NCBI RefSeq assembly: GCF_900116225.1
Contig: NZ_FOZZ01000007.1
Location: 186,001 to 250,000 of the forward strand
Direction of reading: 5' to 3'
Length of the DNA: 64,000 bases
DNA from: Sphingobacterium wenxiniae
Lineage (GTDB): Bacteria; Bacteroidota; Bacteroidia; Sphingobacteriales; Sphingobacteriaceae
Part shown: positions 1 to 64,000 of the stretch, piece after piece
Numbering within the stretch: position 1 is the first letter of the stretch
Layout of the letters: each line of letters starts with the position of its first letter
Notes under the pieces: model-generated
What the model was told of the DNA's origin: nothing
The model's input: the letters and a program-made list of their open reading frames with translations, nothing else
Database searches by the model: none
Made by a program: the position numbers and the translations under genes

Positions 1-578
1 GGGAAATAATCATCATATACTTCACCTATTGTTTCAGAAGTAATATCCCCTGCTTCTGTTGTGATAACTGGAATATTTCCCCATAACCGTACCATATCAA
101 AAAGAACCATAGCACGGAAGATCTTAGCTTCTGCTTTCAACTGTTGGCGCTCAGCTGTAGACAACGTATTATCTGCAACATCATCAATATTTACTATCAA
201 GCGGTTAGCCCGCGCCACATCTTCCATATAACGATTCCAGTCACGACTTAAAACAGAGTTGGAGCCTTCAATTGCATTATTTTCAAACGGCAAAACCTCT
301 GCTCCAGTCGTCCCTGCGTAAGCATTATCTGCATGCACATCAGCAATCAATAACAAATCCATGTACCAATGCTCTTGTCTATCACGCATCTGGTTATAAA
401 GCGTGGTCATATGACTTAGCACAGCAGCCTTATCTTTAAAAGCCACGTATTCCCCTTCTTCATTTACACCCTCCGTCACATCAGAGTATGTATCTAAAGG
501 ATCTTTATCTAAGGAACAACTGAACAACACTGCCAAACTGCACAGCATTGCGGTTGTATATATTATATATCTTTTCAT
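1..578 (-). CDS. SusD/RagB-family outer-membrane lipoprotein, 3' part cut off by window edge
   Basis: The reading frame starts at ATG 578 and runs off the left edge, leaving about 192 residues. The start is a lipoprotein signal peptide ending in an LFSC-type lipobox (MKRYIIYTTAML then CSLAVLFSCS), followed by the helical N-terminal part of SusD/RagB proteins (YMDLLLIADVHADNAY, then RQQLKAEAKIFRAMVLFDMVR, a typical TPR-like SusD helix pair). SusD proteins are surface lipoproteins that cap a SusC transporter and bind the glycan. The gene begins 18 nt after the stop of the SusC gene upstream, so the two form a susCD operon. The substrate cannot be told from this fragment. Confidence 0.9.
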   Translation of the reverse strand, partial: MKRYIIYTTAMLCSLAVLFSCSLDKDPLDTYSDVTEGVNEEGEYVAFKDKAAVLSHMTTLYNQMRDRQEHWYMDLLLIADVHADNAYAGTTGAEVLPFENNAIEGSNSVLSRDWNRYMEDVARANRLIVNIDDVADNTLSTAERQQLKAEAKIFRAMVLFDMVRLWGNIPVITTEAGDITSETIGEVYDDYF

Positions 579-596
579 GATCTTCACTTTATCTGT

Positions 597-3569
597 TTAA
601 AACTCAAGACTTAACCCAACAACAAACGAACGACTCTGCGGATAGGTTCCCCAATCGATCCCTTGCACAGCACCATTTCCTCCCCATTGGTTGACTTCTG
701 GATCTAAGCCCGTATATTTTGTCAACGTTAGGATATTGCTGACCGACACGAAAGGTTGCAACTTGCGTACACCAATACGAGACAAGCTACTCGTAGGAAT
801 ATCGTAAGACAAGGAAACATTCTTTAATCGCAAGAAGCTTCCATCTTCTACAAAATAGGTAGAGTTCTTTATGTCAAATCCTGCTTTTGGAATAAACGTT
901 TCTTGTCCGGGCACACGCCATCTTTCCAAGACACGTGTAGATTGGTTCCTACCACTATACATGCCTTCCGTTTCGATACGCGAGGCATTAAAGATGTCGT
1001 TGCCGTAAGAACCTTGAAGGAATACGCTCAGGTTAAAACCTTTGTAGCTAAAGTTATTCGTCATACCGAATATAAAATCTGGATTAGGGTCACCGATATA
1101 TGTTCTATCGGAAGACGAAATCTTACCGTCATTATTCAAATCACGATAATTCAGTTCACCAGTCTCTGGATTCACACCATCACTGATATAGCCAAAGAAA
1201 CCACCTAAAGACCGTCCCGGTTCGTTGCGTACCACATCTTCATTGACTACCTCAGAAGTGCGTGCCGTGTTATAGATTTTCTGCAATTCCAGTTTCTCTA
1301 AACGGTTGCGGTTGAAAGAAATATTGAAATCCGTAGACCATTGTAATACCTTCTCAATATTCTTACTGTTTACATTGACCTCAAATCCGCGATTGCTCAT
1401 CTCGCCTTCATTACGCACAATGTTGTTAGCCGCAGCAGCTCCTGCAGGCAGGCTAACATACATCAGCATATCACGCGTATATTTATGGTAGTAATCCAAG
1501 TTTACGTTCAAACGATTGTTGAAAGCCGAAAAATCGAGTCCGATATTTGTCTGTCTTGTTGTTTCCCAGCGCAAGTCAGGTGTTCTTAGATTCGCTTGGG
1601 TAATCGTCGGCAACGCATTTTCCTGTCCTGTGACGAACCACTGTATCCGATTGATGTTATAGCGTTGCAAATAGGCATAATCACCTACACCAGATTGGTT
1701 CCCGGTCTCACCCCAACCACCGCGGATTTTCAAATCGTTTAGCCATGACACATCCGAAAGGAAATCTTCAGCAGACAAACGCCAAGCGGCCGATACAGAA
1801 GGGAAAATTCCCCAACGATGATCCGGGTGCAATTTAGAAGAACCATCCGCACGTAAATTAGCTGTAACCAAATATTTACTGTCAAAATTATAGGAAGCAC
1901 GACCAAAATAAGACATAATAGCCCACTGAGATGCTCCCGAACCTGTACCTGTCCAAGAAATTTTGTTCGCGGCATTTAAAGTTTCTATCAGGTCATTTCT
2001 ATAATGCGAACCGTTTATCCAGCTATTGTGATAATCAGAGCTGGTATACGAAGTACCGCCCATCACCTCCAGATTATGTAGACCAAACGATTCATTGTAA
2101 GTCAAGACATTATCAAAAGTGATAACTGTATTTGTATTTCGGTTATCCGAACCTTCGCCATATTGATTTCTACCCCAGGAAGTGGACAATGGATCCAAGA
2201 AAGTTGTTGACACTGCATTTCTTCTGTCCAATGCGAATGAAGTCTTAAAATTCAGTGATGGCAAAAATTGGACTGTTGCACTTCCCGCGCCCACCAATCT
2301 GTTTTCTCTGTTTTTATTATTCTGCGTACGAGCCATGTTTTCCAATGGGCTGGTAATATTTACTCCATAAAAATTAGAATAAAATTGCCCTGGATTAGCC
2401 TCGTCCCAGATTGGCGCATAACTTGGTGTGTTGATGACAGACAATACCACACCGCCACGGTTAGCGCCTTGACCAGTAATAATACCATTCCCGTTGTAAT
2501 CCGAATAAGAGAAATTCGCGTTGACCCTTAACCAATCACGAACCTTGTTCTCGACATTTGCTCTAAAGTTATAGCGCTTGTAGAAAGAGGTGTTGATAAT
2601 ACCTTTTTCGTTCAGGTAACCTCCAGATAGAAAATACCTCAACTTCTCTGTTCCATCGGAAATGGACACCTGATAGTTCTGCAATTGGCCTGTTTTAAAA
2701 GTTTCGTCAAACCAATTGGTCTTGTCTGTTAATCCCGCAGGCAGGTTTACCAAGCCGATTTCATCTTGTAGTTCTTTGTATTGTTGTGCATTTAAGGACG
2801 CTATCTCACTGGTAATACGGTTTTGAGTAGTCTGTACATTGAAAGCAATTTTTGCATCGCCAACTTTCCCTTGTTTAGTCGTAATCAAGACCACACCATT
2901 CGCCGCACGTGAACCGTAAATTGCAGCCGACGAAGCATCTTTCAATACTTGCATATCCGCAATATCATTAGGAGAAAGGAAATTCAGGTTATCAACAGGT
3001 ACACCATCGACCACATACAAAGGATCATTACTTCCGTTGAATGAAGTCGTACCACGGATACGGATAGAGGTTTCTCCACCCGGTGCGCCGTTGGGCTGTA
3101 TTACGGAAACACCAGCTGCTCGCCCTTGAATCAACTGACCTGCCGATACGATAGGGCGCTCGTTCATATCTTCCACCGAAACCGAGGAAATAGCCGTGGT
3201 TACATCCTTACGTTTCACTGAACCGTACCCGATTACCACCACATCTTCCAACGTAGACGACGAGGATGTCAACTGAAAATGTAAAGAGCTTCCATCAGCA
3301 ACTAAGCGTTGACTATCGTAACCGATAAACGTAGCGATAATGGTGGCATTCTTAGCCACTTGCTGTAAAGTAAAACTTCCGTCGACAGCAGACGAAGTAC
3401 TCTGGGACGTACCCAATACAGTAATTGTTGCTCCCGATACGGGTTCATTCGTTTGTGCATCTGTTATCCTCCCTGTCACGGTGATGCTTTCTTGTGCAAA
3501 AACATTGACTTGCAAAAGAAGCATGACAAGAAATATAAGATGCCGCATCATTTTTGTAGAAAATGCCAT
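597..3569 (-). CDS. SusC/RagA-family TonB-linked outer-membrane receptor
   Basis: A 990-residue TonB-dependent transporter. Residues 1-25 are a signal peptide ending in NVFAQ. Residues about 28-112 form a carboxypeptidase-regulatory-like beta-sandwich (VTGRITDAQTNEPVSGATI), followed by a TonB-box-like segment EDVVVIGYG, the plug domain (IQGRAAGVSV, IRIRGTTSF, PLYVVDGVP, VLKDASSAAIYGSRAANGV) and the 22-strand barrel, ending in an aromatic residue (LSLEF) as usual for barrel insertion. It is the first gene of a susCD pair with the SusD fragment downstream. A DUF6377 regulator lies just upstream on the same strand and may control it; no ECF sigma or anti-sigma gene is present. The family is certain. 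The transported ligand is unknown. Confidence 0.95.
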   Translation of the reverse strand: MAFSTKMMRHLIFLVMLLLQVNVFAQESITVTGRITDAQTNEPVSGATITVLGTSQSTSSAVDGSFTLQQVAKNATIIATFIGYDSQRLVADGSSLHFQLTSSSSTLEDVVVIGYGSVKRKDVTTAISSVSVEDMNERPIVSAGQLIQGRAAGVSVIQPNGAPGGETSIRIRGTTSFNGSNDPLYVVDGVPVDNLNFLSPNDIADMQVLKDASSAAIYGSRAANGVVLITTKQGKVGDAKIAFNVQTTQNRITSEIASLNAQQYKELQDEIGLVNLPAGLTDKTNWFDETFKTGQLQNYQVSISDGTEKLRYFLSGGYLNEKGIINTSFYKRYNFRANVENKVRDWLRVNANFSYSDYNGNGIITGQGANRGGVVLSVINTPSYAPIWDEANPGQFYSNFYGVNITSPLENMARTQNNKNRENRLVGAGSATVQFLPSLNFKTSFALDRRNAVSTTFLDPLSTSWGRNQYGEGSDNRNTNTVITFDNVLTYNESFGLHNLEVMGGTSYTSSDYHNSWINGSHYRNDLIETLNAANKISWTGTGSGASQWAIMSYFGRASYNFDSKYLVTANLRADGSSKLHPDHRWGIFPSVSAAWRLSAEDFLSDVSWLNDLKIRGGWGETGNQSGVGDYAYLQRYNINRIQWFVTGQENALPTITQANLRTPDLRWETTRQTNIGLDFSAFNNRLNVNLDYYHKYTRDMLMYVSLPAGAAAANNIVRNEGEMSNRGFEVNVNSKNIEKVLQWSTDFNISFNRNRLEKLELQKIYNTARTSEVVNEDVVRNEPGRSLGGFFGYISDGVNPETGELNYRDLNNDGKISSSDRTYIGDPNPDFIFGMTNNFSYKGFNLSVFLQGSYGNDIFNASRIETEGMYSGRNQSTRVLERWRVPGQETFIPKAGFDIKNSTYFVEDGSFLRLKNVSLSYDIPTSSLSRIGVRKLQPFVSVSNILTLTKYTGLDPEVNQWGGNGAVQGIDWGTYPQSRSFVVGLSLEF

Positions 3570-3687
3570 AGGTCTTATAATTTAATTTATCAAAATGGAT
3601 TATAATCGCAGAACCTCCCTCTAAGGCTCTGAAACAAAATTAGGTAAGACAACTTCCCTACAAAAGCTTTTTGCCTTGCGGCAAATG

Positions 3688-3695
3688 CAAAAGTA
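3688..3695 (-). promoter_or_regulatory. -7 element of the susC promoter
   Basis: On the minus strand the sequence reads TACTTTTG, a perfect match to the Bacteroidota -7 consensus TAnnTTTG, about 118 nt before the susC start. I see no convincing TTTG at the usual -33 distance. The resulting leader contains two palindromic words (TTGCCGCAAGGCAA and CAAAAAGCTTTTG), which could fold. Confidence 0.4.
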
Positions 3696-3776
3696 ACATC
3701 AAACCAATTTCAATAATTTGATTATCAGAAACATATCAAAATTAAACTGGAGGTAAAAAGTAACTAATCCTAAGAC

Positions 3777-5397
3777 TTAAAAGGTACGAATTTCACCAAT
3801 GGTTTTAATCTTTTCGTCAAATTCATCCTTGGAACCGGCAACTCTGCTCCGCACTTTTACACGATAATTATATACTGTGCGCAAAGAGTAACGTAAGAAA
3901 CCAGCAATCTTCGCGGAGTCAGTAATTCCCAAACGTATCAATGCAAAAATGCGCAATTCAGTATTCAACAACTCGCCTTGCTTCAAATCAATCTGCTCTT
4001 CGGGTTTTAGCAGATTATTAAAGTCCCTGATGAAATAAGGATAGAGATTCAGAAAAATCATATCAAAATTCCGATACAGATCATCCAACTCTTGCTTCAC
4101 AATTGTTTGAGATTTCAGCATACGACTAATCTCGTCAAACTGTTTGTTAGAAAATTTCTTGAACAGAATTTTCCGGTACTCATCGATCTTATCGATATAA
4201 TTCGAGCATATATCAAAAAATTGGGCTATATATTCTTCTTTAATATGATTAGATTCAGACAGCGCCGTATTCACTTCCAGCAACTGGTTATTCAGCTTAG
4301 TCAACTCTTCGTTGGCTGTACGAAGTTCTGTTCGTGCTCGTTGCAGCTTTTTAAGCCGCACATAAAGGGTAAACAGAGCAAAAAGCAGCAATAAACTTAG
4401 GGTACTGATAATAATAAGATTTTTTTGTAAAGCCTTTTTTTGTGCGGTTTCCTTCTCTTGAAAAGCGGCATTGATAATAGAGAAAAAAGATGAGTTCTCT
4501 ATAGTGCGATAACGCACATTACTGAACACCGCATCGTCTATAGTCTCTTGAATCAATGCATAAGCCTGGTCGATATCACCTTTCTCATAATAACAAAGCG
4601 CCAAACTTTGCAACGAGGCATTATCCTTGACCATATTTTTAATATCGGCTATCGCAGAAATAGTAAAATAATACAGTTGCTTATCTAGATCGTTTTTGTT
4701 CTTGTAAACGATACCCAAAAAATAGGCAACAAGGGCACGTTCTGCATGACTATCATCTATGCTATCTAACAGCTCCGTCAGGATTGTCTCTGCTTCATCA
4801 GTTTCGTAGTTGTAAAGCTTCTTGGTGGCTAAAGCGATTCGATACCGTTGCGAAGAAGTATCTAATGAAGATAACAGCGAATCCCGATAATCTTCACTTC
4901 GCTTATAATATTCGATATCATTACTACTTTGCCCATAATGACTATTGAAGGCAGAATAAGTCTCGAAGTAATGTGGCAGTAAAGTTTTGTCCAAAAGATT
5001 TGGCTGAAGGCGGGCAAGAATAGTTGCTGATTCAATATGTTTACCCGCAGAGGAATAGAATTTAGAAAGATAAATATCCGATTGTTGTACAACAAAGTTG
5101 TCTTGCAACTGTTCGCCCAAAATACGATATCGCTGCACATAGACTATCGCCGAATCAATCTGGTATTTTTCATAGTGTTGAACAAGCCGCAATAAGATAT
5201 TTTTTTTCTCAGTAGCTGAAGCTGTAGTGCGCCATTTATTTTTTAAGCTCGCTATCTCATTCAACTTGGCACGTTCAATTTCCCCCTTTTTCATAAGCAG
5301 GATATGAAGCTCCCGTTCCAAAGAGTCTAACGTTGCTGCTTTAACGTGAAAAAACGACAGCAATAATATAAATATGTAAAAAATAGACCTATACAAC
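3777..5397 (-). CDS. DUF6377-type membrane regulator with TPR-like sensor, coiled coil and C-terminal HTH
   Basis: About 539 residues from a TTG start at 5397. That TTG lies directly after the TAA of the S4 gene (5398-5400), has a good Shine-Dalgarno (GGGAG) about 9 nt upstream, and begins exactly at a signal peptide (YRSIFYIFILLLSFFHVKAA). An upstream extension of the frame would overlap the S4 gene and bury the signal peptide. Domain order: periplasmic helical TPR-like repeats (about residues 25-320), one membrane span (LIIISTLSLLLLFALFTLYV), a coiled coil (RTELRTANEELTKLNNQLLE), and a C-terminal domain ending in a LuxR-like helix-turn-helix (TELRIFALIRLGITDSAKIA). This matches DUF6377 proteins of Bacteroidota. 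Its place just upstream of susCD suggests it controls that operon; this is inferred, not shown. Confidence 0.8.
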
Positions 5398-5805
5398 TTA
5401 ATCGTCTCCCTCTTCCCACAAATCCGATTGCAGGTCGTCGATTTCCCTACGATCTTTTTTTGTTGGTCGCCCCGTTCCCCTATCACGCTTCAATACCGGC
5501 GCATGGAAAACCGATTTAAAGCCATATGTCTCTTCTACTGGGGTTTGATCTTCGTAAAACTGCACTGCCGTTTTCGCGTCCACCCTTCTTTCCAGCAAAC
5601 CTATCACATGGATAACCTTACGCTCTATACCTTTCTGCACGGAATAAGTCTCCCCTACTTTCACGACATACGAAGGTTTGACATTCTGTCCATTGAGTTT
5701 AACACGTCCCGCCTTGCAAGCCTCCGTAGCCAAACTGCGGGTCTTGAAGATACGGATGGCCCACAAATATTTATCTATCCTTAATTTCTCTATTTCTCCA
5801 GCCAT
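5398..5805 (-). CDS. S4-domain RNA-binding protein, Hsp15 (HslR) family
   Basis: About 135 residues from ATG 5805 (MAGEIEKLRIDKYLWAIR); a TTG two codons upstream is less likely. Residues 8-70 are an S4 RNA-binding domain with the characteristic RIDKYLWAIRIFKTRSLA and KAGRVKLNG motifs, followed by a basic tail (LKRDRGTGRPTKKDRR). Family members such as E. coli Hsp15 bind free 50S subunits carrying nascent chains. The next gene starts with a TTG immediately after this stop codon, so the two are probably translated from one transcript. A TACTTTTG box at 5809-5816 on the minus strand would put transcription at or next to the ATG, so a very short or leaderless message is possible. Confidence 0.85.
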   Translation of the reverse strand: MAGEIEKLRIDKYLWAIRIFKTRSLATEACKAGRVKLNGQNVKPSYVVKVGETYSVQKGIERKVIHVIGLLERRVDAKTAVQFYEDQTPVEETYGFKSVFHAPVLKRDRGTGRPTKKDRREIDDLQSDLWEEGDD

Positions 5806-5886
5806 ATACAAAAGTAATCGAAATGACCCAAATTTGAAGAAGCTTTCGCTGTCTTTCCATAAAAATTTACAATATTTGCATTAATC

Positions 5887-5914
5887 TAATGCGTGTTTAA
5901 GCGCATTATTTTTT
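5887..5914 (+). terminator. Terminator-like hairpin in the dapD leader
   Basis: TAATGCG (5887-5893) and CGCATTA (5902-5908) form a 7-bp stem with an 8-nt loop, followed by a run of T. It lies 27 nt before the dapD start, and no plus-strand gene precedes it within view. It could end transcripts leaking from elsewhere or act as a leader element for dapD. Confidence 0.5.
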
Positions 5915-5941
5915 TAAGAATTTATACTTTTTAATCAGCAA

Positions 5942-6763
5942 ATGGAATTGCAAAACATTCAGAAATTAATTGAAGAAGCCTGGGAAAACAGAGACCTTCT
6001 AACAGAAAAGGAATATTTTGAGACTATACAAGGCGTAATAGCTAAACTTGATACCGGAGAACTTCGCGTGGCCGAACCTATTGGTAATCGTTGGCATGTA
6101 AACGACTGGATAAAAAAAGCGGTGATTTTATATTTCCCAATCCGTGATATGAAAGAGATTGACAACGGACCATTCGTCTACCACGATAAAATGAAATTGA
6201 AGACGAACTATAAGCAACAAGGTGTTCGTGTAGTTCCAGGTGCTTCGGCTCGTTACGGCGCTTACTTAGCAAAAGGTGTAATCATGATGCCTTCTTATGT
6301 AAACATTGGTGCCTATGTAGATGAAGGCACTATGGTGGACACTTGGGCAACAGTAGGTTCATGTGCACAAATCGGCAAGCATGTTCACTTGAGCGGTGGT
6401 GTCGGTATCGGCGGTGTATTAGAACCTGTACAGGCAGCTCCTGTCATCATCGAGGACAACGTTTTTGTAGGCTCCAGAGCAATTGTAGTAGAAGGGATAC
6501 GTGTAGAAACAGAGGCTGTACTGGGTGCAAATGTGGTATTGACTGCATCTACTAAAATCATCGATGTATCAGGTGATGAACCTGTAGAATATAAAGGTTA
6601 TGTCCCTGCTCGCTCTGTGGTTATTCCTGGTTCTTACACCAAGAAATTTCCAGCTGGAGAATATCAGGTGCCATGTGCTTTAATCATTGGCAAGCGTAAG
6701 GAGTCTACGGATAAAAAGACCTCTTTGAACGATGCTTTGCGTGAGCATAATGTAGCAGTATAG
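5942..6763 (+). CDS. dapD: 2,3,4,5-tetrahydropyridine-2,6-dicarboxylate N-succinyltransferase
   Basis: A 273-residue protein of the normal DapD length. It transfers succinyl from succinyl-CoA to tetrahydrodipicolinate in the succinylase branch of lysine and diaminopimelate synthesis, in the cytoplasm. The N-terminal third is helical (MELQNIQKLIEEAWENRD); from about residue 100 come hexapeptide repeats of a left-handed beta helix (GVIMMPSYVNIGAYVDEGTM, GSCAQIGKHVHLSGGVGIGG, IIEDNVFVGSRAIVVEGI), then the family C-terminus with GSYTKKFPAGEYQVPCALI. The start ATG 5942 is directly preceded by an AT-rich leader with a terminator-like hairpin. It is divergent from the S4 gene and followed by unrelated housekeeping genes on the same strand. 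Confidence 0.97.
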   Translation: MELQNIQKLIEEAWENRDLLTEKEYFETIQGVIAKLDTGELRVAEPIGNRWHVNDWIKKAVILYFPIRDMKEIDNGPFVYHDKMKLKTNYKQQGVRVVPGASARYGAYLAKGVIMMPSYVNIGAYVDEGTMVDTWATVGSCAQIGKHVHLSGGVGIGGVLEPVQAAPVIIEDNVFVGSRAIVVEGIRVETEAVLGANVVLTASTKIIDVSGDEPVEYKGYVPARSVVIPGSYTKKFPAGEYQVPCALIIGKRKESTDKKTSLNDALREHNVAV

Positions 6764-6765
6764 CC

Positions 6766-6826
6766 ATAAGCAATAGATTATAGGCTTTAAGCTTATAGCC
6801 TATTGCTTATAGCCTAAAGCTTAAAG
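6766..6826. repeat. Heptamer array (CTTATAG/CCTAAAG words) with inverted arm
   Basis: From 6785 the spacer divides cleanly into six 7-nt words: CTTTAAG, CTTATAG, CCTATTG, CTTATAG, CCTAAAG, CTTAAAG. Upstream, ATAAGCAATAG (6766-6776) is the exact reverse complement of CTATTGCTTAT (6800-6810), so the array can also fold. It fills nearly the whole gap between dapD and the next gene. Confidence 0.75.
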
Positions 6827-6831
6827 CTAAA

Positions 6832-7404
6832 ATGAACATAGACAGAGAAGATATCAATAGGGCCTTGGAAACGCTGAAAAGCGGAGGCCTTATTCTATAC
6901 CCTACAGATACGATATGGGGCATAGGCTGTGATGCAACCAATGAAGCTGCTGTGGAGAAGATATTTGTCCTGAAGGGTCGTGATAAATCCAAAAGTATGA
7001 TTGTTCTACTCCACAACGACAACCAGCTGATGAGCTATGCCAATGACATTCCTGAAGTTGCCTATGAGCTTATTGAATACACCGAAAACCCATTAACCAT
7101 TGTTTATTCCAACGCCAAGAATCTGGCTAAGAATATCCTTGCGGAAGATGGTTCTATAGGCATCCGCATTGTTAAGCATCCTTTCTGCGAACAGTTGCTG
7201 CAACGCTTCCGTAAACCCATTGTTTCGACCTCTGCCAATATTAGTGGACAGTCTTCACCAAAGGGATTTGCAGACATTGATGACAGTATCAAAGAAACTG
7301 TAGATTATGTGGTATCATACGGCCAGGAGTTAAAAGGAAACGGGAAGTCTTCCACGGTACTGCGATTAGATCCCAGCGGTAAAATTGAATTTTTACGTAA
7401 ATAA
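6832..7404 (+). CDS. L-threonylcarbamoyladenylate synthase (Sua5/YciO/YrdC family)
   Basis: A 190-residue single-domain YrdC protein. The family makes threonylcarbamoyl-AMP from threonine, bicarbonate and ATP for the t6A37 modification of ANN-decoding tRNAs. Family motifs: LKSGGLILYPTDTIWGIGCD at residues 15-34, KGRDKSKSMIVLL at about 48-60, NPLTIVYS, and PIVSTSANISGQ near residue 135, where the nucleotide-binding SxN motif lies. It lacks the extra C-terminal domain of Sua5, so it is of the short YrdC/YciO type. Paralogues (YciO) of unclear role share these motifs, so the exact enzyme activity is likely but not certain. Confidence 0.88.
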   Translation: MNIDREDINRALETLKSGGLILYPTDTIWGIGCDATNEAAVEKIFVLKGRDKSKSMIVLLHNDNQLMSYANDIPEVAYELIEYTENPLTIVYSNAKNLAKNILAEDGSIGIRIVKHPFCEQLLQRFRKPIVSTSANISGQSSPKGFADIDDSIKETVDYVVSYGQELKGNGKSSTVLRLDPSGKIEFLRK

Positions 7405-7415
7405 CAACATATATC

Positions 7416-7892
7416 ATGAGAAAATTAATCACGCTTTTGGTTGTTGCCATCGCCAGCTTTCAAATCAGCTTGGCACAGCAGGCCATTGAACCTGCAAAAG
7501 CCGGTGTTCAGTATGGTAAAAAAATTGATGCGAAAGAGGCCATCAGTGTAGCTGCTTTAGAGCAAAAACTGAGAAAAGACAGTGCTTTTGAAGGAAAAAT
7601 CGAAGGTGAAGTTGTCGAGGTATGCAAGAAAAAAGGTTGTTTTCTAACCTTGAAACGTGACAAAGGTGAATCCGTTATGGTGCGTTTTACGGACTACGCT
7701 TATTTTGTTCCCGCTGATATCGTTGGCAAAAAAGTAGCCGTGGAAGGTAAAGCCAAAATGAAAGAAACATCTGTTGAATGGTTACAACACTACGCCGAAG
7801 ACAAAGGTGCTTCCAAAGAAGAAATCGCCAAAATCACAAAACCAAAAACCGATATCAGCATCGTTGCTGACGGCGTACTGGTGTTGAAATAA
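7416..7892 (+). CDS. Secreted DUF4920 protein
   Basis: 158 residues with a clear signal peptide (MRKLITLLVVAIASFQISLA) and a mature domain typical of DUF4920: EGKIEGEVVEVCKKKGCFLTL, then VMVRFTDYAYFVPADIVGKK and VAVEGKAKMKETSVEWLQH. The family has an OB-like beta fold and is found in the Bacteroidota periplasm; its function is unknown. The CKKKGC pair (residues about 71-76) could bind metal or form a disulfide. It lies 11 nt after the YrdC gene, so co-transcription is likely, and is followed by a hairpin. Confidence 0.85.
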   Translation: MRKLITLLVVAIASFQISLAQQAIEPAKAGVQYGKKIDAKEAISVAALEQKLRKDSAFEGKIEGEVVEVCKKKGCFLTLKRDKGESVMVRFTDYAYFVPADIVGKKVAVEGKAKMKETSVEWLQHYAEDKGASKEEIAKITKPKTDISIVADGVLVLK

Positions 7893-7897
7893 TTTCT

Positions 7898-7927
7898 TTT
7901 AGCCCACGGCTTACACTGTGGGCTAAA
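7898..7927 (+). terminator. Perfect hairpin after the DUF4920 gene
   Basis: TTTAGCCCAC (7898-7907) pairs perfectly with GTGGGCTAAA (7918-7927) around a 10-nt loop. It lacks a strong 3' T-run, so it may be a weak terminator or a message-end stabiliser. Confidence 0.6.
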
Positions 7928-7953
7928 GGAAACTATTATTTTACCTATTATTA

Positions 7954-8793
7954 ATGAACAAACTGCGCACACATGCTACCCAAAGTATCAATGCTAAAGG
8001 TAAATTAATCACCTTTGATAAGCCGTTGGTCATGGGGATTTTAAACGTCACACCAGATTCCTTCTTTGATGGCGGTCAACACAACGAAGTAGATCAAGCC
8101 CTTGCCAAAGCGGTAAATATGATTGCTGAAGGTGCCGATATTATTGACATCGGAGCCTACTCCTCTCGACCTGGCGCACAGGAAATTGACAAAACAGAAG
8201 AGTTGCAACGTGCAATACCAGTCATTGAAGGCCTCAAAACACAGTTTCCCAATACACTTTTATCCATCGATACCTTTCGCGCATCTGTTGCCGAAGCTGC
8301 GGTCAAAGCAGGAGCGGATATTATCAACGATATTTCCGGTGGAGGACTTGATCCAGATATGTTTGACACCGTAGCTAAACTGCAAGTACCATATATCCTG
8401 ATGCACATGCGCGGAACACCAGAAACTATGCAAGAACTGACGGACTACGAGGATGTAGTGGAAGATGTAGCATGTTATTTTGGCGAAAAAATTAGCGTAT
8501 TACGCACTTTGGGGGTTAAAGATATTATCTTGGATCCCGGTTATGGTTTTGCTAAGACCATCGAACAAAACCATGAACTCCTACATCGGGTAGATGAACT
8601 GCACTATTGGGGATTACCTATTTTGGGCGGCATATCCAGAAAATCAATGATCTATAGAAAACTGGACATCACTCCTCAGGAAGCCCTAAATGGTACAATA
8701 GCGTTGAATACGCTACTCCTTTCCAAAGGCGTACAGCTACTACGGGTACATGATGTAGCAGAAGCCAAACAATTGATTGACTTACTTTTTTAA
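7954..8793 (+). CDS. folP: Dihydropteroate synthase
   Basis: 279 residues, the normal size. The enzyme condenses p-aminobenzoate with 6-hydroxymethyl-dihydropterin pyrophosphate to dihydropteroate in folate synthesis and is the sulfonamide target. Both signatures are present: VMGILNVTPDSFFDGG (about residues 26-41) and the pterin-binding segments IDIGAYSSRPGA, LSIDTFRASVAEAAVKAGAD and INDISGGGLD. Further motifs are ILDPGYGFAKT and GGISRKSMIYR near the C-terminus. The TIM-barrel core is intact. It ends 12 nt before brnQ. Confidence 0.97.
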   Translation: MNKLRTHATQSINAKGKLITFDKPLVMGILNVTPDSFFDGGQHNEVDQALAKAVNMIAEGADIIDIGAYSSRPGAQEIDKTEELQRAIPVIEGLKTQFPNTLLSIDTFRASVAEAAVKAGADIINDISGGGLDPDMFDTVAKLQVPYILMHMRGTPETMQELTDYEDVVEDVACYFGEKISVLRTLGVKDIILDPGYGFAKTIEQNHELLHRVDELHYWGLPILGGISRKSMIYRKLDITPQEALNGTIALNTLLLSKGVQLLRVHDVAEAKQLIDLLF

Positions 8794-8805
8794 CCTATCA
8801 AAATT

Positions 8806-10098
8806 TTGAAAAGAATCAGTGATATAGCCACGATTGGGTTTGCTCTTTTTGCCATGTTCTTCGGAGCAGGCAACTTATTATTACCACCTTTTATCGGTGT
8901 ACAGGTAGGCAACCATGTTTGGATAACTATTCTTGCTTTTGGATTGACCGGCATATTGCTCCCTTTTATGGGTATTTTATCGGTCACGCATTCCGGCGAT
9001 TCTTTCCAGGATTTGGGGACACGTATCCACAAAAACCTGGTTCCTGTATTGGGAACGATCATCATGATATGCATCGGGCCATTAATCGCTATACCACGTA
9101 CAGCCGCTACAACCTTTGAAGTGGGTATACTCTCCTCTTTTCCTGAGAGTAACCCTATCTGGACTTCCATAGCCTTCTTTGTCGTCACTTGGCTTTTTAG
9201 CATTGTACCTTCCAAAGTGGTCGATTTAGTCGGCAATATCCTTACACCCCTTCTATTGGTATTACTGACCATCCTATTGGTTGTCGGTATTGTCAACCCT
9301 ATCGAGCTTCCGAAAGAAGGTGAGCTGTCGACTATGGGATCCTTCACATTAGGCTTCACCGAAGGCTATCAGACCTTAGACGTATTGGCTTCCGTTATCT
9401 TTGCAGGAATCATTATCACAGCGGCCAAAAGCAAAGGCTACAATAGCCTCAAAGAAAAAAACAAAGTGGTTATTGCCGCTGGTGCATTAGCAGCTATCTG
9501 TTTACTTTTTATCTATGGCGGTTTGATTTACCTCGGAGCCTCTTCAGGAGTCCACAATCCGGACATCAAACGCTCAGAGCTATTAATCCACATCTCACAA
9601 AGCCTATTAGGACAGTACGGTACAATCGCCATTGCGTTGAGTATTGCATTAGCCTGTTTAACGACCGCCATTGCGCTAACTTCGGCCGTTGGTACATTCT
9701 TTAGCAACCTAACCAAGGGTAAATTAAGTTATAAGTTTTTAGTAACAGCGTGTTGTATCGTATCCGGTGTACTATCAATCACAGGCGTAGACAATATTAT
9801 CCAGTTTGCCTATCCCCCGCTTGCATTCGTTTACCCGATTGTCATAACCTTAGTGTTATTCGTGGTAATTTTTGGCCGTTTTGTCAAATCCCGTTTACCC
9901 TATATTGGCGCCTTAATAGCATCGACAATTGTCGCTGTTCTGAACTTGCTTAAGATATTGGGTGTATGGGATGAACAACAGCTCTCAGCACTCAACCACA
10001 TTCCTTTCTTCGATTATGAATTAGGCTGGGTGGTTCCCGCTTTTGTAGGGTTTATCACGTTGCTGTTGGTAGAAAAAATGCGAGGGAAAAAATTATAG
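8806..10098 (+). CDS. brnQ: Branched-chain amino acid carrier, LIVCS family (BrnQ)
   Basis: 430 residues with about 12 hydrophobic segments. The N-terminus IATIGFALFAMFFGAGNLLLPPFIG is the BrnQ hallmark. The family imports leucine, isoleucine and valine with a cation across the inner membrane. The frame opens after the folP stop and has only ATC, AAA, ATT and TTG codons before the conserved start region, so TTG at 8806 is the probable start; there is no clear Shine-Dalgarno. Spacing to folP (12 nt) and to the methyltransferase (16 nt) suggests co-transcription. Confidence 0.92.
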   Translation: MKRISDIATIGFALFAMFFGAGNLLLPPFIGVQVGNHVWITILAFGLTGILLPFMGILSVTHSGDSFQDLGTRIHKNLVPVLGTIIMICIGPLIAIPRTAATTFEVGILSSFPESNPIWTSIAFFVVTWLFSIVPSKVVDLVGNILTPLLLVLLTILLVVGIVNPIELPKEGELSTMGSFTLGFTEGYQTLDVLASVIFAGIIITAAKSKGYNSLKEKNKVVIAAGALAAICLLFIYGGLIYLGASSGVHNPDIKRSELLIHISQSLLGQYGTIAIALSIALACLTTAIALTSAVGTFFSNLTKGKLSYKFLVTACCIVSGVLSITGVDNIIQFAYPPLAFVYPIVITLVLFVVIFGRFVKSRLPYIGALIASTIVAVLNLLKILGVWDEQQLSALNHIPFFDYELGWVVPAFVGFITLLLVEKMRGKKL

Positions 10099-10114
10099 TT
10101 TAAAGCTAATCAAT

Positions 10115-10873
10115 ATGGACATTGTAAACTACAACCGAACCGCTTGGGACAATTATGTCGATAAAAATGACCGCTGGACCATACCGGTTACTGAACAGGA
10201 TCTGGAAAATGCTAGAAAAGGAATATGGGACATTGTACTTACCCCTAAAAAGCCTGTGCCTCACCATTGGTTTCCTGCATTCAAAGATTTAAAACTATTA
10301 GGATTGGCTTCGGGAGGAGGACAACAAGGCCCCGTATTGGCTACCTTGGGTGCTGATGTCACTATTTTTGACAATTCACCAAAGCAATTGCAACAGGATA
10401 AAAACCTAAGCGATGAATACCAGCTGGGCATCAAAACCCTTCAAGGCGATATGCGGGATCTGTCGGTGTTTGCCGATGAATCCTTCGATCTTATTTTTAA
10501 CCCCTGCTCCATCCTCTTTGTAGACGATATATTAACCGTATGGAGAGAATGTTTTAGGGTCTTAAAACCAAACGGTATTCTTATGACAGGTTTAATGAAT
10601 CCTATGGGATTTCAAATTGATGAGGAAAATCTCAATCTCATTTACAAACAGCCCTACTCAGATCTGTATTCTTTACCGAAAGAAAAATTGGATGAACTTA
10701 AAAAGAATAAAGAAGCCTTATTATTTGGACATAGCCTAAGTGATCAAATCGGAGGACAATTAGCGGCAGGCTTCATGCTCACCGATATGTACGAAGATGA
10801 CTGGGGAGGCGAAAGCAAAATGGATAACTATTTCCCTGCCTTTATTGCAACACGAGCCATAAAGAAAGTATAA
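10115..10873 (+). CDS. Class I SAM-dependent methyltransferase
   Basis: 252 residues with a Rossmann-type methyltransferase core. The SAM-binding glycine motif is LLGLASGGGQQGPVLATLGA at about residues 62-81, followed by VTIFDNS (acidic end of beta 2), GDMRDLSVFADESFDLIF (motif II/post II) and FRVLKPNGILMTGLMNP (motif III). The N-terminus begins NYNRTAWDNYVDKNDRWTIP, seen in small-molecule methyltransferases of the UbiE/Methyltransf_11 group. The substrate is unknown. It is the last gene of the plus-strand run and ends 1 nt before a strong terminator. Confidence 0.9.
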   Translation: MDIVNYNRTAWDNYVDKNDRWTIPVTEQDLENARKGIWDIVLTPKKPVPHHWFPAFKDLKLLGLASGGGQQGPVLATLGADVTIFDNSPKQLQQDKNLSDEYQLGIKTLQGDMRDLSVFADESFDLIFNPCSILFVDDILTVWRECFRVLKPNGILMTGLMNPMGFQIDEENLNLIYKQPYSDLYSLPKEKLDELKKNKEALLFGHSLSDQIGGQLAAGFMLTDMYEDDWGGESKMDNYFPAFIATRAIKKV

Positions 10874-10874
10874 A

Positions 10875-10915
10875 AGAAAAACGAGCAAAGACTTTCGGTC
10901 TTTGCTCGTTTTTCT
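10875..10915. terminator. Bidirectional intrinsic terminator between methyltransferase and metG
   Basis: An 18-bp perfect stem (10875-10892 with 10898-10915) and a 5-nt loop, with A-run and T-run flanks, so it can work for both convergent genes. A short CCCCC-TTT-GGGGG hairpin (10930-10942) lies between it and the metG stop. Confidence 0.9.
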
Positions 10916-10951
10916 TTTACCCCTGCTCTCCCCCTTTGGGGGTTGGAGGAA

Positions 10952-13021
10952 TTACCGAACCGAACTTCCCGGTTTGATCGCTGTCGTAGGATTCACAAAA
11001 TCCAGGCGCCCATCGGCATCTTCAGCCATCAAGATCATACCTTGGGACGTAATTCCTTTAATTTCACGAGGCTCAAGGTTTACCAGAATGGAAACCTGCT
11101 TACCGACGATATCTTCCGGACTGAAGAACTCAGCAATACCCGAAACAACCGTACGTTGATCTATACCTGTATCGATTTTCAACTTCAACAATTTCTTTGT
11201 TTTCGCTACTTTCTCAGCTTCCAGGATAGTACCGATACGGATATCCATCTTCATGAAATCATCGTAGCTGATATTCGCCTTTGCTGGCTCCGCTTTCGTA
11301 TCGTTCATAGCATTCTGCACCTTAGCATCCGCTAATTTCTGTAACTGGAAGTCAATCTGTTCATCTGTGATTTTCTCAAAAAGCAATTGGGTCTCACCCA
11401 GAACATGACCTTCTGGAAGGATAGTCGCCTGCCCAGCTTTCTCCCACCCCTGCTTTTCCAGTTGTAACATGGCAAACAGTTTATCCGATGACTTTGGAAG
11501 AAAAGGCTGTGCCAATACCGCTAGGTTCGCTACAATCTGCGAAGCCACATATAGCACCGTTTTTACACGATTCTCGTCTGTTTTGATGACTTTCCAAGGC
11601 TCTTCATCCGCCAAGTATTTATTTCCTAAACGTGCAGCATTCATAAAATGACTCAACGCCTCACGGAAGCGATATTGCTCAATAGCCTGTGTTATCTGTG
11701 CAGGGTATTGTTTCAACTCCTCCAATACAGCATTATCCTGATCCGTTAAAGTTGAGCCCAACTCAACCTTACCGTCAAAATATTTATGGGATAAAACCAT
11801 CACACGGTTCACAAAGTTACCCAAGATAGCCACCAATTCATTGTTGACACGCGCTTGAAAATCTTTCCAGGTAAATTCACTATCCGAAGTTTCCGGAAGA
11901 ATCGACGTCAATACATAACGTAGTTCATCCTGCTTACCTGGGAATTCCTGCAAGTATTCATGTAACCATACCGCGTGATTTCTTGATGTCGATAATTTAT
12001 CTCCTTCTAAATTCAGGAATTCATTAGCCGGAACATTCTGTGGTAAAATATATTCTCCATGCGCATGAAGAATAGCCGGGAATGTAATACAGTGGAAAAC
12101 GATATTATCCTTACCGATAAAGTGGATTAAAGTAGACTCTTGCGATTCATCAGCTTGCTTTTTCCAATAGTCTTCCCAGTTCTTACCGTTATCGAGTGCC
12201 CACTGTTTCGTAGCTGAAATATACCCTATTGGTGCATCCAGCCACACGTACAATTTTTTACCCGCAGCTTCTTCCAAAGGCACATCCACACCCCAATCCA
12301 AATCGCGAGTCATGGAACGCGGTTGCAGACCGGACTTCAACCAAGAAGAACATTGACCAAAAACATTAGGTTTCAAGACACCTTTTTTCCCTTCAATCAA
12401 CCATTTCTCCAACCATGGCTGATATTTATCCAACGGCAGGTACCAGTGTTTGGTTTCTTTCAAAACCGGAGTCTTACCACTCAATGTAGATTTCGGATTG
12501 ATTAGATCCGTTGGGTTCAAGGAAGTACCACATTTCTCACATTGGTCACCATAAGCACCTTCGTTATGACAGTGTGGACATGTACCTACTATATAGCGAT
12601 CCGCCAGAAACTGGTGAAACTCTTCGTCATAATATTGCTCCGAAAACTTCTCGATAAACTCTCCCTTTTCGTAAAGGTTCAGGAAAAACTCCTGCGAAAG
12701 CTCATGATGAATTTTCTCCGAAGTACGGTGGTAAATATTGAAAGAGATACCAAACTCTTCAAAGCTTTCCTTTATCTGCTTGTTATATTTGTCAATAATC
12801 TCTTGCGGCGTGATGCCTTCTTTCTTCGCACGGATAGTGATAGCTGCACCATGTTCATCTGATCCGCAGACATAAACGACATCTTTATGGTTCAAACGTA
12901 AAAAACGGACAAAAATATCACCTGGTATATAAGCTCCCGCTAAATGCCCGATATGCAAGGGGCCATTGGCATACGGCAATGCCGAAGTGATTGTGAATCG
13001 ATTGTTGGATAAAATACTCAA
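10952..13021 (-). CDS. metG: Methionyl-tRNA synthetase
   Basis: 689 residues. It charges tRNA-Met. The class I signature HIGH is at residues 23-26 ([15 protein letters not shown]). A zinc knuckle CPHCHN...CEKC lies at about 147-163, the KMSKS equivalent is KLSTSR near residue 340, and the C-terminal 110 residues are a tRNA-binding EMAP/Trbp111-like domain ([18 protein letters not shown]). The frame has no ATG before the conserved [11 protein letters not shown] segment; the best start is TTG at 13021. Convergent with the methyltransferase, divergent from the LD-carboxypeptidase. Confidence 0.97.
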
Positions 13022-13155
13022 TGTATACTGACTTTTTTAATTGAAGATAAAGTGATAGTAGTGAAGATATCGTTCACTTCCATAACATTAGAATAAAAAA
13101 AAACTTGTTTCTTTCGCAAAGATAAAGCAATTTGCGGTTAAAAATAACGAGTAGC

Positions 13156-14061
13156 ATGAAAATACCTCAATTTCTTACCACAGGTGATAAAGTAGCTATT
13201 GTATGCCCTGCAAGTTACATCAAAGGGAATATCGACAACGCCATCAGCATATTAACTGACTGGGGGTTGAAGGTGGAAGTCGGCGAGACGGTAACTTCAC
13301 AATACCATCAGTTTGCTGGAACAGATGAGCTACGCACCCAAGATCTACAGAAAGCCTTAGATAATCCGGAAATCAAGGCTGTATTCGCTGCTCGTGGAGG
13401 ATATGGCACCGTCCGTATCATCGATCAATTGGACTTCAATAACTTTACCCAAAACCCAAAATGGCTAGTCGGGTTTAGCGATATAACCGTCTTGCACAGC
13501 CACATACATTTCACTTTAGGCATACCAACCCTCCATGGACAAATGCCCAAATCTTTTGACGACAGTACCAAGGACGCTTTGATATCACTTAAAAAAGCCT
13601 TATTTGGGGAAAGCATGGACTACAGCTATAGCCAGCAAGAATACCCCAACCGACCGGGAGAAGGAACTGGTACTTTAATAGGTGGTAACTTAGCTTTATT
13701 ACATAGTTTGATCAGTTCGGAATCTGATGGTTCATACGACAATAAGATACTTTTTATCGAAGATGTGGGCGAACAGCACTACAATATCGACCGCATGCTC
13801 TGGACTTTGAAAAGAGCAGGAAAACTAGCGAAGCTACAAGCGTTAATCGTAGGAGGCTTTACCGAACTTAAAGACAGCAATCCGCCTTTCGGCCAACGCT
13901 TCGAGGATATTATCTTCGACAAAGTGAAAGAATATGATTATCCAGTAGCATTCCATTATCCTGCTGGGCATATTGAGAACAACCATACATTGGTATTAGG
14001 GAAGAAAGTAAACCTTCTTGTGGAGGGAGAGCAGGTTACCTTAACATACAAAACTCCTTAA
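13156..14061 (+). CDS. LD-carboxypeptidase, peptidase family S66
   Basis: About 301 residues from ATG 13156 (MKIPQFLTTGDKVAIVCPAS); a TTG eight codons upstream is less likely. Family S66 enzymes cleave the terminal D-alanine from muropeptide tetrapeptides in murein recycling. Visible motifs: PEIKAVFAARGGYGTVRIID, WLVGFSDITVLHSHIH with the serine nucleophile in GFSD, a glutamate in ILFIEDVGEQHYNIDRML, and the histidine region FHYPAGHIENNHTLVLG. No signal peptide is present, so it acts in the cytoplasm. Confidence 0.92.
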   Translation: MKIPQFLTTGDKVAIVCPASYIKGNIDNAISILTDWGLKVEVGETVTSQYHQFAGTDELRTQDLQKALDNPEIKAVFAARGGYGTVRIIDQLDFNNFTQNPKWLVGFSDITVLHSHIHFTLGIPTLHGQMPKSFDDSTKDALISLKKALFGESMDYSYSQQEYPNRPGEGTGTLIGGNLALLHSLISSESDGSYDNKILFIEDVGEQHYNIDRMLWTLKRAGKLAKLQALIVGGFTELKDSNPPFGQRFEDIIFDKVKEYDYPVAFHYPAGHIENNHTLVLGKKVNLLVEGEQVTLTYKTP

Positions 14062-14300
14062 AGCAAGAAGAAATTAAAGCTAAACATCTCAATAACTGGC
14101 AATTTCGGACTTTATTGTTATTTCAAAATTATCAAATCTCACATAAGGACAACGAAAACAAAACCAACAAATATTCTGTTTTGTAAAAACATTCACAAAG
14201 ATTAATCGTTTTTATTCAATTATTTACGAAAAATATCCTGAACAACATTTGTTTTAAATTTCTCCATACCTTAGTTGCGTAAACAAATTATGATACAACT

Positions 14301-15902
14301 ATGGTAATCGGGCTATCAAATCCGATAAACAAGGCCAATCTCCACGAGATAGCCGCCAAAGTTTATTGGGACTTAGACGCAACCACATTAGTGCAGGAAA
14401 CACTTAAACGTGGACAAGGAGTACTCAACGACCAGCAGGCACTTTGCATCACAACCGGTAAATTTACCGGTCGCTCTCCAAAAGACCGTTTTATTGTCAA
14501 AGACAACTTCTCTGAGAAAATAATTGATTGGGGGGATGTCAACATCCCCATCTCCGAAGAGGTATTTGAAGGACTGTATGAAAAGATGTTATACTTCCTT
14601 GCTGATAAGGAGGTTTGGGCACGTCATTGTTACGCAGGGGCAGACACAGCTTATCGTATTCCTGTTACAGTTATCAATACGACCCCTTGGGCAAACCTCT
14701 TCTGCCATCATCTTTTCTTAAGACCAAATGCTCCAGAATTAGAAAATTTCCCAACGGATGGATGGACCATTATACAGATTCCGGAATTCTTGGCCGATCC
14801 TACTGTTGACGGTACTCGTCAGGAAAATTTTGCCATCCTCAACTTTAGTAGAAGGACCATCTTAATCGGTGGTACAGCCTATACAGGTGAAATGAAAAAA
14901 GGTATTTTCTCCGTGTTGAACTGTATCCTTCCCTATCAGTATGATACACTCTCCATGCATTGCTCCGCAAATGAAGGAAAGAAAGGTGATACAGCTTTAT
15001 TTTTTGGTCTAAGCGGCACAGGGAAAACCACGCTCTCAGCTGACCCTACACGTAACCTGATAGGCGATGACGAACACGGATGGGCACAAAATTCCATTTT
15101 CAATTTTGAAGGAGGATGCTACGCCAAATGCATTGATCTTAGTGCAGAAAAAGAGCCTGAAATCTATGCCGCAATAAAAGAAACAACCTTGTTAGAAAAC
15201 GTTACTTTTTATGAGAATACAAACACGGTAGATTTCAGTAATGCCCGCATTACCGAGAACACACGTGCTGCCTATCCTATATATCATATTCCAAACGCGA
15301 AGGAAATTTCCGTAGGAAGTATTCCGCGCAATATATTTTTCTTAACCTGTGATGCTTTCGGTGTTTTGCCCCCTATTTCTAAATTGACAAAAGCGCAAGC
15401 CATGTATCACTTTCTATCGGGGTACACAGCAAAAGTAGCCGGCACTGAGGTTGGAATTGTCGAACCACAGACTACATTTTCGGCTTGCTTTGGACGTGTA
15501 TTTCTACCATTACACCCAACCAAATATGCAGAGCTATTAGGCAAAAAACTTGAACAGCATCCAGATGTCAATGTGTGGTTGATCAACACAGGTTGGACAG
15601 GAGGAGCCTATGGTGAGGGGAAACGAATCAGCTTAAAATATACACGAGCCATGGTTCAAGCTGCTTTAGAAGGAAAACTGGATAACGTAAATTTTGAAGC
15701 CCATCAGAACTTCGGTGTTTGGATACCACAGTATTGTCCGAATGTACCAGATGAACTATTGAACCCTAAAGATACCTGGGACGATAAAGGAGCTTATAAT
15801 CGACAAGCCAATACCCTAGCCACACTGTTCAATAATAACTTCAACCAATATAAGGAACATGCTAATGAGGAAATCCTACTGGCAGCACCCAAGATGATAT
15901 AA
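14301..15902 (+). CDS. pckA: Phosphoenolpyruvate carboxykinase (ATP)
   Basis: 533 residues, full length. It converts oxaloacetate and ATP to PEP and CO2 in gluconeogenesis. The P-loop FFGLSGTGKTTLSADP lies at about residues 236-251, preceded by the GEMKKGIFSVLN segment and followed by GDDEHGWAQNSIFNFEGGCY (metal and nucleotide binding). RSPKDRF and INTGWTGGAYGEGKRI are also conserved. The 239-nt region before it is AT-rich; I find a TTTG at 14248-14251 but no clear -7 box at a proper distance. It ends inside the large inverted repeat that starts at 15901. Confidence 0.97.
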   Translation: MVIGLSNPINKANLHEIAAKVYWDLDATTLVQETLKRGQGVLNDQQALCITTGKFTGRSPKDRFIVKDNFSEKIIDWGDVNIPISEEVFEGLYEKMLYFLADKEVWARHCYAGADTAYRIPVTVINTTPWANLFCHHLFLRPNAPELENFPTDGWTIIQIPEFLADPTVDGTRQENFAILNFSRRTILIGGTAYTGEMKKGIFSVLNCILPYQYDTLSMHCSANEGKKGDTALFFGLSGTGKTTLSADPTRNLIGDDEHGWAQNSIFNFEGGCYAKCIDLSAEKEPEIYAAIKETTLLENVTFYENTNTVDFSNARITENTRAAYPIYHIPNAKEISVGSIPRNIFFLTCDAFGVLPPISKLTKAQAMYHFLSGYTAKVAGTEVGIVEPQTTFSACFGRVFLPLHPTKYAELLGKKLEQHPDVNVWLINTGWTGGAYGEGKRISLKYTRAMVQAALEGKLDNVNFEAHQNFGVWIPQYCPNVPDELLNPKDTWDDKGAYNRQANTLATLFNNNFNQYKEHANEEILLAAPKMI

Positions 15903-16050
15903 AAGAAGGTGTCCGAAAAGTCCGCCGTCATCGTCATTGCGAGGAACGAAGCAATCTGATGACGGTAAAAACGCAGATTGCTTCGTCATTTTTCCTCGCA
16001 ATGACGCGTTTTTTTAATGATTACAACCTTTTCGGGCACCCCCTTCTTTT
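15901..16050. repeat. 150-bp nested inverted repeat (dispersed-element type), likely bidirectional terminator
   Basis: Outer arms AAAAGAAGGTGTCCGAAAAG (15901-15920) and its near reverse complement (16028-16050, three extra C) enclose a second inverted repeat: CGTCATTGCGAGGAACGAAG and following to 15958, against 15974-16006. The inner word GTCATTGCGAGGAACGAAGC is of the kind found dispersed in many Bacteroidota genomes. The element sits exactly between the 3' ends of two convergent genes, overlapping the pckA stop codon. Confidence 0.85.
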
Positions 16051-16051
16051 A

Positions 16052-16513
16052 TTATAGAAATACTTTCGCATGCCAACTGTCCCGAAGAGGAACTTCCCAC
16101 TTCGTGTCCAATTCCGATGTCTCGGTTAGCATATTGTTGTATACAATACTGTCTTCGTTAACCTCCCCTGCTTGAATCAGTCTTTCAAAATCATCCCTTG
16201 ACACAATATTTATGGTGTTGGTATTTTGGGCTCTGTATGCAATCTGTAAACGGTCAAAAAGATTGATCTGTAATTCCTTTTCAATTTTCTTCAACAGATG
16301 CACAGACTTATCAATTGAACAGCCGGTAACCATAGCTTTCGACTCGTCTACCTTAAGGAAAATAAACAAGTTATAACGAATTTCAAACGATCCGTAAAGC
16401 TGATTTCCATGTGCAGTCCACTGCTGTACGAATTCCTGCAAAATCTCACGAACACGTACGCATTCTGCATCTGTCAATAAACGATTACTCTGGTATATCC
16501 AAACTCTCTCCAT
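16052..16513 (-). CDS. Conserved Bacteroidota protein of unknown function, often mislabelled ABC transporter ATPase
   Basis: 153 residues, soluble, no signal peptide. The N-terminus MERVWIYQSNRLLTDAEC, the central WTAHGNQLYGSFEIRYNLF and the segment MVTGCSIDKSVHLLKKIE define a small family found throughout Bacteroidota. From memory it is often annotated as an ABC transporter ATPase, but no Walker A or signature motif is present, so that label is not supported. It is the last gene of the respiratory block, 50 nt after the DUF420 gene. Function unknown. Confidence 0.75.
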   Translation of the reverse strand: MERVWIYQSNRLLTDAECVRVREILQEFVQQWTAHGNQLYGSFEIRYNLFIFLKVDESKAMVTGCSIDKSVHLLKKIEKELQINLFDRLQIAYRAQNTNTINIVSRDDFERLIQAGEVNEDSIVYNNMLTETSELDTKWEVPLRDSWHAKVFL

Positions 16514-16536
16514 CTTGCAAAGTTAAAAAGGAAATC

Positions 16537-16550
16537 TCAATACACAATAC
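16537..16550 (-). repeat. Two-copy GTATTGN heptamer
   Basis: On the minus strand the spacer reads GTATTGT GTATTGA followed by GAT, the same words and the same ending (GTATTGAGAT) as the four-copy arrays at 18232 and 43550. It lies in the 50-nt gap before the DUF420 gene's 3' end. Confidence 0.6.
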
Positions 16551-16563
16551 GTTCTACTCAACA

Positions 16564-17106
16564 CTAACTACCGTAATAAGGCGAAATCATCAAATACACA
16601 ACCACGCCCGTAACAGCAACATACAGCCACATCGGGTAAGTAATACGTGCCAGTTTTTTATGACGTTCATATGCCCCAGCAATCCCTCGCACAAAAGTGA
16701 ATAGCACAAATGGAATGATAACGATGGATAGCACGATATGTGTAATCAAAATAAAAAAGTACACCGGTCTAATCCATCCCTCACCACCATAAGGTGTAGA
16801 GTCCGACGTCATGTGATAAGCTACATACATGACCAAGAACGCTACCGAGCAAGCCATACAGACTTTTATCAATCGCTCATGCAATTTCGCATTGCCTCTT
16901 TTTACCGCAGATATAGCTGCAACCAACAGTATTGCCGTAACGCCGTTTATACTTGCATATATCGGTGGAAGAAACGTCAGGGGCTGCACGTCAAATCCCA
17001 TTTTCCGTAAGTTCACACCGAAAAGAATAGCAACCGCCAAAGGGATTACAATGGATAAAACAATGATCCAGTTCTTATACTTCTTTTCTGCTTCCGTCAT
17101 TCCCAT
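16564..17106 (-). CDS. DUF420 membrane protein (CtaM-like)
   Basis: 180 residues with five hydrophobic segments. Motifs of DUF420: LTFLPPIYASINGVTAILLV, KLHERLIKVCMACSVAFLVMYV AYH, and HIVLSIVIIPFVLFTF. DUF420 proteins such as B. subtilis CtaM are needed for assembly or activity of caa3/aa3 oxidases. The conserved histidines (KLHERL, YVAYH, THIVLS) are present and could bind metal or heme. It starts 1 nt before the end of the SCO-like gene in the oxidase operon, which supports an assembly role here. Confidence 0.85.
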   Translation of the reverse strand: MGMTEAEKKYKNWIIVLSIVIPLAVAILFGVNLRKMGFDVQPLTFLPPIYASINGVTAILLVAAISAVKRGNAKLHERLIKVCMACSVAFLVMYVAYHMTSDSTPYGGEGWIRPVYFFILITHIVLSIVIIPFVLFTFVRGIAGAYERHKKLARITYPMWLYVAVTGVVVYLMISPYYGS

Positions 17107-17107
17107 A

Positions 17108-17827
17108 TTATTGTTTCTCTATTTTTAAAGGTCTATTTCTGACCTCTTCTACCATTAATAATTTAATTTCATCTTCCAATCGATCTACTTCTCCTTTAAG
17201 ACTCACATCATAAAAACCACGCAATCGCTTTTTGGAATCCAGTAACACCAGCTGATTACCTATAATATAAGAAGTGGAGTCAGCGGGGTTCACCATAGCG
17301 TCAATCAGCAATTCCTCTCGCGCATATGCAAAAATATCTGTAGAAGCTCCATACACAACTTCCCAGTTAGTAGATGCAATATGCTTATAAGGTTTCAAGA
17401 AAGCTTGTAAAGTTTGCTCCGATTCCTGTGGATCCACCGAAATAGAAAACAAGCGCACATGTTCATTTGCTTTAAAGCGATCAGCAAGCGCACCCATATG
17501 GTCCAGCATAAGACGAGAAAAGGCCTGGTCTTTTGTATAGAACAAATGCGCCACACTGATTACTGTATCCGATTTCAAAAACGAACATATTTCACCATTA
17601 TAATTATAGAAATCAACCGCATTTAACGTATGAAAAATAGTATCCGGATACTCTCTCCCCCAATTCCTTTTCATTTCGCCACTGAGTTTCTTCTCACCGT
17701 ATACAGGTAAAGAAATGTACTCATTGGAACCAAACTTATTAACCGCTATATATAAAAATCCTGGCAGCAGTAGAACCATTGCCAGGATAATTATTTTCGC
17801 TCTACTTCGTTGAGAAGTGTTACGCAT
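17108..17827 (-). CDS. SCO1/SenC-like protein lacking the copper ligands
   Basis: 239 residues: an N-terminal membrane anchor (IIILAMVLLLPGFLYIAV, residues 11-28) and a thioredoxin-like domain. SCO proteins deliver copper to the CuA site of oxidase subunit II using a CxxxC motif and a distant histidine. Here the equivalent of CxxxC reads LFYTKDQAFSRL (residues 95-106), with no cysteine. The histidine position in IIGNQLVLLD (about 188-197) holds no histidine. The framework is preserved: SISVDPQESEQTLQAFL, WEVVYGASTDIFAYAREEL, RLRGFYD. The frame is intact, so this is not an obvious pseudogene. It lies between subunit IV and DUF420 in the oxidase operon. Copper delivery by the classical mechanism is unlikely. 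Confidence 0.8.
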   Translation of the reverse strand: MRNTSQRSRAKIIILAMVLLLPGFLYIAVNKFGSNEYISLPVYGEKKLSGEMKRNWGREYPDTIFHTLNAVDFYNYNGEICSFLKSDTVISVAHLFYTKDQAFSRLMLDHMGALADRFKANEHVRLFSISVDPQESEQTLQAFLKPYKHIASTNWEVVYGASTDIFAYAREELLIDAMVNPADSTSYIIGNQLVLLDSKKRLRGFYDVSLKGEVDRLEDEIKLLMVEEVRNRPLKIEKQ

Positions 17828-17841
17828 ATGTTTCTCCTATT

Positions 17842-18222
17842 CTAATTGTTTGGGAAAAGTGGATGGGATTGGAATGCTCCTAACAGGAAATTACCCTCCA
17901 CCAATATCAACCAAATAGCGTACACAATTAACACAAAGCCAACACTGCATACAATGATAAAGCCTGGTTTCTCAAACTTCAAGTGCATGAAGTAAGCCAC
18001 AATATAATATGCTTTAACAAGGGTTAATGCAATATAAATAATATTTAGAAACACACCCTTTTGTATAATTCCCCAATGGTGTACAAAGCCCAAGGCAATC
18101 AAGAATTCCAAGGCTGTTAAGGCCAATAGAATAAAGAATACTTTCCAGATACCTTTTTTATCCATACCACCATGCTCTCCATGATGGTCGTGCGCTGCTA
18201 TATTTTCGTTATGATTTGACAT
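17842..18222 (-). CDS. Cytochrome c oxidase subunit IV (caa3 type)
   Basis: 126 residues with three predicted membrane helices after a His-rich, acidic N-terminus (NIAAHDHHGEHGGMDKKG). The segments FFILLALTALEFLIALGFV, IYIALTLVKAYYIVAYFMHL and VCSVGFVLIVYAIWLILVEG match the prokaryotic COX4 family (CtaF/CyoD-like). AYFMHLKFE is the family signature. It is a small structural subunit of the heme-copper oxidase. Located after subunit III across a 119-nt spacer that holds two short-period repeat arrays. Confidence 0.88.
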   Translation of the reverse strand: MSNHNENIAAHDHHGEHGGMDKKGIWKVFFILLALTALEFLIALGFVHHWGIIQKGVFLNIIYIALTLVKAYYIVAYFMHLKFEKPGFIIVCSVGFVLIVYAIWLILVEGNFLLGAFQSHPLFPNN

Positions 18223-18231
18223 TTTATTTAA

Positions 18232-18259
18232 GTATTGTGTATTGTGTATTGCGTATTGA
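18232..18259. repeat. Four-copy GTATTGN heptamer array
   Basis: GTATTGT, GTATTGT, GTATTGC, GTATTGA in perfect 7-nt register on the plus strand, followed by GAT. It lies just upstream of the subunit IV gene (minus strand). Confidence 0.8.
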
Positions 18260-18303
18260 GATCTTTATGCTTTCAAATACAATAACACAATATCTGTTTT
18301 TAT

Positions 18304-18348
18304 ATTAAACTTTAAACGATTAAACCTTAAACAATTAAACACTAAATA
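18304..18348. repeat. Three-copy 15-nt array built on TTAAAC
   Basis: Units ATTAAACTTTAAACG, ATTAAACCTTAAACA and ATTAAACACTAAATA follow one another without a gap; each is two TTAAAC-like words spaced 7 and 8 nt. The last unit overlaps the stop codon of the subunit III gene (18342-18344). Confidence 0.75.
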
Positions 18349-19079
18349 AGGTAGAAGAAAGTAAATACGAAGACCCAAACTAAGTCTACAAAGTGCCAGT
18401 ATAAACCTACTTTTTCAATCATTAGATAAGTACCTCTGCGCTCAAACGTATTGTTCAAAGTCATGCAAAGCACAATAATGTTCAACAGGATACCAATCGA
18501 TACGTGGAATCCGTGGAAACCAGTAATGGTAAAGAATAAGTTAGAAAACTGTAATGCAGCGGTATAGGAAATATCCTTCGTAAAATATGGTGCCAACGCC
18601 TCTACTATGGCTTCTCCTTCTAAACCTGTAGCAGGGTTGCGTCCAAACCAAAATCCTTGATGATGTAAGTGTGTCCATTCAATAGCCTGACAGCCAACGA
18701 AAGCCAAACCACCTAAAATCGTCCACAACATCCATTTTACAACCTCATTTTTTTGATTTCTATGACCAGCATCTACCGCCAATACCATCGTTACAGAAGA
18801 CATAATGAGGATAAAGGTCATGATACCCACGAACACCAAAGGCTGTCCAGACTCTGCAATTCCTGGGATAGATTGGAAAATCTTGTCCGCATCGATCCAA
18901 GTCGGCTGAGCAAATTTCTGCGCTCCGTAGTAAATCAAGAATGCAGAAAATGTAAATGCATCCGATACCAAGAAAAACCACATCATGATTTTTCCATACT
19001 CTAAATTCCAAGGCGACTTACCACCACTCCAAGGGCCGTCTTTAACCTTATCCAATTGCGATACAGTTGTTGTACTCAT
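18342..19079 (-). CDS. ctaE: Cytochrome c oxidase subunit III
   Basis: 245 residues with several membrane helices. COX3 family features: WNLEYGKIMMWFFLVSDAFTF near the N-terminus, the ITGFHGFHVSIGILLNI segment (conserved histidines) and the C-terminal GLYWHFVDLVWVFVFTFFYL. Subunit III binds subunit I, stabilises the complex and helps proton uptake. It is 9 nt after another, shorter COX3-family gene; both appear intact. Tandem COX3-type genes occur in other Bacteroidota oxidase operons. Confidence 0.93.
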   Translation of the reverse strand: MSTTTVSQLDKVKDGPWSGGKSPWNLEYGKIMMWFFLVSDAFTFSAFLIYYGAQKFAQPTWIDADKIFQSIPGIAESGQPLVFVGIMTFILIMSSVTMVLAVDAGHRNQKNEVVKWMLWTILGGLAFVGCQAIEWTHLHHQGFWFGRNPATGLEGEAIVEALAPYFTKDISYTAALQFSNLFFTITGFHGFHVSIGILLNIIVLCMTLNNTFERRGTYLMIEKVGLYWHFVDLVWVFVFTFFYLI

Positions 19080-19088
19080 TTTTTACTA

Positions 19089-19673
19089 TTATTGATTCAA
19101 AAGTAAGAAAACATAAATATAAATCCATAGAACATCGAGAAAATGCCAAAAAATAGTGGCCAAATTCATTCGAAATTTATTGTCAGGGAAAGGGATAGGC
19201 TTCGCCGCCCCAATATAGCACCTGACCAATACAATAAGTCCTGCAATAATATGCGCTAAGTGCATACCCGTGAAGACAAATAAGAACGATTGTGAAGCAT
19301 TGTTATTTACAAAATAGATGCCCCGGTCCGTAAACACAGACCACGAATGCAACTGCAAAGCAAAGAAAGCAATACCCAATATAATCGTGAACAATAACAA
19401 CACCCGTTGCTTTTTCAATTGCTCCAACTTAGCCGCCTGATACGCCAAATGCAACGTCAAGCTACTCAATACAATAACAATTGTACTGTATATAAACGTA
19501 TTGGGCAATAATGTCTTGATACCTTTATCCACCCCACTTGCCGTATATACAATAAAACCACTCGACAGGGCTGCAAACATCATAAACATACCAATCATGC
19601 CTAACACTAAGTTAAACTTCTTGGCCTTGCGTGATTGTACAAGCTCCTCTGTCATATATTCCGTATCCACCAT
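19089..19673 (-). CDS. Short cytochrome c oxidase subunit III-family protein
   Basis: 194 residues with five membrane helices, the size of the five-helix COX3 variant (CyoC/CtaE-like). Motifs: KFNLVLGMIGMFMMFAALSS, FVFTGMHLAHIIAGLIVLV with the conserved GMHLAH, and the ending LATIFWHFLDVLWIYIYVFL. It ends in the typical WHFLDVLW motif of subunit III. It lies between ctaB (6 nt upstream) and the longer subunit III gene. The two may be alternative or joint partners of subunit I. Confidence 0.9.
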   Translation of the reverse strand: MVDTEYMTEELVQSRKAKKFNLVLGMIGMFMMFAALSSGFIVYTASGVDKGIKTLLPNTFIYSTIVIVLSSLTLHLAYQAAKLEQLKKQRVLLLFTIILGIAFFALQLHSWSVFTDRGIYFVNNNASQSFLFVFTGMHLAHIIAGLIVLVRCYIGAAKPIPFPDNKFRMNLATIFWHFLDVLWIYIYVFLLLNQ

Positions 19674-19679
19674 TTTATC

Positions 19680-20585
19680 TTAAAAAGGAATAAAATCAAA
19701 TAATAATATCAATTGCGTCAATGGTAAATACAGAAAGGAGGTGAACATGACCTTCTTAGCCGATGCATCTGACATCTCTTTCACATGTTTATAACCATAA
19801 TAAGCAAATAGCAATCCTCCTAATACCGAGACAATGGTAAAAAACCAGCCTCCGAATCCAAAGTATAAAGGCAAAAACCCTACAGGAATCATCAATACCG
19901 ATGAAATGAAAATAAACCATGCGGATACTTTATCCTTTTCCTTGGTCGGTAACAAACGAAAACCTGCGTTTTTATAATCTTCATCAGCCACCCAAGCTAT
20001 CGCCCAAAAATGAGGAAACTGCCAGAAAAACTGGATAATAAACAACACAAAAGGTGTTATAACTACAGCCGCTTCACTCACCTCAGCATAATCTACACCA
20101 AAACCAAGTGGCTTAAAAGCTGCAAAATAACCAATCAATGGCGGTAATGCCCCAGGAACAGCGCCAACCCATACTGCTATAGGTGATTTTTGCTTCAATG
20201 GTGTATACACAAACGCATACAAGATAATAGAGAATACAGATAGCAAGCCCGTCAAAAAGTTTAAGCGAACCAACAGAGAAGTTCCTAGTATCCCCATAAA
20301 AACACTCAATACCAGAGCTTGTCCCGTAGTCATACGGCCTGAAGGCAGTGGGCGATCAGCCGTACGCTTCATCAACTTATCCAAATCGCGTTCGATAATC
20401 TCATTAAAGCCATTAGCCGAACCTGTAACAAAGAAACCACCAATCGTCAAAATCAACCAATTGACCCAAATAATGTCTCCCTGTTGCTTAGCACCTATAA
20501 GAAAAGCTATTGAAGCTGAGAAAACAACCGTTAAGGTTAATCTAAGCTTGACTAGTTTGTTGAAATCGGATATAAACGCTCTCAT
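19680..20585 (-). CDS. ctaB: Protoheme IX farnesyltransferase (heme O synthase)
   Basis: 301 residues with about nine membrane helices. It attaches a farnesyl group to heme B to make heme O. The UbiA-family polyprenyl-diphosphate site is ANGFNEIIERDLDKLMKRT (about residues 57-75, an NxxxD...D motif), followed by DRPLPSGRM. The second loop motif is DEDYKNAGFRLLP (about 201-213). With ctaA just upstream this supplies heme A for the oxidase in the same cluster. Confidence 0.95.
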   Translation of the reverse strand: MRAFISDFNKLVKLRLTLTVVFSASIAFLIGAKQQGDIIWVNWLILTIGGFFVTGSANGFNEIIERDLDKLMKRTADRPLPSGRMTTGQALVLSVFMGILGTSLLVRLNFLTGLLSVFSIILYAFVYTPLKQKSPIAVWVGAVPGALPPLIGYFAAFKPLGFGVDYAEVSEAAVVITPFVLFIIQFFWQFPHFWAIAWVADEDYKNAGFRLLPTKEKDKVSAWFIFISSVLMIPVGFLPLYFGFGGWFFTIVSVLGGLLFAYYGYKHVKEMSDASAKKVMFTSFLYLPLTQLILLFDFIPF

Positions 20586-20656
20586 GAATAATCTCTATCT
20601 CCTGTTAATTTGAAAATTGATGTAATGAACGGCAAATTTCCACATCTTTTCGCAAA

Positions 20657-21700
20657 CTAACGTTTTAATTTTGTCATTAATAGCATCAGGTAATACTGCG
20701 CTCCAAACAACAAACTCGCTACCACCAAATGGGTCGTTTGCGCAAAGGCTGGTACATCAAAACGTGCCAAAATAATTCCCGACAACATCTGAACACCGAC
20801 CAGACCAAGTGCTATCCAAGCATATTTGCTTTGCAATGTCAATGAACTAAATCTATTCTTTATCAGGAAAAACAGCAAAACCGTTAATCCCAAAGTAATA
20901 TAAGCCAGAATACGGTGGATGAGGTAAGCTCCCCCTAACCGATCGACCCATTCCTGTCTTGCCACTCCTTCATCCCCTAGATGGTCAATCATCTCACGCA
21001 CCTCTGTACCATAAACAACCTGCACAGTCATCAGTAGTAAAGAAACTAAAGCTAAAGCTTTCAGGACTCTAAATTGATGGTTGATCAAGATTGCCTTATT
21101 ACGTAGTGTAGTTGCCAAATAGAAGGTATAAATACTGATAGCCACAATAATCAAAGCTAAAAGCATATGCACCGTTATAATCCAAGGCATCAGATTGGTA
21201 GAAACCACAATAGATCCTAACCAAGCCTGAATGACTACAACAAAAACATTAAGAACGCTCCATCCAAAAATAGATGGTTTTGACTTGATGTAAGTGAGTG
21301 AAAAGAATGCTGAAAAAAGAAGACAAAAGCCCGTTAATACACCGACCAATCGGTTAATATATTCTGTCCAGGTCTTCGCAGCATTAAACTCTTCATGTTG
21401 CAAGATAGATTCATCATGACGGATTTTATCGGCCATTTCAGAATAACCAAAGGCTTCCACCATCTTGGCAAAACGTTGATTCTTTTTCGCCCGTCCTTCT
21501 ATATAATGCTCCTCATATCCTTCAGGAAGCTGAGAAATATCTGTAGGGGGAATAATGCGATTAAAGCATTTTGGCCAATCTGGACACCCCATACCTGATC
21601 CTGTGCTCCTAACAATTCCGCCTGCGGTTATTACCAAAAACAAGACAATAATTGTTAGTCTATTTGACTTTATAAATCGTTTTTCTGCACGAGGATACAT
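20657..21700 (-). CDS. ctaA: Heme A synthase (COX15/CtaA family)
   Basis: 347 residues with eight membrane segments. It oxidises the C8 methyl of heme O to the formyl group of heme A. Motifs: TAGGIVRSTGSGMGCPDWPKC near the N-terminus (conserved in type 2 CtaA), TWTEYINRLVGVLTG with the conserved glutamate, and histidine-bearing helices WIITVHMLLALIIVA, YLIHRILAYITLG and TTHLVVASLLF. Lies between subunit I and ctaB. The 78-nt gap after subunit I holds a hairpin, so ctaA may be expressed at a lower level than the structural genes. Confidence 0.93.
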   Translation of the reverse strand: MYPRAEKRFIKSNRLTIIVLFLVITAGGIVRSTGSGMGCPDWPKCFNRIIPPTDISQLPEGYEEHYIEGRAKKNQRFAKMVEAFGYSEMADKIRHDESILQHEEFNAAKTWTEYINRLVGVLTGFCLLFSAFFSLTYIKSKPSIFGWSVLNVFVVVIQAWLGSIVVSTNLMPWIITVHMLLALIIVAISIYTFYLATTLRNKAILINHQFRVLKALALVSLLLMTVQVVYGTEVREMIDHLGDEGVARQEWVDRLGGAYLIHRILAYITLGLTVLLFFLIKNRFSSLTLQSKYAWIALGLVGVQMLSGIILARFDVPAFAQTTHLVVASLLFGAQYYLMLLMTKLKR

Positions 21701-21746
21701 CTATGCGCTCCCTTAACCCTTACTTACATCTAAAATATAAAGAGAG

Positions 21747-21767
21747 AGGTAGGTATAACACCTACCT
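21747..21767 (-). terminator. Hairpin between oxidase subunit I and ctaA
   Basis: AGGTAGGT and ACCTACCT form an 8-bp stem with a 5-nt loop, and on the minus strand it is followed by a T-rich stretch (CTCTCTTTATATTTT). It could partly terminate transcripts after the structural genes. Confidence 0.5.
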
Positions 21768-21778
21768 TTCCATTATTC

Positions 21779-23653
21779 TTACTCTACAATTTCTCTATTA
21801 TTTTGTTTATTCCACTCATTCTGAATGCGAATAGCTTCCTCATTGCCTTCGAAATCATGAGGTAAGTTAGAACTCATTGTTTCAGAGAAAGGCGTAGTCT
21901 GTGGAATAAAATCATCATCATGCCCTGGTTTACTGTAGTCATAAGGCCAACGGTAAACAGTAGGAATCTCTCCTGGCCAGTTCCCATGAATATGCTCCAC
22001 AGGAGTTGTCCACTCCAAGGTATTCGATTTCCAAGGGTTTTGTGTTGCTTTCTTCCCTTTCCATATCGAGCTGAAGAAGTTCCAAAGGAAAGCAACCTGC
22101 GCCAAGCCTGCAATGATAGCAGCCCAAGTAACCAATAGGTTAACAGATACCCATTTTTCCATGAAGGCAAACTCAGTGAAGGCATAATAACGACGAGGAA
22201 CTCCATCAATACCCATGAAGTGCATTGGGAAGAATACCAAGTAAGCACCAATAAATGTCAACCAGAAATGTAGATATCCCAATTTGGTATCCATCATACG
22301 TCCAAACATTTTCGGATACCAGTGGTATACACCTGCAAGCATTCCAAAAATAGAAGCCGATCCCATTACCAAGTGGAAGTGGGCAACAACAAAGTACGTA
22401 TCATGCAAGTTAATATCCAAAGCAGCGTTTCCTAAGTGCAAACCAGTCACACCACCAGACACGAAGAAAGACACCATACCAATTGCGAACATCATTGCCG
22501 GTGTAAAGCGGATGTTACCGCGCCATAACGTTGCAATATAGTTAAATGCTTTTACAGCCGATGGAACCGCGATAATCAACGTTGTAATCATGAATACCCC
22601 TCCTAAGAAAGGATTCATACCCGTTACGAACATGTGGTGACCCCAAACGATGAAAGAAAGTACTGTGATACCTACTAAAGAATAAACCATCGCATGATAA
22701 CCAAAAATTGGTTTACGTGAGTTCGTTGAAATAATTTCCGAAGTAAGACCCAAAGCAGGCATGACAACGATGTATACCTCTGGGTGACCTAAGAACCAGA
22801 ACAAGTGTTGGAACAAGATCGGCGATCCACCCTCATTAGGAAGAATCTCCCCTCCAACTACTAAATCCGATAAATAGAAAGACGTACCAACAGAACGGTC
22901 AAAGAATAATAAGACTACCGCTGAAACCAATACTGGGAAAGATAACAAACCTACAATTGCTGTTAAGAAAAATGCCCAAATTGTTAATGGCATTTTCCAA
23001 AGATCCATCCCTTTCGTACGCATGTTCAAAATTGTACTGATATAGTTAACACCACCCAATACCTGCGATACGATGAACAAAAACATACTTACTAACCACA
23101 TTGTCATACCCAAACCAGAACCTGGTATTGCTGTAGGAACAGCCGACAGTGGAGGATATATTGTCCAACCGGCAGAGGCAGGCCCACTTTCAACAAAGAA
23201 AGATGCTACCATAATAACACATGCGATAAAGAAGAACCAATAGGATAGCATGTTCATCAATGGCGATGCCATATCACGAGCCCCTAATTGATAAGGGATC
23301 AATAAGTTACTAAATGTACCTGATAGACCCGCTGTTAACACGAAGAATACCATCATCGTACCGTGGATGGTAACCAAAGAAAGGAAGAAATCTGGCTTGA
23401 TACGACCACCTTCGGCCCATTTTCCTAAGAAAACCTCCAAAATAGGGAACTCCTTATCCGGCCAAGCTAATTGGATACGGAATAAGATAGAAAGCACCAT
23501 AGCGAAGACTGCCATCACAATACCTGTGATCAAAAATTGCTTAGCAATCATCTTATGGTCTTGACTAAATACATATTTAGTTAAGAAAGTCTCATGATGA
23601 TGATCATGGGAATCATGATGTGCCGCGCCGTGCGATATAACTGTACTTGACAT
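21779..23653 (-). CDS. ctaD: Cytochrome c oxidase subunit I
   Basis: 624 residues, 12 or more membrane helices. It holds heme a, heme a3 and CuB and reduces oxygen to water while pumping protons. Ligands are in place: helix II LVTIHGTMMVFF, the CuB/crosslink motif GHPEVYIVVMPALG (H about 290), IVWGHHMFVTG, and HDTYFVVAHFHLVMG for the a3 and a hemes. GHPEVY with its glutamate and NLLIPYQLGARDMASP point to the A-type (mitochondrial-like) proton channels. The first 25 residues are His-rich. Lies 26 nt after subunit II. Confidence 0.97.
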   Translation of the reverse strand: MSSTVISHGAAHHDSHDHHHETFLTKYVFSQDHKMIAKQFLITGIVMAVFAMVLSILFRIQLAWPDKEFPILEVFLGKWAEGGRIKPDFFLSLVTIHGTMMVFFVLTAGLSGTFSNLLIPYQLGARDMASPLMNMLSYWFFFIACVIMVASFFVESGPASAGWTIYPPLSAVPTAIPGSGLGMTMWLVSMFLFIVSQVLGGVNYISTILNMRTKGMDLWKMPLTIWAFFLTAIVGLLSFPVLVSAVVLLFFDRSVGTSFYLSDLVVGGEILPNEGGSPILFQHLFWFLGHPEVYIVVMPALGLTSEIISTNSRKPIFGYHAMVYSLVGITVLSFIVWGHHMFVTGMNPFLGGVFMITTLIIAVPSAVKAFNYIATLWRGNIRFTPAMMFAIGMVSFFVSGGVTGLHLGNAALDINLHDTYFVVAHFHLVMGSASIFGMLAGVYHWYPKMFGRMMDTKLGYLHFWLTFIGAYLVFFPMHFMGIDGVPRRYYAFTEFAFMEKWVSVNLLVTWAAIIAGLAQVAFLWNFFSSIWKGKKATQNPWKSNTLEWTTPVEHIHGNWPGEIPTVYRWPYDYSKPGHDDDFIPQTTPFSETMSSNLPHDFEGNEEAIRIQNEWNKQNNREIVE

Positions 23654-23679
23654 ATGCGTTTAATATATACTTATCTCAA

Positions 23680-25008
23680 TTAATTTAATGAAGCTGTAGA
23701 AAGGTCTTGGCTTTCCTTGTTGTCAGAAAGCTGAAACTCCTTTTGAACAGCATCGTTAAAATATTTGTTTTGTTTGCTCAACCATTCTTTATATTCTGCC
23801 TCTGTAACAACTACAACTTTTTTCTGCATATTGTAATGGGCAGAACCACAAATCTTATTACACAACATCACGTAATCATACGTAGGATCATTTAGCTGAT
23901 CACGCATTTCCTCTGTAGTCAATGTCGGTGTAAATTGGAAATAGTTGGTCATTCCCGGTACAGCATTAATCTGCACTCGGAAATCCGGAATATAGAATGA
24001 GTGAATAATATCTTTTGAAATGATATGGAAACGCACTGATCTGTTAACAGGAATTACGATATCCGCTCCATCGACATCATCCCAAGCAGATTTGTCATTG
24101 AAGTCGATCCCGTAAGGATTAGTTCCTGTTGTCAATTTATAATTACGCTTACCAAATTCGCCATCAGCACCAGGATAACGCACTCTCCACATAAACTGCT
24201 CACCTAATACCTCGATTTGAAGTGCTGATTTCTGCAATTCTTCTGGAATATTGGTAATCTTACGCCATGTGAAGAAACCAAACAAAACTAAGATTGTCAA
24301 TACCACAGCCGGAACGATAGTCCAAAGACGTTCGATAGCATCATTGTGCGGATAGTAATAAGCCTTTCTGTTAAGGCGCATTCTGTAGATGTATGAAAAG
24401 CTAAGCAACAAAATATGTACAACAACCAATACAAAAGTGATAATCACTGTTGTAACGATAAACATCGTATCAATATCCTTACCATGCTCTGTTGCTGCAG
24501 GCTTCCAAGCCCAAGCTCCCCAAACACTATAGCCATAGTAAATGAAAGCTAAAAACAAGACTAAGAAGACAATAAACAAAGTAGCCTGTATATTATTATT
24601 GGCCAACGGGTTGTATTGTCCGTTCATCTTACGGGTCAATTCATAAATAGAAATAACCTTTAAAACCACTGCAACAATCGTACATACCACTAAGAACAAT
24701 AACACGTAGTATGTGAAGTTCTTATAAACTTGCGGATCGATCGTTGTTTCTTCTTCAGCTGCAGCTGAAACCGAAGAAGTTGATGAACTTGTAGATACCG
24801 TTGCTGTTTCAGCAGCAGCATCTTCCGTAGCAGTCGTATCAGCCACAGCGGCTTCAACACCGGCTGGCTCAGTAGATGGGGCTTCCGCTGTGGTCTCCGC
24901 CACCACTGAATCCTGTTGCGTTGCGATACTTGGCGTAGCGAATAATAACCCTACTATAAGTAAGCATCCAAACAAGGATTTGAATCTGTTATTAATTTTG
25001 AATCTCAT
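23680..25008 (-). CDS. ctaC: Cytochrome c oxidase subunit II with long N-terminal extension
   Basis: 442 residues, longer than typical subunit II. After a signal peptide there is a stretch of about 70 residues rich in Ala, Thr, Ser and Glu (residues about 30-100), then four hydrophobic helices rather than the usual two (YVLLFLVVCTIVAVVLKVI, ATLFIVFLVLFLAFIYYG, FIVTTVIITFVLVVVHILLL, VVLTILVLFGFF), then the cupredoxin domain. CuA ligands are complete: IIHSFYIPDF with its histidine, and CNKICGSAHYNM (C383, C387, H391, M394). There is no fused cytochrome c domain. It is the first oxidase gene after the act genes. Confidence 0.95.
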   Translation of the reverse strand: MRFKINNRFKSLFGCLLIVGLLFATPSIATQQDSVVAETTAEAPSTEPAGVEAAVADTTATEDAAAETATVSTSSSTSSVSAAAEEETTIDPQVYKNFTYYVLLFLVVCTIVAVVLKVISIYELTRKMNGQYNPLANNNIQATLFIVFLVLFLAFIYYGYSVWGAWAWKPAATEHGKDIDTMFIVTTVIITFVLVVVHILLLSFSYIYRMRLNRKAYYYPHNDAIERLWTIVPAVVLTILVLFGFFTWRKITNIPEELQKSALQIEVLGEQFMWRVRYPGADGEFGKRNYKLTTGTNPYGIDFNDKSAWDDVDGADIVIPVNRSVRFHIISKDIIHSFYIPDFRVQINAVPGMTNYFQFTPTLTTEEMRDQLNDPTYDYVMLCNKICGSAHYNMQKKVVVVTEAEYKEWLSKQNKYFNDAVQKEFQLSDNKESQDLSTASLN

Positions 25009-25050
25009 TTCTTATTATAACGTTTAAACGTATTCTCGTTTGATATAGAA

Positions 25051-26286
25051 TTAAATTTGATGATGTAAGCTTTCGTCCATAAATGGATGGTGCTTCGGTG
25101 CTAACGCATGTTTGCTCAACTTGTTCAATACCAAGAAAGAGAACAAACCCACAAAACCGATAGCCGTACCAATCTCAATGAATCCAAATCCACGGTGAGT
25201 CTCCACTGTTCCCGGCATAATCATGATATAATAATCTAACCAATGACCACACAATAACAAGATGGCAACGAACAACATCATTCCTTGTTTACGCTTAGCA
25301 TCACGATCTACCAATAGCAACAATGGCGCTAAGAAATTGATTAAAATATTTAACCAGAACCAAGGCTTGTACTCAGGCTCCCATCTCTTGTAGAAATATA
25401 CAGTTTCCTCTGGAATATTCGAATACCAGATCAACATAAATTGTGCAAACCAAACATACGTCCAGAAGATAGAGAAACCGAACAACAATTTACCCAAATC
25501 GTGCAAATGATTTTCGTTTACCCATTTCATATAACCAGCTTTCTTAACTAGAATTAAGATGATGATAATAGCAGCAATACCGCTAACCCACATCGCTGCA
25601 AAGTTATACCAACCGAACATTGTCGAGAACCAGTGCGCTTCCAATGACATCACAGTATCAAAAGACCAGATTGGCGTAGTGAAACCAAAAATTACCAAGA
25701 AAATCGCCGATAATTTAAAGCTCTTTTTATAAGAGTTTAATCCACCTTCCAAATCCTCTTTGTAAGAAAGTTTAGCCAAAATAAAAGCAAAGATACTATA
25801 AGATCCCATGAACAGAATCTGGCGGATCAAGAATCCCGGTACATTCAAAAACGCAGATTTACCTGCAACCAAAGCATCATAATGAGGACTGTCCGGGTCG
25901 GTCAATCCATCTGCATGCCAGTGGTGATAAAGATTATGTGTGTATAAACCTACGCCGACAATAACCAATAACAAAAGAGAAGCTATCGGTAGTACGCTCG
26001 CCATGGCTTGCGGAATACGAATCAAACCAGCAGACCAACCTGACTGTGTAACAAATTGCAATGCTAAGAAGAAAGCACCTGCAGCACATACACATGTGAA
26101 ATAATAACCCATCAATAATAGGTTAGCGTATGTACGTTCAACCATGATATGGTCACTTGACATTAGGCCTATAACAATAGCTATAACACCTACAGCAATC
26201 CCAACTATACTGAGTATCTTAGCGATACCAGCAAATTGAAATCTTTCGCTGAAATTATAATCGTGATGATGATTGTGAGTTCCCAT
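25051..26286 (-). CDS. actF: Alternative complex III quinol-binding subunit ActF
   Basis: 411 residues with about ten membrane helices. It begins with a His-rich tail (MGTHNHHHDYNF). ActF is related to ActC and the NrfD/PsrC family and sits in the membrane module. Visible features: YHHWHADGLTDPDSPHYDAL, SFDTVMSLEAHWFSTMFGWY (a segment conserved in ActF) and FWTYVWFAQFMLIWYSNIPE. Follows actE by 19 nt and precedes oxidase subunit II by 42 nt. Confidence 0.9.
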   Translation of the reverse strand: MGTHNHHHDYNFSERFQFAGIAKILSIVGIAVGVIAIVIGLMSSDHIMVERTYANLLLMGYYFTCVCAAGAFFLALQFVTQSGWSAGLIRIPQAMASVLPIASLLLLVIVGVGLYTHNLYHHWHADGLTDPDSPHYDALVAGKSAFLNVPGFLIRQILFMGSYSIFAFILAKLSYKEDLEGGLNSYKKSFKLSAIFLVIFGFTTPIWSFDTVMSLEAHWFSTMFGWYNFAAMWVSGIAAIIIILILVKKAGYMKWVNENHLHDLGKLLFGFSIFWTYVWFAQFMLIWYSNIPEETVYFYKRWEPEYKPWFWLNILINFLAPLLLLVDRDAKRKQGMMLFVAILLLCGHWLDYYIMIMPGTVETHRGFGFIEIGTAIGFVGLFSFLVLNKLSKHALAPKHHPFMDESLHHQI

Positions 26287-26305
26287 TTACTATATTGATG
26301 TTAGA

Positions 26306-26935
26306 TTATTTTTTTTGTAATTCTTGAACATACATAACAACTTGCCAACGTTCTTCCGGAGATAATTGCGAAGCATGCGATCCCATAGCGTTATATCCGT
26401 AGAAAATCGTATGATAAATCTTACCTGCTCCAAGCTCACTCATCTGACCACCTCTTGACGAAGGGTTACCATCCGATTTCTGATAAGATGGCGGCGGAGG
26501 GAAATTCTCTAAAGCACGTTTTCCACGAGAATCCTCAACAGAACGGTCTTTCGTTATAGGCCCGTCTCCTTTTCCATCTTTACCGTGGCATACTGCACAG
26601 TATGTTTGGAACAAAGCTTCACCTTTTGCCAAGTTCTCCTTGGTAGCTTCCAAAGGATTTGTCAATTCTCTTCCCGCACGCTCATAATCCTCTACCGTAT
26701 TGGCAAATTCAAAACGTTCAAATCCTATCGGTGTCGTACCAGCTGGAGGAAGCTGAGCCGTCATGTTATTTTTAAAATTATTGTTGGGTTGATCCGGATT
26801 GTAAGCAAGCGGATCGTACATATTCCTGGAGAATTCCCAGCCTGTACTACGGGTTTTTCCATCTCCACAGCTGGAAACTACTGCCGCTAACGCGAAAGCA
26901 GCACATACAGATCCAAGAAAATTCTTCTTATTCAT
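26306..26935 (-). CDS. actE: Alternative complex III monoheme cytochrome c subunit ActE
   Basis: About 209 residues from ATG 26935, which gives the cleanest lipoprotein signal (MNKKNFLGSVCAAFALAA then VVSSC); two ATGs upstream (26956, 26944) are possible. One c-type heme motif, YCAVCHGKDGKGDG, at about residues 112-125, and a distal methionine in NAMGSHASQLS. ActE is a periplasmic lipid-anchored cytochrome that takes electrons from ActA/B. The start overlaps the end of actD by 8 nt (translational coupling). Confidence 0.9.
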   Translation of the reverse strand: MNKKNFLGSVCAAFALAAVVSSCGDGKTRSTGWEFSRNMYDPLAYNPDQPNNNFKNNMTAQLPPAGTTPIGFERFEFANTVEDYERAGRELTNPLEATKENLAKGEALFQTYCAVCHGKDGKGDGPITKDRSVEDSRGKRALENFPPPPSYQKSDGNPSSRGGQMSELGAGKIYHTIFYGYNAMGSHASQLSPEERWQVVMYVQELQKK

Positions 26936-27464
26936 AGCTAACATATTTTCTTTCATTGTATTTAACTTCTACCGCGCCAGCTTCCTTCAATAGAGAGTCG
27001 ATCAAAGCGTGGTCCGTATTCTCTTGAGCATCGATAGCGATAACAAAACGGTCGTCTGAAGCTCTTAAATCCATTACGCGAGGTGCACGTCCAGGAAACA
27101 AGTGGTTACGTAAAAAGAAAGTAGCCACCATACCCAATGCACAAAGCAAGATTGTAACCTCAAATGTAACCGGTACAAAATTTGGCAATGGCAAAGATGG
27201 TTTACCACCAATGTTCATTGGCCAATCATGTGCCATGGTATAATACAACAAGCTAAATCCTAAAACTGTACCTAAAGCGCCAAAACAAAAAGCTGCAATT
27301 GGTAAACGTGATGGCTTAACACCTAATTTCGCCTCAATTCCGTGAATAGGCATAGGTGTGAAACAATCATATATGCTGATATTGTTTGCTTGCAATTTGT
27401 CGATCCCATGCATCATATCATCTGGATCGGCAAAGCTACCTAATATATATTTTGTGTTGCTCAT
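26928..27464 (-). CDS. actD: Alternative complex III membrane subunit ActD (DUF3341)
   Basis: 178 residues. DUF3341 family: an N-terminal soluble part with LGSFADPDDMMHGIDKLQAN and YDCFTPMPIHGIEAKLGVKPSRLP, two membrane helices (AAFCFGALGTVLGFSLLYY and VTFEVTILLCALGMVATFFL), and a C-terminal ferredoxin-like part (FVIAIDAQENTDHALIDSLL). It is a structural subunit of ACIII. The gene lies 6 nt after actC and overlaps actE by 8 nt. Confidence 0.93.
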   Translation of the reverse strand: MSNTKYILGSFADPDDMMHGIDKLQANNISIYDCFTPMPIHGIEAKLGVKPSRLPIAAFCFGALGTVLGFSLLYYTMAHDWPMNIGGKPSLPLPNFVPVTFEVTILLCALGMVATFFLRNHLFPGRAPRVMDLRASDDRFVIAIDAQENTDHALIDSLLKEAGAVEVKYNERKYVSYE

Positions 27465-27470
27465 TGCTTA

Positions 27471-28955
27471 TTATTTTCTAACGTCTAATGCCTTAATATC
27501 TTCTTCCGTTACAGAGTCATATTTACCCAAAGTATTTTTGAAGAATTCCACTTGTTCGTCAGGGAATGCTCCTTCTTGAGCCAATTTCGTTTTCTGTTGT
27601 AAACTTGCAGATTTCAATAATAACTTAACCTCAGCAATTGCAATACCTGGCAAGAAGCGCAAGAACAACAAGAACAAGGTAAAGAATAAACCGATGGATC
27701 CTACAAAGATACCTACATCAACCCAGGTTGGATAGAACATTGCCCATGAAGAAGGTAAGTAATCACGGTGCAATGAAGTCACGATAATTACAAAACGCTC
27801 AAACCACATACCGATGTTCACAACTATAGATAATACCCATGAGATCGGAATACTTGTACGAATCTTTTTGAACCAGAATAATTGTGGAGAAATCACGTTA
27901 CAAGTCATCATCGCCCAGTAAGCCCAGGCATAAGGACCAGCCACACGGTTAGCAAAAGCATACATCTCGTACTCTGAACCTGAATACCATGCGATAAACA
28001 ACTCTGTCAAATAGGCGATACCTACGATAGAACCTGTAGTCATGATGATTTTGTTCATAGACTCGATATGGAACATCGTAATGTAGTGCTCAAAGTTCAT
28101 AACCTTACGTAGAATTAAAAGTAAGGTTTGTACCATCGCAAAACCAGAGAAGATCGCTCCAGCAACGAAGTATGGAGGGAAAATCGTGGTGTGCCATCCC
28201 GGGATAACCGAGGTAGCAAAGTCCATGGATACAATTGTGTGTACGGAAAGTACCAACGGTGTAGAGATACCTGCCAAAATCAAGGATACAATCTCAAAAC
28301 GTTGCCATGTCTTCACCGAACCATTCCATCCGAAGGACAAGATTTTATATACTTTTTGTTTAACACCTGTAGCACGGTCACGTACAGAAGCGATATCCGG
28401 CAACAAACCACAGTACCAGAATACCAAGGATACGGTAAAGTAAGTAGAGATCGCGAATGCATCCCATACCAATGGAGAGTTGAAGTTAACCCAAAGTGAC
28501 CCAAATTGATTTGGTAAAGGGAAAATCCAGTAAGCTAACCAAGGACGTCCCATGTGGGCAACAACATATGTCGCGGCACAGATAACGGCGAAAATCGTCA
28601 TCGCCTCTGCCGAACGGTTAATGGAGTTACGCCAGTTCTGGCGGAAAAGTAATAATACGGCTGAAATCAACGTTCCGGCGTGACCGATACCTACCCACCA
28701 TACGAAGTCGGTGATATCCCATGCCCAACCTACTGTTTTATTCAGACCCCAAGCACCGATACCTGTCCAAAAGGTATAACCGACACTCACAACCCATAAC
28801 ATAGCTCCCAAAGCGGCTACAATAAAGCCGATCCACCAAGCTTTGTTCGGTTTATTTTCAACCGGTAGTAAGATATCATCCGTAATTTTTGCATACGTAA
28901 TGTCCTTACCGGTCATTAATGGTTCTCTTAATATTGATTCGTTATGCGATGACAT
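27471..28955 (-). CDS. actC: Alternative complex III quinol-binding subunit ActC (NrfD/PsrC family)
   Basis: 494 residues with about ten membrane helices. NrfD/PsrC fold: FVWWVGIGHAGTLISAVLLLF (conserved GIGHAGT region near the quinol site), AATYVVAHMGRPWLAYWI, FWYCGLLPDIASVRDR, and VHTIVSMDFATSVIPGWHTTI. ActC oxidises menaquinol at the periplasmic face and passes electrons to the iron-sulfur clusters of ActB. Lies 29 nt after actB. Confidence 0.95.
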   Translation of the reverse strand: MSSHNESILREPLMTGKDITYAKITDDILLPVENKPNKAWWIGFIVAALGAMLWVVSVGYTFWTGIGAWGLNKTVGWAWDITDFVWWVGIGHAGTLISAVLLLFRQNWRNSINRSAEAMTIFAVICAATYVVAHMGRPWLAYWIFPLPNQFGSLWVNFNSPLVWDAFAISTYFTVSLVFWYCGLLPDIASVRDRATGVKQKVYKILSFGWNGSVKTWQRFEIVSLILAGISTPLVLSVHTIVSMDFATSVIPGWHTTIFPPYFVAGAIFSGFAMVQTLLLILRKVMNFEHYITMFHIESMNKIIMTTGSIVGIAYLTELFIAWYSGSEYEMYAFANRVAGPYAWAYWAMMTCNVISPQLFWFKKIRTSIPISWVLSIVVNIGMWFERFVIIVTSLHRDYLPSSWAMFYPTWVDVGIFVGSIGLFFTLFLLFLRFLPGIAIAEVKLLLKSASLQQKTKLAQEGAFPDEQVEFFKNTLGKYDSVTEEDIKALDVRK

Positions 28956-28984
28956 ATTTTTTTTATTTCAGAATTAGAATAAAA

Positions 28985-31900
28985 TTACGCTTCAAATGTA
29001 TTTCTGACTTTCGTCATGTAGCCAATGTTCGGCTGAACGTTGATTTCCTCTAACACGTAGTAAACACGTTCGTTACGCAATGCTTTTGAAACCTCTGATT
29101 CAGGATCGTTAATATCACCGAAGATGATAGCATTTGCTGAACAAGCCTCTTGACAAGCCATTTTTACATCGCCATCTCTCAACTTGCGTTTTTCAATCTT
29201 CGCTTCCAATTTACCTGCTTGGATACGCTGTATACACATTGAACATTTCTCCATAACCCCACGAGAACGTGTAGTTACATCTGGATTCAATACCAATTGT
29301 GTAAACTCGTTGTTCAAATAGTTGTCGAAACGAGAGTCATTCCAGTAGTTAAACCAGTTGAAACGACGTACTTTATACGGACAGTTGTTCGCACAGTAAC
29401 GTGTACCAAAACAACGGTTGTAAGCCATGTGATTCAAACCTTCTGAAGAGTGTACTGTCGCCAATACCGGACATACCGTCTCACAAGGAGCGTGATCACA
29501 GTGCTGACACAACATCGGCTGGTGAACAACCGTTACATCCTCATAATCGTAATCTGTAGCTTTTGCAATTTCTTTCTCTTTCGTCAACTTGCCTTCGGCA
29601 GTCTCTAAAGTATAGTACCGGTCGATACGTAACCAGTGCATCTCACGACGACGACGAACCTCGTCACGTCCTACAACAGGAACGTTGTTCTCCACGTTAC
29701 AAGCCACAATACAAGAACCACAACCTGTACAAGCGTTCAAGTCGATCGCCATCACCCACTTGTGACCCGGCGCCTCAAACTTGTTCCATAAGTCGTAAGT
29801 CTTATGCGAATCTGCAAAGCGTCCTGACTCGGAGTTTGGATCTTTTAAATATTTTGCAAAAGTCGTTTCACGGATAATGTTACGACCTTCGATAGTGTGG
29901 TGTGTTTGTGTCTGTGCTAATTCGTAAGTACCACCTGCTTTCGTTACAGAAGCTTTAGCCGCAAACTGTACCGTTCCATTCACAACCTGTGCAAAAGGAT
30001 AAGCATTTTTACCGACGTTGTTACCCGCTTTACCAACTTTAGTGCGTCCGTAACCTACGGCTACCGACACTGTACCTAAAGCCTGACCAGGTTGAAGAAC
30101 CACTGGCAATTCTACAGAATAACCATTGGCTTCAACAGTTACTTTACCATTTTCACCTAAGCCTAATTTCTCTGCATCTCTTGGGTTCAACGCAGCATAG
30201 TTGTCCCAAGTCACTTTAGAAACTGGATCAGGAAGCTCTTGTAAATACGCATTGTTCGCATAACGGCCATCACGTATAGAAGTTGATTCGTACAGTTTCA
30301 ATTCAAAATCGCCTGCAATCGCTTTTGCAGCTGTGTTGATAGCTGTTGTTACAGCATTTACATCAACATTTGCCGTGTATGATGAACCTGTTTCGGATCC
30401 TTTATAAATAAAACCAGTCTGCAAAACATCTTTCCATGCTTTACCAGTACCTGCAAGGATATTGTTTTCCCAGTTCTGTCTAACAAATTCGTAAATATTA
30501 GTGTTATCACCCGCCCAAACCAATAAGCTTTGCTCTGCTTGGCGTGTATTGAACACCGGATTAATTGTTGGTTGTACGACAGTGTAGTATCCTTCTTTAG
30601 AAGAAGAGTCACCCCAAGCTTCTAAGAAAGTACAGTTCGGTGCAATCGCATTCAACTCAGAAGCCGTTTCGTCAGCACGATCTGCAAAAGATAAGGTGAA
30701 ATCAACTTTCGCTAAAGCATTCTGTACATCAGCTGGCTTGAAGTAATCGTAAACAGGGTTGCTGTTCAGGAAGAAAGCCACACCAACTTGTCCAGCGGTT
30801 GCATTCGCCAGAAATTGTTGGAAAGCTGCGTCAGAACCTTGATATTGTTTCGAGTAATTATCTAAATCGATGATTGAACCATACGCACCTAACGCGCTAT
30901 TGACAGCATTTACCAAAGATTGTACGTTCACATCATTAGAACCCGCTACGACAACAGCAGCTCCTCTTGCATTCGTCAATTCTTTAGCGGCCAATGTAAT
31001 CGCCGTTTGTGCCTTTTTATTGGTAATACCACCCGCCAATGATTGTCCGGTAATTGCGTTGTATAAAGAAATTAACGCAGCACCTTCTTCTGATGGTTTG
31101 ATAGCAATACGTACATCTGCATTCGTACCAGTCATGCTTAGACCGGATTCAAACTGGATGTGACGTGACATTTTACCATTTTTCAATGATTTGTAGTCAC
31201 GGTTTTTAATATAATCTTGTGTGTGTTCTTCACCTGCTAACCAAGAACCTAAGAAATCCGCAGCAACCGAAACAACAACATTTGCATTTTGGAAGTGGTA
31301 AGAAGGCACCACGGCTTTACCAAAACTTGCTCTGTTTGCTTCAATGATACCGCTATATGATACTGCATCTACCTGTACATGGGTTGTCGTAGGATATTTC
31401 TCAGCTAATTTTGCAATGGCAGCCAAAGTTGAAGGACTGTTAACCGAATTGGATACAATAGTAATTTGTTTCCCTGCTGATGCAGCTTTATCCAATGCAG
31501 CAATGACAGTAGCATCCAATTTGGTCCAATCTACATCTTTACCACCCACCTGCGGGTTTTGTAACTTGGACATATCGTAAAGATCCAAAACTGATGCAGC
31601 TGCCGTAGCATCTGTACCTTGATTCAGACCAATCGAATTAGGGTTGGCAGCAATCGAAATCGGACGTCCCTCACGTGTTCTGACCAATACACTCTGCCCA
31701 TTGAAAGAAGAAGCATAGAAATTCGGGATACCCGGAGTCACTTCTTCTGGTTTGATAACATAAGGCACAGCCTTATGCACCGGTGTACGATTACAAGCTG
31801 CAAGCGTCACAGCTCCTAAACCGAAACCTAAGGCTTTTAAGAAATCACGACGAGGAGTCTTGGTACTTAAGCCTGCTTCATTTAATACATCTTCTACAGG

Positions 31901-31996
31901 AATAGGCTCGGCAAACTCACCTTTGCTGCTCTCAACGAAAGCAGGTGTTTGTTGCAATTCTTCCAAACCTTTCCAATATTTTTTATTGCTATCCAT
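28985..31996 (-). CDS. actB: Alternative complex III iron-sulfur/molybdopterin-like subunit ActB
   Basis: 1003 residues. An internal Tat-type signal (TPRRDFLKALGFGLGAVTLA at about 47-66) precedes a molybdopterin-oxidoreductase-like region (about 90-700) that in ACIII lacks the cofactor. The C-terminal iron-sulfur part has four cysteine clusters: ACTGCGSCIVACN, CQHCDHAPCETVCPV, CFGTRYCANNCPYKV, and CSMCIQ together with MACQEAC, enough for three [4Fe-4S] and one [3Fe-4S]-type cluster as known for ActB. Lies 40 nt after actA. Confidence 0.95.
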   Translation of the reverse strand: MDSNKKYWKGLEELQQTPAFVESSKGEFAEPIPVEDVLNEAGLSTKTPRRDFLKALGFGLGAVTLAACNRTPVHKAVPYVIKPEEVTPGIPNFYASSFNGQSVLVRTREGRPISIAANPNSIGLNQGTDATAAASVLDLYDMSKLQNPQVGGKDVDWTKLDATVIAALDKAASAGKQITIVSNSVNSPSTLAAIAKLAEKYPTTTHVQVDAVSYSGIIEANRASFGKAVVPSYHFQNANVVVSVAADFLGSWLAGEEHTQDYIKNRDYKSLKNGKMSRHIQFESGLSMTGTNADVRIAIKPSEEGAALISLYNAITGQSLAGGITNKKAQTAITLAAKELTNARGAAVVVAGSNDVNVQSLVNAVNSALGAYGSIIDLDNYSKQYQGSDAAFQQFLANATAGQVGVAFFLNSNPVYDYFKPADVQNALAKVDFTLSFADRADETASELNAIAPNCTFLEAWGDSSSKEGYYTVVQPTINPVFNTRQAEQSLLVWAGDNTNIYEFVRQNWENNILAGTGKAWKDVLQTGFIYKGSETGSSYTANVDVNAVTTAINTAAKAIAGDFELKLYESTSIRDGRYANNAYLQELPDPVSKVTWDNYAALNPRDAEKLGLGENGKVTVEANGYSVELPVVLQPGQALGTVSVAVGYGRTKVGKAGNNVGKNAYPFAQVVNGTVQFAAKASVTKAGGTYELAQTQTHHTIEGRNIIRETTFAKYLKDPNSESGRFADSHKTYDLWNKFEAPGHKWVMAIDLNACTGCGSCIVACNVENNVPVVGRDEVRRRREMHWLRIDRYYTLETAEGKLTKEKEIAKATDYDYEDVTVVHQPMLCQHCDHAPCETVCPVLATVHSSEGLNHMAYNRCFGTRYCANNCPYKVRRFNWFNYWNDSRFDNYLNNEFTQLVLNPDVTTRSRGVMEKCSMCIQRIQAGKLEAKIEKRKLRDGDVKMACQEACSANAIIFGDINDPESEVSKALRNERVYYVLEEINVQPNIGYMTKVRNTFEA

Positions 31997-32035
31997 TTAA
32001 GCTGTATATAAGATTGCGTATTCCTAAATTAACTA

Positions 32036-33319
32036 TTAATAGTGACATTTACCACATTCCAGACCACCGATCATGGCTGCAGTCATTTTCTCACCTTTTT
32101 TCAATTTCTCGTGCGCTTCGATCAACTGATCGTAGTATGCGTTATTTACGTCTACTTCGGTCTCACGGTGACAATCCACACACCATTTCATTGTAAGTGG
32201 AGAATATTGATAAACTTCCTCCATATTTTCTATCGGACCGTGACAAGTTTGACACTCTACTCCCGCAACAGTTACGTGTTGTGAGTGGTTGAAATATGCA
32301 AAGTCAGGTAAATTATGAATTCTAACCCACTGAATAGGTTTTGGATTATTACCGTACTCTTTCGTCTCAGGGTTAAAGTCCACTGCTTTGTAAATCTTCG
32401 CAATTTCTGGAGAAACAGCACCATCATAATGATCCGATGCAGTCACCGTGTTGTGACAGTTCATACAAACGTTAGCCGATGGAATCGAAGCATTTTTCGA
32501 TTTGTAAGCACCGCCATGACAGTATTGACACTCGATTTGATTAACACCAGCATGGATTTGGTGCGAGAATTTAATTGGCTGAACCGGTTGATACCCTGTG
32601 TGAACGCCTACGTTCCACATCGTATTCCACCCTAAAACACCTAAGAAAGCAACCAAGCCCAATACAGCGAACCCAACCAGCTTCTTATTCTGTACAAAAG
32701 CCTTAGCAAACTTCGCAACACTGCTTTCCTGATAAACTTCGTTTTTAGCTTGCGCTGCTTCAATCGCTGCTTGATTTGCCGCAATAACTTTCTCCAAAGA
32801 GCGAATAACGCGGTTCAAAACAACAATTACCACCACCGCTAATACAACGATAGCAATCAAGCCCACAATCATCAACGTGTTGGCATCATTGGAAGCTCCA
32901 CCGCCAGCAGCTCCAGCATCGCCTGTCACCGCTTTTTCAGCCAATTTCACTTCTTCTGCCCCAACATAAGCGATGATGTCACGAATGTCGTCCTCAGAAA
33001 GGTTAGCGTAAGATGCCATCATCGTTGGATACTGACCTTTCAACTCAACCGCAATCGGGTCTCCAGAATCCACCATTCCCTGCGGATTATGTATCCACTT
33101 GATAATCCAAGCCTCTTCCCTTCTCTCAGCCAAACCAGCCAAATCTGGACCGGTTAACTTCTTCCCAATAGCGTGACAAGACTGACAAGCGTTAGCTTTA
33201 AAAAGCGCAGCACCATTAGCAGCATCTTGCGCACGAGACATCGTAACGGCAAACAACAACATCAGACCAACAGACATTGTCTTTGCAAGTTTTCCCAAAA
33301 CGGATGAGATATTTCTCAT
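32036..33319 (-). CDS. actA: Alternative complex III multiheme cytochrome ActA, fused to a class I cytochrome c
   Basis: About 427 residues from ATG 33319; a GTG three codons upstream is less likely. After a signal peptide (ending TMSRAQ) comes a class I cytochrome c domain with CQSCHAIGKKLTGPDL (heme at about 44-48) and a distal methionine in YPTMMASYANLSEDD. After a membrane helix (LMIVGLIAIVVLAVVVIVVL), a linker and a second helix (LVGFAVLGLVAFLGVLGW) comes the ActA pentaheme part with CQYCH, CMNCH, CQTCH, CVDCH and CGKCH, giving six CxxCH motifs in all. ActA relays electrons on the periplasmic side. First gene of the block. Confidence 0.93.
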   Translation of the reverse strand: MRNISSVLGKLAKTMSVGLMLLFAVTMSRAQDAANGAALFKANACQSCHAIGKKLTGPDLAGLAERREEAWIIKWIHNPQGMVDSGDPIAVELKGQYPTMMASYANLSEDDIRDIIAYVGAEEVKLAEKAVTGDAGAAGGGASNDANTLMIVGLIAIVVLAVVVIVVLNRVIRSLEKVIAANQAAIEAAQAKNEVYQESSVAKFAKAFVQNKKLVGFAVLGLVAFLGVLGWNTMWNVGVHTGYQPVQPIKFSHQIHAGVNQIECQYCHGGAYKSKNASIPSANVCMNCHNTVTASDHYDGAVSPEIAKIYKAVDFNPETKEYGNNPKPIQWVRIHNLPDFAYFNHSQHVTVAGVECQTCHGPIENMEEVYQYSPLTMKWCVDCHRETEVDVNNAYYDQLIEAHEKLKKGEKMTAAMIGGLECGKCHY

Positions 33320-33403
33320 ATTTAGCACTTTATACTATTTATTTATGATATAAAAACTTTTAAAATTCGTTGTTATAGGAGCCTACCCCCCCTATACAAT
33401 GCA

Positions 33404-33436
33404 CAAAAGTATAACTATTTAAGTAATCAGTGACAA
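33404..33436 (-). promoter_or_regulatory. Promoter of the act-cox gene block
   Basis: Minus strand: TTG (33434-33436), 22 nt, then TACTTTTG (33404-33411), a perfect TAnnTTTG. Transcription would start near 33397, about 78 nt before the actA start. Confidence 0.5.
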
Positions 33437-33616
33437 TTTAATGACGCAAATTGTCAATTTAAAACCATTCTAAATAGTAGTTAATATTTGTTAAATTTCA
33501 TTATTTTTAGAGACAGTATTTTTGGCCCTCTTCCAACCAAAACCTTATCAAATTTAAATTGTTTTTCTGATAAAAAGAACCCAACTTTGAATATATATTA
33601 TAAATAAGGTGTCGGC

Positions 33617-34111
33617 ATGCAAATTAGAGCACTATCCATTTTACTGGTGAGTTGTGGGTTAATTGCCTTTTCGTGCCAACAAAAGGCTACAGATGCCGTG
33701 CACACGTCAAGAAACAAGCAAAAAATCATTACCAACATGAGCGATAGTAATAAATACAACGAACTTAGCCCAGAAGAGGAATACATTATCTTACATAAGG
33801 GCACTGAGCGCCCTTTTACCGGGGCCTTACTGAACAACAAAGCTGCAGGCACCTATATCTGCAAACGCTGCGACGCTCCGTTGTATCTATCAAAAGACAA
33901 ATTCGAATCACACTGCGGATGGCCGAGCTTTGACGATGAAATCCCGGGAGCAGTGCGCAAAGAAACAGATGCCGATGGTAGACGGACAGAAATCCTATGC
34001 GCCAAGTGTGGAGGTCACCTTGGTCATGTATTCGAAGGGGAAGGTTTCACAGCGAAGAACACACGTCATTGCGTCAATTCACTGTCTATGAAATTTGTTC
34101 CGGCAGAGTAA
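33617..34111 (+). CDS. msrB: Peptide-methionine (R)-S-oxide reductase, predicted exported
   Basis: 164 residues. MsrB reduces methionine-R-sulfoxide in proteins. The catalytic cysteine is in [13 protein letters not shown] near the C-terminus. Two CxxC zinc sites are present (ICKRCDAP and [11 protein letters not shown]), plus the substrate segment [15 protein letters not shown]. The N-terminus ([20 protein letters not shown]) looks like a lipoprotein signal, suggesting a periplasmic enzyme. A start at Met 41 (33737) would give a cytoplasmic form. The 3' end overlaps the convergent lacI gene by 26 bp. Confidence 0.93.
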
Positions 34112-35105
34112 CAATCGATGATTCCCTGATGATCAACTCACAGGGAATTGTTATTTTACGCAGTTCTTTTGACCGCCCTGCTATATCCGCCACCAATGTC
34201 TGGATGAGTTCTTTTGTAAGTTGTTCTATGTTTTGGGACACAACCGTTATTGAGGGATCATGCAATTTGAAAAGCGTATGTTCATCAAAAGCGGCCATCC
34301 TTGGCAGCGGTATACGATGTTCTTTTAAAGCTTTCAGCCCACTTACTGCCAGATAGTTTGTTGAAAAAAGTACCGCATCCATTTTATTATCCACGATAAA
34401 TTCTAGTATCTGATCTTTAGCATCCTGCTCTGGAGCACCTAGTTGCAGTTTTTTGATATAAGACTGCAACTGAAATTCATCCATTGCCTGCATATAACCC
34501 TCCAAGCGATCACGCATCTGCGTCTGGTTAGAATAGAGCGAAATAAGCCCTACTCGCTTGTTTTCATTTTCCAGCAAGTGCTTAGTAGCTTCATATGCCC
34601 CTTTTTTATTGTCCGAAACGACATAATGGGTATCCACCGTAGGGATATATCGGTCAAATAGTACAACAGGGATATTATTTTGACGAATATTCGCAATAGT
34701 ATCTTCCAATCCCTCCGAAGGTGTAATGATAAAACCGTCCACCTGACGGTCCATAAACATCTGAATCAATTCCTTTGCTTTCTGACCGTCATTATTCATG
34801 CTACAATAGATAATATGATAGCCCGCATCATAAGCCTGACGCTCTATATATTTAGCAACATTGGAAAAGAAAGGATTGGCGATATCCTCAACCAGCAGTC
34901 CCAAAATCTTTGTTTGCCCAGTCCTCAGGCTTTTGGCTAATTGATTAGGCTTATATCCTACTTTTTTGACATAATCCAACACGCGCTTCGTCATCGCATC
35001 GCTTATGCGTTTCTCCTTGGCCTTATCATTCAAAATAAAGGATACCGTTGTCACTGAAATCCCTAAGGCTTTCGCTATATCGCTAATCAATACACGTTTT
35101 TTCAT
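34086..35105 (-). CDS. LacI-family transcriptional regulator
   Basis: 339 residues. An N-terminal LacI helix-turn-helix ([25 protein letters not shown], residues about 6-30) and hinge ([21 protein letters not shown]) precede a periplasmic-binding-protein-like ligand domain ([40 protein letters not shown]). It is divergent from a GH92 gene, with a 529-bp gap between, and is a reasonable candidate regulator of it. Its 3' end overlaps msrB on the other strand. Confidence 0.93.
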
Positions 35106-35528
35106 TCCAATACATTGTATAAGCCCAATCTACTAAAAAAAATTAGCAAATCGTTTAATTAATGCTAAAATTCAGAATAAATGCATCAAAATTTGTTTTT
35201 AACAAGAGTCGTGTTGAGGGGAAATGGAGTTTTTTTGTTAGACAGTTTTTTTATGTCGCTCAGGCCGCCTAAAGCTTTTGCTTTGGCATCAAGATTAAGT
35301 GTACCTGCATTATTATCCTCTCCCCAGCCCTCTCCAAAGGAGAGGGAGCGTATAGTTTGCTACCTGTCTAACTGTCAAGGAAACTAATTGGTTTCCCTCT
35401 CCTTGGGAGAGGGATTAAGGGTGAGGACTATAACAAAAAGTTTTTTGATAACTAATGCCCTGTCCCGGCGAGGGACGGAAAGGCTGTGGGATGGGAAGAA
35501 TCGACACATTGTCAAAAGAAATCCTCCC
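35106..35528. other. Gene-free spacer between lacI and GH92 with several hairpins
   Basis: I see no credible gene here. The spacer holds a 9-bp inverted repeat, GTTAGACAG (35237-35245) against CTGTCTAAC (35364-35372), a hairpin GCCTAAAGC/GCTTTGGC (35267-35287), and two related hairpins: CCCTCTCC-AAA-GGAGAGGG (35328-35346) and CCCTCTCC-TTG-GGAGAGGG (35395-35413). The two CCCTCTCC words lie in longer imperfect mirror sequences and resemble dispersed repeat debris. Two short frames exist but look like chance. Confidence 0.6.
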
Positions 35529-35560
35529 TTTGTTTTAAGCATAGAAATAAGATACATTTG
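35529..35560 (+). promoter_or_regulatory. Promoter of the GH92 gene
   Basis: TTTG (35529-35532), 20 nt, then TACATTTG (35553-35560): full matches to both Bacteroidota promoter elements. Predicted start near 35567 and a leader of about 68 nt. Confidence 0.7.
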
Positions 35561-35634
35561 TCCTGTCTTCTAAAAGGTTTTTTACCTACATATCCTCCTT
35601 TTTTAGTAATATTATCTTTTTAAGAATAAAGAAT

Positions 35635-37875
35635 ATGAAAAATAACAAAATATGGACTCTGGGTACCTTGGCTGTTGCATTGACTTCGGCCACGTTACCT
35701 TCATCTGCCCAACATCTTACCAAACATGTCGACACCTTTATCGGCACAGGCGGTCACGGCCACACCTATCCAGGAGCAACTCTTCCATTCTCCTTAGTTC
35801 AACTTAGCCCGGACAACGGCAAGAGCGGTTGGGACTGGGTTAGTGGTTATCACATTTCTTCCGATTCTATTGCCGGCTTTAGCCACATGCACCTTAGCGG
35901 AACCGGAATCGGTGATTGGTTAGACATCGCCATTATGCCGCTCAAGCAGCCTGTACTTTCGGAAAAGACTGATGTAAAACAGAAATTCTCACGTGATAAC
36001 GAAAGTGCCAAACCCGGCTATTACCAGGTAACACTGGGAAACGGCATCAAAGCCGAACTAACCTCTACCGAGCGTGTTGGTTTTCATCAATACCACTTCC
36101 CTGCTGACACCGAAACACCAACTATCCGTGTTGATCTGAAACACGAATACAACTGGGATAAAGCCACCAACTGTTATTTACACCAGGTGAACGATACTAC
36201 TTTGGTTGGTCTGCGCCAATCCAAAGGCTGGGCAAATAAGCAACATGTTTATTTTGCCATCACGACTTCGCAACCTATTGCCAAAGTACACATGGTAACC
36301 CCGACAGGACACCATAATGACAAGGAAGCTACAGGCGCATGGGTTATCGGAAATCTTGAATTTAAGAAAACCGACAAGATACAGCTAAAGGTAGCTTTAT
36401 CGACCACAGACAGTAACAAAGCTTTATTAGCTTTGAACGAAATTCTGGATTGGAATTTTGCACGGGTGGAAACCGAAGCGGAAAAGAAATGGGAAAAAGA
36501 ACTTGCTAAAATTCAAATTGAAACAAGCGACGAACGCTTAAAAACCATATTTTACTCGGCCCTGTACCACACAGCCATTGCCCCTACCCTGTACTCGGAT
36601 GCGGATGGGGAATACAAAAACTACAAAGGCGAACGCAAAACCATGGCTAATGGCGGACAGCGATACACCTTCTTCTCCCTATGGGATACTTTCAGAGCAT
36701 TGAAACCATTGTTCACCATTACACAGCCCGAAAAATACACAGACATCTTAAACAGCATGCTTGCTTTTTACGATGAAAACGGGTTATTGCCTGTTTGGGA
36801 TTTGAGTACTTTTGAGACCAACACCATGACAGGCTACCATGCCGTTCCGGTATTAGCAGATGCTGTGCTTAAAGAATGGCCAGGATTGGACGCAGAGCGG
36901 GCATACCAGGCTATGCGCAAAAGTGCTTTTCAGGAAATCCGGGAGGTTCCTGCCTATATTGAGTATGGCTACGTGCCACAAGACGTGAATGGAGGCTCCG
37001 TTACCAAGACCTTAGAATATGCCTTTGATGATTATTGTATTGCTATGGTCGCACAAAAGCTGGGCAAAAAGGAAGACTATGCACTTTTCTTAAAACGTGC
37101 TAAAAACTATATTAATCATTTTGACCCAAACAGCGGCTTTATGCGTGCGAAATACAAAAACGGAAAATTTGTTGAACCTTTCGATCCGTTCTATTCGGAA
37201 CATGAATTCGACAAAAGCCAATACATTGAAGGCAATGCTTGGCAACACTCCTTCTACGTACCGCACGATATTCGCGGGTTGGACAAATTGTTCCCGGAAA
37301 AAGATGGATTGGACAAAATGTTGGACACTCTCTTTGCTGCTCCGTCATACATGACCGGTGAAAACCAATCCCCTGATGCCAGTGGGTTTATCGGGCAATA
37401 TGCACATGGTAATGAACCAAGCCACCATATTGCTTATATGTACACCTATATCGGCAAACCGTGGAAAACGCAAGAAAAAATTCGTTTCATCGTTGACTCG
37501 ATGTACCATGAGCGCCCGGATGGCTATGCCGGAAATGAGGATGCCGGTCAGATGAGCGCATGGGCTGTATGGTCAATGATGGGATTATATCCGGTAGCAC
37601 CAGTAGGTGGTGAATATGTCTTCGGAAGCCCTGTATTAGATAAAGCCAATATCAGCATGCCTAATGGCAAAACCTTTACCATCATAGCGCGCAATAACTC
37701 GACTAAAAACATATACGTAAAGGCAATCACATTGAACGGAAAACCGTATAACAAGATGTACATCAGACATGAGGATATGCTCAAAGGCGGAGAACTTGTC
37801 TTTGAAATGTCTGATAAGCCAAATAAAGAATTAGGACAAAAACGAGAGAGCTGGCCTACTTCCATGGAGAATTAA
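35635..37875 (+). CDS. GH92 family glycoside hydrolase (alpha-mannosidase type)
   Basis: 746 residues with a signal peptide ending at SSAQ. GH92 enzymes are calcium-dependent exo-alpha-mannosidases acting on N-glycan mannose. Family features: VDTFIGTGGHGHTYPGATLPF at the start, SGYHISSDSIAGFSHMHLSG, the general-acid glutamate in SQYIEGNAWQHSF (about residue 532), GNEPSHHIAYMYTY, and the acidic base region GNEDAGQMSAWAVWSMMGLY (about 633-652). Preceded by a strong predicted promoter, with a LacI gene divergent upstream. Linkage specificity cannot be read from the sequence. Confidence 0.95.
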   Translation: MKNNKIWTLGTLAVALTSATLPSSAQHLTKHVDTFIGTGGHGHTYPGATLPFSLVQLSPDNGKSGWDWVSGYHISSDSIAGFSHMHLSGTGIGDWLDIAIMPLKQPVLSEKTDVKQKFSRDNESAKPGYYQVTLGNGIKAELTSTERVGFHQYHFPADTETPTIRVDLKHEYNWDKATNCYLHQVNDTTLVGLRQSKGWANKQHVYFAITTSQPIAKVHMVTPTGHHNDKEATGAWVIGNLEFKKTDKIQLKVALSTTDSNKALLALNEILDWNFARVETEAEKKWEKELAKIQIETSDERLKTIFYSALYHTAIAPTLYSDADGEYKNYKGERKTMANGGQRYTFFSLWDTFRALKPLFTITQPEKYTDILNSMLAFYDENGLLPVWDLSTFETNTMTGYHAVPVLADAVLKEWPGLDAERAYQAMRKSAFQEIREVPAYIEYGYVPQDVNGGSVTKTLEYAFDDYCIAMVAQKLGKKEDYALFLKRAKNYINHFDPNSGFMRAKYKNGKFVEPFDPFYSEHEFDKSQYIEGNAWQHSFYVPHDIRGLDKLFPEKDGLDKMLDTLFAAPSYMTGENQSPDASGFIGQYAHGNEPSHHIAYMYTYIGKPWKTQEKIRFIVDSMYHERPDGYAGNEDAGQMSAWAVWSMMGLYPVAPVGGEYVFGSPVLDKANISMPNGKTFTIIARNNSTKNIYVKAITLNGKPYNKMYIRHEDMLKGGELVFEMSDKPNKELGQKRESWPTSMEN

Positions 37876-37890
37876 AGCTATACAACCTTT

Positions 37891-37986
37891 GTCATACCGA
37901 ACGCAGTAAAGTAGCTGTACGTTAGGGGTTGAACATTCTCAGACTGAAATGACATCGTTTACAAATTCCTCCAAAGTCGGAATGAC
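37891..37986. repeat. Short inverted repeat of the GTCATNCCGA type
   Basis: GTCATACCGA (37891-37900) and TCGGAATGAC (37977-37986) are inverted with one mismatch and enclose 76 nt that contain another CAGACTGAAATGAC word. This resembles dispersed intergenic elements. Confidence 0.5.
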
Positions 37987-38080
37987 AAGGTTTTACTATG
38001 GGGGATGAAGCATAACAAAGGCTTACATAATATTGACTGGTACACTTCTTGCAATCCAATGAGTATAAGGAGAAAAAAGA

Positions 38081-38410
38081 ATGGCAGATATAAACAACAT
38101 CAATATTCAGGACATTCCCAACAACGAAGGGAATACACCTACTGATTTTTATGACAACTTTCGTGTAAAGCTCAACGAAATTGAACAATTTCCGTCGCTT
38201 TATACATTCAAATTTATTGTAAAAGCGGATTCAGACAAGCTTGAGCTTGTTAAAAACGTATTTGAACACGCAAGCTCTAAATTTTCGGAAAAGGAATCTT
38301 CGGGAGGAAAATACAAATCCATAACTGTAGAAACTTTTGTCAATAACGCTGAAGACGTAATTGATTATTACAAGAAAGTTTCTAAGATCGAATCCGTGAT
38401 TATGTTATAA
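38081..38410 (+). CDS. DUF493 family protein (YbeD-like)
   Basis: 109 residues, soluble. From residue 20 on it follows the DUF493 pattern: DFYDNFRVKLNEIEQFPSLY, TFKFIVKADSDKLELVK, and YKSITVETFVNNAEDVIDYY. YbeD-like proteins have a small ACT-like alpha/beta fold of unknown or regulatory role. The start is supported by AAGGAG about 8 nt before the ATG. It ends directly in a strong terminator. Confidence 0.88.
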   Translation: MADINNINIQDIPNNEGNTPTDFYDNFRVKLNEIEQFPSLYTFKFIVKADSDKLELVKNVFEHASSKFSEKESSGGKYKSITVETFVNNAEDVIDYYKKVSKIESVIML

Positions 38411-38448
38411 AACAATAAAGGCTGTCAGTTTGACAGCCTTTATTGTTT
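38410..38448. terminator. Bidirectional intrinsic terminator
   Basis: 18-bp perfect stem (38410-38427 with 38431-38448), 3-nt loop, A/T flanks. It serves the convergent DUF493 gene and the orphan secreted protein. Confidence 0.9.
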
Positions 38449-39356
38449 TATCTTTTAAAGGTAGAAATAGAATACATGCCGCTGAGCGGTTTTCTTTCAA
38501 ACAGACCCTCAAAACATTTCATCGTTAATTCATCATCTTTCAAAAGCCCATGTTCTTTGTAATAACTAAGTGGTAGCTTTCTATCGTAAAAAAAGTGCGC
38601 ATCTTCTCTGTAAAAAGATTGCACCCCTCCTCTAAACGAAGCACCACAAACCCTATTTTCATCAAAACTTACAGACACAAAATCTTCAGCACCGATATAA
38701 TCTATTTTGATATCTCCCGCATTGCCCACAACCTCAAAAACGTGACTTGAATACATTAATGCAGAAGCGATACCATACCATAACCCAGGACGATGCATTT
38801 CTTCTCTATCCGCAAAAAAATTACTAAAAGCCTTTTCTAACATAGGATTCGTACCAATAGTAACTAACAAATTCGAAGGTCGTTTAGTGTCAAAAAATAA
38901 AACAATGGTATCTCTAAAACTCATTGAGGATAAATTCTCTTTGAGATAGTCTTTAGCTCTACTCATAAAAGCATTCGGACCACCTCTAAAATCACCATAG
39001 TACTCATGATACCCACCAAAAGCAAACAAACTCCCACCAAAAGACACATCTACCTCAACAGTATCTAAAGATGGGTGTTTGCTAATATAAACATCGTAGT
39101 ATACCGAATCTTTAAAACTCGGACTGTCCCGAAGATAAACATCCCAATCACCATTCCGCCATTGTTCTAACCCAACAACCTTGCGATTTACCCTATAGAC
39201 ACTCCGAAACCGAATAGAATCCGGAATTCCAACTTTATTAAATTCGGTCTGCAATTTAATCGCTAAGGTATCCAAAGCATCAAGATGAAAAGTCTGCCCT
39301 CGGGAAGCATTTCCCAAGAAAAACAGCAAAACAAAAATGAACCAATGTGTTTTCAT
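38448..39356 (-). CDS. Secreted protein of unknown function
   Basis: 302 residues with a signal peptide (MKTHWFIFVLLFFLGNASRG then Q). I recognise no family. The mature protein is mixed alpha/beta, with repeated aromatic and acidic positions (YRVNRKVVGLEQWRNGDWDV, YYDVYISKHPSLDTVEVDV, FGGYHEYYGDFRGGPNAF) and one cysteine pair (VCGASF, MKCFEG). No membrane helix after the signal. It stands alone between two terminators, so it is probably a single-gene unit. Codon use looks like its neighbours, and the frame is clean over 300 codons, which supports a real gene. Confidence 0.75.
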   Translation of the reverse strand: MKTHWFIFVLLFFLGNASRGQTFHLDALDTLAIKLQTEFNKVGIPDSIRFRSVYRVNRKVVGLEQWRNGDWDVYLRDSPSFKDSVYYDVYISKHPSLDTVEVDVSFGGSLFAFGGYHEYYGDFRGGPNAFMSRAKDYLKENLSSMSFRDTIVLFFDTKRPSNLLVTIGTNPMLEKAFSNFFADREEMHRPGLWYGIASALMYSSHVFEVVGNAGDIKIDYIGAEDFVSVSFDENRVCGASFRGGVQSFYREDAHFFYDRKLPLSYYKEHGLLKDDELTMKCFEGLFERKPLSGMYSISTFKR

Positions 39357-39393
39357 ATATAAACTAAGATGACAAAGGAAATCTTATTCCATA

Positions 39394-39422
39394 AAAAAGA
39401 CCTGTTGTTAACAGGTCTTTTT
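39394..39422. terminator. Intrinsic terminator downstream of pnp
   Basis: AAAAAGACCTGTT (39394-39406) pairs with AACAGGTCTTTTT (39410-39422) around a 3-nt loop. On the minus strand it follows pnp by about 22 nt. Confidence 0.88.
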
Positions 39423-39444
39423 CTGATATAAATCTAAAACAATA

Positions 39445-41625
39445 CTATCCTTGCGGAGCATCTTGTTTTGGTTTGTCTTCTCTTGGAGGACGAGGCAACA
39501 ATACTTTGCGAGATAGCTTAAGCTTACCTTGTTTGTCAACCTCTAACAATTTAACGGTTACCATATCACCTTCTTTCAACACGCCGTCCATTGTTTCCAG
39601 ACGTCTCCATTCGATTTCAGAGATGTGCAATAGACCATCTTTGCCTGGCATAATTTCCACAAATGCACCAAACGGCATAATGGATTTCACTTTACCTTCA
39701 TAAATCTCACCAACTTCAGGTTTCGCAGCAATAGCTTTGATACGTGAAACGGCAGCATCGATGGACTCTTTATTGTCAGCAAAGATTTGAACTACACCTT
39801 TGTTATCCACTTCTTCGATAGAAATCGTTGAACCGGTTTCACGTTGCATCTCTTGGATAATTTTACCACCTGGTCCGATCACTGCACCGATAAATTCTTT
39901 ATCGATAGTCAAAGAAACAATACGCGGTGCGTGTGGTTTGTAATCTTCACGTGGAGCAGAGATCGTTTTCTTCATCTCATTCAAGATATGTAAACGAGCC
40001 TCTTTCGCTTGATCCAAAGCTTGGGTCAACACTTCCCATTTTAGACCATTGATTTTTAAGTCCATCTGACAAGCTACGATACCATTTTCTGTACCAGTAA
40101 CTTTAAAGTCCATATCACCTAAGTGGTCTTCATCACCCAAGATATCAGAAAGAATAGCGTATTTACCTGTTTTCTCATCCGTGATTAAGCCCATCGCGAT
40201 ACCAGATACCGGTGCTTTCAATTTCACCCCTGCATCCAACAATGCCAATGTACCTGCACAAACAGTAGCCATGGAAGAAGAACCATTTGATTCCAAGATG
40301 TCAGAAACCACACGAATGGTGTATGGATTTTCCCCATCAGCAGGCAATACTTGCTTCAAAGAACGCATCGCCAAGTTACCATGCCCAACTTCACGACGAC
40401 CAGGACCACGGTTTGGTCTTACCTCACCTGTCGAAAAAGCAGGGAAGTTGTAGTGAAGGATAAACTTGTTGTATCCATGGATGAAAGCTCCGTCAATCAT
40501 CTGCTCATCGTCTTTCGCTCCTAAGGTAACAGAAGTCAATGACTGGGTTTCACCACGTGTGAATACAGCCGAACCATGCGCCGCAGGAAGGTAATCAACC
40601 TCAGACCAAATCTGGCGCACTGTACGTACATCACGACCGTCTAAACGAATCCCTTCATCCAACACCAAGTTTCTCACTGCATCATACTGCACATCGTGGA
40701 AATATTTTTTAGCCAAGAATGCTGTTTCTTCGTCTATTTCTTCACCCAGCGTTACAAAGAATTCTTCACCGATAGCGGCAAATTTTTCTGTACGCTCATG
40801 TTTCGTAGAACCGGATTTTGCTACGGCATATACTTTATCATAAGTTGCTGCAAAAATAGCTTCACGCAATTCTAGGTTAGATGGCTCATGGTTGAATTCA
40901 CGTTTTACGTTAGAACCTACCAAATTAGCCAATTCTACCTGCGCAGCAACTTGTTTTTTGATAGCATCATGTGCAAAAGCAATTGCTTCTACCATTTCAG
41001 CTTCCGAAATCTCTTTAGACTCCCCTTCTACCATCACGATATCCTGTGCAGAACCTGCTACGATATATTCCAATGTAGCGTTTGCTAATTCAGACATGCG
41101 TGGGTTGATTACCAACTGTCCATCAATCTTTGCCACACGAACCTCAGAAATAGGACCGTTGAAAGGAATGTCCGACACCGCCAAAGCAGCGGAAGCAGCC
41201 AAACCTGCCAAAGCATCCGGCATAATATCTTTATCCGCAGAAATCAAGGAGATCATCACTTGCGTATCTGCATGATATGTTTCAGGGAATAATGGACGCA
41301 AAGCTCTGTCCACCAAACGTGAAATCAACACTTCGTAGTCTGATAGTCTGGCTTCACGACGAAGAAATCCGCCGGGGATACGACCTGCCGCCGCATATTT
41401 TTCTTGGTAATCTACAGAAAGTGGAAGAAAATCCACTCCTGGTTTTGCCTCTTTTGCGGATACCACTGTCGCTAACAACATGGTATCACCTTGTTTCAAC
41501 ACCACAGAACCATCAGCCTGTTTAGCCAATTTGCCTGTAGACAATTCGATTGGGGCTAAACTTCCGCCCAGTTCAATTGTTACTTTTTTTTCGTTATAAC
41601 TCATTTTGTTTTCATTAGGGTGCAT
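39445..41625 (-). CDS. pnp: Polyribonucleotide nucleotidyltransferase (PNPase)
   Basis: 726 residues. It degrades RNA 3' to 5' phosphorolytically as part of mRNA turnover. Two RNase PH-like domains (for example [32 protein letters not shown]-like [15 protein letters not shown], then [20 protein letters not shown] and [21 protein letters not shown]), a KH domain ([20 protein letters not shown]) and a C-terminal S1 domain ([20 protein letters not shown]). ATG 41625 has AGAGGA 5 nt upstream; a second ATG seven codons later (41604) is possible. Divergent from the aminopeptidase gene. Confidence 0.97.
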
Positions 41626-41781
41626 TTTTCCTCTTTTCTAGCTTCTCTGAATGCACCGATTTTTTTATGACCTTTAAAATCTCGCACAAAGTTAATTATA
41701 AAAAATTTAAAAACGATGAGGATTTAAAAGGGGTTTTCAAGCCATATTTTCTAACTTGCAGGCTGAATTGCAGGAGAAAAG

Positions 41782-43560
41782 ATGACACATTTAGAGAAAT
41801 TAGCAGCTATTCGTTTAAAGATGAGCGAAAGGGGCATAGACGGATATATCATTCCTTCATCCGACCCACATATCAGTGAATACCTTCCTGAACGGTACAA
41901 ATGTATTGCGTGGACTTCAGGTTTTACAGGATCAGCGGGAACGTTGGTAATCACACAGGATTTTGCAGGTCTTTGGACAGACTCACGTTATTTTGTACAG
42001 GCGAATGAACAGCTTGCAGGAACAGGATTTGAGCTGGTAAAATTGAAAGTGCAAGGTGTTGCAGAATATGCAACGTGGCTGGCTAAGACATTACCAAAAG
42101 GATCCACAGTTGCATTCGATGGAAACCTTGCTTCTGTGGCAGTAGCACAGTCTGTAAAGGAGAACCTGTTGCCACTAGGTGTTGTTGTCGACGGACATGT
42201 AGATTTGTTGGAGGAGCTTTGGAACGATCGTCCGGCTCTGCCACAACAACCAGCCTATCTATTGGATGAAAAAGCAACCGGCGAATCCACAAGCAGCAAG
42301 TTGGGTAAAATCCATGCACAACTGAAAGAAAAACATGTACAGGCACACCTTATTTCCTCACTTGATGACTTATCCTGGGTATTGAATATCCGCGGAGGAG
42401 ATGTGAAGTGCAACCCAGTAGTATTAGGCTTTCTGCTGATTGAAGGAGCAAATAATACATTATTTATTGATGCCGAAAAGCTTTCTGAACAAGATAGGAC
42501 ATCATTACAAGCGTCCCAAGTGTCCCTAGCCCCTTATGAAGAAGCTACGGAGGCAATTCGTTCTTTACAAGTTGACAATATCCTATTGGACACCAAACGT
42601 ACTTGTTTTGCCATGTACGATGCTGTGCCGACTGCTGTAAAAATTGTTGAGGGCATGAACCCTTCAACGTTGTTGAAAGCCGTAAAAAATAGTGTAGAGA
42701 TCGAACATACACGACACGCTATGATAAAAGATGGTGTCGCGATGACGAAATTCTTTAAATGGATAGAGGAAGAAGTTCCACATGGAAAGCTGACGGAAAT
42801 CGCTATTGCGGATAAGCTGCAAGCGATACGTGCTGAAGGTGAAGGCTTCGTGGATATTTCGTTTGATACCATTGCCGGTTATCTGGAACATGGGGCCTTG
42901 CCGCACTATAAGGCAACGGAAGAAAGTAATGCAAAATTAAAGGCTGAAGGCCTTCTATTGGTGGATTCAGGAGGACAATACCGAGATGGCACGACAGATA
43001 TCACCCGCGTTGTTTCTTTGGGCACGCCTACAGCGGAAGAGAAAGCAGATTATACATTCGTGTTGAAAGGTACAATTGAAGGCAGTATGGCGGTTTTCCC
43101 GAAAGGAACCCGAGGCTACCAAATCGATGCTATTACACGCCGCCCATTATGGGAAACCTTGCGTAACTATGGACATGGTACAGGACATGGTGTAGGCTTC
43201 TTCTTAAACGTGCATGAAGGACCGCATGTTTTTAACCCTTCCGCGATCGATATTGCTATTGAAGAAGGGATGATTACTTCCATCGAACCGGGATTGTACC
43301 GCGAAGGACAATACGGTATCCGCATCGAAAATCTGGTATTGAGCAAAACTCTAGAATCCAATCAGTTTGGCGAATTTATGGATTTTGAAACATTGACGAT
43401 ATGCTACATCGCTACCGATTTGGTGGATAAGCAATTGTTGGATCAGAAACATATCGATTGGTTGAACAACTACAATGCCTGGGTATTCGAAAAGCTGTCT
43501 TCCCACCTAACAGCCGATGAAGCAGCTTGGTTGAAAGAGAAAACAAAGAGTATTGCGTAA
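41782..43560 (+). CDS. Xaa-Pro aminopeptidase P (M24B family)
   Basis: 592 residues. Layout of the long aminopeptidase P: two creatinase-like N-terminal domains (YIIPSSDPHISEYLPERYK; WTSGFTGSAGTLVI; LDDLSWVLNIRGGDVKCNPV) and a C-terminal pita-bread domain. Metal ligands are visible: LLVDSGGQYRDGTTDITRVV (two Asp), GHGTGHGVGFFLNVHEGP (His), ITSIEPGLYREGQYGIRIEN (two Glu). It removes N-terminal residues before proline; no signal peptide, so cytoplasmic. The stop codon overlaps a heptamer repeat array. Confidence 0.95.
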   Translation: MTHLEKLAAIRLKMSERGIDGYIIPSSDPHISEYLPERYKCIAWTSGFTGSAGTLVITQDFAGLWTDSRYFVQANEQLAGTGFELVKLKVQGVAEYATWLAKTLPKGSTVAFDGNLASVAVAQSVKENLLPLGVVVDGHVDLLEELWNDRPALPQQPAYLLDEKATGESTSSKLGKIHAQLKEKHVQAHLISSLDDLSWVLNIRGGDVKCNPVVLGFLLIEGANNTLFIDAEKLSEQDRTSLQASQVSLAPYEEATEAIRSLQVDNILLDTKRTCFAMYDAVPTAVKIVEGMNPSTLLKAVKNSVEIEHTRHAMIKDGVAMTKFFKWIEEEVPHGKLTEIAIADKLQAIRAEGEGFVDISFDTIAGYLEHGALPHYKATEESNAKLKAEGLLLVDSGGQYRDGTTDITRVVSLGTPTAEEKADYTFVLKGTIEGSMAVFPKGTRGYQIDAITRRPLWETLRNYGHGTGHGVGFFLNVHEGPHVFNPSAIDIAIEEGMITSIEPGLYREGQYGIRIENLVLSKTLESNQFGEFMDFETLTICYIATDLVDKQLLDQKHIDWLNNYNAWVFEKLSSHLTADEAAWLKEKTKSIA

Positions 43561-43577
43561 TGAGTATTGCGTATTGA
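43550..43577. repeat. Four-copy GTATTGN heptamer array overlapping a stop codon
   Basis: GTATTGC, GTAATGA, GTATTGC, GTATTGA in 7-nt register, followed by GAT. The array begins inside the last codons of the aminopeptidase gene and supplies its TAA. It is the same repeat as at 18232 and 16537. Confidence 0.8.
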
Positions 43578-43629
43578 GATGTTAGATTTTTCACAATTCG
43601 CATATCTCAAATCGCAAAAAAAACATAAC

Positions 43630-45882
43630 ATGAAGAAATTAGCATTTGGGGCATTAGTATGCCTCTCTTTAAAGACCTTCACAGGACAAGCCCAAGAGGC
43701 TCTGATTCCACAGCCTCAAGAGATGACTGTGGGAAAAGGCACGTTTTCACTGGGCAAGAACCTTTCTATTTTAAAAGATGCTGCTTTCCCGGAGATGACC
43801 TATCTACAAAAGCACATCGAAGCTATCACAGGCAAAAATGTAAAAACGCAAGCTCAAAAGGCAGCAATCCGCTACCGTTTGAATCCAACACTTGTAGCTA
43901 ATCCGGAAGCGTACAATTTAAAGATCGATGATACAGGTATTGAAATTACAGCTTCATCGAATCATGGTATCTTTTATGGAATGCAGACCTTGTTACAACT
44001 TATTGAGGAGCACAAATCGGATTTGAGGTTACCTCATCTTCATATTTCCGATCAACCTAAGTTTGCTTATCGGGGGATGCACCTGGACGTATGTCGTCAT
44101 TTCTTCACGGTGGATGAAGTAAAAAATTACTTGGACTACCTTGCGGCCTATAAGATCAATAAATTTCATTGGCACTTGACAGACGACCAAGGTTGGCGCA
44201 TAGAAATCAAATCACATCCGAAACTAACTGAAATCGGCGCTTTTCGTAAGCCTATAGCGTTTGGTGATGAGGAAAGTGGTCGAATTACCGAAAAAGGCTA
44301 TGGTGGATTCTATACACAGGAGGAAATAAAGGATGTCGTGGCTTATGCACAGAAACTGCATATCGAGATTATTCCCGAGATTGAAATGCCCGGCCATGCA
44401 CAGGCAGCTTTGGCGGCTTATCCGGAACTATCCTGTACAGGTGGTCCGTTCGAGGTTGGAACAGTATGGGGCGTGATTGAGGATATCTTCTGTCCAAAGG
44501 AAGAGACTTTCGCGCTTTTGGAAGATGTAATTGACGAAGTTATCCCTCTTTTCCCGAGCCAATATATCCATATCGGGGGTGATGAAGCCCCTAAGAAACG
44601 TTGGGAAGCTTGTCCCCATTGTCAGGAACTCATCAAAAAAGAGGGTCTTAAAGGTGAACATGAGCTTCAGAGCTATTTCATTACCCGAATGGAAAAATAC
44701 ATTAATGGTAAAGGCAAAAAAATAATCGGGTGGGATGAAATCTTAGAGGGTGGTCTAGCCCCAAATGCCACAGTGATGAGCTGGACAGGTATACAGGGTG
44801 GAATTGAAGCGGCAAAATCTGGACATGATGCAATTATGACGCCTGCCTCACATGTGTATTTCGATTATTACCAAGGAAATCCGGAAACAGAACCTGCTGC
44901 ATTTAATGCACAGATACGCCTGGAAAAAGTATATAGCTACGATCCTATTCCTCAGGAGTTAACTTCTGAACAAAGTAAACACATCTTAGGTGCACAGGCC
45001 AATATGTGGACAGAATACATTCCTACTTTTAAACAGGTACAACACATGTTGTTTCCACGTTTGATGGCTTTATCGGAAGTGACTTGGGGTACATCCAATC
45101 CGGAAGATTATAAAGGATTTGAAAAACGTGTCGTGCAACATTTCAAAATTTTGGATCGTAAAGGTATCAATTATAGCAAAGCCATACATGAAGTTATCGG
45201 TCGGATAAAACATGTGGATGGTATCGTTGCTTATGAGCTGTCCACTGCGAAGGATCCTCAAGGTATTCGTTACACGGTAGACGGTACGGAACCTACGGTT
45301 TCTTCTTTACCTTATATAAAACCGATAGCCATTGATAAATCGCTTATCATTAAGAGCGCATATTTTGAAGATGGCAAACAGATCAGCGCAACGACCACCA
45401 AAGAGTTTGTGCACTCCAAATCGACCGGTAAATCAATCACACTGGAATCCCAACCTAATGAAGCTTATTCCCGCGGTGGTGCTGCTATCTTAGTGGATGG
45501 CGTTTTCGGTTCGAAGAACTATCATCAGGAAAACTGGTTAGGCTTCAACAAAGGAGATATGGTCGCTACGATCGACTTCGGTACGGCAACAGATATTTCT
45601 TCCGTCCTGGTTTCTGCAATGGAAAGCACAGGCAGCTGGATACACTATCCGACTGAAATCAATATTTATGTGTCAAACGATAACCAGAATTTCCGTTTGG
45701 TAAAATCGGTAGATAGGGCTCTTGTTTTAGAAGCGAAAGGTAACCCACAAATAGCCATAGGGCAAGAGAAGACTCGCTACCTAAAGGTAGAAGCGAAGCG
45801 CCCTCGGGAAATCCCAGCCGGAAATCCTGGAGCTGGCTTGGATGCGGCTTACATCTTTATCGATGAGATAACGGTAAATTAA
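43630..45882 (+). CDS. GH20 beta-N-acetylhexosaminidase with C-terminal F5/8-type carbohydrate-binding domain
   Basis: About 750 residues from ATG 43630, which starts a clean signal peptide (MKKLAFGALVCLSLKTFTGQ); a TTG 21 codons upstream would fall in the repeat array. Domains: GH20 N-terminal domain (about 25-140), catalytic TIM barrel from FAYRGMHLDVCRHFF, catalytic pair in YIHIGGDEAPKKRWEA (D318-E319), KIIGWDEILEGGLAPNATVMSW, then a chitobiase-like beta domain (GIRYTVDGTEPTVSSLPYI) and an F5/8 type C-like domain (LGFNKGDMVATIDFGTATDI). It removes terminal GlcNAc/GalNAc from glycans in the periplasm or at the surface. Confidence 0.94.
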   Translation: MKKLAFGALVCLSLKTFTGQAQEALIPQPQEMTVGKGTFSLGKNLSILKDAAFPEMTYLQKHIEAITGKNVKTQAQKAAIRYRLNPTLVANPEAYNLKIDDTGIEITASSNHGIFYGMQTLLQLIEEHKSDLRLPHLHISDQPKFAYRGMHLDVCRHFFTVDEVKNYLDYLAAYKINKFHWHLTDDQGWRIEIKSHPKLTEIGAFRKPIAFGDEESGRITEKGYGGFYTQEEIKDVVAYAQKLHIEIIPEIEMPGHAQAALAAYPELSCTGGPFEVGTVWGVIEDIFCPKEETFALLEDVIDEVIPLFPSQYIHIGGDEAPKKRWEACPHCQELIKKEGLKGEHELQSYFITRMEKYINGKGKKIIGWDEILEGGLAPNATVMSWTGIQGGIEAAKSGHDAIMTPASHVYFDYYQGNPETEPAAFNAQIRLEKVYSYDPIPQELTSEQSKHILGAQANMWTEYIPTFKQVQHMLFPRLMALSEVTWGTSNPEDYKGFEKRVVQHFKILDRKGINYSKAIHEVIGRIKHVDGIVAYELSTAKDPQGIRYTVDGTEPTVSSLPYIKPIAIDKSLIIKSAYFEDGKQISATTTKEFVHSKSTGKSITLESQPNEAYSRGGAAILVDGVFGSKNYHQENWLGFNKGDMVATIDFGTATDISSVLVSAMESTGSWIHYPTEINIYVSNDNQNFRLVKSVDRALVLEAKGNPQIAIGQEKTRYLKVEAKRPREIPAGNPGAGLDAAYIFIDEITVN

Positions 45883-45886
45883 AGCG

Positions 45887-45918
45887 AAAGGGAGTTGCGA
45901 AAAGCAACTCCCTTTTTT
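45887..45918 (+). terminator. Intrinsic terminator after GH20
   Basis: AAAGGGAGTTGC (45887-45898) pairs with GCAACTCCCTTT (45904-45915) around GAAAA, then TTT. It lies 5 nt after the stop. Confidence 0.9.
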
Positions 45919-45920
45919 GA

Positions 45921-46652
45921 TTAAACAAAACCTCCAATAATCGCTGCGGGATGTAATTCTTTTGTGTTGCGCACAAAATTTCGGTTTCCCATTTTATCGC
46001 TGTATATTATGTTTAGACCTACTAAGATTATATCTACCTGTTGTTTTGGGATGTCAAAAATAAGTTGCTGTTCGGGAATGACTTCCTCTTGTCCTTGGCC
46101 TGTATAGATCTCTATTTCTTGGGTTCCAAGAGGAAGGAATGCCCCATAAGTAAAACCAATGGTTTCTACTTGTATGGTGACATAATAGCAGTCTTTTGGA
46201 ATATAGAGATGCTGGTATCGTTGGAAAGCCGGAAAATGTACAGATACCTGCTTATCATTGCTTATGCTTAGAATGGGATCGACATACATATAATCATGCA
46301 GGTGACAATTCCTATTGAACTGGAAACCAATTAGCCTATTTAAGTTACCGGATTCTATTGTATTTAAACCCGGACGGGGTTTGGGCGTAGACCTCATGAC
46401 ACGTCGGATATGTTGTATCAAACGGTTGTGCATTTTATCATCATGCAACTGCATATGGGTGTTAACAAATGCCTGTCTGAGAAGTGCTCCCATGGAGCTG
46501 CTATAACCGAAATCCTCCGCTGCAGCTTTGGTTGATTTCGATTGCTTAATCTTACGTCCCGGTTTAGTCTGTACAACTTGCTGATTGCCGACCTTGCGAT
46601 TGACCAAGTTCCCAACTTGGCCCCTCAAAAATCCATTTTTTACGATAGCCAT
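45921..46652 (-). CDS. DUF6266-like Bacteroidota protein, function unknown
   Basis: 243 residues, no signal peptide or membrane helix. The N-terminus AIVKNGFLRGQVGNLVNRKV with VVQTKPGRKIKQSKSTKAAA resembles the GxLGGFxGKVG...RSxP start of DUF6266 proteins; the similarity is by eye and the family assignment is uncertain. A basic N-terminal third is followed by a beta-rich C-terminal half (VSVHFPAFQRYQHLYIPKD, YYVTIQVETIGFTYGAFLPL, DIILVGLNIIYSDKM). It ends against the GH20 terminator. A -7/-33 pair lies at 46752-46782, and directly upstream of that is a 200-bp array with an 11-nt period. Related proteins in this family are of unknown function. Confidence 0.6.
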   Translation of the reverse strand: MAIVKNGFLRGQVGNLVNRKVGNQQVVQTKPGRKIKQSKSTKAAAEDFGYSSSMGALLRQAFVNTHMQLHDDKMHNRLIQHIRRVMRSTPKPRPGLNTIESGNLNRLIGFQFNRNCHLHDYMYVDPILSISNDKQVSVHFPAFQRYQHLYIPKDCYYVTIQVETIGFTYGAFLPLGTQEIEIYTGQGQEEVIPEQQLIFDIPKQQVDIILVGLNIIYSDKMGNRNFVRNTKELHPAAIIGGFV

Positions 46653-46751
46653 AGCATAAAATTAGAAATTTATAGTGCTGAAAAACAAGTTTTTGTGAAT
46701 TTTTACCAATATGAAAACCGGTGTTCGACAAGGCATTGCAAAATTGAAAAT

Positions 46752-46782
46752 CAAAAGTGGACTTGTTTTATGAAAATGGCAA
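46752..46782 (-). promoter_or_regulatory. Possible promoter of the DUF6266-like gene
   Basis: Minus strand: TTG (46780-46782), 20 nt, then CACTTTTG (46752-46759), one mismatch to TAnnTTTG. It would start transcription near 46745. The 11-nt array begins 22 nt upstream of its -33 element. Confidence 0.4.
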
Positions 46783-46804
46783 TGTATGGAAGGTATAGAA
46801 ACCC

Positions 46805-47013
46805 TTCGACACTTCTTCGAAGAGTCTTCGGTACTGCTTTAGGATAGCTTCGGCTTAGGTTCGGTAATGCTTATGGGTGCGACCGAGGTTCCCGTGCTGT
46901 TCTTACCCCGTATGTCCATGTTAATACTCGGAGTCAACACGGACTCACCTCGGACTTACCATGGACTCATCTACTCCCTGTCTCGAACCATTCCCGAAGC
47001 AGTCTCAAAGATA
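46805..47013. repeat. Degenerate tandem array with an exact 11-nt period
   Basis: Block A reads in 11-nt steps: TTCGACACTTC, TTCGAAGAGTC, TTCGGTACTGC, TTTAGGATAGC, TTCGGCTTAGG, TTCGGTAATGC, TTATGGGTGCG, ACCGAGGTTCC (46805-46892). After three weak units, block B continues in the same 11-nt register with the CGG one base later: ACTCGGAGTCA, ACACGGACTCA, CCTCGGACTTA, CCATGGACTCA, TCTACTCCCTG, TCTCGAACCAT, TCCCGAAGCAG, TCTCAAAGATA (46926-47013). The period is not a multiple of three, so this is not a coding repeat. Confidence 0.85.
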
Positions 47014-47128
47014 AGTCAACAAGATAACGAGCTCTCTTAGGGCTAAGATAAGAATAAATTTGTTTCCTTATAGATAGGGGTTTTTAATAAAACCTATTGT
47101 GCGTTATAAAATAAAAAGCCCCTTATTG

Positions 47129-47160
47129 TCACTCTGAGGCTTCGACAAGCTCAGTATGAC
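47129..47160. repeat. Short dispersed-type repeat around CTTCGACAAGCTCAG
   Basis: TCACTCTGAGGCTTCGACAA followed by GCTCAGTATGAC; CTGAGGCTT and AAGCTCAG can pair. The word CTTCGACAAGCTCAG is a common dispersed intergenic sequence in Bacteroidota genomes. Confidence 0.5.
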
Positions 47161-47239
47161 AAAAAGACTTGAGAATGTACAAAACAACACATTAATAAAT
47201 TGTTCAGAAGTAAGGCAAGAAATTTCTATTAATCTGCGT

Positions 47240-47992
47240 TTAATTTTTAGACTGATCTTTTTCTAAAAGCTGTAGTGTATTATCAATATGCTGTTTGGAA
47301 GTTTTCCAATCATCATGACCGGGAATAACGAGGTTGATTTCAGGATAATGAGCGAGTAACCTTGCTAAAGAAGGTTTCCATTCTTCGACTTTTCCATCAC
47401 CTGTAAAACCAAGATTTTTGGCATCAGCACTTTTGATAAAACATCCACCATCAAGAATCCTATATTCAGGAAACCAAACTACGGTATTATCTAAGGAATG
47501 TCCAGGGCCAAAGAAATTAAACACAAAAGTTTCTTCACCTATAGTATAAATTGTGTCTTCTTCAATAATATACATTGCCATGGGTTTTCCGTTTTGTTGG
47601 AGCAGATGATTGGTGCGGGCTGTTGCATAAGTAGGAATACCTATTTCATTATAATAGCCAAAACCTCCGGCACGATCTTCATGCCAATGCGTGGCATAAA
47701 CACCAATTACAGGTAAGCCATGCCTATTTTGGATACTGTCCAAAAGAGGTTGATATTGTGAAGCATCCCACGGTGTATCAAACAGTATTACTCCTTCATT
47801 GGTGATAAGGTACAATGCATTTGCAGAAACTTTCGTTCCATTATACTCATTGTAGGTTGTGAAGAGATAAAGCTTATCGTTAAGCTGTTCAATCTGCAAA
47901 GATTTTTCTTGAGCCAAGGCAGATAAAGCATTCACAACAATAAACAGGATTAGACTTATGATCTTGGAAAAGATTTGCTGTTTTTTCTTCAT
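47240..47992 (-). CDS. Subclass B1-type metallo-beta-lactamase
   Basis: About 250 residues from ATG 47992, which opens a signal peptide (KIISLILFIVVNALSALA, cleavage after about residue 27); the frame extends 21 codons further upstream but without a signal. All six B1 zinc ligands are present: THWHED (H102, H104, D106), GPGHSLDN (H165), LDGGCFIKS (C184) and IPGHDDW (H226). The cysteine rather than serine ligand and the single HxHxD pattern indicate subclass B1, as in the chromosomal BlaB/IND enzymes of Bacteroidota, which hydrolyse carbapenems. It follows the GH29 gene by 69 nt. Activity on drugs is inferred from the family. Confidence 0.88.
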   Translation of the reverse strand: MKKKQQIFSKIISLILFIVVNALSALAQEKSLQIEQLNDKLYLFTTYNEYNGTKVSANALYLITNEGVILFDTPWDASQYQPLLDSIQNRHGLPVIGVYATHWHEDRAGGFGYYNEIGIPTYATARTNHLLQQNGKPMAMYIIEEDTIYTIGEETFVFNFFGPGHSLDNTVVWFPEYRILDGGCFIKSADAKNLGFTGDGKVEEWKPSLARLLAHYPEINLVIPGHDDWKTSKQHIDNTLQLLEKDQSKN

Positions 47993-48011
47993 ATTGTGTT
48001 TTGATTTTTTA

Positions 48012-48048
48012 ATATGCTTCCGAAATATTAGAAACTTCGGAAGCATAT
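48012..48048. terminator. 13-bp hairpin between GH29 and the metallo-beta-lactamase gene
   Basis: ATATGCTTCCGAA (48012-48024) pairs perfectly with TTCGGAAGCATAT (48036-48048), 11-nt loop. No T-run follows on the minus strand, so it may only attenuate or protect the message. Confidence 0.55.
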
Positions 48049-48061
48049 AGGCCACAGGAGG

Positions 48062-49825
48062 CTATTCCTCTTTTTTCTCTATCCAAATATGGTTTAACCA
48101 CAGTTGTTGCTTTCCTTCTGATTGCAATTCGACTGTGTATTTCCCCGCTTTGTCTACAGTAATTTCACCAATAGGACTGTCGACAAATTCGTCGGTATAA
48201 TTATTCTCATTGGGTTCTGCTACGACCTTTCCGTTTGGAGCAATAGCAGCTTGTAGTTTTTGATTGTCTATTTTAAGGATTACCGCAACAGCAGCTTCTT
48301 CAGGATTATGCCCTGACAAATCTACGCTATAGGTTCCTGCTGCAGGAAGATATACCTCCCAGATTACTTTATTATCGGTTGTTTTCGTATAGGCAGGTCG
48401 CGTTCTGTCGGCTTTGACGAGTTGCAATTCGGATTTGTTCACAGCATTTTGACCGGTAAGGGAAAAGCCTCCGAAAGTAGATTCGGCCACAATGGAAGAC
48501 ACTGTTTCTATATCATCGTATGTAAGTCGGATAATTGAAACGAATGGATCAGGCTGCTGTTGGGGCAATTGGATGTGCGTTAGTGGTCCATATTGCTCAA
48601 CAGAAAGTGTTTCATTTCCTGCTGTAGAAAGCAATTCGGCTTTTTGTGGTTTGCTATTGATGCCAGACACACGCAATTTGCCGTCTAAAGGCCAATTGAA
48701 CACATGTAGGTATACAGTATTGCTTTTTCTGTCTTTGGTAATTTTACCCCAATCGTGTTGGTTGAGATTAAGTCCAGTATTGTTATACAATGCTTCACCA
48801 TAATTATTTAACCATTGTCCTATGTCATTCAATCGGCTAATGCTTTCATAAGGAACAGCTCCATTGGCACGAGGGCCAATATTCAGCGTGAAGCCCCCAT
48901 TAAGTGCTACGTTGCTTATTAGCGATTCAAAAAGTTGACCACTGGATTTCCAGTTTTTTTCTTGACCGCTATATCCCCAAGAATGGGCAATAGTGCCCGG
49001 GGTTTCCCAAGGGTGGTCAACATAGCTTGTACCAAATTGGTTGTCGCCTAAGGTTTCAAAATCTACATATTTGGCGTCCGTTGGTAAGCCCAGTCGTGAG
49101 TTAATCAGGCAATTGGGCTGTAGTTCACGGATGAGTGCTACTGCTTGTTCCAGCTGTTCTCTTTTAAAAATGGTTTTCTCGTAAGGGATCCACATATCGA
49201 ACCACATGATGGCGATGTCGCCGTAATTCGTTAACAATTCACGCATCTGCGGGATGGCTTTCTCCTGCCAATATTGATTGAATTGTTCGTCCGTTACGTA
49301 ACCTGTGAGTTCTTGGTTGTGATCCCATGCGTATGGATGCTCCCAGTCGAGCCAATGGGAATAGTAGAACCCCAACTTCATATCGTGCTTACGGCAAGCT
49401 TCCGCAATTTCTTTAATGACATCCCGGTTCGTTCCTGACAACTTAGGCAGAGAATAATCACCAACCTTGGTATCCCAAAGTGCTACACCATCGTGATGCT
49501 TGGAGGTGATGATGATGTATTTCATACCCGACTTCTTGGCTAGTAATACCCATTCCTCGGGATTGATTTTGTCCCAAACGAAGCGTTTTGCCAATTCACC
49601 ATATTCTTCTTTGGAGATACGATTGCGGTAACGAATCCACTCTGCATAGTTGTTTGCATAGCGTAACTTCTCTCCTTTCCACAGTCCTTCGGCAGCACTG
49701 TACAATCCCCAATGTATGAACATACCGTAGCGGGCCTCTTCAAACCATTCGGTGCGAGGGGATTGGGCTTTTATAAACGAAATGGAGAATAAGTATATGA
49801 TTAATAGAAATAGACCCTTTTTCAT
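48062..49825 (-). CDS. GH29 alpha-L-fucosidase with C-terminal beta domain
   Basis: 587 residues with a signal peptide (ending SFIKAQ). GH29 enzymes release alpha-L-fucose from glycan ends. The barrel shows RYGMFIHWGLYSAAEG, YIIITSKHHDGVALWDT and IAIMWFDMW, with the predicted nucleophile D210, then NCLINSRLGLP and GGFTLNIGPRANG. After residue about 330 come beta domains, the last (about 445-585) resembling a carbohydrate-binding module (VIWEVYLPAAGTYSVDLSG, AGKYTVELQSEGKQQLWLN). Divergent from GH92; both promoters lie in the 212-bp gap, with a TACGTA-centred palindrome between them. Confidence 0.93.
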   Translation of the reverse strand: MKKGLFLLIIYLFSISFIKAQSPRTEWFEEARYGMFIHWGLYSAAEGLWKGEKLRYANNYAEWIRYRNRISKEEYGELAKRFVWDKINPEEWVLLAKKSGMKYIIITSKHHDGVALWDTKVGDYSLPKLSGTNRDVIKEIAEACRKHDMKLGFYYSHWLDWEHPYAWDHNQELTGYVTDEQFNQYWQEKAIPQMRELLTNYGDIAIMWFDMWIPYEKTIFKREQLEQAVALIRELQPNCLINSRLGLPTDAKYVDFETLGDNQFGTSYVDHPWETPGTIAHSWGYSGQEKNWKSSGQLFESLISNVALNGGFTLNIGPRANGAVPYESISRLNDIGQWLNNYGEALYNNTGLNLNQHDWGKITKDRKSNTVYLHVFNWPLDGKLRVSGINSKPQKAELLSTAGNETLSVEQYGPLTHIQLPQQQPDPFVSIIRLTYDDIETVSSIVAESTFGGFSLTGQNAVNKSELQLVKADRTRPAYTKTTDNKVIWEVYLPAAGTYSVDLSGHNPEEAAVAVILKIDNQKLQAAIAPNGKVVAEPNENNYTDEFVDSPIGEITVDKAGKYTVELQSEGKQQLWLNHIWIEKKEE

Positions 49826-49888
49826 GATATGAATGGATTTAGTGTTTATGTTGTGTCCTTAATAATATTTTGAACTTTTGTCTTTTTA

Positions 49889-49918
49889 CGAATATACGTT
49901 CTTTACGTAAACGAACAA
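49889..49918 (-). promoter_or_regulatory. Promoter of the GH29 gene
   Basis: Minus strand: TTG (49916-49918), 19 nt, then TATATTCG (49889-49896), one mismatch to TAnnTTTG. The spacer contains the palindrome at 49902-49911. Confidence 0.5.
49902..49911. promoter_or_regulatory. Candidate operator TTTACGTAAA
   Basis: A perfect 10-bp palindrome that sits between the -33 and -7 elements of the GH29 promoter, flanked by GTTC and GAAC as partial extra arms. A repressor bound here would block that promoter. A TACGTA core also occurs in the palindrome before the second GH29 gene. Confidence 0.45.
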
Positions 49919-49983
49919 GCGTTTGGTTTTGTAAAAAAGTTACAATGGTTCGGTTTTTTTATTGCTAAAACGTATTTTCGTAG

Positions 49984-50016
49984 TTGTGTTAACCAATCTT
50001 TGAGATTGTACATTTG
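49984..50016 (+). promoter_or_regulatory. Promoter of the GH92-GH3 pair
   Basis: TTG (49984-49986), 22 nt, then TACATTTG (50009-50016), a perfect -7. Transcription would start near 50023, about 15 nt before the ATG. Confidence 0.55.
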
Positions 50017-50037
50017 ATTTAGAATTTTTATAAGATT

Positions 50038-52323
50038 ATGATGATAGATTTAAGGAGTTTTTCCAGCAAATTATTTGCTTACTGTAACGTGCTGATGCTA
50101 TTTATATCCTGTAATATGGGTGAAAATATCGATCAGCGCCGTTTTACGGATTATGTAGATCCATACATTGGAACAGGGGGGCATGGGCATGTGTTTTTGG
50201 GCGCTAATGTTCCGTATGGTGCGGTTCAGCTTGGTCCTTCTAACCTTTCTGACGGTTGGGATTGGGTTTCCGGCTATCATATTTCAGATTCAACGATTAT
50301 TGGCTTTGCCCATCAGCACCTTAGTGGTACAGGAATAGGTGACTTGGGCGATGTGGTACTGTTGCCCTTCACGGGTGATGTAACTTTCAGAAGAGGTGAG
50401 CATGGTCATGAAGATAGCGGTGCATATTCGTTGTTTAATCGGGATACGGAGCGTGTCAGACCGGGTTATTATGCTGTGCACCTGAATCGTTTTGATGTTG
50501 ATGTAGAACTGACAGCAACTTCCCGTGTAGGGTTTCATAAATACAGTTATAAGGACAATGAAGTACCGAAAGTACTGATTAATCTGGATGCCGGTATTGG
50601 TTGGGAAGGCAAAAAGGAGGGACATTTGGTTGTCGAGAACGATACGGTGGTTTCGGGATATCGTTACTCTATGGGCTGGGCCAAGAACCAAAAGATTTAC
50701 TTTACGGCAACATTTTCACGCCCGATAGCAGGGTATAGGCTGGCTGATAGTACCGCTGTAAAAGAAGGGAATGAGATTACTGCGCGACGGACGTATGGGG
50801 AGTTTGCTTTTGCTGCGCAGGACGAACAGGACATTCTGGTAAAAGTTGCTATTTCGCCAGTTAGTGTGGCGAATGCCAAATTGAATATGCAGGCTGAATT
50901 GCCCGGTTGGGATTTTGTACAGGTCAAAGAAGCTGCTGATTTGGCATGGAATAAGGAATTGGCAAAAGTCAACATCGAGACCTCGGATAGTATTGCTAAA
51001 AAAGTCTTCTACACGGCGCTTTATCATACGATGATTGCGCCTTCTACGTTTAGTGATGTGAATGGCGAATATATGGGAAGTGACTTTAAACCGCATAAAT
51101 TAACCTCGGGCGAAAATTATACAACTTTTTCGCTTTGGGACACGTACCGTGCGGCTCATCCGTTGATGAGTATTATCCATCGGGATCGTGTGCCGGATAT
51201 GATCAATAGTATGTTGCGTATTTATCAGGAGCAAGGGAAGCTTCCTGTATGGCACTTGGTGGGTAATGAGACCGATTGTATGGTGGGAAACCCGGGTATT
51301 ATCGTGGTTGCCGATGCGTATCTGAAAGGTGTTGGAGGCTTTGATAAAGATTTGGCTTATGAGGCCATGAAAGTTTCTGCGATGAAGGATGACCGCGGGC
51401 TGAATTGGCACAAACAGTATGGTTATGTGCCTTATGATAAGGAAGAAGTGGAATCGGTAGCGAAAGGCTTGGAATTTGCCATTGCGGATTGGTGTCTGGC
51501 ACAGGTAGCCAAACTGCGTGGCGAGCAGGAAGATTATGCGTACTTTATCAAGCGTAGCGATGCTTATCAATATTATTTCGATAAAGATTTACAGTTTTTG
51601 CGTGGGGTGGATTCGAAAGGAAATTTCAGACCGGGTGTATTTGATCCTTTCCATTCGGCACATTTGGCTAATGATTACACAGAGGGGAATGCCTGGCAGT
51701 ATACCTGGCTGGTGCCACATGATGTAAATGGTTTCATGGGGCTTTTCGGCGGAGAAGATAAGTTTATTACCAAACTGGATTCTTTATTTGTGGTTGAAGG
51801 TGATCTGGGTGAGCATGCTTCGCCGGATATCAGTGGATTGATTGGTCAATATGCGCATGGAAACGAACCAAGTCATCACGTCATTTATATGTATGCATAC
51901 GCCGGCCAACCTTGGAAGGTCGCTGATCGGGTTCGGGAGACCTTGGCCACGATGTACACGGACAAGCCGGATGGTTTGTCGGGCAATGAGGATGTCGGGC
52001 AGATGTCGGCATGGTATGTTTTGTCGTCATTAGGATTTTATCAGGTATCGCCTGCGGGTGGTCCGTTTATTTTCGGTAGCCCTTTGTTTGATAAGGTGAC
52101 GATGACGATCGGTGAAGGCAAAACATTAGCATTGATTGCGCATAACAATAGTAAAGAGAACAAATATATACAGCAGGTACGGCTCAATGGCAAGCCTTAT
52201 GTGCAGTCATACATCGCTTATGAGGATCTCATGAAGGGCGGGAAGCTGGAGTTTGATATGGGGGATAAGCCTTCGGATACTTTTGGCGTAAAAATGGAAA
52301 ACAGACCGCAGTCGGTACGTTAA
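50038..52323 (+). CDS. GH92 family glycoside hydrolase (alpha-mannosidase type), predicted lipoprotein
   Basis: 761 residues. The N-terminus has a lipoprotein-like signal (NVLMLFISC, Cys about 25). GH92 features: YVDPYIGTGGHGHVFLGANV, SGYHISDSTIIGFAHQHLSG, the general-acid glutamate in NDYTEGNAWQYTWLV (about residue 549), GNEPSHHVIYMYAY, and GNEDVGQMSAWYVLSSLGFY (about 649-668). It is a paralogue of the GH92 protein encoded at 35.6 kb, with a visibly more G-rich sequence. It probably forms an operon with GH3 71 nt downstream. Exo-mannosidase activity is inferred from the family. Confidence 0.94.
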   Translation: MMIDLRSFSSKLFAYCNVLMLFISCNMGENIDQRRFTDYVDPYIGTGGHGHVFLGANVPYGAVQLGPSNLSDGWDWVSGYHISDSTIIGFAHQHLSGTGIGDLGDVVLLPFTGDVTFRRGEHGHEDSGAYSLFNRDTERVRPGYYAVHLNRFDVDVELTATSRVGFHKYSYKDNEVPKVLINLDAGIGWEGKKEGHLVVENDTVVSGYRYSMGWAKNQKIYFTATFSRPIAGYRLADSTAVKEGNEITARRTYGEFAFAAQDEQDILVKVAISPVSVANAKLNMQAELPGWDFVQVKEAADLAWNKELAKVNIETSDSIAKKVFYTALYHTMIAPSTFSDVNGEYMGSDFKPHKLTSGENYTTFSLWDTYRAAHPLMSIIHRDRVPDMINSMLRIYQEQGKLPVWHLVGNETDCMVGNPGIIVVADAYLKGVGGFDKDLAYEAMKVSAMKDDRGLNWHKQYGYVPYDKEEVESVAKGLEFAIADWCLAQVAKLRGEQEDYAYFIKRSDAYQYYFDKDLQFLRGVDSKGNFRPGVFDPFHSAHLANDYTEGNAWQYTWLVPHDVNGFMGLFGGEDKFITKLDSLFVVEGDLGEHASPDISGLIGQYAHGNEPSHHVIYMYAYAGQPWKVADRVRETLATMYTDKPDGLSGNEDVGQMSAWYVLSSLGFYQVSPAGGPFIFGSPLFDKVTMTIGEGKTLALIAHNNSKENKYIQQVRLNGKPYVQSYIAYEDLMKGGKLEFDMGDKPSDTFGVKMENRPQSVR

Positions 52324-52335
52324 TTATTATTTTAA

Positions 52336-52380
52336 AGTGAAGAAAGTTAAGGAAGTGATGGAGGTTATGAGGGTGTTTTA
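52336..52380. repeat. Five-unit array with a 9-nt period
   Basis: AGTGAAGAA, AGTTAAGGA, AGTGATGGA, GGTTATGAG, GGTGTTTTA in continuous 9-nt register. The first three fit AGTKAWGRA closely; the last two are weak. It fills most of the gap between GH92 and GH3. Confidence 0.55.
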
Positions 52381-52394
52381 AAGAGTTATAGCTA

Positions 52395-54764
52395 ATGAAG
52401 TTAAAATATATCGTGTTAGGTGGGTTGATCTGTTTAGGAACAGGTCTTCGTGCGCAGGTTTTGCCGTATAAGAATAGTCAGTTGCCTATTGAAGACAGGG
52501 TGCAGGATCTGCTTGGTCGTATGACTTTGGAGGAAAAGGTTGGACAGTTATCTAAATTGTTGGGCTGGGAGATGTATGAGAAGGATGACAAGGGCATACG
52601 GGTGAGTGAAAAGCTGAAGGATGCTGTTAAGCAACAGCATATAGGACTTTTATGGGCTACGTTACGTGCTGATCCTTGGACGCAAAAGACATTGAATAAT
52701 GGTTTAAGCCCGCTGGAGGCTGCGAGGGCTACGAATGCCATTCAACGTTATATGGTGGATAGCACGCGTCTGGGCATTCCGTTGCTGTTGTCGGAAGAGG
52801 CTCCGCATGGACACATGGCGATCGGAGCTACGGTATTTCCTACGGCGATCGGTCAAGCGAGCACGTGGAACCCGAATTTAATTGAGCAGATGGCTGCTGT
52901 TATTGCACGGGAGACTTATGCGGTAGGTGGTAAGAATGGTTATGGCCCTGTATTGGATCTGGCACGGGATCCGAGGTGGTCGCGTACGGAAGAGTCTTAT
53001 GGTGAGGATCCGTATTTGGTGGGCCAGATGGGCAGAGCGATGGTTCGAGGTTTTCAGGGGGATGTAGGAGCTGTGGATAAAATAATAGCTACCCTGAAAC
53101 ATTTTGTAGCGTATGGGGTGCCGGAGGGTGGCCATAATGGCGGTAGTGTGAGTGTGGGGGAACGGGCTTTGCTGCAAAGTTTCTTACCGCCTTTTGAGGC
53201 GGCGGTGAAAGCGGGGGCAGCATCTGTGATGACGGCTTATAATTCTATTGATGGTATTCCTTGTTCGTCGAATCCTTGGCTATTGGATGATATTTTGCGC
53301 GAGCAATGGGGCTTCAAGGGGTTTGTGGTGTCGGATCTGTTGAGTATCTCGGGCTTAAATGGTGGACATGCTACTGCGGCAACTGGTCAGGAGGCGGCAA
53401 AGCAGAGTATAGAGGCTGGGTTGGATGTGGATCTGAGTGGTTCGGGTTTTGGCAGGAATCTGTTGGATGCGGTGAAGTCCGGGCAGGTGGATATAGCTTT
53501 TGTGGATAGGGCTGTTGGGCGCTTGCTGTATCAGAAATTTGCATTGGGGCTCTTTGAACGTCCGTATGTGGATGAAAAACTGGTTGCGCATAAAGTGGCA
53601 ACAGCGGAGCATGTGGCTATGGCAAGACAAGTCGCACGCGAGGCGATTGTTCTATTGAAAAATGAATCAAATGTGTTGCCGTTAAGTAAGACATTAAAGC
53701 GTGTGGCGGTGATAGGACCCAATGTGGATAATCGGTATAACCAATTGGGTGATTACACGGCTCCGCAACCGGAAGAAAAGATAAAAACAGTATTGGATGG
53801 TGTGCGTGCTGCGGTGTCTAAGGATACGTACGTGGATTACGTGAAGGGTTGTGCGATTCGTGATACAGCTGCTACGGATATAGCAGCGGCTGTAAGGGCA
53901 GCCGAAGCGGCAGATGTGGCTATCGTTGTACTAGGGGGCTCGAGTGCGCGGGATTTCAAGACTTCTTATCAGGCTACTGGAGCAGCTAATGTGGAAAGTG
54001 GAACGCCATCTGTCAGCGATATGGAGAGCGGAGAAGGTTTTGACCGCGCTACGCTGGATTTATTGGGTGATCAGCTGCCGTTATTGCAGGCGGTGGTAGC
54101 CACGGGTAAACCTGTGGTACTGGTGACAGTGATGGGACGCCCGCTGAACCTGAACTGGGCTGCGGAGCATGTTCCGGCTATTGTCAATGCATGGTATCCG
54201 GGGCAAGAGGGGGGATTGGCTATTGCAGACGTGCTGTTCGGGGATTATAACCCGGCAGGTAGGTTGCCTATTTCTATGGCTAAGTCTGTGGGACAATTGC
54301 CTGTACACTATAACCATACCAAACCGAAGCACCATGATTATATAGAGTTTGATGCGAAGCCTTTATATGCTTTTGGTCATGGGTTAAGCTATACACAGTT
54401 CGCTTATAACAATCTACAAGTGGATGTGCAGGAAGGCGACGATGATTTTGTTTGTAAGGTGCAGTTTGAGGTAAAGAATATAGGGGAAAAGGACGGAGAA
54501 GAGGTCGCGCAATTGTATATCGTGGATGAAGTAAGCAGTGTGGTTACACCGGTGAAGCAGCTGAAAGGTTTTGCTCGTGAATTCATTAAGAAAGGTGAAA
54601 CGAAGGTATTCTCGTTTGAACTGACAAAAGCTGATTTAAAATTGTGGGGGACGGATCGAAAGTGGAAAACGGAGAAAGGGGGATTTAAGCTTTTGGTAGG
54701 GCCTTCTTCGGATAGTACGCCTTTATCTGACAGATTTGAATTAATGCAAGATTACAAGTTCTAA
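52395..54764 (+). CDS. GH3 family glycoside hydrolase (beta-glucosidase/xylosidase type)
   Basis: 789 residues with a signal peptide ending GLRAQ. Domains in order: GH3 N-terminal TIM barrel (EDRVQDLLGRMTLEEKVGQ; GYGPVLDLARDPRWSRTEES; predicted nucleophile D314 in GFVVSDLLSISGL), GH3 C-terminal alpha/beta sandwich (EAIVLLKNESNVLPLSK; GYTAPQPEEK-like GDYTAPQPEEKIKTVLDGV; AIVVLGGSSARDF) and a fibronectin III-like domain (VKNIGEKDGEEVAQLYIVDE). Exact sugar is unknown. The gene is G-rich and uses many G-ending codons compared with genes at the left of the window. Confidence 0.94.
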   Translation: MKLKYIVLGGLICLGTGLRAQVLPYKNSQLPIEDRVQDLLGRMTLEEKVGQLSKLLGWEMYEKDDKGIRVSEKLKDAVKQQHIGLLWATLRADPWTQKTLNNGLSPLEAARATNAIQRYMVDSTRLGIPLLLSEEAPHGHMAIGATVFPTAIGQASTWNPNLIEQMAAVIARETYAVGGKNGYGPVLDLARDPRWSRTEESYGEDPYLVGQMGRAMVRGFQGDVGAVDKIIATLKHFVAYGVPEGGHNGGSVSVGERALLQSFLPPFEAAVKAGAASVMTAYNSIDGIPCSSNPWLLDDILREQWGFKGFVVSDLLSISGLNGGHATAATGQEAAKQSIEAGLDVDLSGSGFGRNLLDAVKSGQVDIAFVDRAVGRLLYQKFALGLFERPYVDEKLVAHKVATAEHVAMARQVAREAIVLLKNESNVLPLSKTLKRVAVIGPNVDNRYNQLGDYTAPQPEEKIKTVLDGVRAAVSKDTYVDYVKGCAIRDTAATDIAAAVRAAEAADVAIVVLGGSSARDFKTSYQATGAANVESGTPSVSDMESGEGFDRATLDLLGDQLPLLQAVVATGKPVVLVTVMGRPLNLNWAAEHVPAIVNAWYPGQEGGLAIADVLFGDYNPAGRLPISMAKSVGQLPVHYNHTKPKHHDYIEFDAKPLYAFGHGLSYTQFAYNNLQVDVQEGDDDFVCKVQFEVKNIGEKDGEEVAQLYIVDEVSSVVTPVKQLKGFAREFIKKGETKVFSFELTKADLKLWGTDRKWKTEKGGFKLLVGPSSDSTPLSDRFELMQDYKF

Positions 54765-54782
54765 GATTGTATATTTTTGTGA

Positions 54783-54818
54783 AAAGCGGTGTTCCCCCGA
54801 CTAAAGGAACACCGCTTT
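54783..54818. terminator. Bidirectional terminator between GH3 and the sialidase-like gene
   Basis: AAAGCGGTGTTCC (54783-54795) pairs with GGAACACCGCTTT (54806-54818) around a 10-nt loop, between convergent genes. Confidence 0.85.
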
Positions 54819-54833
54819 AATTATATCCTAATA

Positions 54834-55871
54834 TTAACGTTCTCTTTGTACGACGATATGTTTCATGTTTTTACGATCGTATGTGTACGTAATATGGATG
54901 AGTCCTTTACTGTCCTGAAAGATAGTAGGATAACTGAATTCGCCTTTCTCCTGATCTTCAAGTTGCATGACGTCTATCCATTTTAATCCATCTGTAGAAT
55001 AGGCCAATCTGAGCTTTGTACGGCCTTCCCACCAATCTTTGCCGGGTATATCCGGGTTGTACACGATAAGGAATATATCCCCGGAGCGTATGGCATCTGT
55101 CGCTGAATTGGGGTTGATCAGATTTGTTTTTTCCAAAGCGGTCCATGTTTTGCCCAGATCATCTGACCAAGCACTCATAACAGCACCTTCTTTACTCCTG
55201 CAGAGCACCTGCAGTCTATTGCTATCGTGAAGTAAAACGCTGGGCTGTATAACATTGTAGGGGGATTGCTGGTCTATTGGAAATACAGTCCACTCTTGTT
55301 GCTGCTTGGTTGTTTTTTCAATATGGGCCACCCACCTGTCTTCACTTAGCTCTACACTGGAGGGCGAAATAATATCGCCATTTTCCAATTGAAGGGGTTT
55401 ATTTTTAATCGGTCCCAATACGTTATTCGGGAGCTTTTTAGCAATGCTCCATGTCTTTCCGCCGTCTTCTGAAGTTTTTACCATCCCCCACCACTCGCGT
55501 GGGTTTGGTCCTACTTTATAGTATAGGTATATTTTCTTTTCATTTTTGGGACGAAAGAGTACAGGATTCCAACAAGGGTGCCGCAGGGTGTCGTTTACTT
55601 GCCCATCGGCCCATACAACGGGTGGTGTCCACTGATCGCCATCAGACAAAGAACCCCAGATGACCACATCTTTATTCCCTTCGTGGGAACCGCCGAACCA
55701 GCTTGTTAATAGTGTGCCGTCTGCTGTTTCTTCGATGGTAGAGGCATGACATTGGGCAAAATACTGACCTTCTTTAAACAGGAATTCTTGTTTTAAGAGG
55801 GTAAGCGCTGGTTGTTGTGCTGATACCAGAAAGGGACATATAAGAAAAACTATATAGGAAATGTATTTCAT
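54834..55871 (-). CDS. Secreted BNR-repeat, sialidase-like protein
   Basis: 345 residues with a signal peptide (ending LVSAQ). A sialidase-type six-bladed propeller of the BNR_2 kind: Asp-box-like repeats SEDGGKTWSI, SDDLGKTWTA and STDGLKWIDV. Conserved blocks are CHASTIEETADGTLLTSWFG, HPCWNPVLFRPKNEKKIYLY and EFSYPTIFQDSKGLIHITYTY. The N-terminal Arg (RIP) motif of true neuraminidases is not visible, so the substrate may not be sialic acid. It starts 13 nt after the GH29 gene, so the two form an operon. Confidence 0.82.
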   Translation of the reverse strand: MKYISYIVFLICPFLVSAQQPALTLLKQEFLFKEGQYFAQCHASTIEETADGTLLTSWFGGSHEGNKDVVIWGSLSDGDQWTPPVVWADGQVNDTLRHPCWNPVLFRPKNEKKIYLYYKVGPNPREWWGMVKTSEDGGKTWSIAKKLPNNVLGPIKNKPLQLENGDIISPSSVELSEDRWVAHIEKTTKQQQEWTVFPIDQQSPYNVIQPSVLLHDSNRLQVLCRSKEGAVMSAWSDDLGKTWTALEKTNLINPNSATDAIRSGDIFLIVYNPDIPGKDWWEGRTKLRLAYSTDGLKWIDVMQLEDQEKGEFSYPTIFQDSKGLIHITYTYDRKNMKHIVVQRER

Positions 55872-55884
55872 TATCGTGCTGTAT

Positions 55885-57321
55885 TTATTTCGATGTCAAT
55901 TGCAGTACGCTGGCGTAATTAAGGTCGCTTTTAGGCGCTTTAACAGATACCGTATTGCCTGTTTTTGTCCATTTAACTTTGCCTTTGTAACCTAAGAGTT
56001 TTACATCTTTAGGGGTGAAATTTTCGGGGATAGTGAATTGAAACGCTTCGGTTTTTTGATAGTCTTTTCCTTCGGAAAGATGAAAAACGTTTAGTGTTTT
56101 ATGGTCTTTGCTACGGGTGTAATAGTAATCTCCTTCGTGATAAGGTGCAACGGCACGTGTACTGTAAATGGCAGATTCGTTAATGGCTACCCATGAGGCT
56201 AATTCTTTTAAGCGGTCATAAGCTGCCTGATCAAAATCACCATTCGGCCCCGGAGCGATATTCATGAGGTAATTGCCGCCTCGGGAGATAATCTTTACCA
56301 AAGTTTCAACGATCTTCTGTGCGGACTTGTACTTATCGTTAGGGACATAGGAAAAAGAATTTCCCATGGTAATACAGCTCTCCCAAGGAATATCCAAAGG
56401 GTGCTCAGGAATGGCCTGCTCGGGTGTTACATAGTTCTCCCATTCGCCGGGTACGGTGCGGTCCACGACAATGATGCCTGGTTGGTTTCTGCGCGCCATG
56501 CTGCCTATTTTATCCATATCGATGTCCTGCTCTACCTTGATAGTGCGTTGCCATTCGACAGTTTGATCAATGGTTTTGAACGGGCGTACCCAACCGCCAT
56601 CTAACCATAGAATATCGACTTTGCCGTAGTTCGAGGTTAATTCATTGAGCTGATTGTAGGTAAATGTCTTGTATTTCTCCCAACGCTCGGGATATTTTAA
56701 CGGATCGTAGTTGACATTGCGGTCCTTTGGTGGAAAATATGGCCACCAATAGTATTCGGTATGCCAGTCGGGTTTGGAAAAATAGGCGCCGATTTTAAAT
56801 CCTTCGCTACGGAAAGTGGAGAAGATCTCTTTGGTGACATCAGCTTTTGGATTTTTAGAAAATGGGGTGTTTGGCGAGGTGATTTTGTAATCGGACTCTT
56901 TGGTGTCGAACATCGCAAAACCGTCGTGGTGCTTGGTCGTGAATACGACATATTTCATTCCTGCGGCTTTTGCGGCATCAGCCCATTTTTGCGGATTGAA
57001 ATCTGTGGGGTTGAAAGTTTTTTGGAGGTTCTCGTAATTTTTTACATACTCAAAGTAGGTTTCGCCATGTTCGGGTTTGCGCTGTGTCCAACCTTCGTCT
57101 TCGGGACACAGGCTCCAGCTTTCGACAATACCCCATTGGCTGTAGGTGCCCCAGTGCATAAATAGTCCGAACTTCATGTCTTGCCAGGTTTCCAGGTTTT
57201 CCAAGACTTGCGGATCGGTGGGTTTTTGATAACCGGCGGATACGTTATGTTCTTGGGCCGAGGTTGTAAGTGTTGTTGCGGAGAGCACTATGGCTAAGAT
57301 TTTTTTGTAAAAAGACTGCAT
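55885..57321 (-). CDS. GH29 alpha-L-fucosidase
   Basis: 478 residues with a signal peptide (ending TTSAQ). GH29 barrel: FGLFMHWGTYSQWGIVESWS, YVVFTTKHHDGFAMFDT, and the nucleophile region VDILWLDGGWVRPF (predicted D241). The active site is followed by NQPGIIVVDRTVPGEWENYV and GGNYLMNIAPGPNGDF. A short C-terminal beta domain (from about 390) ends the protein. It is shorter and clearly diverged from the GH29 at 48-49.8 kb, so different fucose linkages are likely. First gene of a unit with the sialidase-like gene. Confidence 0.93.
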   Translation of the reverse strand: MQSFYKKILAIVLSATTLTTSAQEHNVSAGYQKPTDPQVLENLETWQDMKFGLFMHWGTYSQWGIVESWSLCPEDEGWTQRKPEHGETYFEYVKNYENLQKTFNPTDFNPQKWADAAKAAGMKYVVFTTKHHDGFAMFDTKESDYKITSPNTPFSKNPKADVTKEIFSTFRSEGFKIGAYFSKPDWHTEYYWWPYFPPKDRNVNYDPLKYPERWEKYKTFTYNQLNELTSNYGKVDILWLDGGWVRPFKTIDQTVEWQRTIKVEQDIDMDKIGSMARRNQPGIIVVDRTVPGEWENYVTPEQAIPEHPLDIPWESCITMGNSFSYVPNDKYKSAQKIVETLVKIISRGGNYLMNIAPGPNGDFDQAAYDRLKELASWVAINESAIYSTRAVAPYHEGDYYYTRSKDHKTLNVFHLSEGKDYQKTEAFQFTIPENFTPKDVKLLGYKGKVKWTKTGNTVSVKAPKSDLNYASVLQLTSK

Positions 57322-57339
57322 GAGATTGAATTAATGTTG

Positions 57340-57366
57340 TGCATTAAAGATACGTATTTTAATGCA
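57340..57366. promoter_or_regulatory. 27-bp palindromic candidate operator upstream of GH29
   Basis: TGCATTAAA (57340-57348) and TTTAATGCA (57358-57366) are perfect inverted arms around GATACGTAT, whose core ATACGTAT is itself palindromic. A -7-like TATCTTTA (57345-57352, minus) lies inside it. This is a strong candidate regulator site for the GH29 operon. Confidence 0.6.
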
Positions 57367-57411
57367 TTTGCTTATGATGAGAGCAACTAAAATGTTAAAG
57401 TAAATGGATAA

Positions 57412-57449
57412 ATAAAACCCCGAATTCATCTGAGAATTCGGGGTTTTAT
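57412..57449. terminator. Terminator of the ROK-susC-susD operon
   Basis: 16-bp perfect stem (57412-57427 with 57434-57449), 6-nt loop, A/T flanks. It lies about 62 nt after the susD stop on the minus strand. Confidence 0.9.
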
Positions 57450-57511
57450 ATTTAGTAAAGTCGTTTATAGAAATTAATCACAACAACTTTTTCAAAGTGA
57501 ATAAATCACTT

Positions 57512-59098
57512 TTAGTTTACGTCCCAGAACAATTTTGTATTGACATTATCTTGATCTTTTACTGTGTTGTAGTTTTCAAGATTGTAGGCCTGCTCTGACT
57601 GTGGTAAATTCCATTTAACAGGAACTTCCTTTTGTATATCAGAATTTTCTACCCGGAATGCGAAAGTCGGATAATTTAACCGTCTAACTTCGGACCAGTT
57701 TTCTACAGATTGAATGATGTTTAAATGTAACCATTTTTGTGTAGCTATTAATTCAATATTATTCGTACCCCAACCAATATTTGTAATGTACGTATTGATT
57801 GCTGCTGTAGTTGGAGCAGCTGGTGCCGGAATTAAACTGTTATTACTAACTGCTCTTAACCGTTGTTGAAAATCGATAGACTCTTTAATCCCATTTTCAA
57901 AACTTGTCTTCGCACTACCTGTATTTCCAGTGCGTGATTGATATTCTGCGATCAAGAAATTTACTTCTGAGGCTGTTACTAAAACCCCAGGGAAGTTGTG
58001 ATTTCTGGAATACGTTGACCTGTTATATATTGCGATAGTACTTGGATTTGCGGGTGTTCCTGCAATAAGTGTAGCTTGAACAGCTCCTGTCAATGACTGA
58101 TCTAAACCGACAAATTCACCTTCAGCTCCTTGTCCTGGTTCAAACATAAATGGTAGTCTTGGGTCGGCATTGGACACCATGTGATCAATCATGTTTTTAC
58201 CTGCGATATTGTTATTCCAGCTTTCGATAGCATCTTGAAAATCACGCGAATGGATATCTGAAGTGTTATTGAAGATGTCCAATTGGATATTTTCATCATT
58301 CACAAGTACCAATGGGTACGTGCTTTGGTTGTTGATAATTTCTCCGATTTCCTGTGAAGCGGTAGAAAATGCTGGGCTTTGGCTAACTCTTGTTAACATG
58401 CGCAGGCGTAAAGAATTACAATACCTTTTCCATAAATCTAAAGAACCTGAGTTTATCAAATCTTGTGTTCTAAAAGATTGCGTTACCGTAGTTGGTATGG
58501 TCATTGCATTCAATTCTGCACTTATTGCTTTAAGATCTGCAAGCATAACAGCATAGATGTCCTGTGCTTTATCGTATTTAGCATAGGAAACGGCATAGTC
58601 ACCGCCATTTGTGCTAAGTTTGCCTGCTTCAGACCAAGGGATATCACCATGTAAATCGACTTGCTGTTGTGTCTGATCATAGAAAAAGATTTTTGCCGCT
58701 AAGTAGAAAATCTTTTTTTCTGTTTTTTCAGCTTCCGGAACGGCATTATACACTTTTTCTAACTCTCTAAATTGTGCTAAACCTTGGTAATATCTATCCC
58801 ATCGGTCTGCTATTGCAGCCATTCCAGGGGTCAATTGGTTTGCACCATTAGACCAACCAATTGTCTGTATGTACCGATGTATTGTCGGTGCTAACGTTAC
58901 AAAATAATTACGATAGGTAGGAACGACAAATTCACGAAAATTATATTGCAAACCTGCAAATTGTTTTTCAATTGTTGTTTCCGTTACTTTTGATGGGTCT
59001 CTATAAACTTCATCAAAAGAATCCATTTTACAGGATGTTATAGTAGTAAGTGAAGTGGTAAACAAACCAGCAATCACAAGATATTTGTTGATTTTCAT
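57512..59098 (-). CDS. SusD/RagB-family outer-membrane lipoprotein
   Basis: 528 residues with a lipoprotein signal (TTSLTTITSC, Cys about 23). It resembles the SusD-like (SusD_2) group: FAGLQYNFREFVVPTYRNYF, RWDRYYQGLAQFRELEKVYN, KIFYLAAKIFFYDQTQQQVD, HGDIPWSEAG, and C-terminal EVNFLIAEYQSRTGNTGSAK then WLHLNIIQSVENWSEVRRLN. It binds the glycan at the surface for the SusC partner encoded 5 nt upstream. Last gene of the operon. Confidence 0.95.
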   Translation of the reverse strand: MKINKYLVIAGLFTTSLTTITSCKMDSFDEVYRDPSKVTETTIEKQFAGLQYNFREFVVPTYRNYFVTLAPTIHRYIQTIGWSNGANQLTPGMAAIADRWDRYYQGLAQFRELEKVYNAVPEAEKTEKKIFYLAAKIFFYDQTQQQVDLHGDIPWSEAGKLSTNGGDYAVSYAKYDKAQDIYAVMLADLKAISAELNAMTIPTTVTQSFRTQDLINSGSLDLWKRYCNSLRLRMLTRVSQSPAFSTASQEIGEIINNQSTYPLVLVNDENIQLDIFNNTSDIHSRDFQDAIESWNNNIAGKNMIDHMVSNADPRLPFMFEPGQGAEGEFVGLDQSLTGAVQATLIAGTPANPSTIAIYNRSTYSRNHNFPGVLVTASEVNFLIAEYQSRTGNTGSAKTSFENGIKESIDFQQRLRAVSNNSLIPAPAAPTTAAINTYITNIGWGTNNIELIATQKWLHLNIIQSVENWSEVRRLNYPTFAFRVENSDIQKEVPVKWNLPQSEQAYNLENYNTVKDQDNVNTKLFWDVN

Positions 59099-59103
59099 AT
59101 TTC

Positions 59104-62100
59104 TTAGAAACTTGCACGTAACATTAAACCATATGTTCTTGTTGCGGGTGATGTACCTGCATTAGAAACATTATTAATCCAGTTAGATCCTCCTGTCATT
59201 TGCTCAGGATCTAAATCTTTAAGACTTCTATAGATGAAGAATAAGTTTCTTCCAAAAGCTGAAATTTGAACGTTTTTAGCTTTTAATTTTGCTGCTACTG
59301 CAGATGGTAATCTATAGCCTAATGATAACTCACGCAATTTAATATAGTTGTTCTTTTGAACATATAAGCCATAGTTAGAATTGCTATATTGCGGACCTCC
59401 CCAGTTATAGGTTTGTGCGTAATAGTAAGCTTGTGAGATAACATTCGAGTTTGCTGTTCCATCTGCTAAAACGCCTTCCATTAACATCCCGTCGTGGAAC
59501 ATTTTTTCACCATTTGGACCAGCTGTTCCGCTATGAGCAATACCTTTTCCGCCGGATAAATAGTAGCTAATACCACCATGCTCGGCATCCATTGCATTTA
59601 AGCTTTCTTCTGTTAAACCTCTACTTGTCATCCAGTTGATACCAGTCGGCATCGCATGACCTCCCCAACGAAAATCGATTAATGCATCTAAGGTGAAGTT
59701 TTTATAAGTGAATGTATTAATAAATCCACCAACTGCTTTCGGCATAGCATTTCCTGCTTTTACCCAAGCGTTTTCATCCAGTTGATAAAGACCATTAGCT
59801 TGAACGACCCTGTTGCCGTTATTATCTGTTACATAAGGGTGTACCATGATATCTCCCATTGGCTGACCGACTTTGGAAACCAATTGTGCAGCAGCACCAT
59901 CATAATCTCTATGTAGAAGTTCTGTAGCTCCACCAGGTAAAGCCTCAACGATGTTCTTATTCATTGAAAAATTCAATGTAGAGTTCCAACGGAAGTTTTC
60001 GTGTTGAATTGGTGTTCCGTTGATGGCGAATTCCCAACCTTTATTTCTTAATGTACCAACATTGGCAAGGATAGATGATGATCCCATTGACATAGGTAGG
60101 GAGTAATTTAATATCTGGTCAACAATTTTACCATTATAATACGTTACATCTAAACCTAATCTACCATTAAGCATTCTGGTCTCCAAACCAAACTCTACCT
60201 CATGTTTTGTTTCCGGTTTGATCTTTTCATTTCCGAAGCTTGAAGTAGGAATGTTTGTATATAGTACAGCTGTACCTGATCCTTGATTCCCCAATGTAGC
60301 CTGAGAGTAGTTTAAAGCACTTTGATAGATGCCAGGATAATTACCTACGATACCCCATGATCCTCTTAATTTTGCATAATTGAAAATTGAAGATAAGTCA
60401 AATGCTTCTGAGAGAATTAAACTGGAGTTAACAGATGGGTAATAAAGAACATTGTTATCCGGATGCATCTGCGAGATACGCTCTCTTCTCAATGTACCTT
60501 CTACAAACCAGTAATCTTTCAGGTTAAAGTTTAAAGTTCCAAATACAGCATCACGCAATGAATTTAACTTTGTATTGGTTGTTCTCGCTTGATTTACTGA
60601 TGCATTGATATCAAACCAGTTTCTTACACTAAGACCTCCATCTGTGTAACTTGTCATGTTGGTTGTTTGCGATTTTGTAGCGGTATAACCAGCCATAGCA
60701 CCTAACTTAATGTCAGATGTAACCTGTTTGCTGTATGAGGCTAATAAATCTGTGTAATAGATGTTGGCATTTTGATTAGTCAGTGCATAATAACCAGTGT
60801 TCTCGAATGCGATAGGCCGTTCATTTGGTTGCTTATCGTCGATTTTATTATTAGTCATATCTGCAGAGAATCGACCACGAACAGAGAAATCTTCTGTTAT
60901 CTGCCAAGTATTGGTAAATGAGCTAATTAGTCGGTTGGAGTACTCATCGTAATTTCTGGCTTTAACATTCCAAAAATAATCTAAGATGTCTGTTTTGTAG
61001 CCGTTGTATACCAAGTTTTCCTCTGGAGTAAGACTCTGATTAGAACCTGTCACGTATTTGTACCCTAAGCTTGTTTGATAACGATTTAGATACCACTCCG
61101 GATTATCCCATGTTGAAATCATACCCGCAAAGTTATTGATAAGACGATCTGTTAAGAAAGGTCTGTTGTGTGTATGCTGATTGATATAATTCACAACTAC
61201 ATCTGTAGTGAAATTGTTCCAGAGTTTAAACGTACTGTTTAAGTTTGCGATGTTTTTCTTGTTGTATGAGTCAAGAGCAGTCATCTGGTTATCTTGACGT
61301 GTTAATGAAAAACGAATATTAGAACTTTCAGATGTATGCCCTAAGCCAAAGTTGAATATGGTGTTATTAGGGTTGTTGAATAGTTTGTGGTAAGAGTTTT
61401 GTGCTTCATACGGTCTTACCTGGCCATCCCATGCGATAGTTGGCTGACCATCAAATTTTGGACCAAAGTTAATTGTAGCAGGTAGAACTCCTCTTGTTAC
61501 TCCGTTTACAGCGCGTGATTGGTCGTAATAGAAAAACATATCCTCTGCCTGACCACCGTCTGCATATTCGATGCTATACCCTGGACCTCTTACATCTTGG
61601 AATCTTGGCAAATAGGCGATTTTGTCATGTGTATAGGTTGCATTGAAATCAACAGAAAAGCCTTTGCCTCCTTTGCCGGATTTTGTGGTTACTAATACCA
61701 CACCATTCATCGCTTCTGAACCGTATAGGGCAGCCGCCGATGCACCTTTTAAAACAGAGATGGACTCGATATCCTCAGGGTTCAAGTCTTCCAATCCATT
61801 ACCTCTGGCACGCTGATCACCCCAGTAGTCGGAGTTGTTAAAAGAAGTTTGACGCATAGGCACACCATCGATAATCACCAATGGCTGCGAATTCCCTGTG
61901 ATAGAGTTCGTACCACGGATATTGATGTTAATACCTGAGGTCGCTCCACCTGGCGCTGCAGAGATGCGTACGCCCGGTGCTTTACCATAAAGGGCCCCGG
62001 CAAAGTTCGGTGAACCTGTTTTTGTTAGCTCTTCTCCCCCAACAGTACTCATCGCATAACCCAACTCTTTAGGAGCACGCTTAATCCCCATAGCCGTTAC

Positions 62101-62415
62101 AACTACTTCATCCAATGCGGCAGCATCTTCTTGTAGCGTCACGTTCAAGGTTGTACCTGAGACAGTAAGTTCACGAGTAACATAGCCAATGTTTGTGAAT
62201 CTTAAAGTTGTTCCATTATTGGCCTGAATGGAATAACGACCGTTTGCATCGGTCTGTGCGGCGTTGGATGTTCCAACAGCCGAAACGGTTACGCCGGCAA
62301 GCGCTCCGTTAGCATCTGATACTGTTCCAGTAACAGTCTGCTGTGCAAATAACGTTGTTATGCTGAGTAGCATAATGAACGTTAAACTGCAACATTGTTT
62401 GTAAAATTTGCTCAT
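59104..62415 (-). CDS. SusC/RagA-family TonB-linked outer-membrane receptor
   Basis: About 1103 residues from ATG 62415 (MSKFYKQCCSLTFIMLLSIT), which gives a clean signal peptide ending FAQ; an upstream extension of the frame would overlap the ROK gene. Then a carboxypeptidase-regulatory-like domain (VTGTVSDANGALAGVTVSAV), the TonB-box-like LDEVVVTAMG, plug (LYGKAPGVRIS, NINIRGTNSITG, SVLKGASAAALYGSEAMNGV) and barrel ending LRASF. It starts 4 nt after the ROK stop and ends 5 nt before susD, so regulator, transporter and binding protein form one operon. The ligand is unknown, but the neighbours suggest a fucose- or HexNAc-containing glycan. Confidence 0.95.
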   Translation of the reverse strand: MSKFYKQCCSLTFIMLLSITTLFAQQTVTGTVSDANGALAGVTVSAVGTSNAAQTDANGRYSIQANNGTTLRFTNIGYVTRELTVSGTTLNVTLQEDAAALDEVVVTAMGIKRAPKELGYAMSTVGGEELTKTGSPNFAGALYGKAPGVRISAAPGGATSGININIRGTNSITGNSQPLVIIDGVPMRQTSFNNSDYWGDQRARGNGLEDLNPEDIESISVLKGASAAALYGSEAMNGVVLVTTKSGKGGKGFSVDFNATYTHDKIAYLPRFQDVRGPGYSIEYADGGQAEDMFFYYDQSRAVNGVTRGVLPATINFGPKFDGQPTIAWDGQVRPYEAQNSYHKLFNNPNNTIFNFGLGHTSESSNIRFSLTRQDNQMTALDSYNKKNIANLNSTFKLWNNFTTDVVVNYINQHTHNRPFLTDRLINNFAGMISTWDNPEWYLNRYQTSLGYKYVTGSNQSLTPEENLVYNGYKTDILDYFWNVKARNYDEYSNRLISSFTNTWQITEDFSVRGRFSADMTNNKIDDKQPNERPIAFENTGYYALTNQNANIYYTDLLASYSKQVTSDIKLGAMAGYTATKSQTTNMTSYTDGGLSVRNWFDINASVNQARTTNTKLNSLRDAVFGTLNFNLKDYWFVEGTLRRERISQMHPDNNVLYYPSVNSSLILSEAFDLSSIFNYAKLRGSWGIVGNYPGIYQSALNYSQATLGNQGSGTAVLYTNIPTSSFGNEKIKPETKHEVEFGLETRMLNGRLGLDVTYYNGKIVDQILNYSLPMSMGSSSILANVGTLRNKGWEFAINGTPIQHENFRWNSTLNFSMNKNIVEALPGGATELLHRDYDGAAAQLVSKVGQPMGDIMVHPYVTDNNGNRVVQANGLYQLDENAWVKAGNAMPKAVGGFINTFTYKNFTLDALIDFRWGGHAMPTGINWMTSRGLTEESLNAMDAEHGGISYYLSGGKGIAHSGTAGPNGEKMFHDGMLMEGVLADGTANSNVISQAYYYAQTYNWGGPQYSNSNYGLYVQKNNYIKLRELSLGYRLPSAVAAKLKAKNVQISAFGRNLFFIYRSLKDLDPEQMTGGSNWINNVSNAGTSPATRTYGLMLRASF

Positions 62416-62419
62416 AGTT

Positions 62420-63604
62420 TTACGTGTTAATTGTTTGTTTTTGTGTAGTCCATTGCATCTGCTGTACCGCGATACAGGTCGATGCGAGTAATTGAATGTT
62501 TCTGATTTGTGATATTTGTATATTGGTATGTTTTGATAAGCGTGGTATGCAGTACTCCTGGATAGAAGACTGTATCTGCGGTAAAAGTATGTCACCAAAA
62601 CTTGCCCCTCTTCCACTAACGACTATGGTGTCCGGATTGAGAATATGAATCAACGTAGCGATACCTTTCCCAAGCATGTGTGCAATCTTTTTAAGTGAAA
62701 TAATAGTTACTTGGTCACCTTTCTGATAAGCATCATAAACATTTTCGAAACTTATTTTTTTGTGACGTTCATAGACTTTTTCTAAGGAAGAACGTTGATC
62801 TTTTTCCAAAGATTCTACGATATACTCCATCGCACAAAGTAGCGAAGCTTCAACTTCCAAGCAACCTTTTTTACCACACGAGCAAAGCTTGTTTTCATTG
62901 GCTAACGGGATATGGCTAAATTCACCGGCAAAACCACTATGTCCTCTAAAAAGTTGATGTTGCACAATAATCCCCAAACCAACACCCCAATTTAAATTGA
63001 TAACCAAAGCATCAGCCACATCTTGAATAAGACCAAAGTTCTTTTCAGCTATGGCAATAGCAGACGAATCATTTTCTATATAGGTCTGTATACCAAAATG
63101 TGTTTGTATGCGCTCACGAAGGGCATAGAGCGAGGATTGAGCAGAGAATGAAGTGTTGATTCCTTTTCCCGAATCCACAAATCCCGGCATAGTAATGCCA
63201 ATGCTTAATATATTTTGCTGAGGCAGAGTGTCGATACAATTCGTAAGAATCGCTAAGATTTTATCGTATACATCTGCACCTTCCCAAAGGTGTATGTTTA
63301 TCGATTGTGCTGGAAGCAGGGGCTGGTTATCTAATCTAAAAACGGTTGAGGTTATAGAATATTGGTCTATAGCCAATGCAATCACATAACCATGTTTTTC
63401 TACGTTAAGGCTAAAGCTTGCCGCTCTCCGCCCTCCTGTGGACGCACGTAATCCACTATTTATAATCTGTTCCTCCGCCAACAATTCATTGATGACCCGT
63501 GTAACCAATGGCACACTCTTGCCAGTCCGTTCACTGATTTCTGCAATCGATTGAGCGGGGGAAAAATATAAGGTTCGTAATATGGATAACTTCAGGGTCT
63601 GCAA
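62420..63604 (-). CDS. ROK-family transcriptional regulator (NagC/XylR type)
   Basis: 394 residues from TTG 63604; an in-frame stop (63620-63622) lies six codons upstream and no ATG is available. N-terminal winged helix-turn-helix (residues about 8-60; SIAEISERTGKSVPLVTRVI). The ROK domain follows, with ENDSSAIAIAEKNFG, GEFSHIPLANE and the zinc motif CSCGKKGCLEVEAS. The phosphate-binding DxGGT of sugar kinases is replaced (ALAIDQYSITS), so it is a regulator rather than a kinase. Being first in the operon with susCD, it probably controls it in response to a sugar. Confidence 0.9.
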   Translation of the reverse strand: MQTLKLSILRTLYFSPAQSIAEISERTGKSVPLVTRVINELLAEEQIINSGLRASTGGRRAASFSLNVEKHGYVIALAIDQYSITSTVFRLDNQPLLPAQSINIHLWEGADVYDKILAILTNCIDTLPQQNILSIGITMPGFVDSGKGINTSFSAQSSLYALRERIQTHFGIQTYIENDSSAIAIAEKNFGLIQDVADALVINLNWGVGLGIIVQHQLFRGHSGFAGEFSHIPLANENKLCSCGKKGCLEVEASLLCAMEYIVESLEKDQRSSLEKVYERHKKISFENVYDAYQKGDQVTIISLKKIAHMLGKGIATLIHILNPDTIVVSGRGASFGDILLPQIQSSIQEYCIPRLSKHTNIQISQIRNIQLLASTCIAVQQMQWTTQKQTINT

Positions 63605-63630
63605 TGTGTTATGCTTTTGTTAATTTTTTA

Positions 63631-63663
63631 TAAATGTATGGTTAAAAAACGTTAACATCCAAA
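63631..63663 (-). promoter_or_regulatory. Promoter of the ROK-susCD operon with internal palindrome
   Basis: Minus strand: TTTG (63660-63663), 21 nt, then TACATTTA (63631-63638), one mismatch to TAnnTTTG. The spacer contains GTTAA-N6-TTAAC (63641-63656), a likely operator for autoregulation. Confidence 0.5.
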
Positions 63664-63777
63664 TTCTTTTTAATTTTTTTAATAAGTATCGCGTTGTTTT
63701 TGGTTTCACAGACTAAAACAATCTATTGGTTTATAACAAACCTGTGGTAGATCTGTCAGATTATTCACCAAAACATT

Positions 63778-63810
63778 TATAAAAATTGCCTGAGCAAGGC
63801 AATTTTTATA
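63778..63810. terminator. Terminator-like hairpin in a divergent gap
   Basis: TATAAAAATTGCCT (63778-63791) pairs perfectly with AGGCAATTTTTATA (63797-63810), 5-nt loop. It lies 42 nt before the plus-strand gene and between two divergent genes, so it does not follow any gene end. Confidence 0.6.
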
Positions 63811-63852
63811 GTTTAGCTCTTTCAATTATCATATTATAAATCTTAATCAATA

Positions 63853-64000
63853 ATGACAAAACAGCGCTATTATTCGTTGGATGTATTTAGAGGGGCTACG
63901 GTAGCTTTGATGATTCTAGTCAATAATCCTGGCACTTGGGCACACATGTTCGCGCCATTGCAACATGCTCCTTGGCACGGCTGTACTCCTACGGATCTTG
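63853..64000 (+). CDS. Membrane acyltransferase of the HGSNAT/DUF5009 type, 5' part only
   Basis: Only the first 49 residues are in the window. [20 protein letters not shown] then [19 protein letters not shown] and [10 protein letters not shown] match the start of DUF5009/DUF1624 proteins related to heparan-alpha-glucosaminide N-acetyltransferase: the SLDVFRG motif, a first membrane helix and the conserved WHGCTP(T)DL loop. In Bacteroidota such genes are often found beside glycan-utilisation loci. Divergent from the ROK gene. Function is inferred from the family. Confidence 0.85.

Follow-up and report, generated by a model that had tools for sequence, protein, structure and literature searches.

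An 11-nucleotide phased array upstream of DUF6266-like genes in Sphingobacteriaceae, a probable control element

A 64,000-nucleotide stretch of the Sphingobacterium wenxiniae genome (contig NZ_FOZZ01000007.1, positions 186,001 to 250,000; here called the window) carries about 19 short units spaced 11 nt apart, upstream of a gene resembling the DUF6266 family. What is this array, does it belong to the gene, and which protein might read it? A preliminary description had proposed that array and gene form a self-contained unit (i.e., a binding platform and its own protein, or a mobile module). Our analyses indicate that the array is probably an undescribed control element rather than a product of chance, and we assign a probability of roughly one-half to the reading that it serves the DUF6266-like transcription unit as a cis-regulatory platform. 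No description of 11-nt arrays in this group was found in the open-access journal literature. The features of the locus are as follows.

46805 to 47013, no strand assigned: 11-nt phased array of about 19 units, defined by lag-11 periodicity and CG phase
46805 to 46892, plus strand: left block, TTCG/TTCGG word, CG phase 2 (mod 11)
46926 to 46969, plus strand: middle block, CGGACTCA word, CG phase 3
46981 to 47003, plus strand: right end, CGAA word (at 46984 and 46995), inverted relative to the left block, CG phase 3
46768 to 46776, minus strand: TTTTCATAA box, found at -121 to -124 in many relatives
46657 to 46688, minus strand: putative core promoter of the Bacteroidota type (TTG ... TAnnTTT) that ends within a few bases of the ATG and leaves almost no leader
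45921 to 46652, minus strand: DUF6266-like gene (243 amino acids), predicted N-terminal helical part and Ig/Fn3-like beta-sandwich

Periodicity and layout of the array

The fraction of matching nucleotides within positions 46805 to 47013 was 0.490 at lag 11, 0.417 at lag 22, and 0.369 at lag 33 (autocorrelation). Dinucleotide shuffles of the same DNA gave a mean of 0.251 at lag 11 (standard deviation, 0.031); the top value at any lag from 5 to 44 was 0.40, and none of the 2,000 shuffles reached 0.490. The lag-11 peak that the preliminary description had expected to rise above shuffled controls was thus recovered (0.49 versus a mean of 0.25). The array is the strongest lag-11 stretch in the window, and no second 150-nt stretch with a value of at least 0.48 was found in 464 kb of the 3.84-Mb genome (i.e., 400 kb taken from spaced places plus the window). 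The second-best stretch of the window (0.47 over 150 nt) lies at positions 19025 to 19212.

The array contains 14 CG dinucleotides, 6 of which are in phase 2 (46807 to 46884) and 5 in phase 3 (46929 to 46995), a significant concentration (R = 0.72; P = 0.00016). The phase slips by one base in the middle of the array, between 46884 and 46929. The earlier claim of about 19 units in unbroken 11-nt register over 209 bp therefore holds for the periodicity and fails for the continuity; the one-base shift between the halves, which the same description had half noted, is borne out. A recognizable word is present in only about 12 of the 19 units, and the words first proposed (TTCGGnnnnGC on the left and nnnCGGACTCA on the right) are corrected here to TTCG on the left, CGGACTCA in the middle, and CGAA at the right end, so that the layout is partly inverted. 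Tandem Repeats Finder (TRF) reported only a 43-bp piece (3.7 copies), and the units have only the core in common, in contrast to the near-identical tandem units of a minisatellite. Folding of the array as a DNA hairpin was no better than that of shuffled sequences (z = -0.46; DNA parameters), and Rfam returned only subthreshold chance matches. A sequence adjoining the array (positions 47129 to 47163; GTCACTCTGAGGCTTCGACAAGCTCAGTATGACA) includes a TTCG unit and resembles a palindromic repeat common in Bacteroidota.

A relaxed DNA turn is 10.5 bp rather than 11 bp. The 19 units would therefore present the same face to a bound protein, as had been suggested, only if the DNA were underwound or wrapped by protein.

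Array, gene, and promoter across the family

The window protein gave no Pfam match up to an E value of 10 and fell short of the membership cutoff of PF19781 (DUF6266); no NCBIfam match or informative PHROG match was obtained. We also considered the N-terminal GxxGxVGN region and fold shared by PF19781 members as a second membership criterion. A profile of the window protein family aligned collinearly with PF19781 members over residues 1 to 113 (hhalign; E value, 8e-4; probability, 25%), which makes the label "DUF6266-like" reasonable but does not prove it. Weak paralog matches to the protein occur within its own genome. Its AlphaFold model (pLDDT, 85) consists of N-terminal helices and a beta-sandwich; in fold searches of the PDB and of viral models, TM-scores were low and all matches were to generic Ig/Fn3-like domains, with no DNA-binding match among them. 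Searches of plasmids for DUF6266-like proteins found none, and no relative was confirmed in viral contigs. Phage records yielded a single weak DUF6266-like match, in an 8-kb record with no 11-nt array upstream of the matching open reading frame (ORF). The 8-kb Caudoviricetes-labeled record OP209177.1 (locus L106) contains three tandem DUF6266-like ORFs (412 to 3499), a CHAP-like ORF, and a long ORF that is possibly a replication initiator; DUF6266 may have a connection with phages. No paper on DUF6266 was found in the open-access literature.

We then compared 34 loci with relatives of the window protein from Sphingobacterium and Parapedobacter. Lag 11 was the best of lags 7 to 18 within -500 to 0 of the gene at 33 of them (median, 0.475). 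Values near 0.32, i.e., background, were obtained in thirteen other bins between -3.9 and +3.6 kb. The neighboring genes vary between species. Among Pfam DUF6266 genes of the genus, lag 11 was raised upstream at most of 30 loci and usually not downstream; in other genera of the family, it was the best lag at 14 of 26 Pfam DUF6266 loci. The genome of origin itself carries arrays directly upstream of a Pfam DUF6266 gene (contig 12) and of a DUF6266-like gene (contig 8), and a fourth gene has only a weak trace of one. Window-type genes are present in 44 of 94 genomes; a Pfam DUF6266 gene accompanies them in 43 of these 44 genomes versus 23 of the 50 others, a comparison in which phylogeny is not controlled. 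In Sphingobacterium sp. SGR-19 (locus L161, 4001 to 4737), the window-type gene is broken into two frames, and in S. gobiense (L138) it has an in-frame stop; it is thus dispensable in some species.

On the basis of these sequence comparisons, the view that array and gene belong together is strongly supported. The link that the preliminary description had offered as conjecture recurs at 33 of 34 relatives and at most sampled Pfam DUF6266 genes of the genus, and arrays of this strength are not equally common elsewhere, as judged from the 464-kb sample and the thirteen flanking bins. Its notion of a self-contained unit is upheld insofar as window-type gene and array stay together among differing neighbors, and weakened insofar as arrays also occur without the gene.

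The array lies upstream of the gene, although not directly so as first described: its end is about 152 bases before the start codon. Arrays at window-type loci span roughly -350 to -140 and are followed by putative promoters, recognized by consensus matches. Of 35 homologous loci, 32 retain a TAnnTT(T/C) box immediately ahead of the ATG, and 22 have a TTTTCATAA-like box between -220 and -50, mostly at -121 to -124. A Pfam group without TTCG arrays (L082 to L105) has TATGTTTG located 25 to 28 nt before ACCGGTA (-82 to -27; 14/14 loci). The ACCGGTA that follows TATGTTTG is often part of ATACCGGTAT, forming a second conserved motif pair before DUF6266 genes. Where a second DUF6266 gene follows in tandem, the gap is 63 to 86 nt and has no array; such gaps are too short for one, and the array thus goes with the transcription unit.

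In the clearest arrays, a left half of about ten TTCGRSWnnnS units faces a right half made of the reverse-complement units, and a single 11-nt register of the CG (in TTCG on the left, in CGAA on the right) runs through all units and across the dyad in 21 of the 22 arrays examined. Other arrays use alternative words, i.e., GTACC/TACYAAAGAGG or CGGACTCA. Array words and sequences diverge strongly among loci, while the period and the position relative to the DUF6266 gene are retained. Comparison of orthologous TTCG arrays showed conservation of 89 to 98% at the CG positions versus 48 to 77% at most spacer positions, with internal indels of 11 nt, i.e., one unit. Conserved CG, variable spacers, and unit-length indels together are a signature of selection on phased sites. 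The arrays are thus direct repeats about one helical turn apart and under selection, as sought in a head-to-tail winged-helix operator, and the binding platform initially suggested is plausible given the conserved, phased CG core and indels that preserve the register.

Candidate readers and rival explanations

A common gene order is found in many Pfam DUF6266 cassettes: a LytTR-like membrane protein, an HTH_17 gene that ends just before the array, the array, and DUF6266. These are followed either by DUF5675 or by a CHAP endolysin-like protein with small membrane proteins. The LytTR-like domain forms the C-terminal end of the membrane protein (LytTR match in 5 of 12 regulators scanned). Four loci (L035, 4594 to 7848; L111; L114; and L116) have HTH_17, array, and DUF6266 followed by small membrane, CHAP endolysin-like, and lipoprotein-like proteins, an arrangement resembling a lysis module. 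The HTH type ...YYR...RHYYYL goes with TTCG arrays at 14 of 14 loci, while the TLYR/TFQR type goes with other array words at 5 of 5 (TTCG, 0/5); these loci are related, so that the counts overstate the evidence. A PDB sequence search with a cassette HTH protein gave nothing informative. At the window array, no HTH_17 gene adjoins and the locus has no LytTR gene; a winged-helix gene is variably present at window-type loci.

We infer a regulatory role of the following kind. Some 15 to 25 weak binding sites, one per 11 bp, would precede the core promoter; the clearest copies would have two runs of head-to-tail sites that meet, in one register, at the dyad between TTCG and CGAA. A small DNA-binding protein would oligomerize head to tail on the direct repeats and coat the array cooperatively, and the coated array would wrap or bend the promoter region, resulting in switch-like control. 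The best candidate reader, which we name tentatively, is the HTH_17 protein whose gene immediately precedes the array in many cassettes; it would act in trans at solo loci such as that in the window. The LytTR regulator, encoded in the same cassettes, is a second candidate. Arrays with the same words but no nearby DUF6266 gene, including those in long open frames before a TonB-receptor gene, count against the platform reading.

These orphan arrays, which were counted by pattern searches only, bear on the most serious rival. In this view, each array would be a copy of a REP- or MITE-like inverted-repeat element that is dispersed and copies itself; the phased units would be its internal structure, it would have been retained by chance before DUF6266, and regulation would be secondary. 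The array at L034 is 93% identical to that at L035 over 215 bp (ends ATTTCTTCG...CGAAGAAAT), with no similarity outside the array; it is a copy of the L035 array without flanks. In two genomes, arrays between unrelated genes are 84 to 92% alike over 63 to 110 bp to the array of a DUF6266-like gene. Dispersed TTCG copies with defined ends, as in MITE- or REP-like elements, therefore exist (L034/L035 and two other genomes), the window array lying outside this comparison. Several near-identical arrays per genome, and contigs that end inside or near arrays, also fit such an element; contigs C3, C7, C19, and C20 of genome G000 end in this manner, as expected if inverted repeats break the assembly. 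However, sequences differ strongly from locus to locus whereas position and period at the DUF6266 gene are kept, the phased core is under selection, and no transposase or target duplication was found. Moreover, the orphan array at L036 is what is left of a decayed cassette of HTH, array, and DUF6266, and some orphans are thus relics. We therefore regard a purely self-copying element as a minority possibility, although one to be taken seriously.

At other loci, long open frames that run into TonB-receptor or thioredoxin-like genes contain, in their 5' part, about 0.9 kb of TTCG, GTACC, and other blocks in 11-nt phase (L165, 3860 to 4830; L166 to L168; L171 to L174; L176; L184; and L037, 4882 to 5370). 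One frame has 0 stops versus 26 to 47 in the other two forward frames at 6 of 7 loci, and substitutions in these stop-free array frames are almost even over the three codon positions. The DNA or RNA of these arrays may be what matters while translation must pass through. The array might act as RNA, i.e., as part of a transcribed leader that folds into a long hairpin by pairing of its TTCG half with its CGAA half, and the stop-free frames would allow transcription and translation of the array at the TonB-receptor loci. A period of 11 bp fits one turn of A-form RNA better than B-form DNA, and left and right spacers are slightly more complementary across the dyad than shuffled pairings (393/924 versus 340 +/- 14). 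This excess comes mostly from the innermost units; the outer ones are not complementary beyond the core word. Given also that a putative core promoter separates array and gene at DUF6266 loci and that the window array folds no better than its shuffles, we consider the RNA leader improbable.

Less probable still is the proposal that the DUF6266 protein itself binds the array as a self-contained platform and protein. Gene and array are inherited together among changing neighbors, but the model offers helices and a beta-sandwich with no DNA-binding match in the PDB or among viral models, a second gene in tandem comes without an array, arrays are found where the gene is absent, and the cassettes carry dedicated HTH and LytTR proteins, which are better candidate binders; this part of the preliminary description is not supported. 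A neutral minisatellite or chance periodicity, to which the degenerate window units and the lone 43-bp TRF piece might point, is contradicted by the shuffle test and the 464-kb background sample and refuted by the recurrence at 33 of 34 loci and the conservation of the core.

Comparison with known systems

If the cis-regulatory platform is real, many Sphingobacteriaceae genes of unknown function share a visible control element, which would provide a handle on when such genes are used and what reads them. The long exact register and converging layout would represent an unusually extended form of filament-type gene control, and arrays before TonB-receptor genes hint that surface proteins and phage-like cassettes might be controlled together. 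More speculatively, there might be a family-wide, undescribed, mobile and modular operator system, in which 11-bp phased converging arrays with several core words, each with its own oligomerizing regulator, are copied as units and determine how TonB-receptor genes and DUF6266 cassettes, some of which include endolysin-like genes, are expressed.

Plasmid iteron arrays are likewise phased direct repeats (22 bp is twice 11), but the arrays described here are chromosomal and upstream of a promoter, and no Rep gene or origin feature was seen. They resemble REP/BIME or MITE-like elements in being inverted repeats found at dispersed places, with at least one case of copying without the flanks, and differ from them in their 11-nt phased units, their fixed position before DUF6266 promoters, and the failure to find a mobilizing enzyme. 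Operators of LytTR response regulators are also direct repeats in promoter regions, and the cassettes carry LytTR proteins; however, known LytTR operators have few repeats rather than a 200-bp array, and the window locus is without a LytTR gene.

The closest likeness is to the winged-helix operators of the BldC, Xis, and RdfS type. Lambda Xis oligomerizes head to tail on direct repeats. The small winged-helix protein BldC likewise coats direct repeats in head-to-tail fashion (PMC5859096); on smeA-sffA, its protomers are one DNA turn apart according to the summary in PMC11963761. The differences are considerable: 15 to 25 units rather than 2 to 4, an exact 11-nt period, a GC-containing core (TTCG, GTACC, or CGGACTCA) rather than AT-rich sites, and two runs converging at a dyad, with binding to the arrays putative. 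The published BldC site (AATTnnnnC; 9-bp repeats) has another word and another spacing. The shared features are many direct-repeat sites about one turn apart and, in many cassettes, an adjoining small HTH_17/MerR/excisionase-like gene. With the HTH_17 gene beside many arrays, the match between HTH type and array word, and the BldC precedent, we therefore favor an operator of the filament type.
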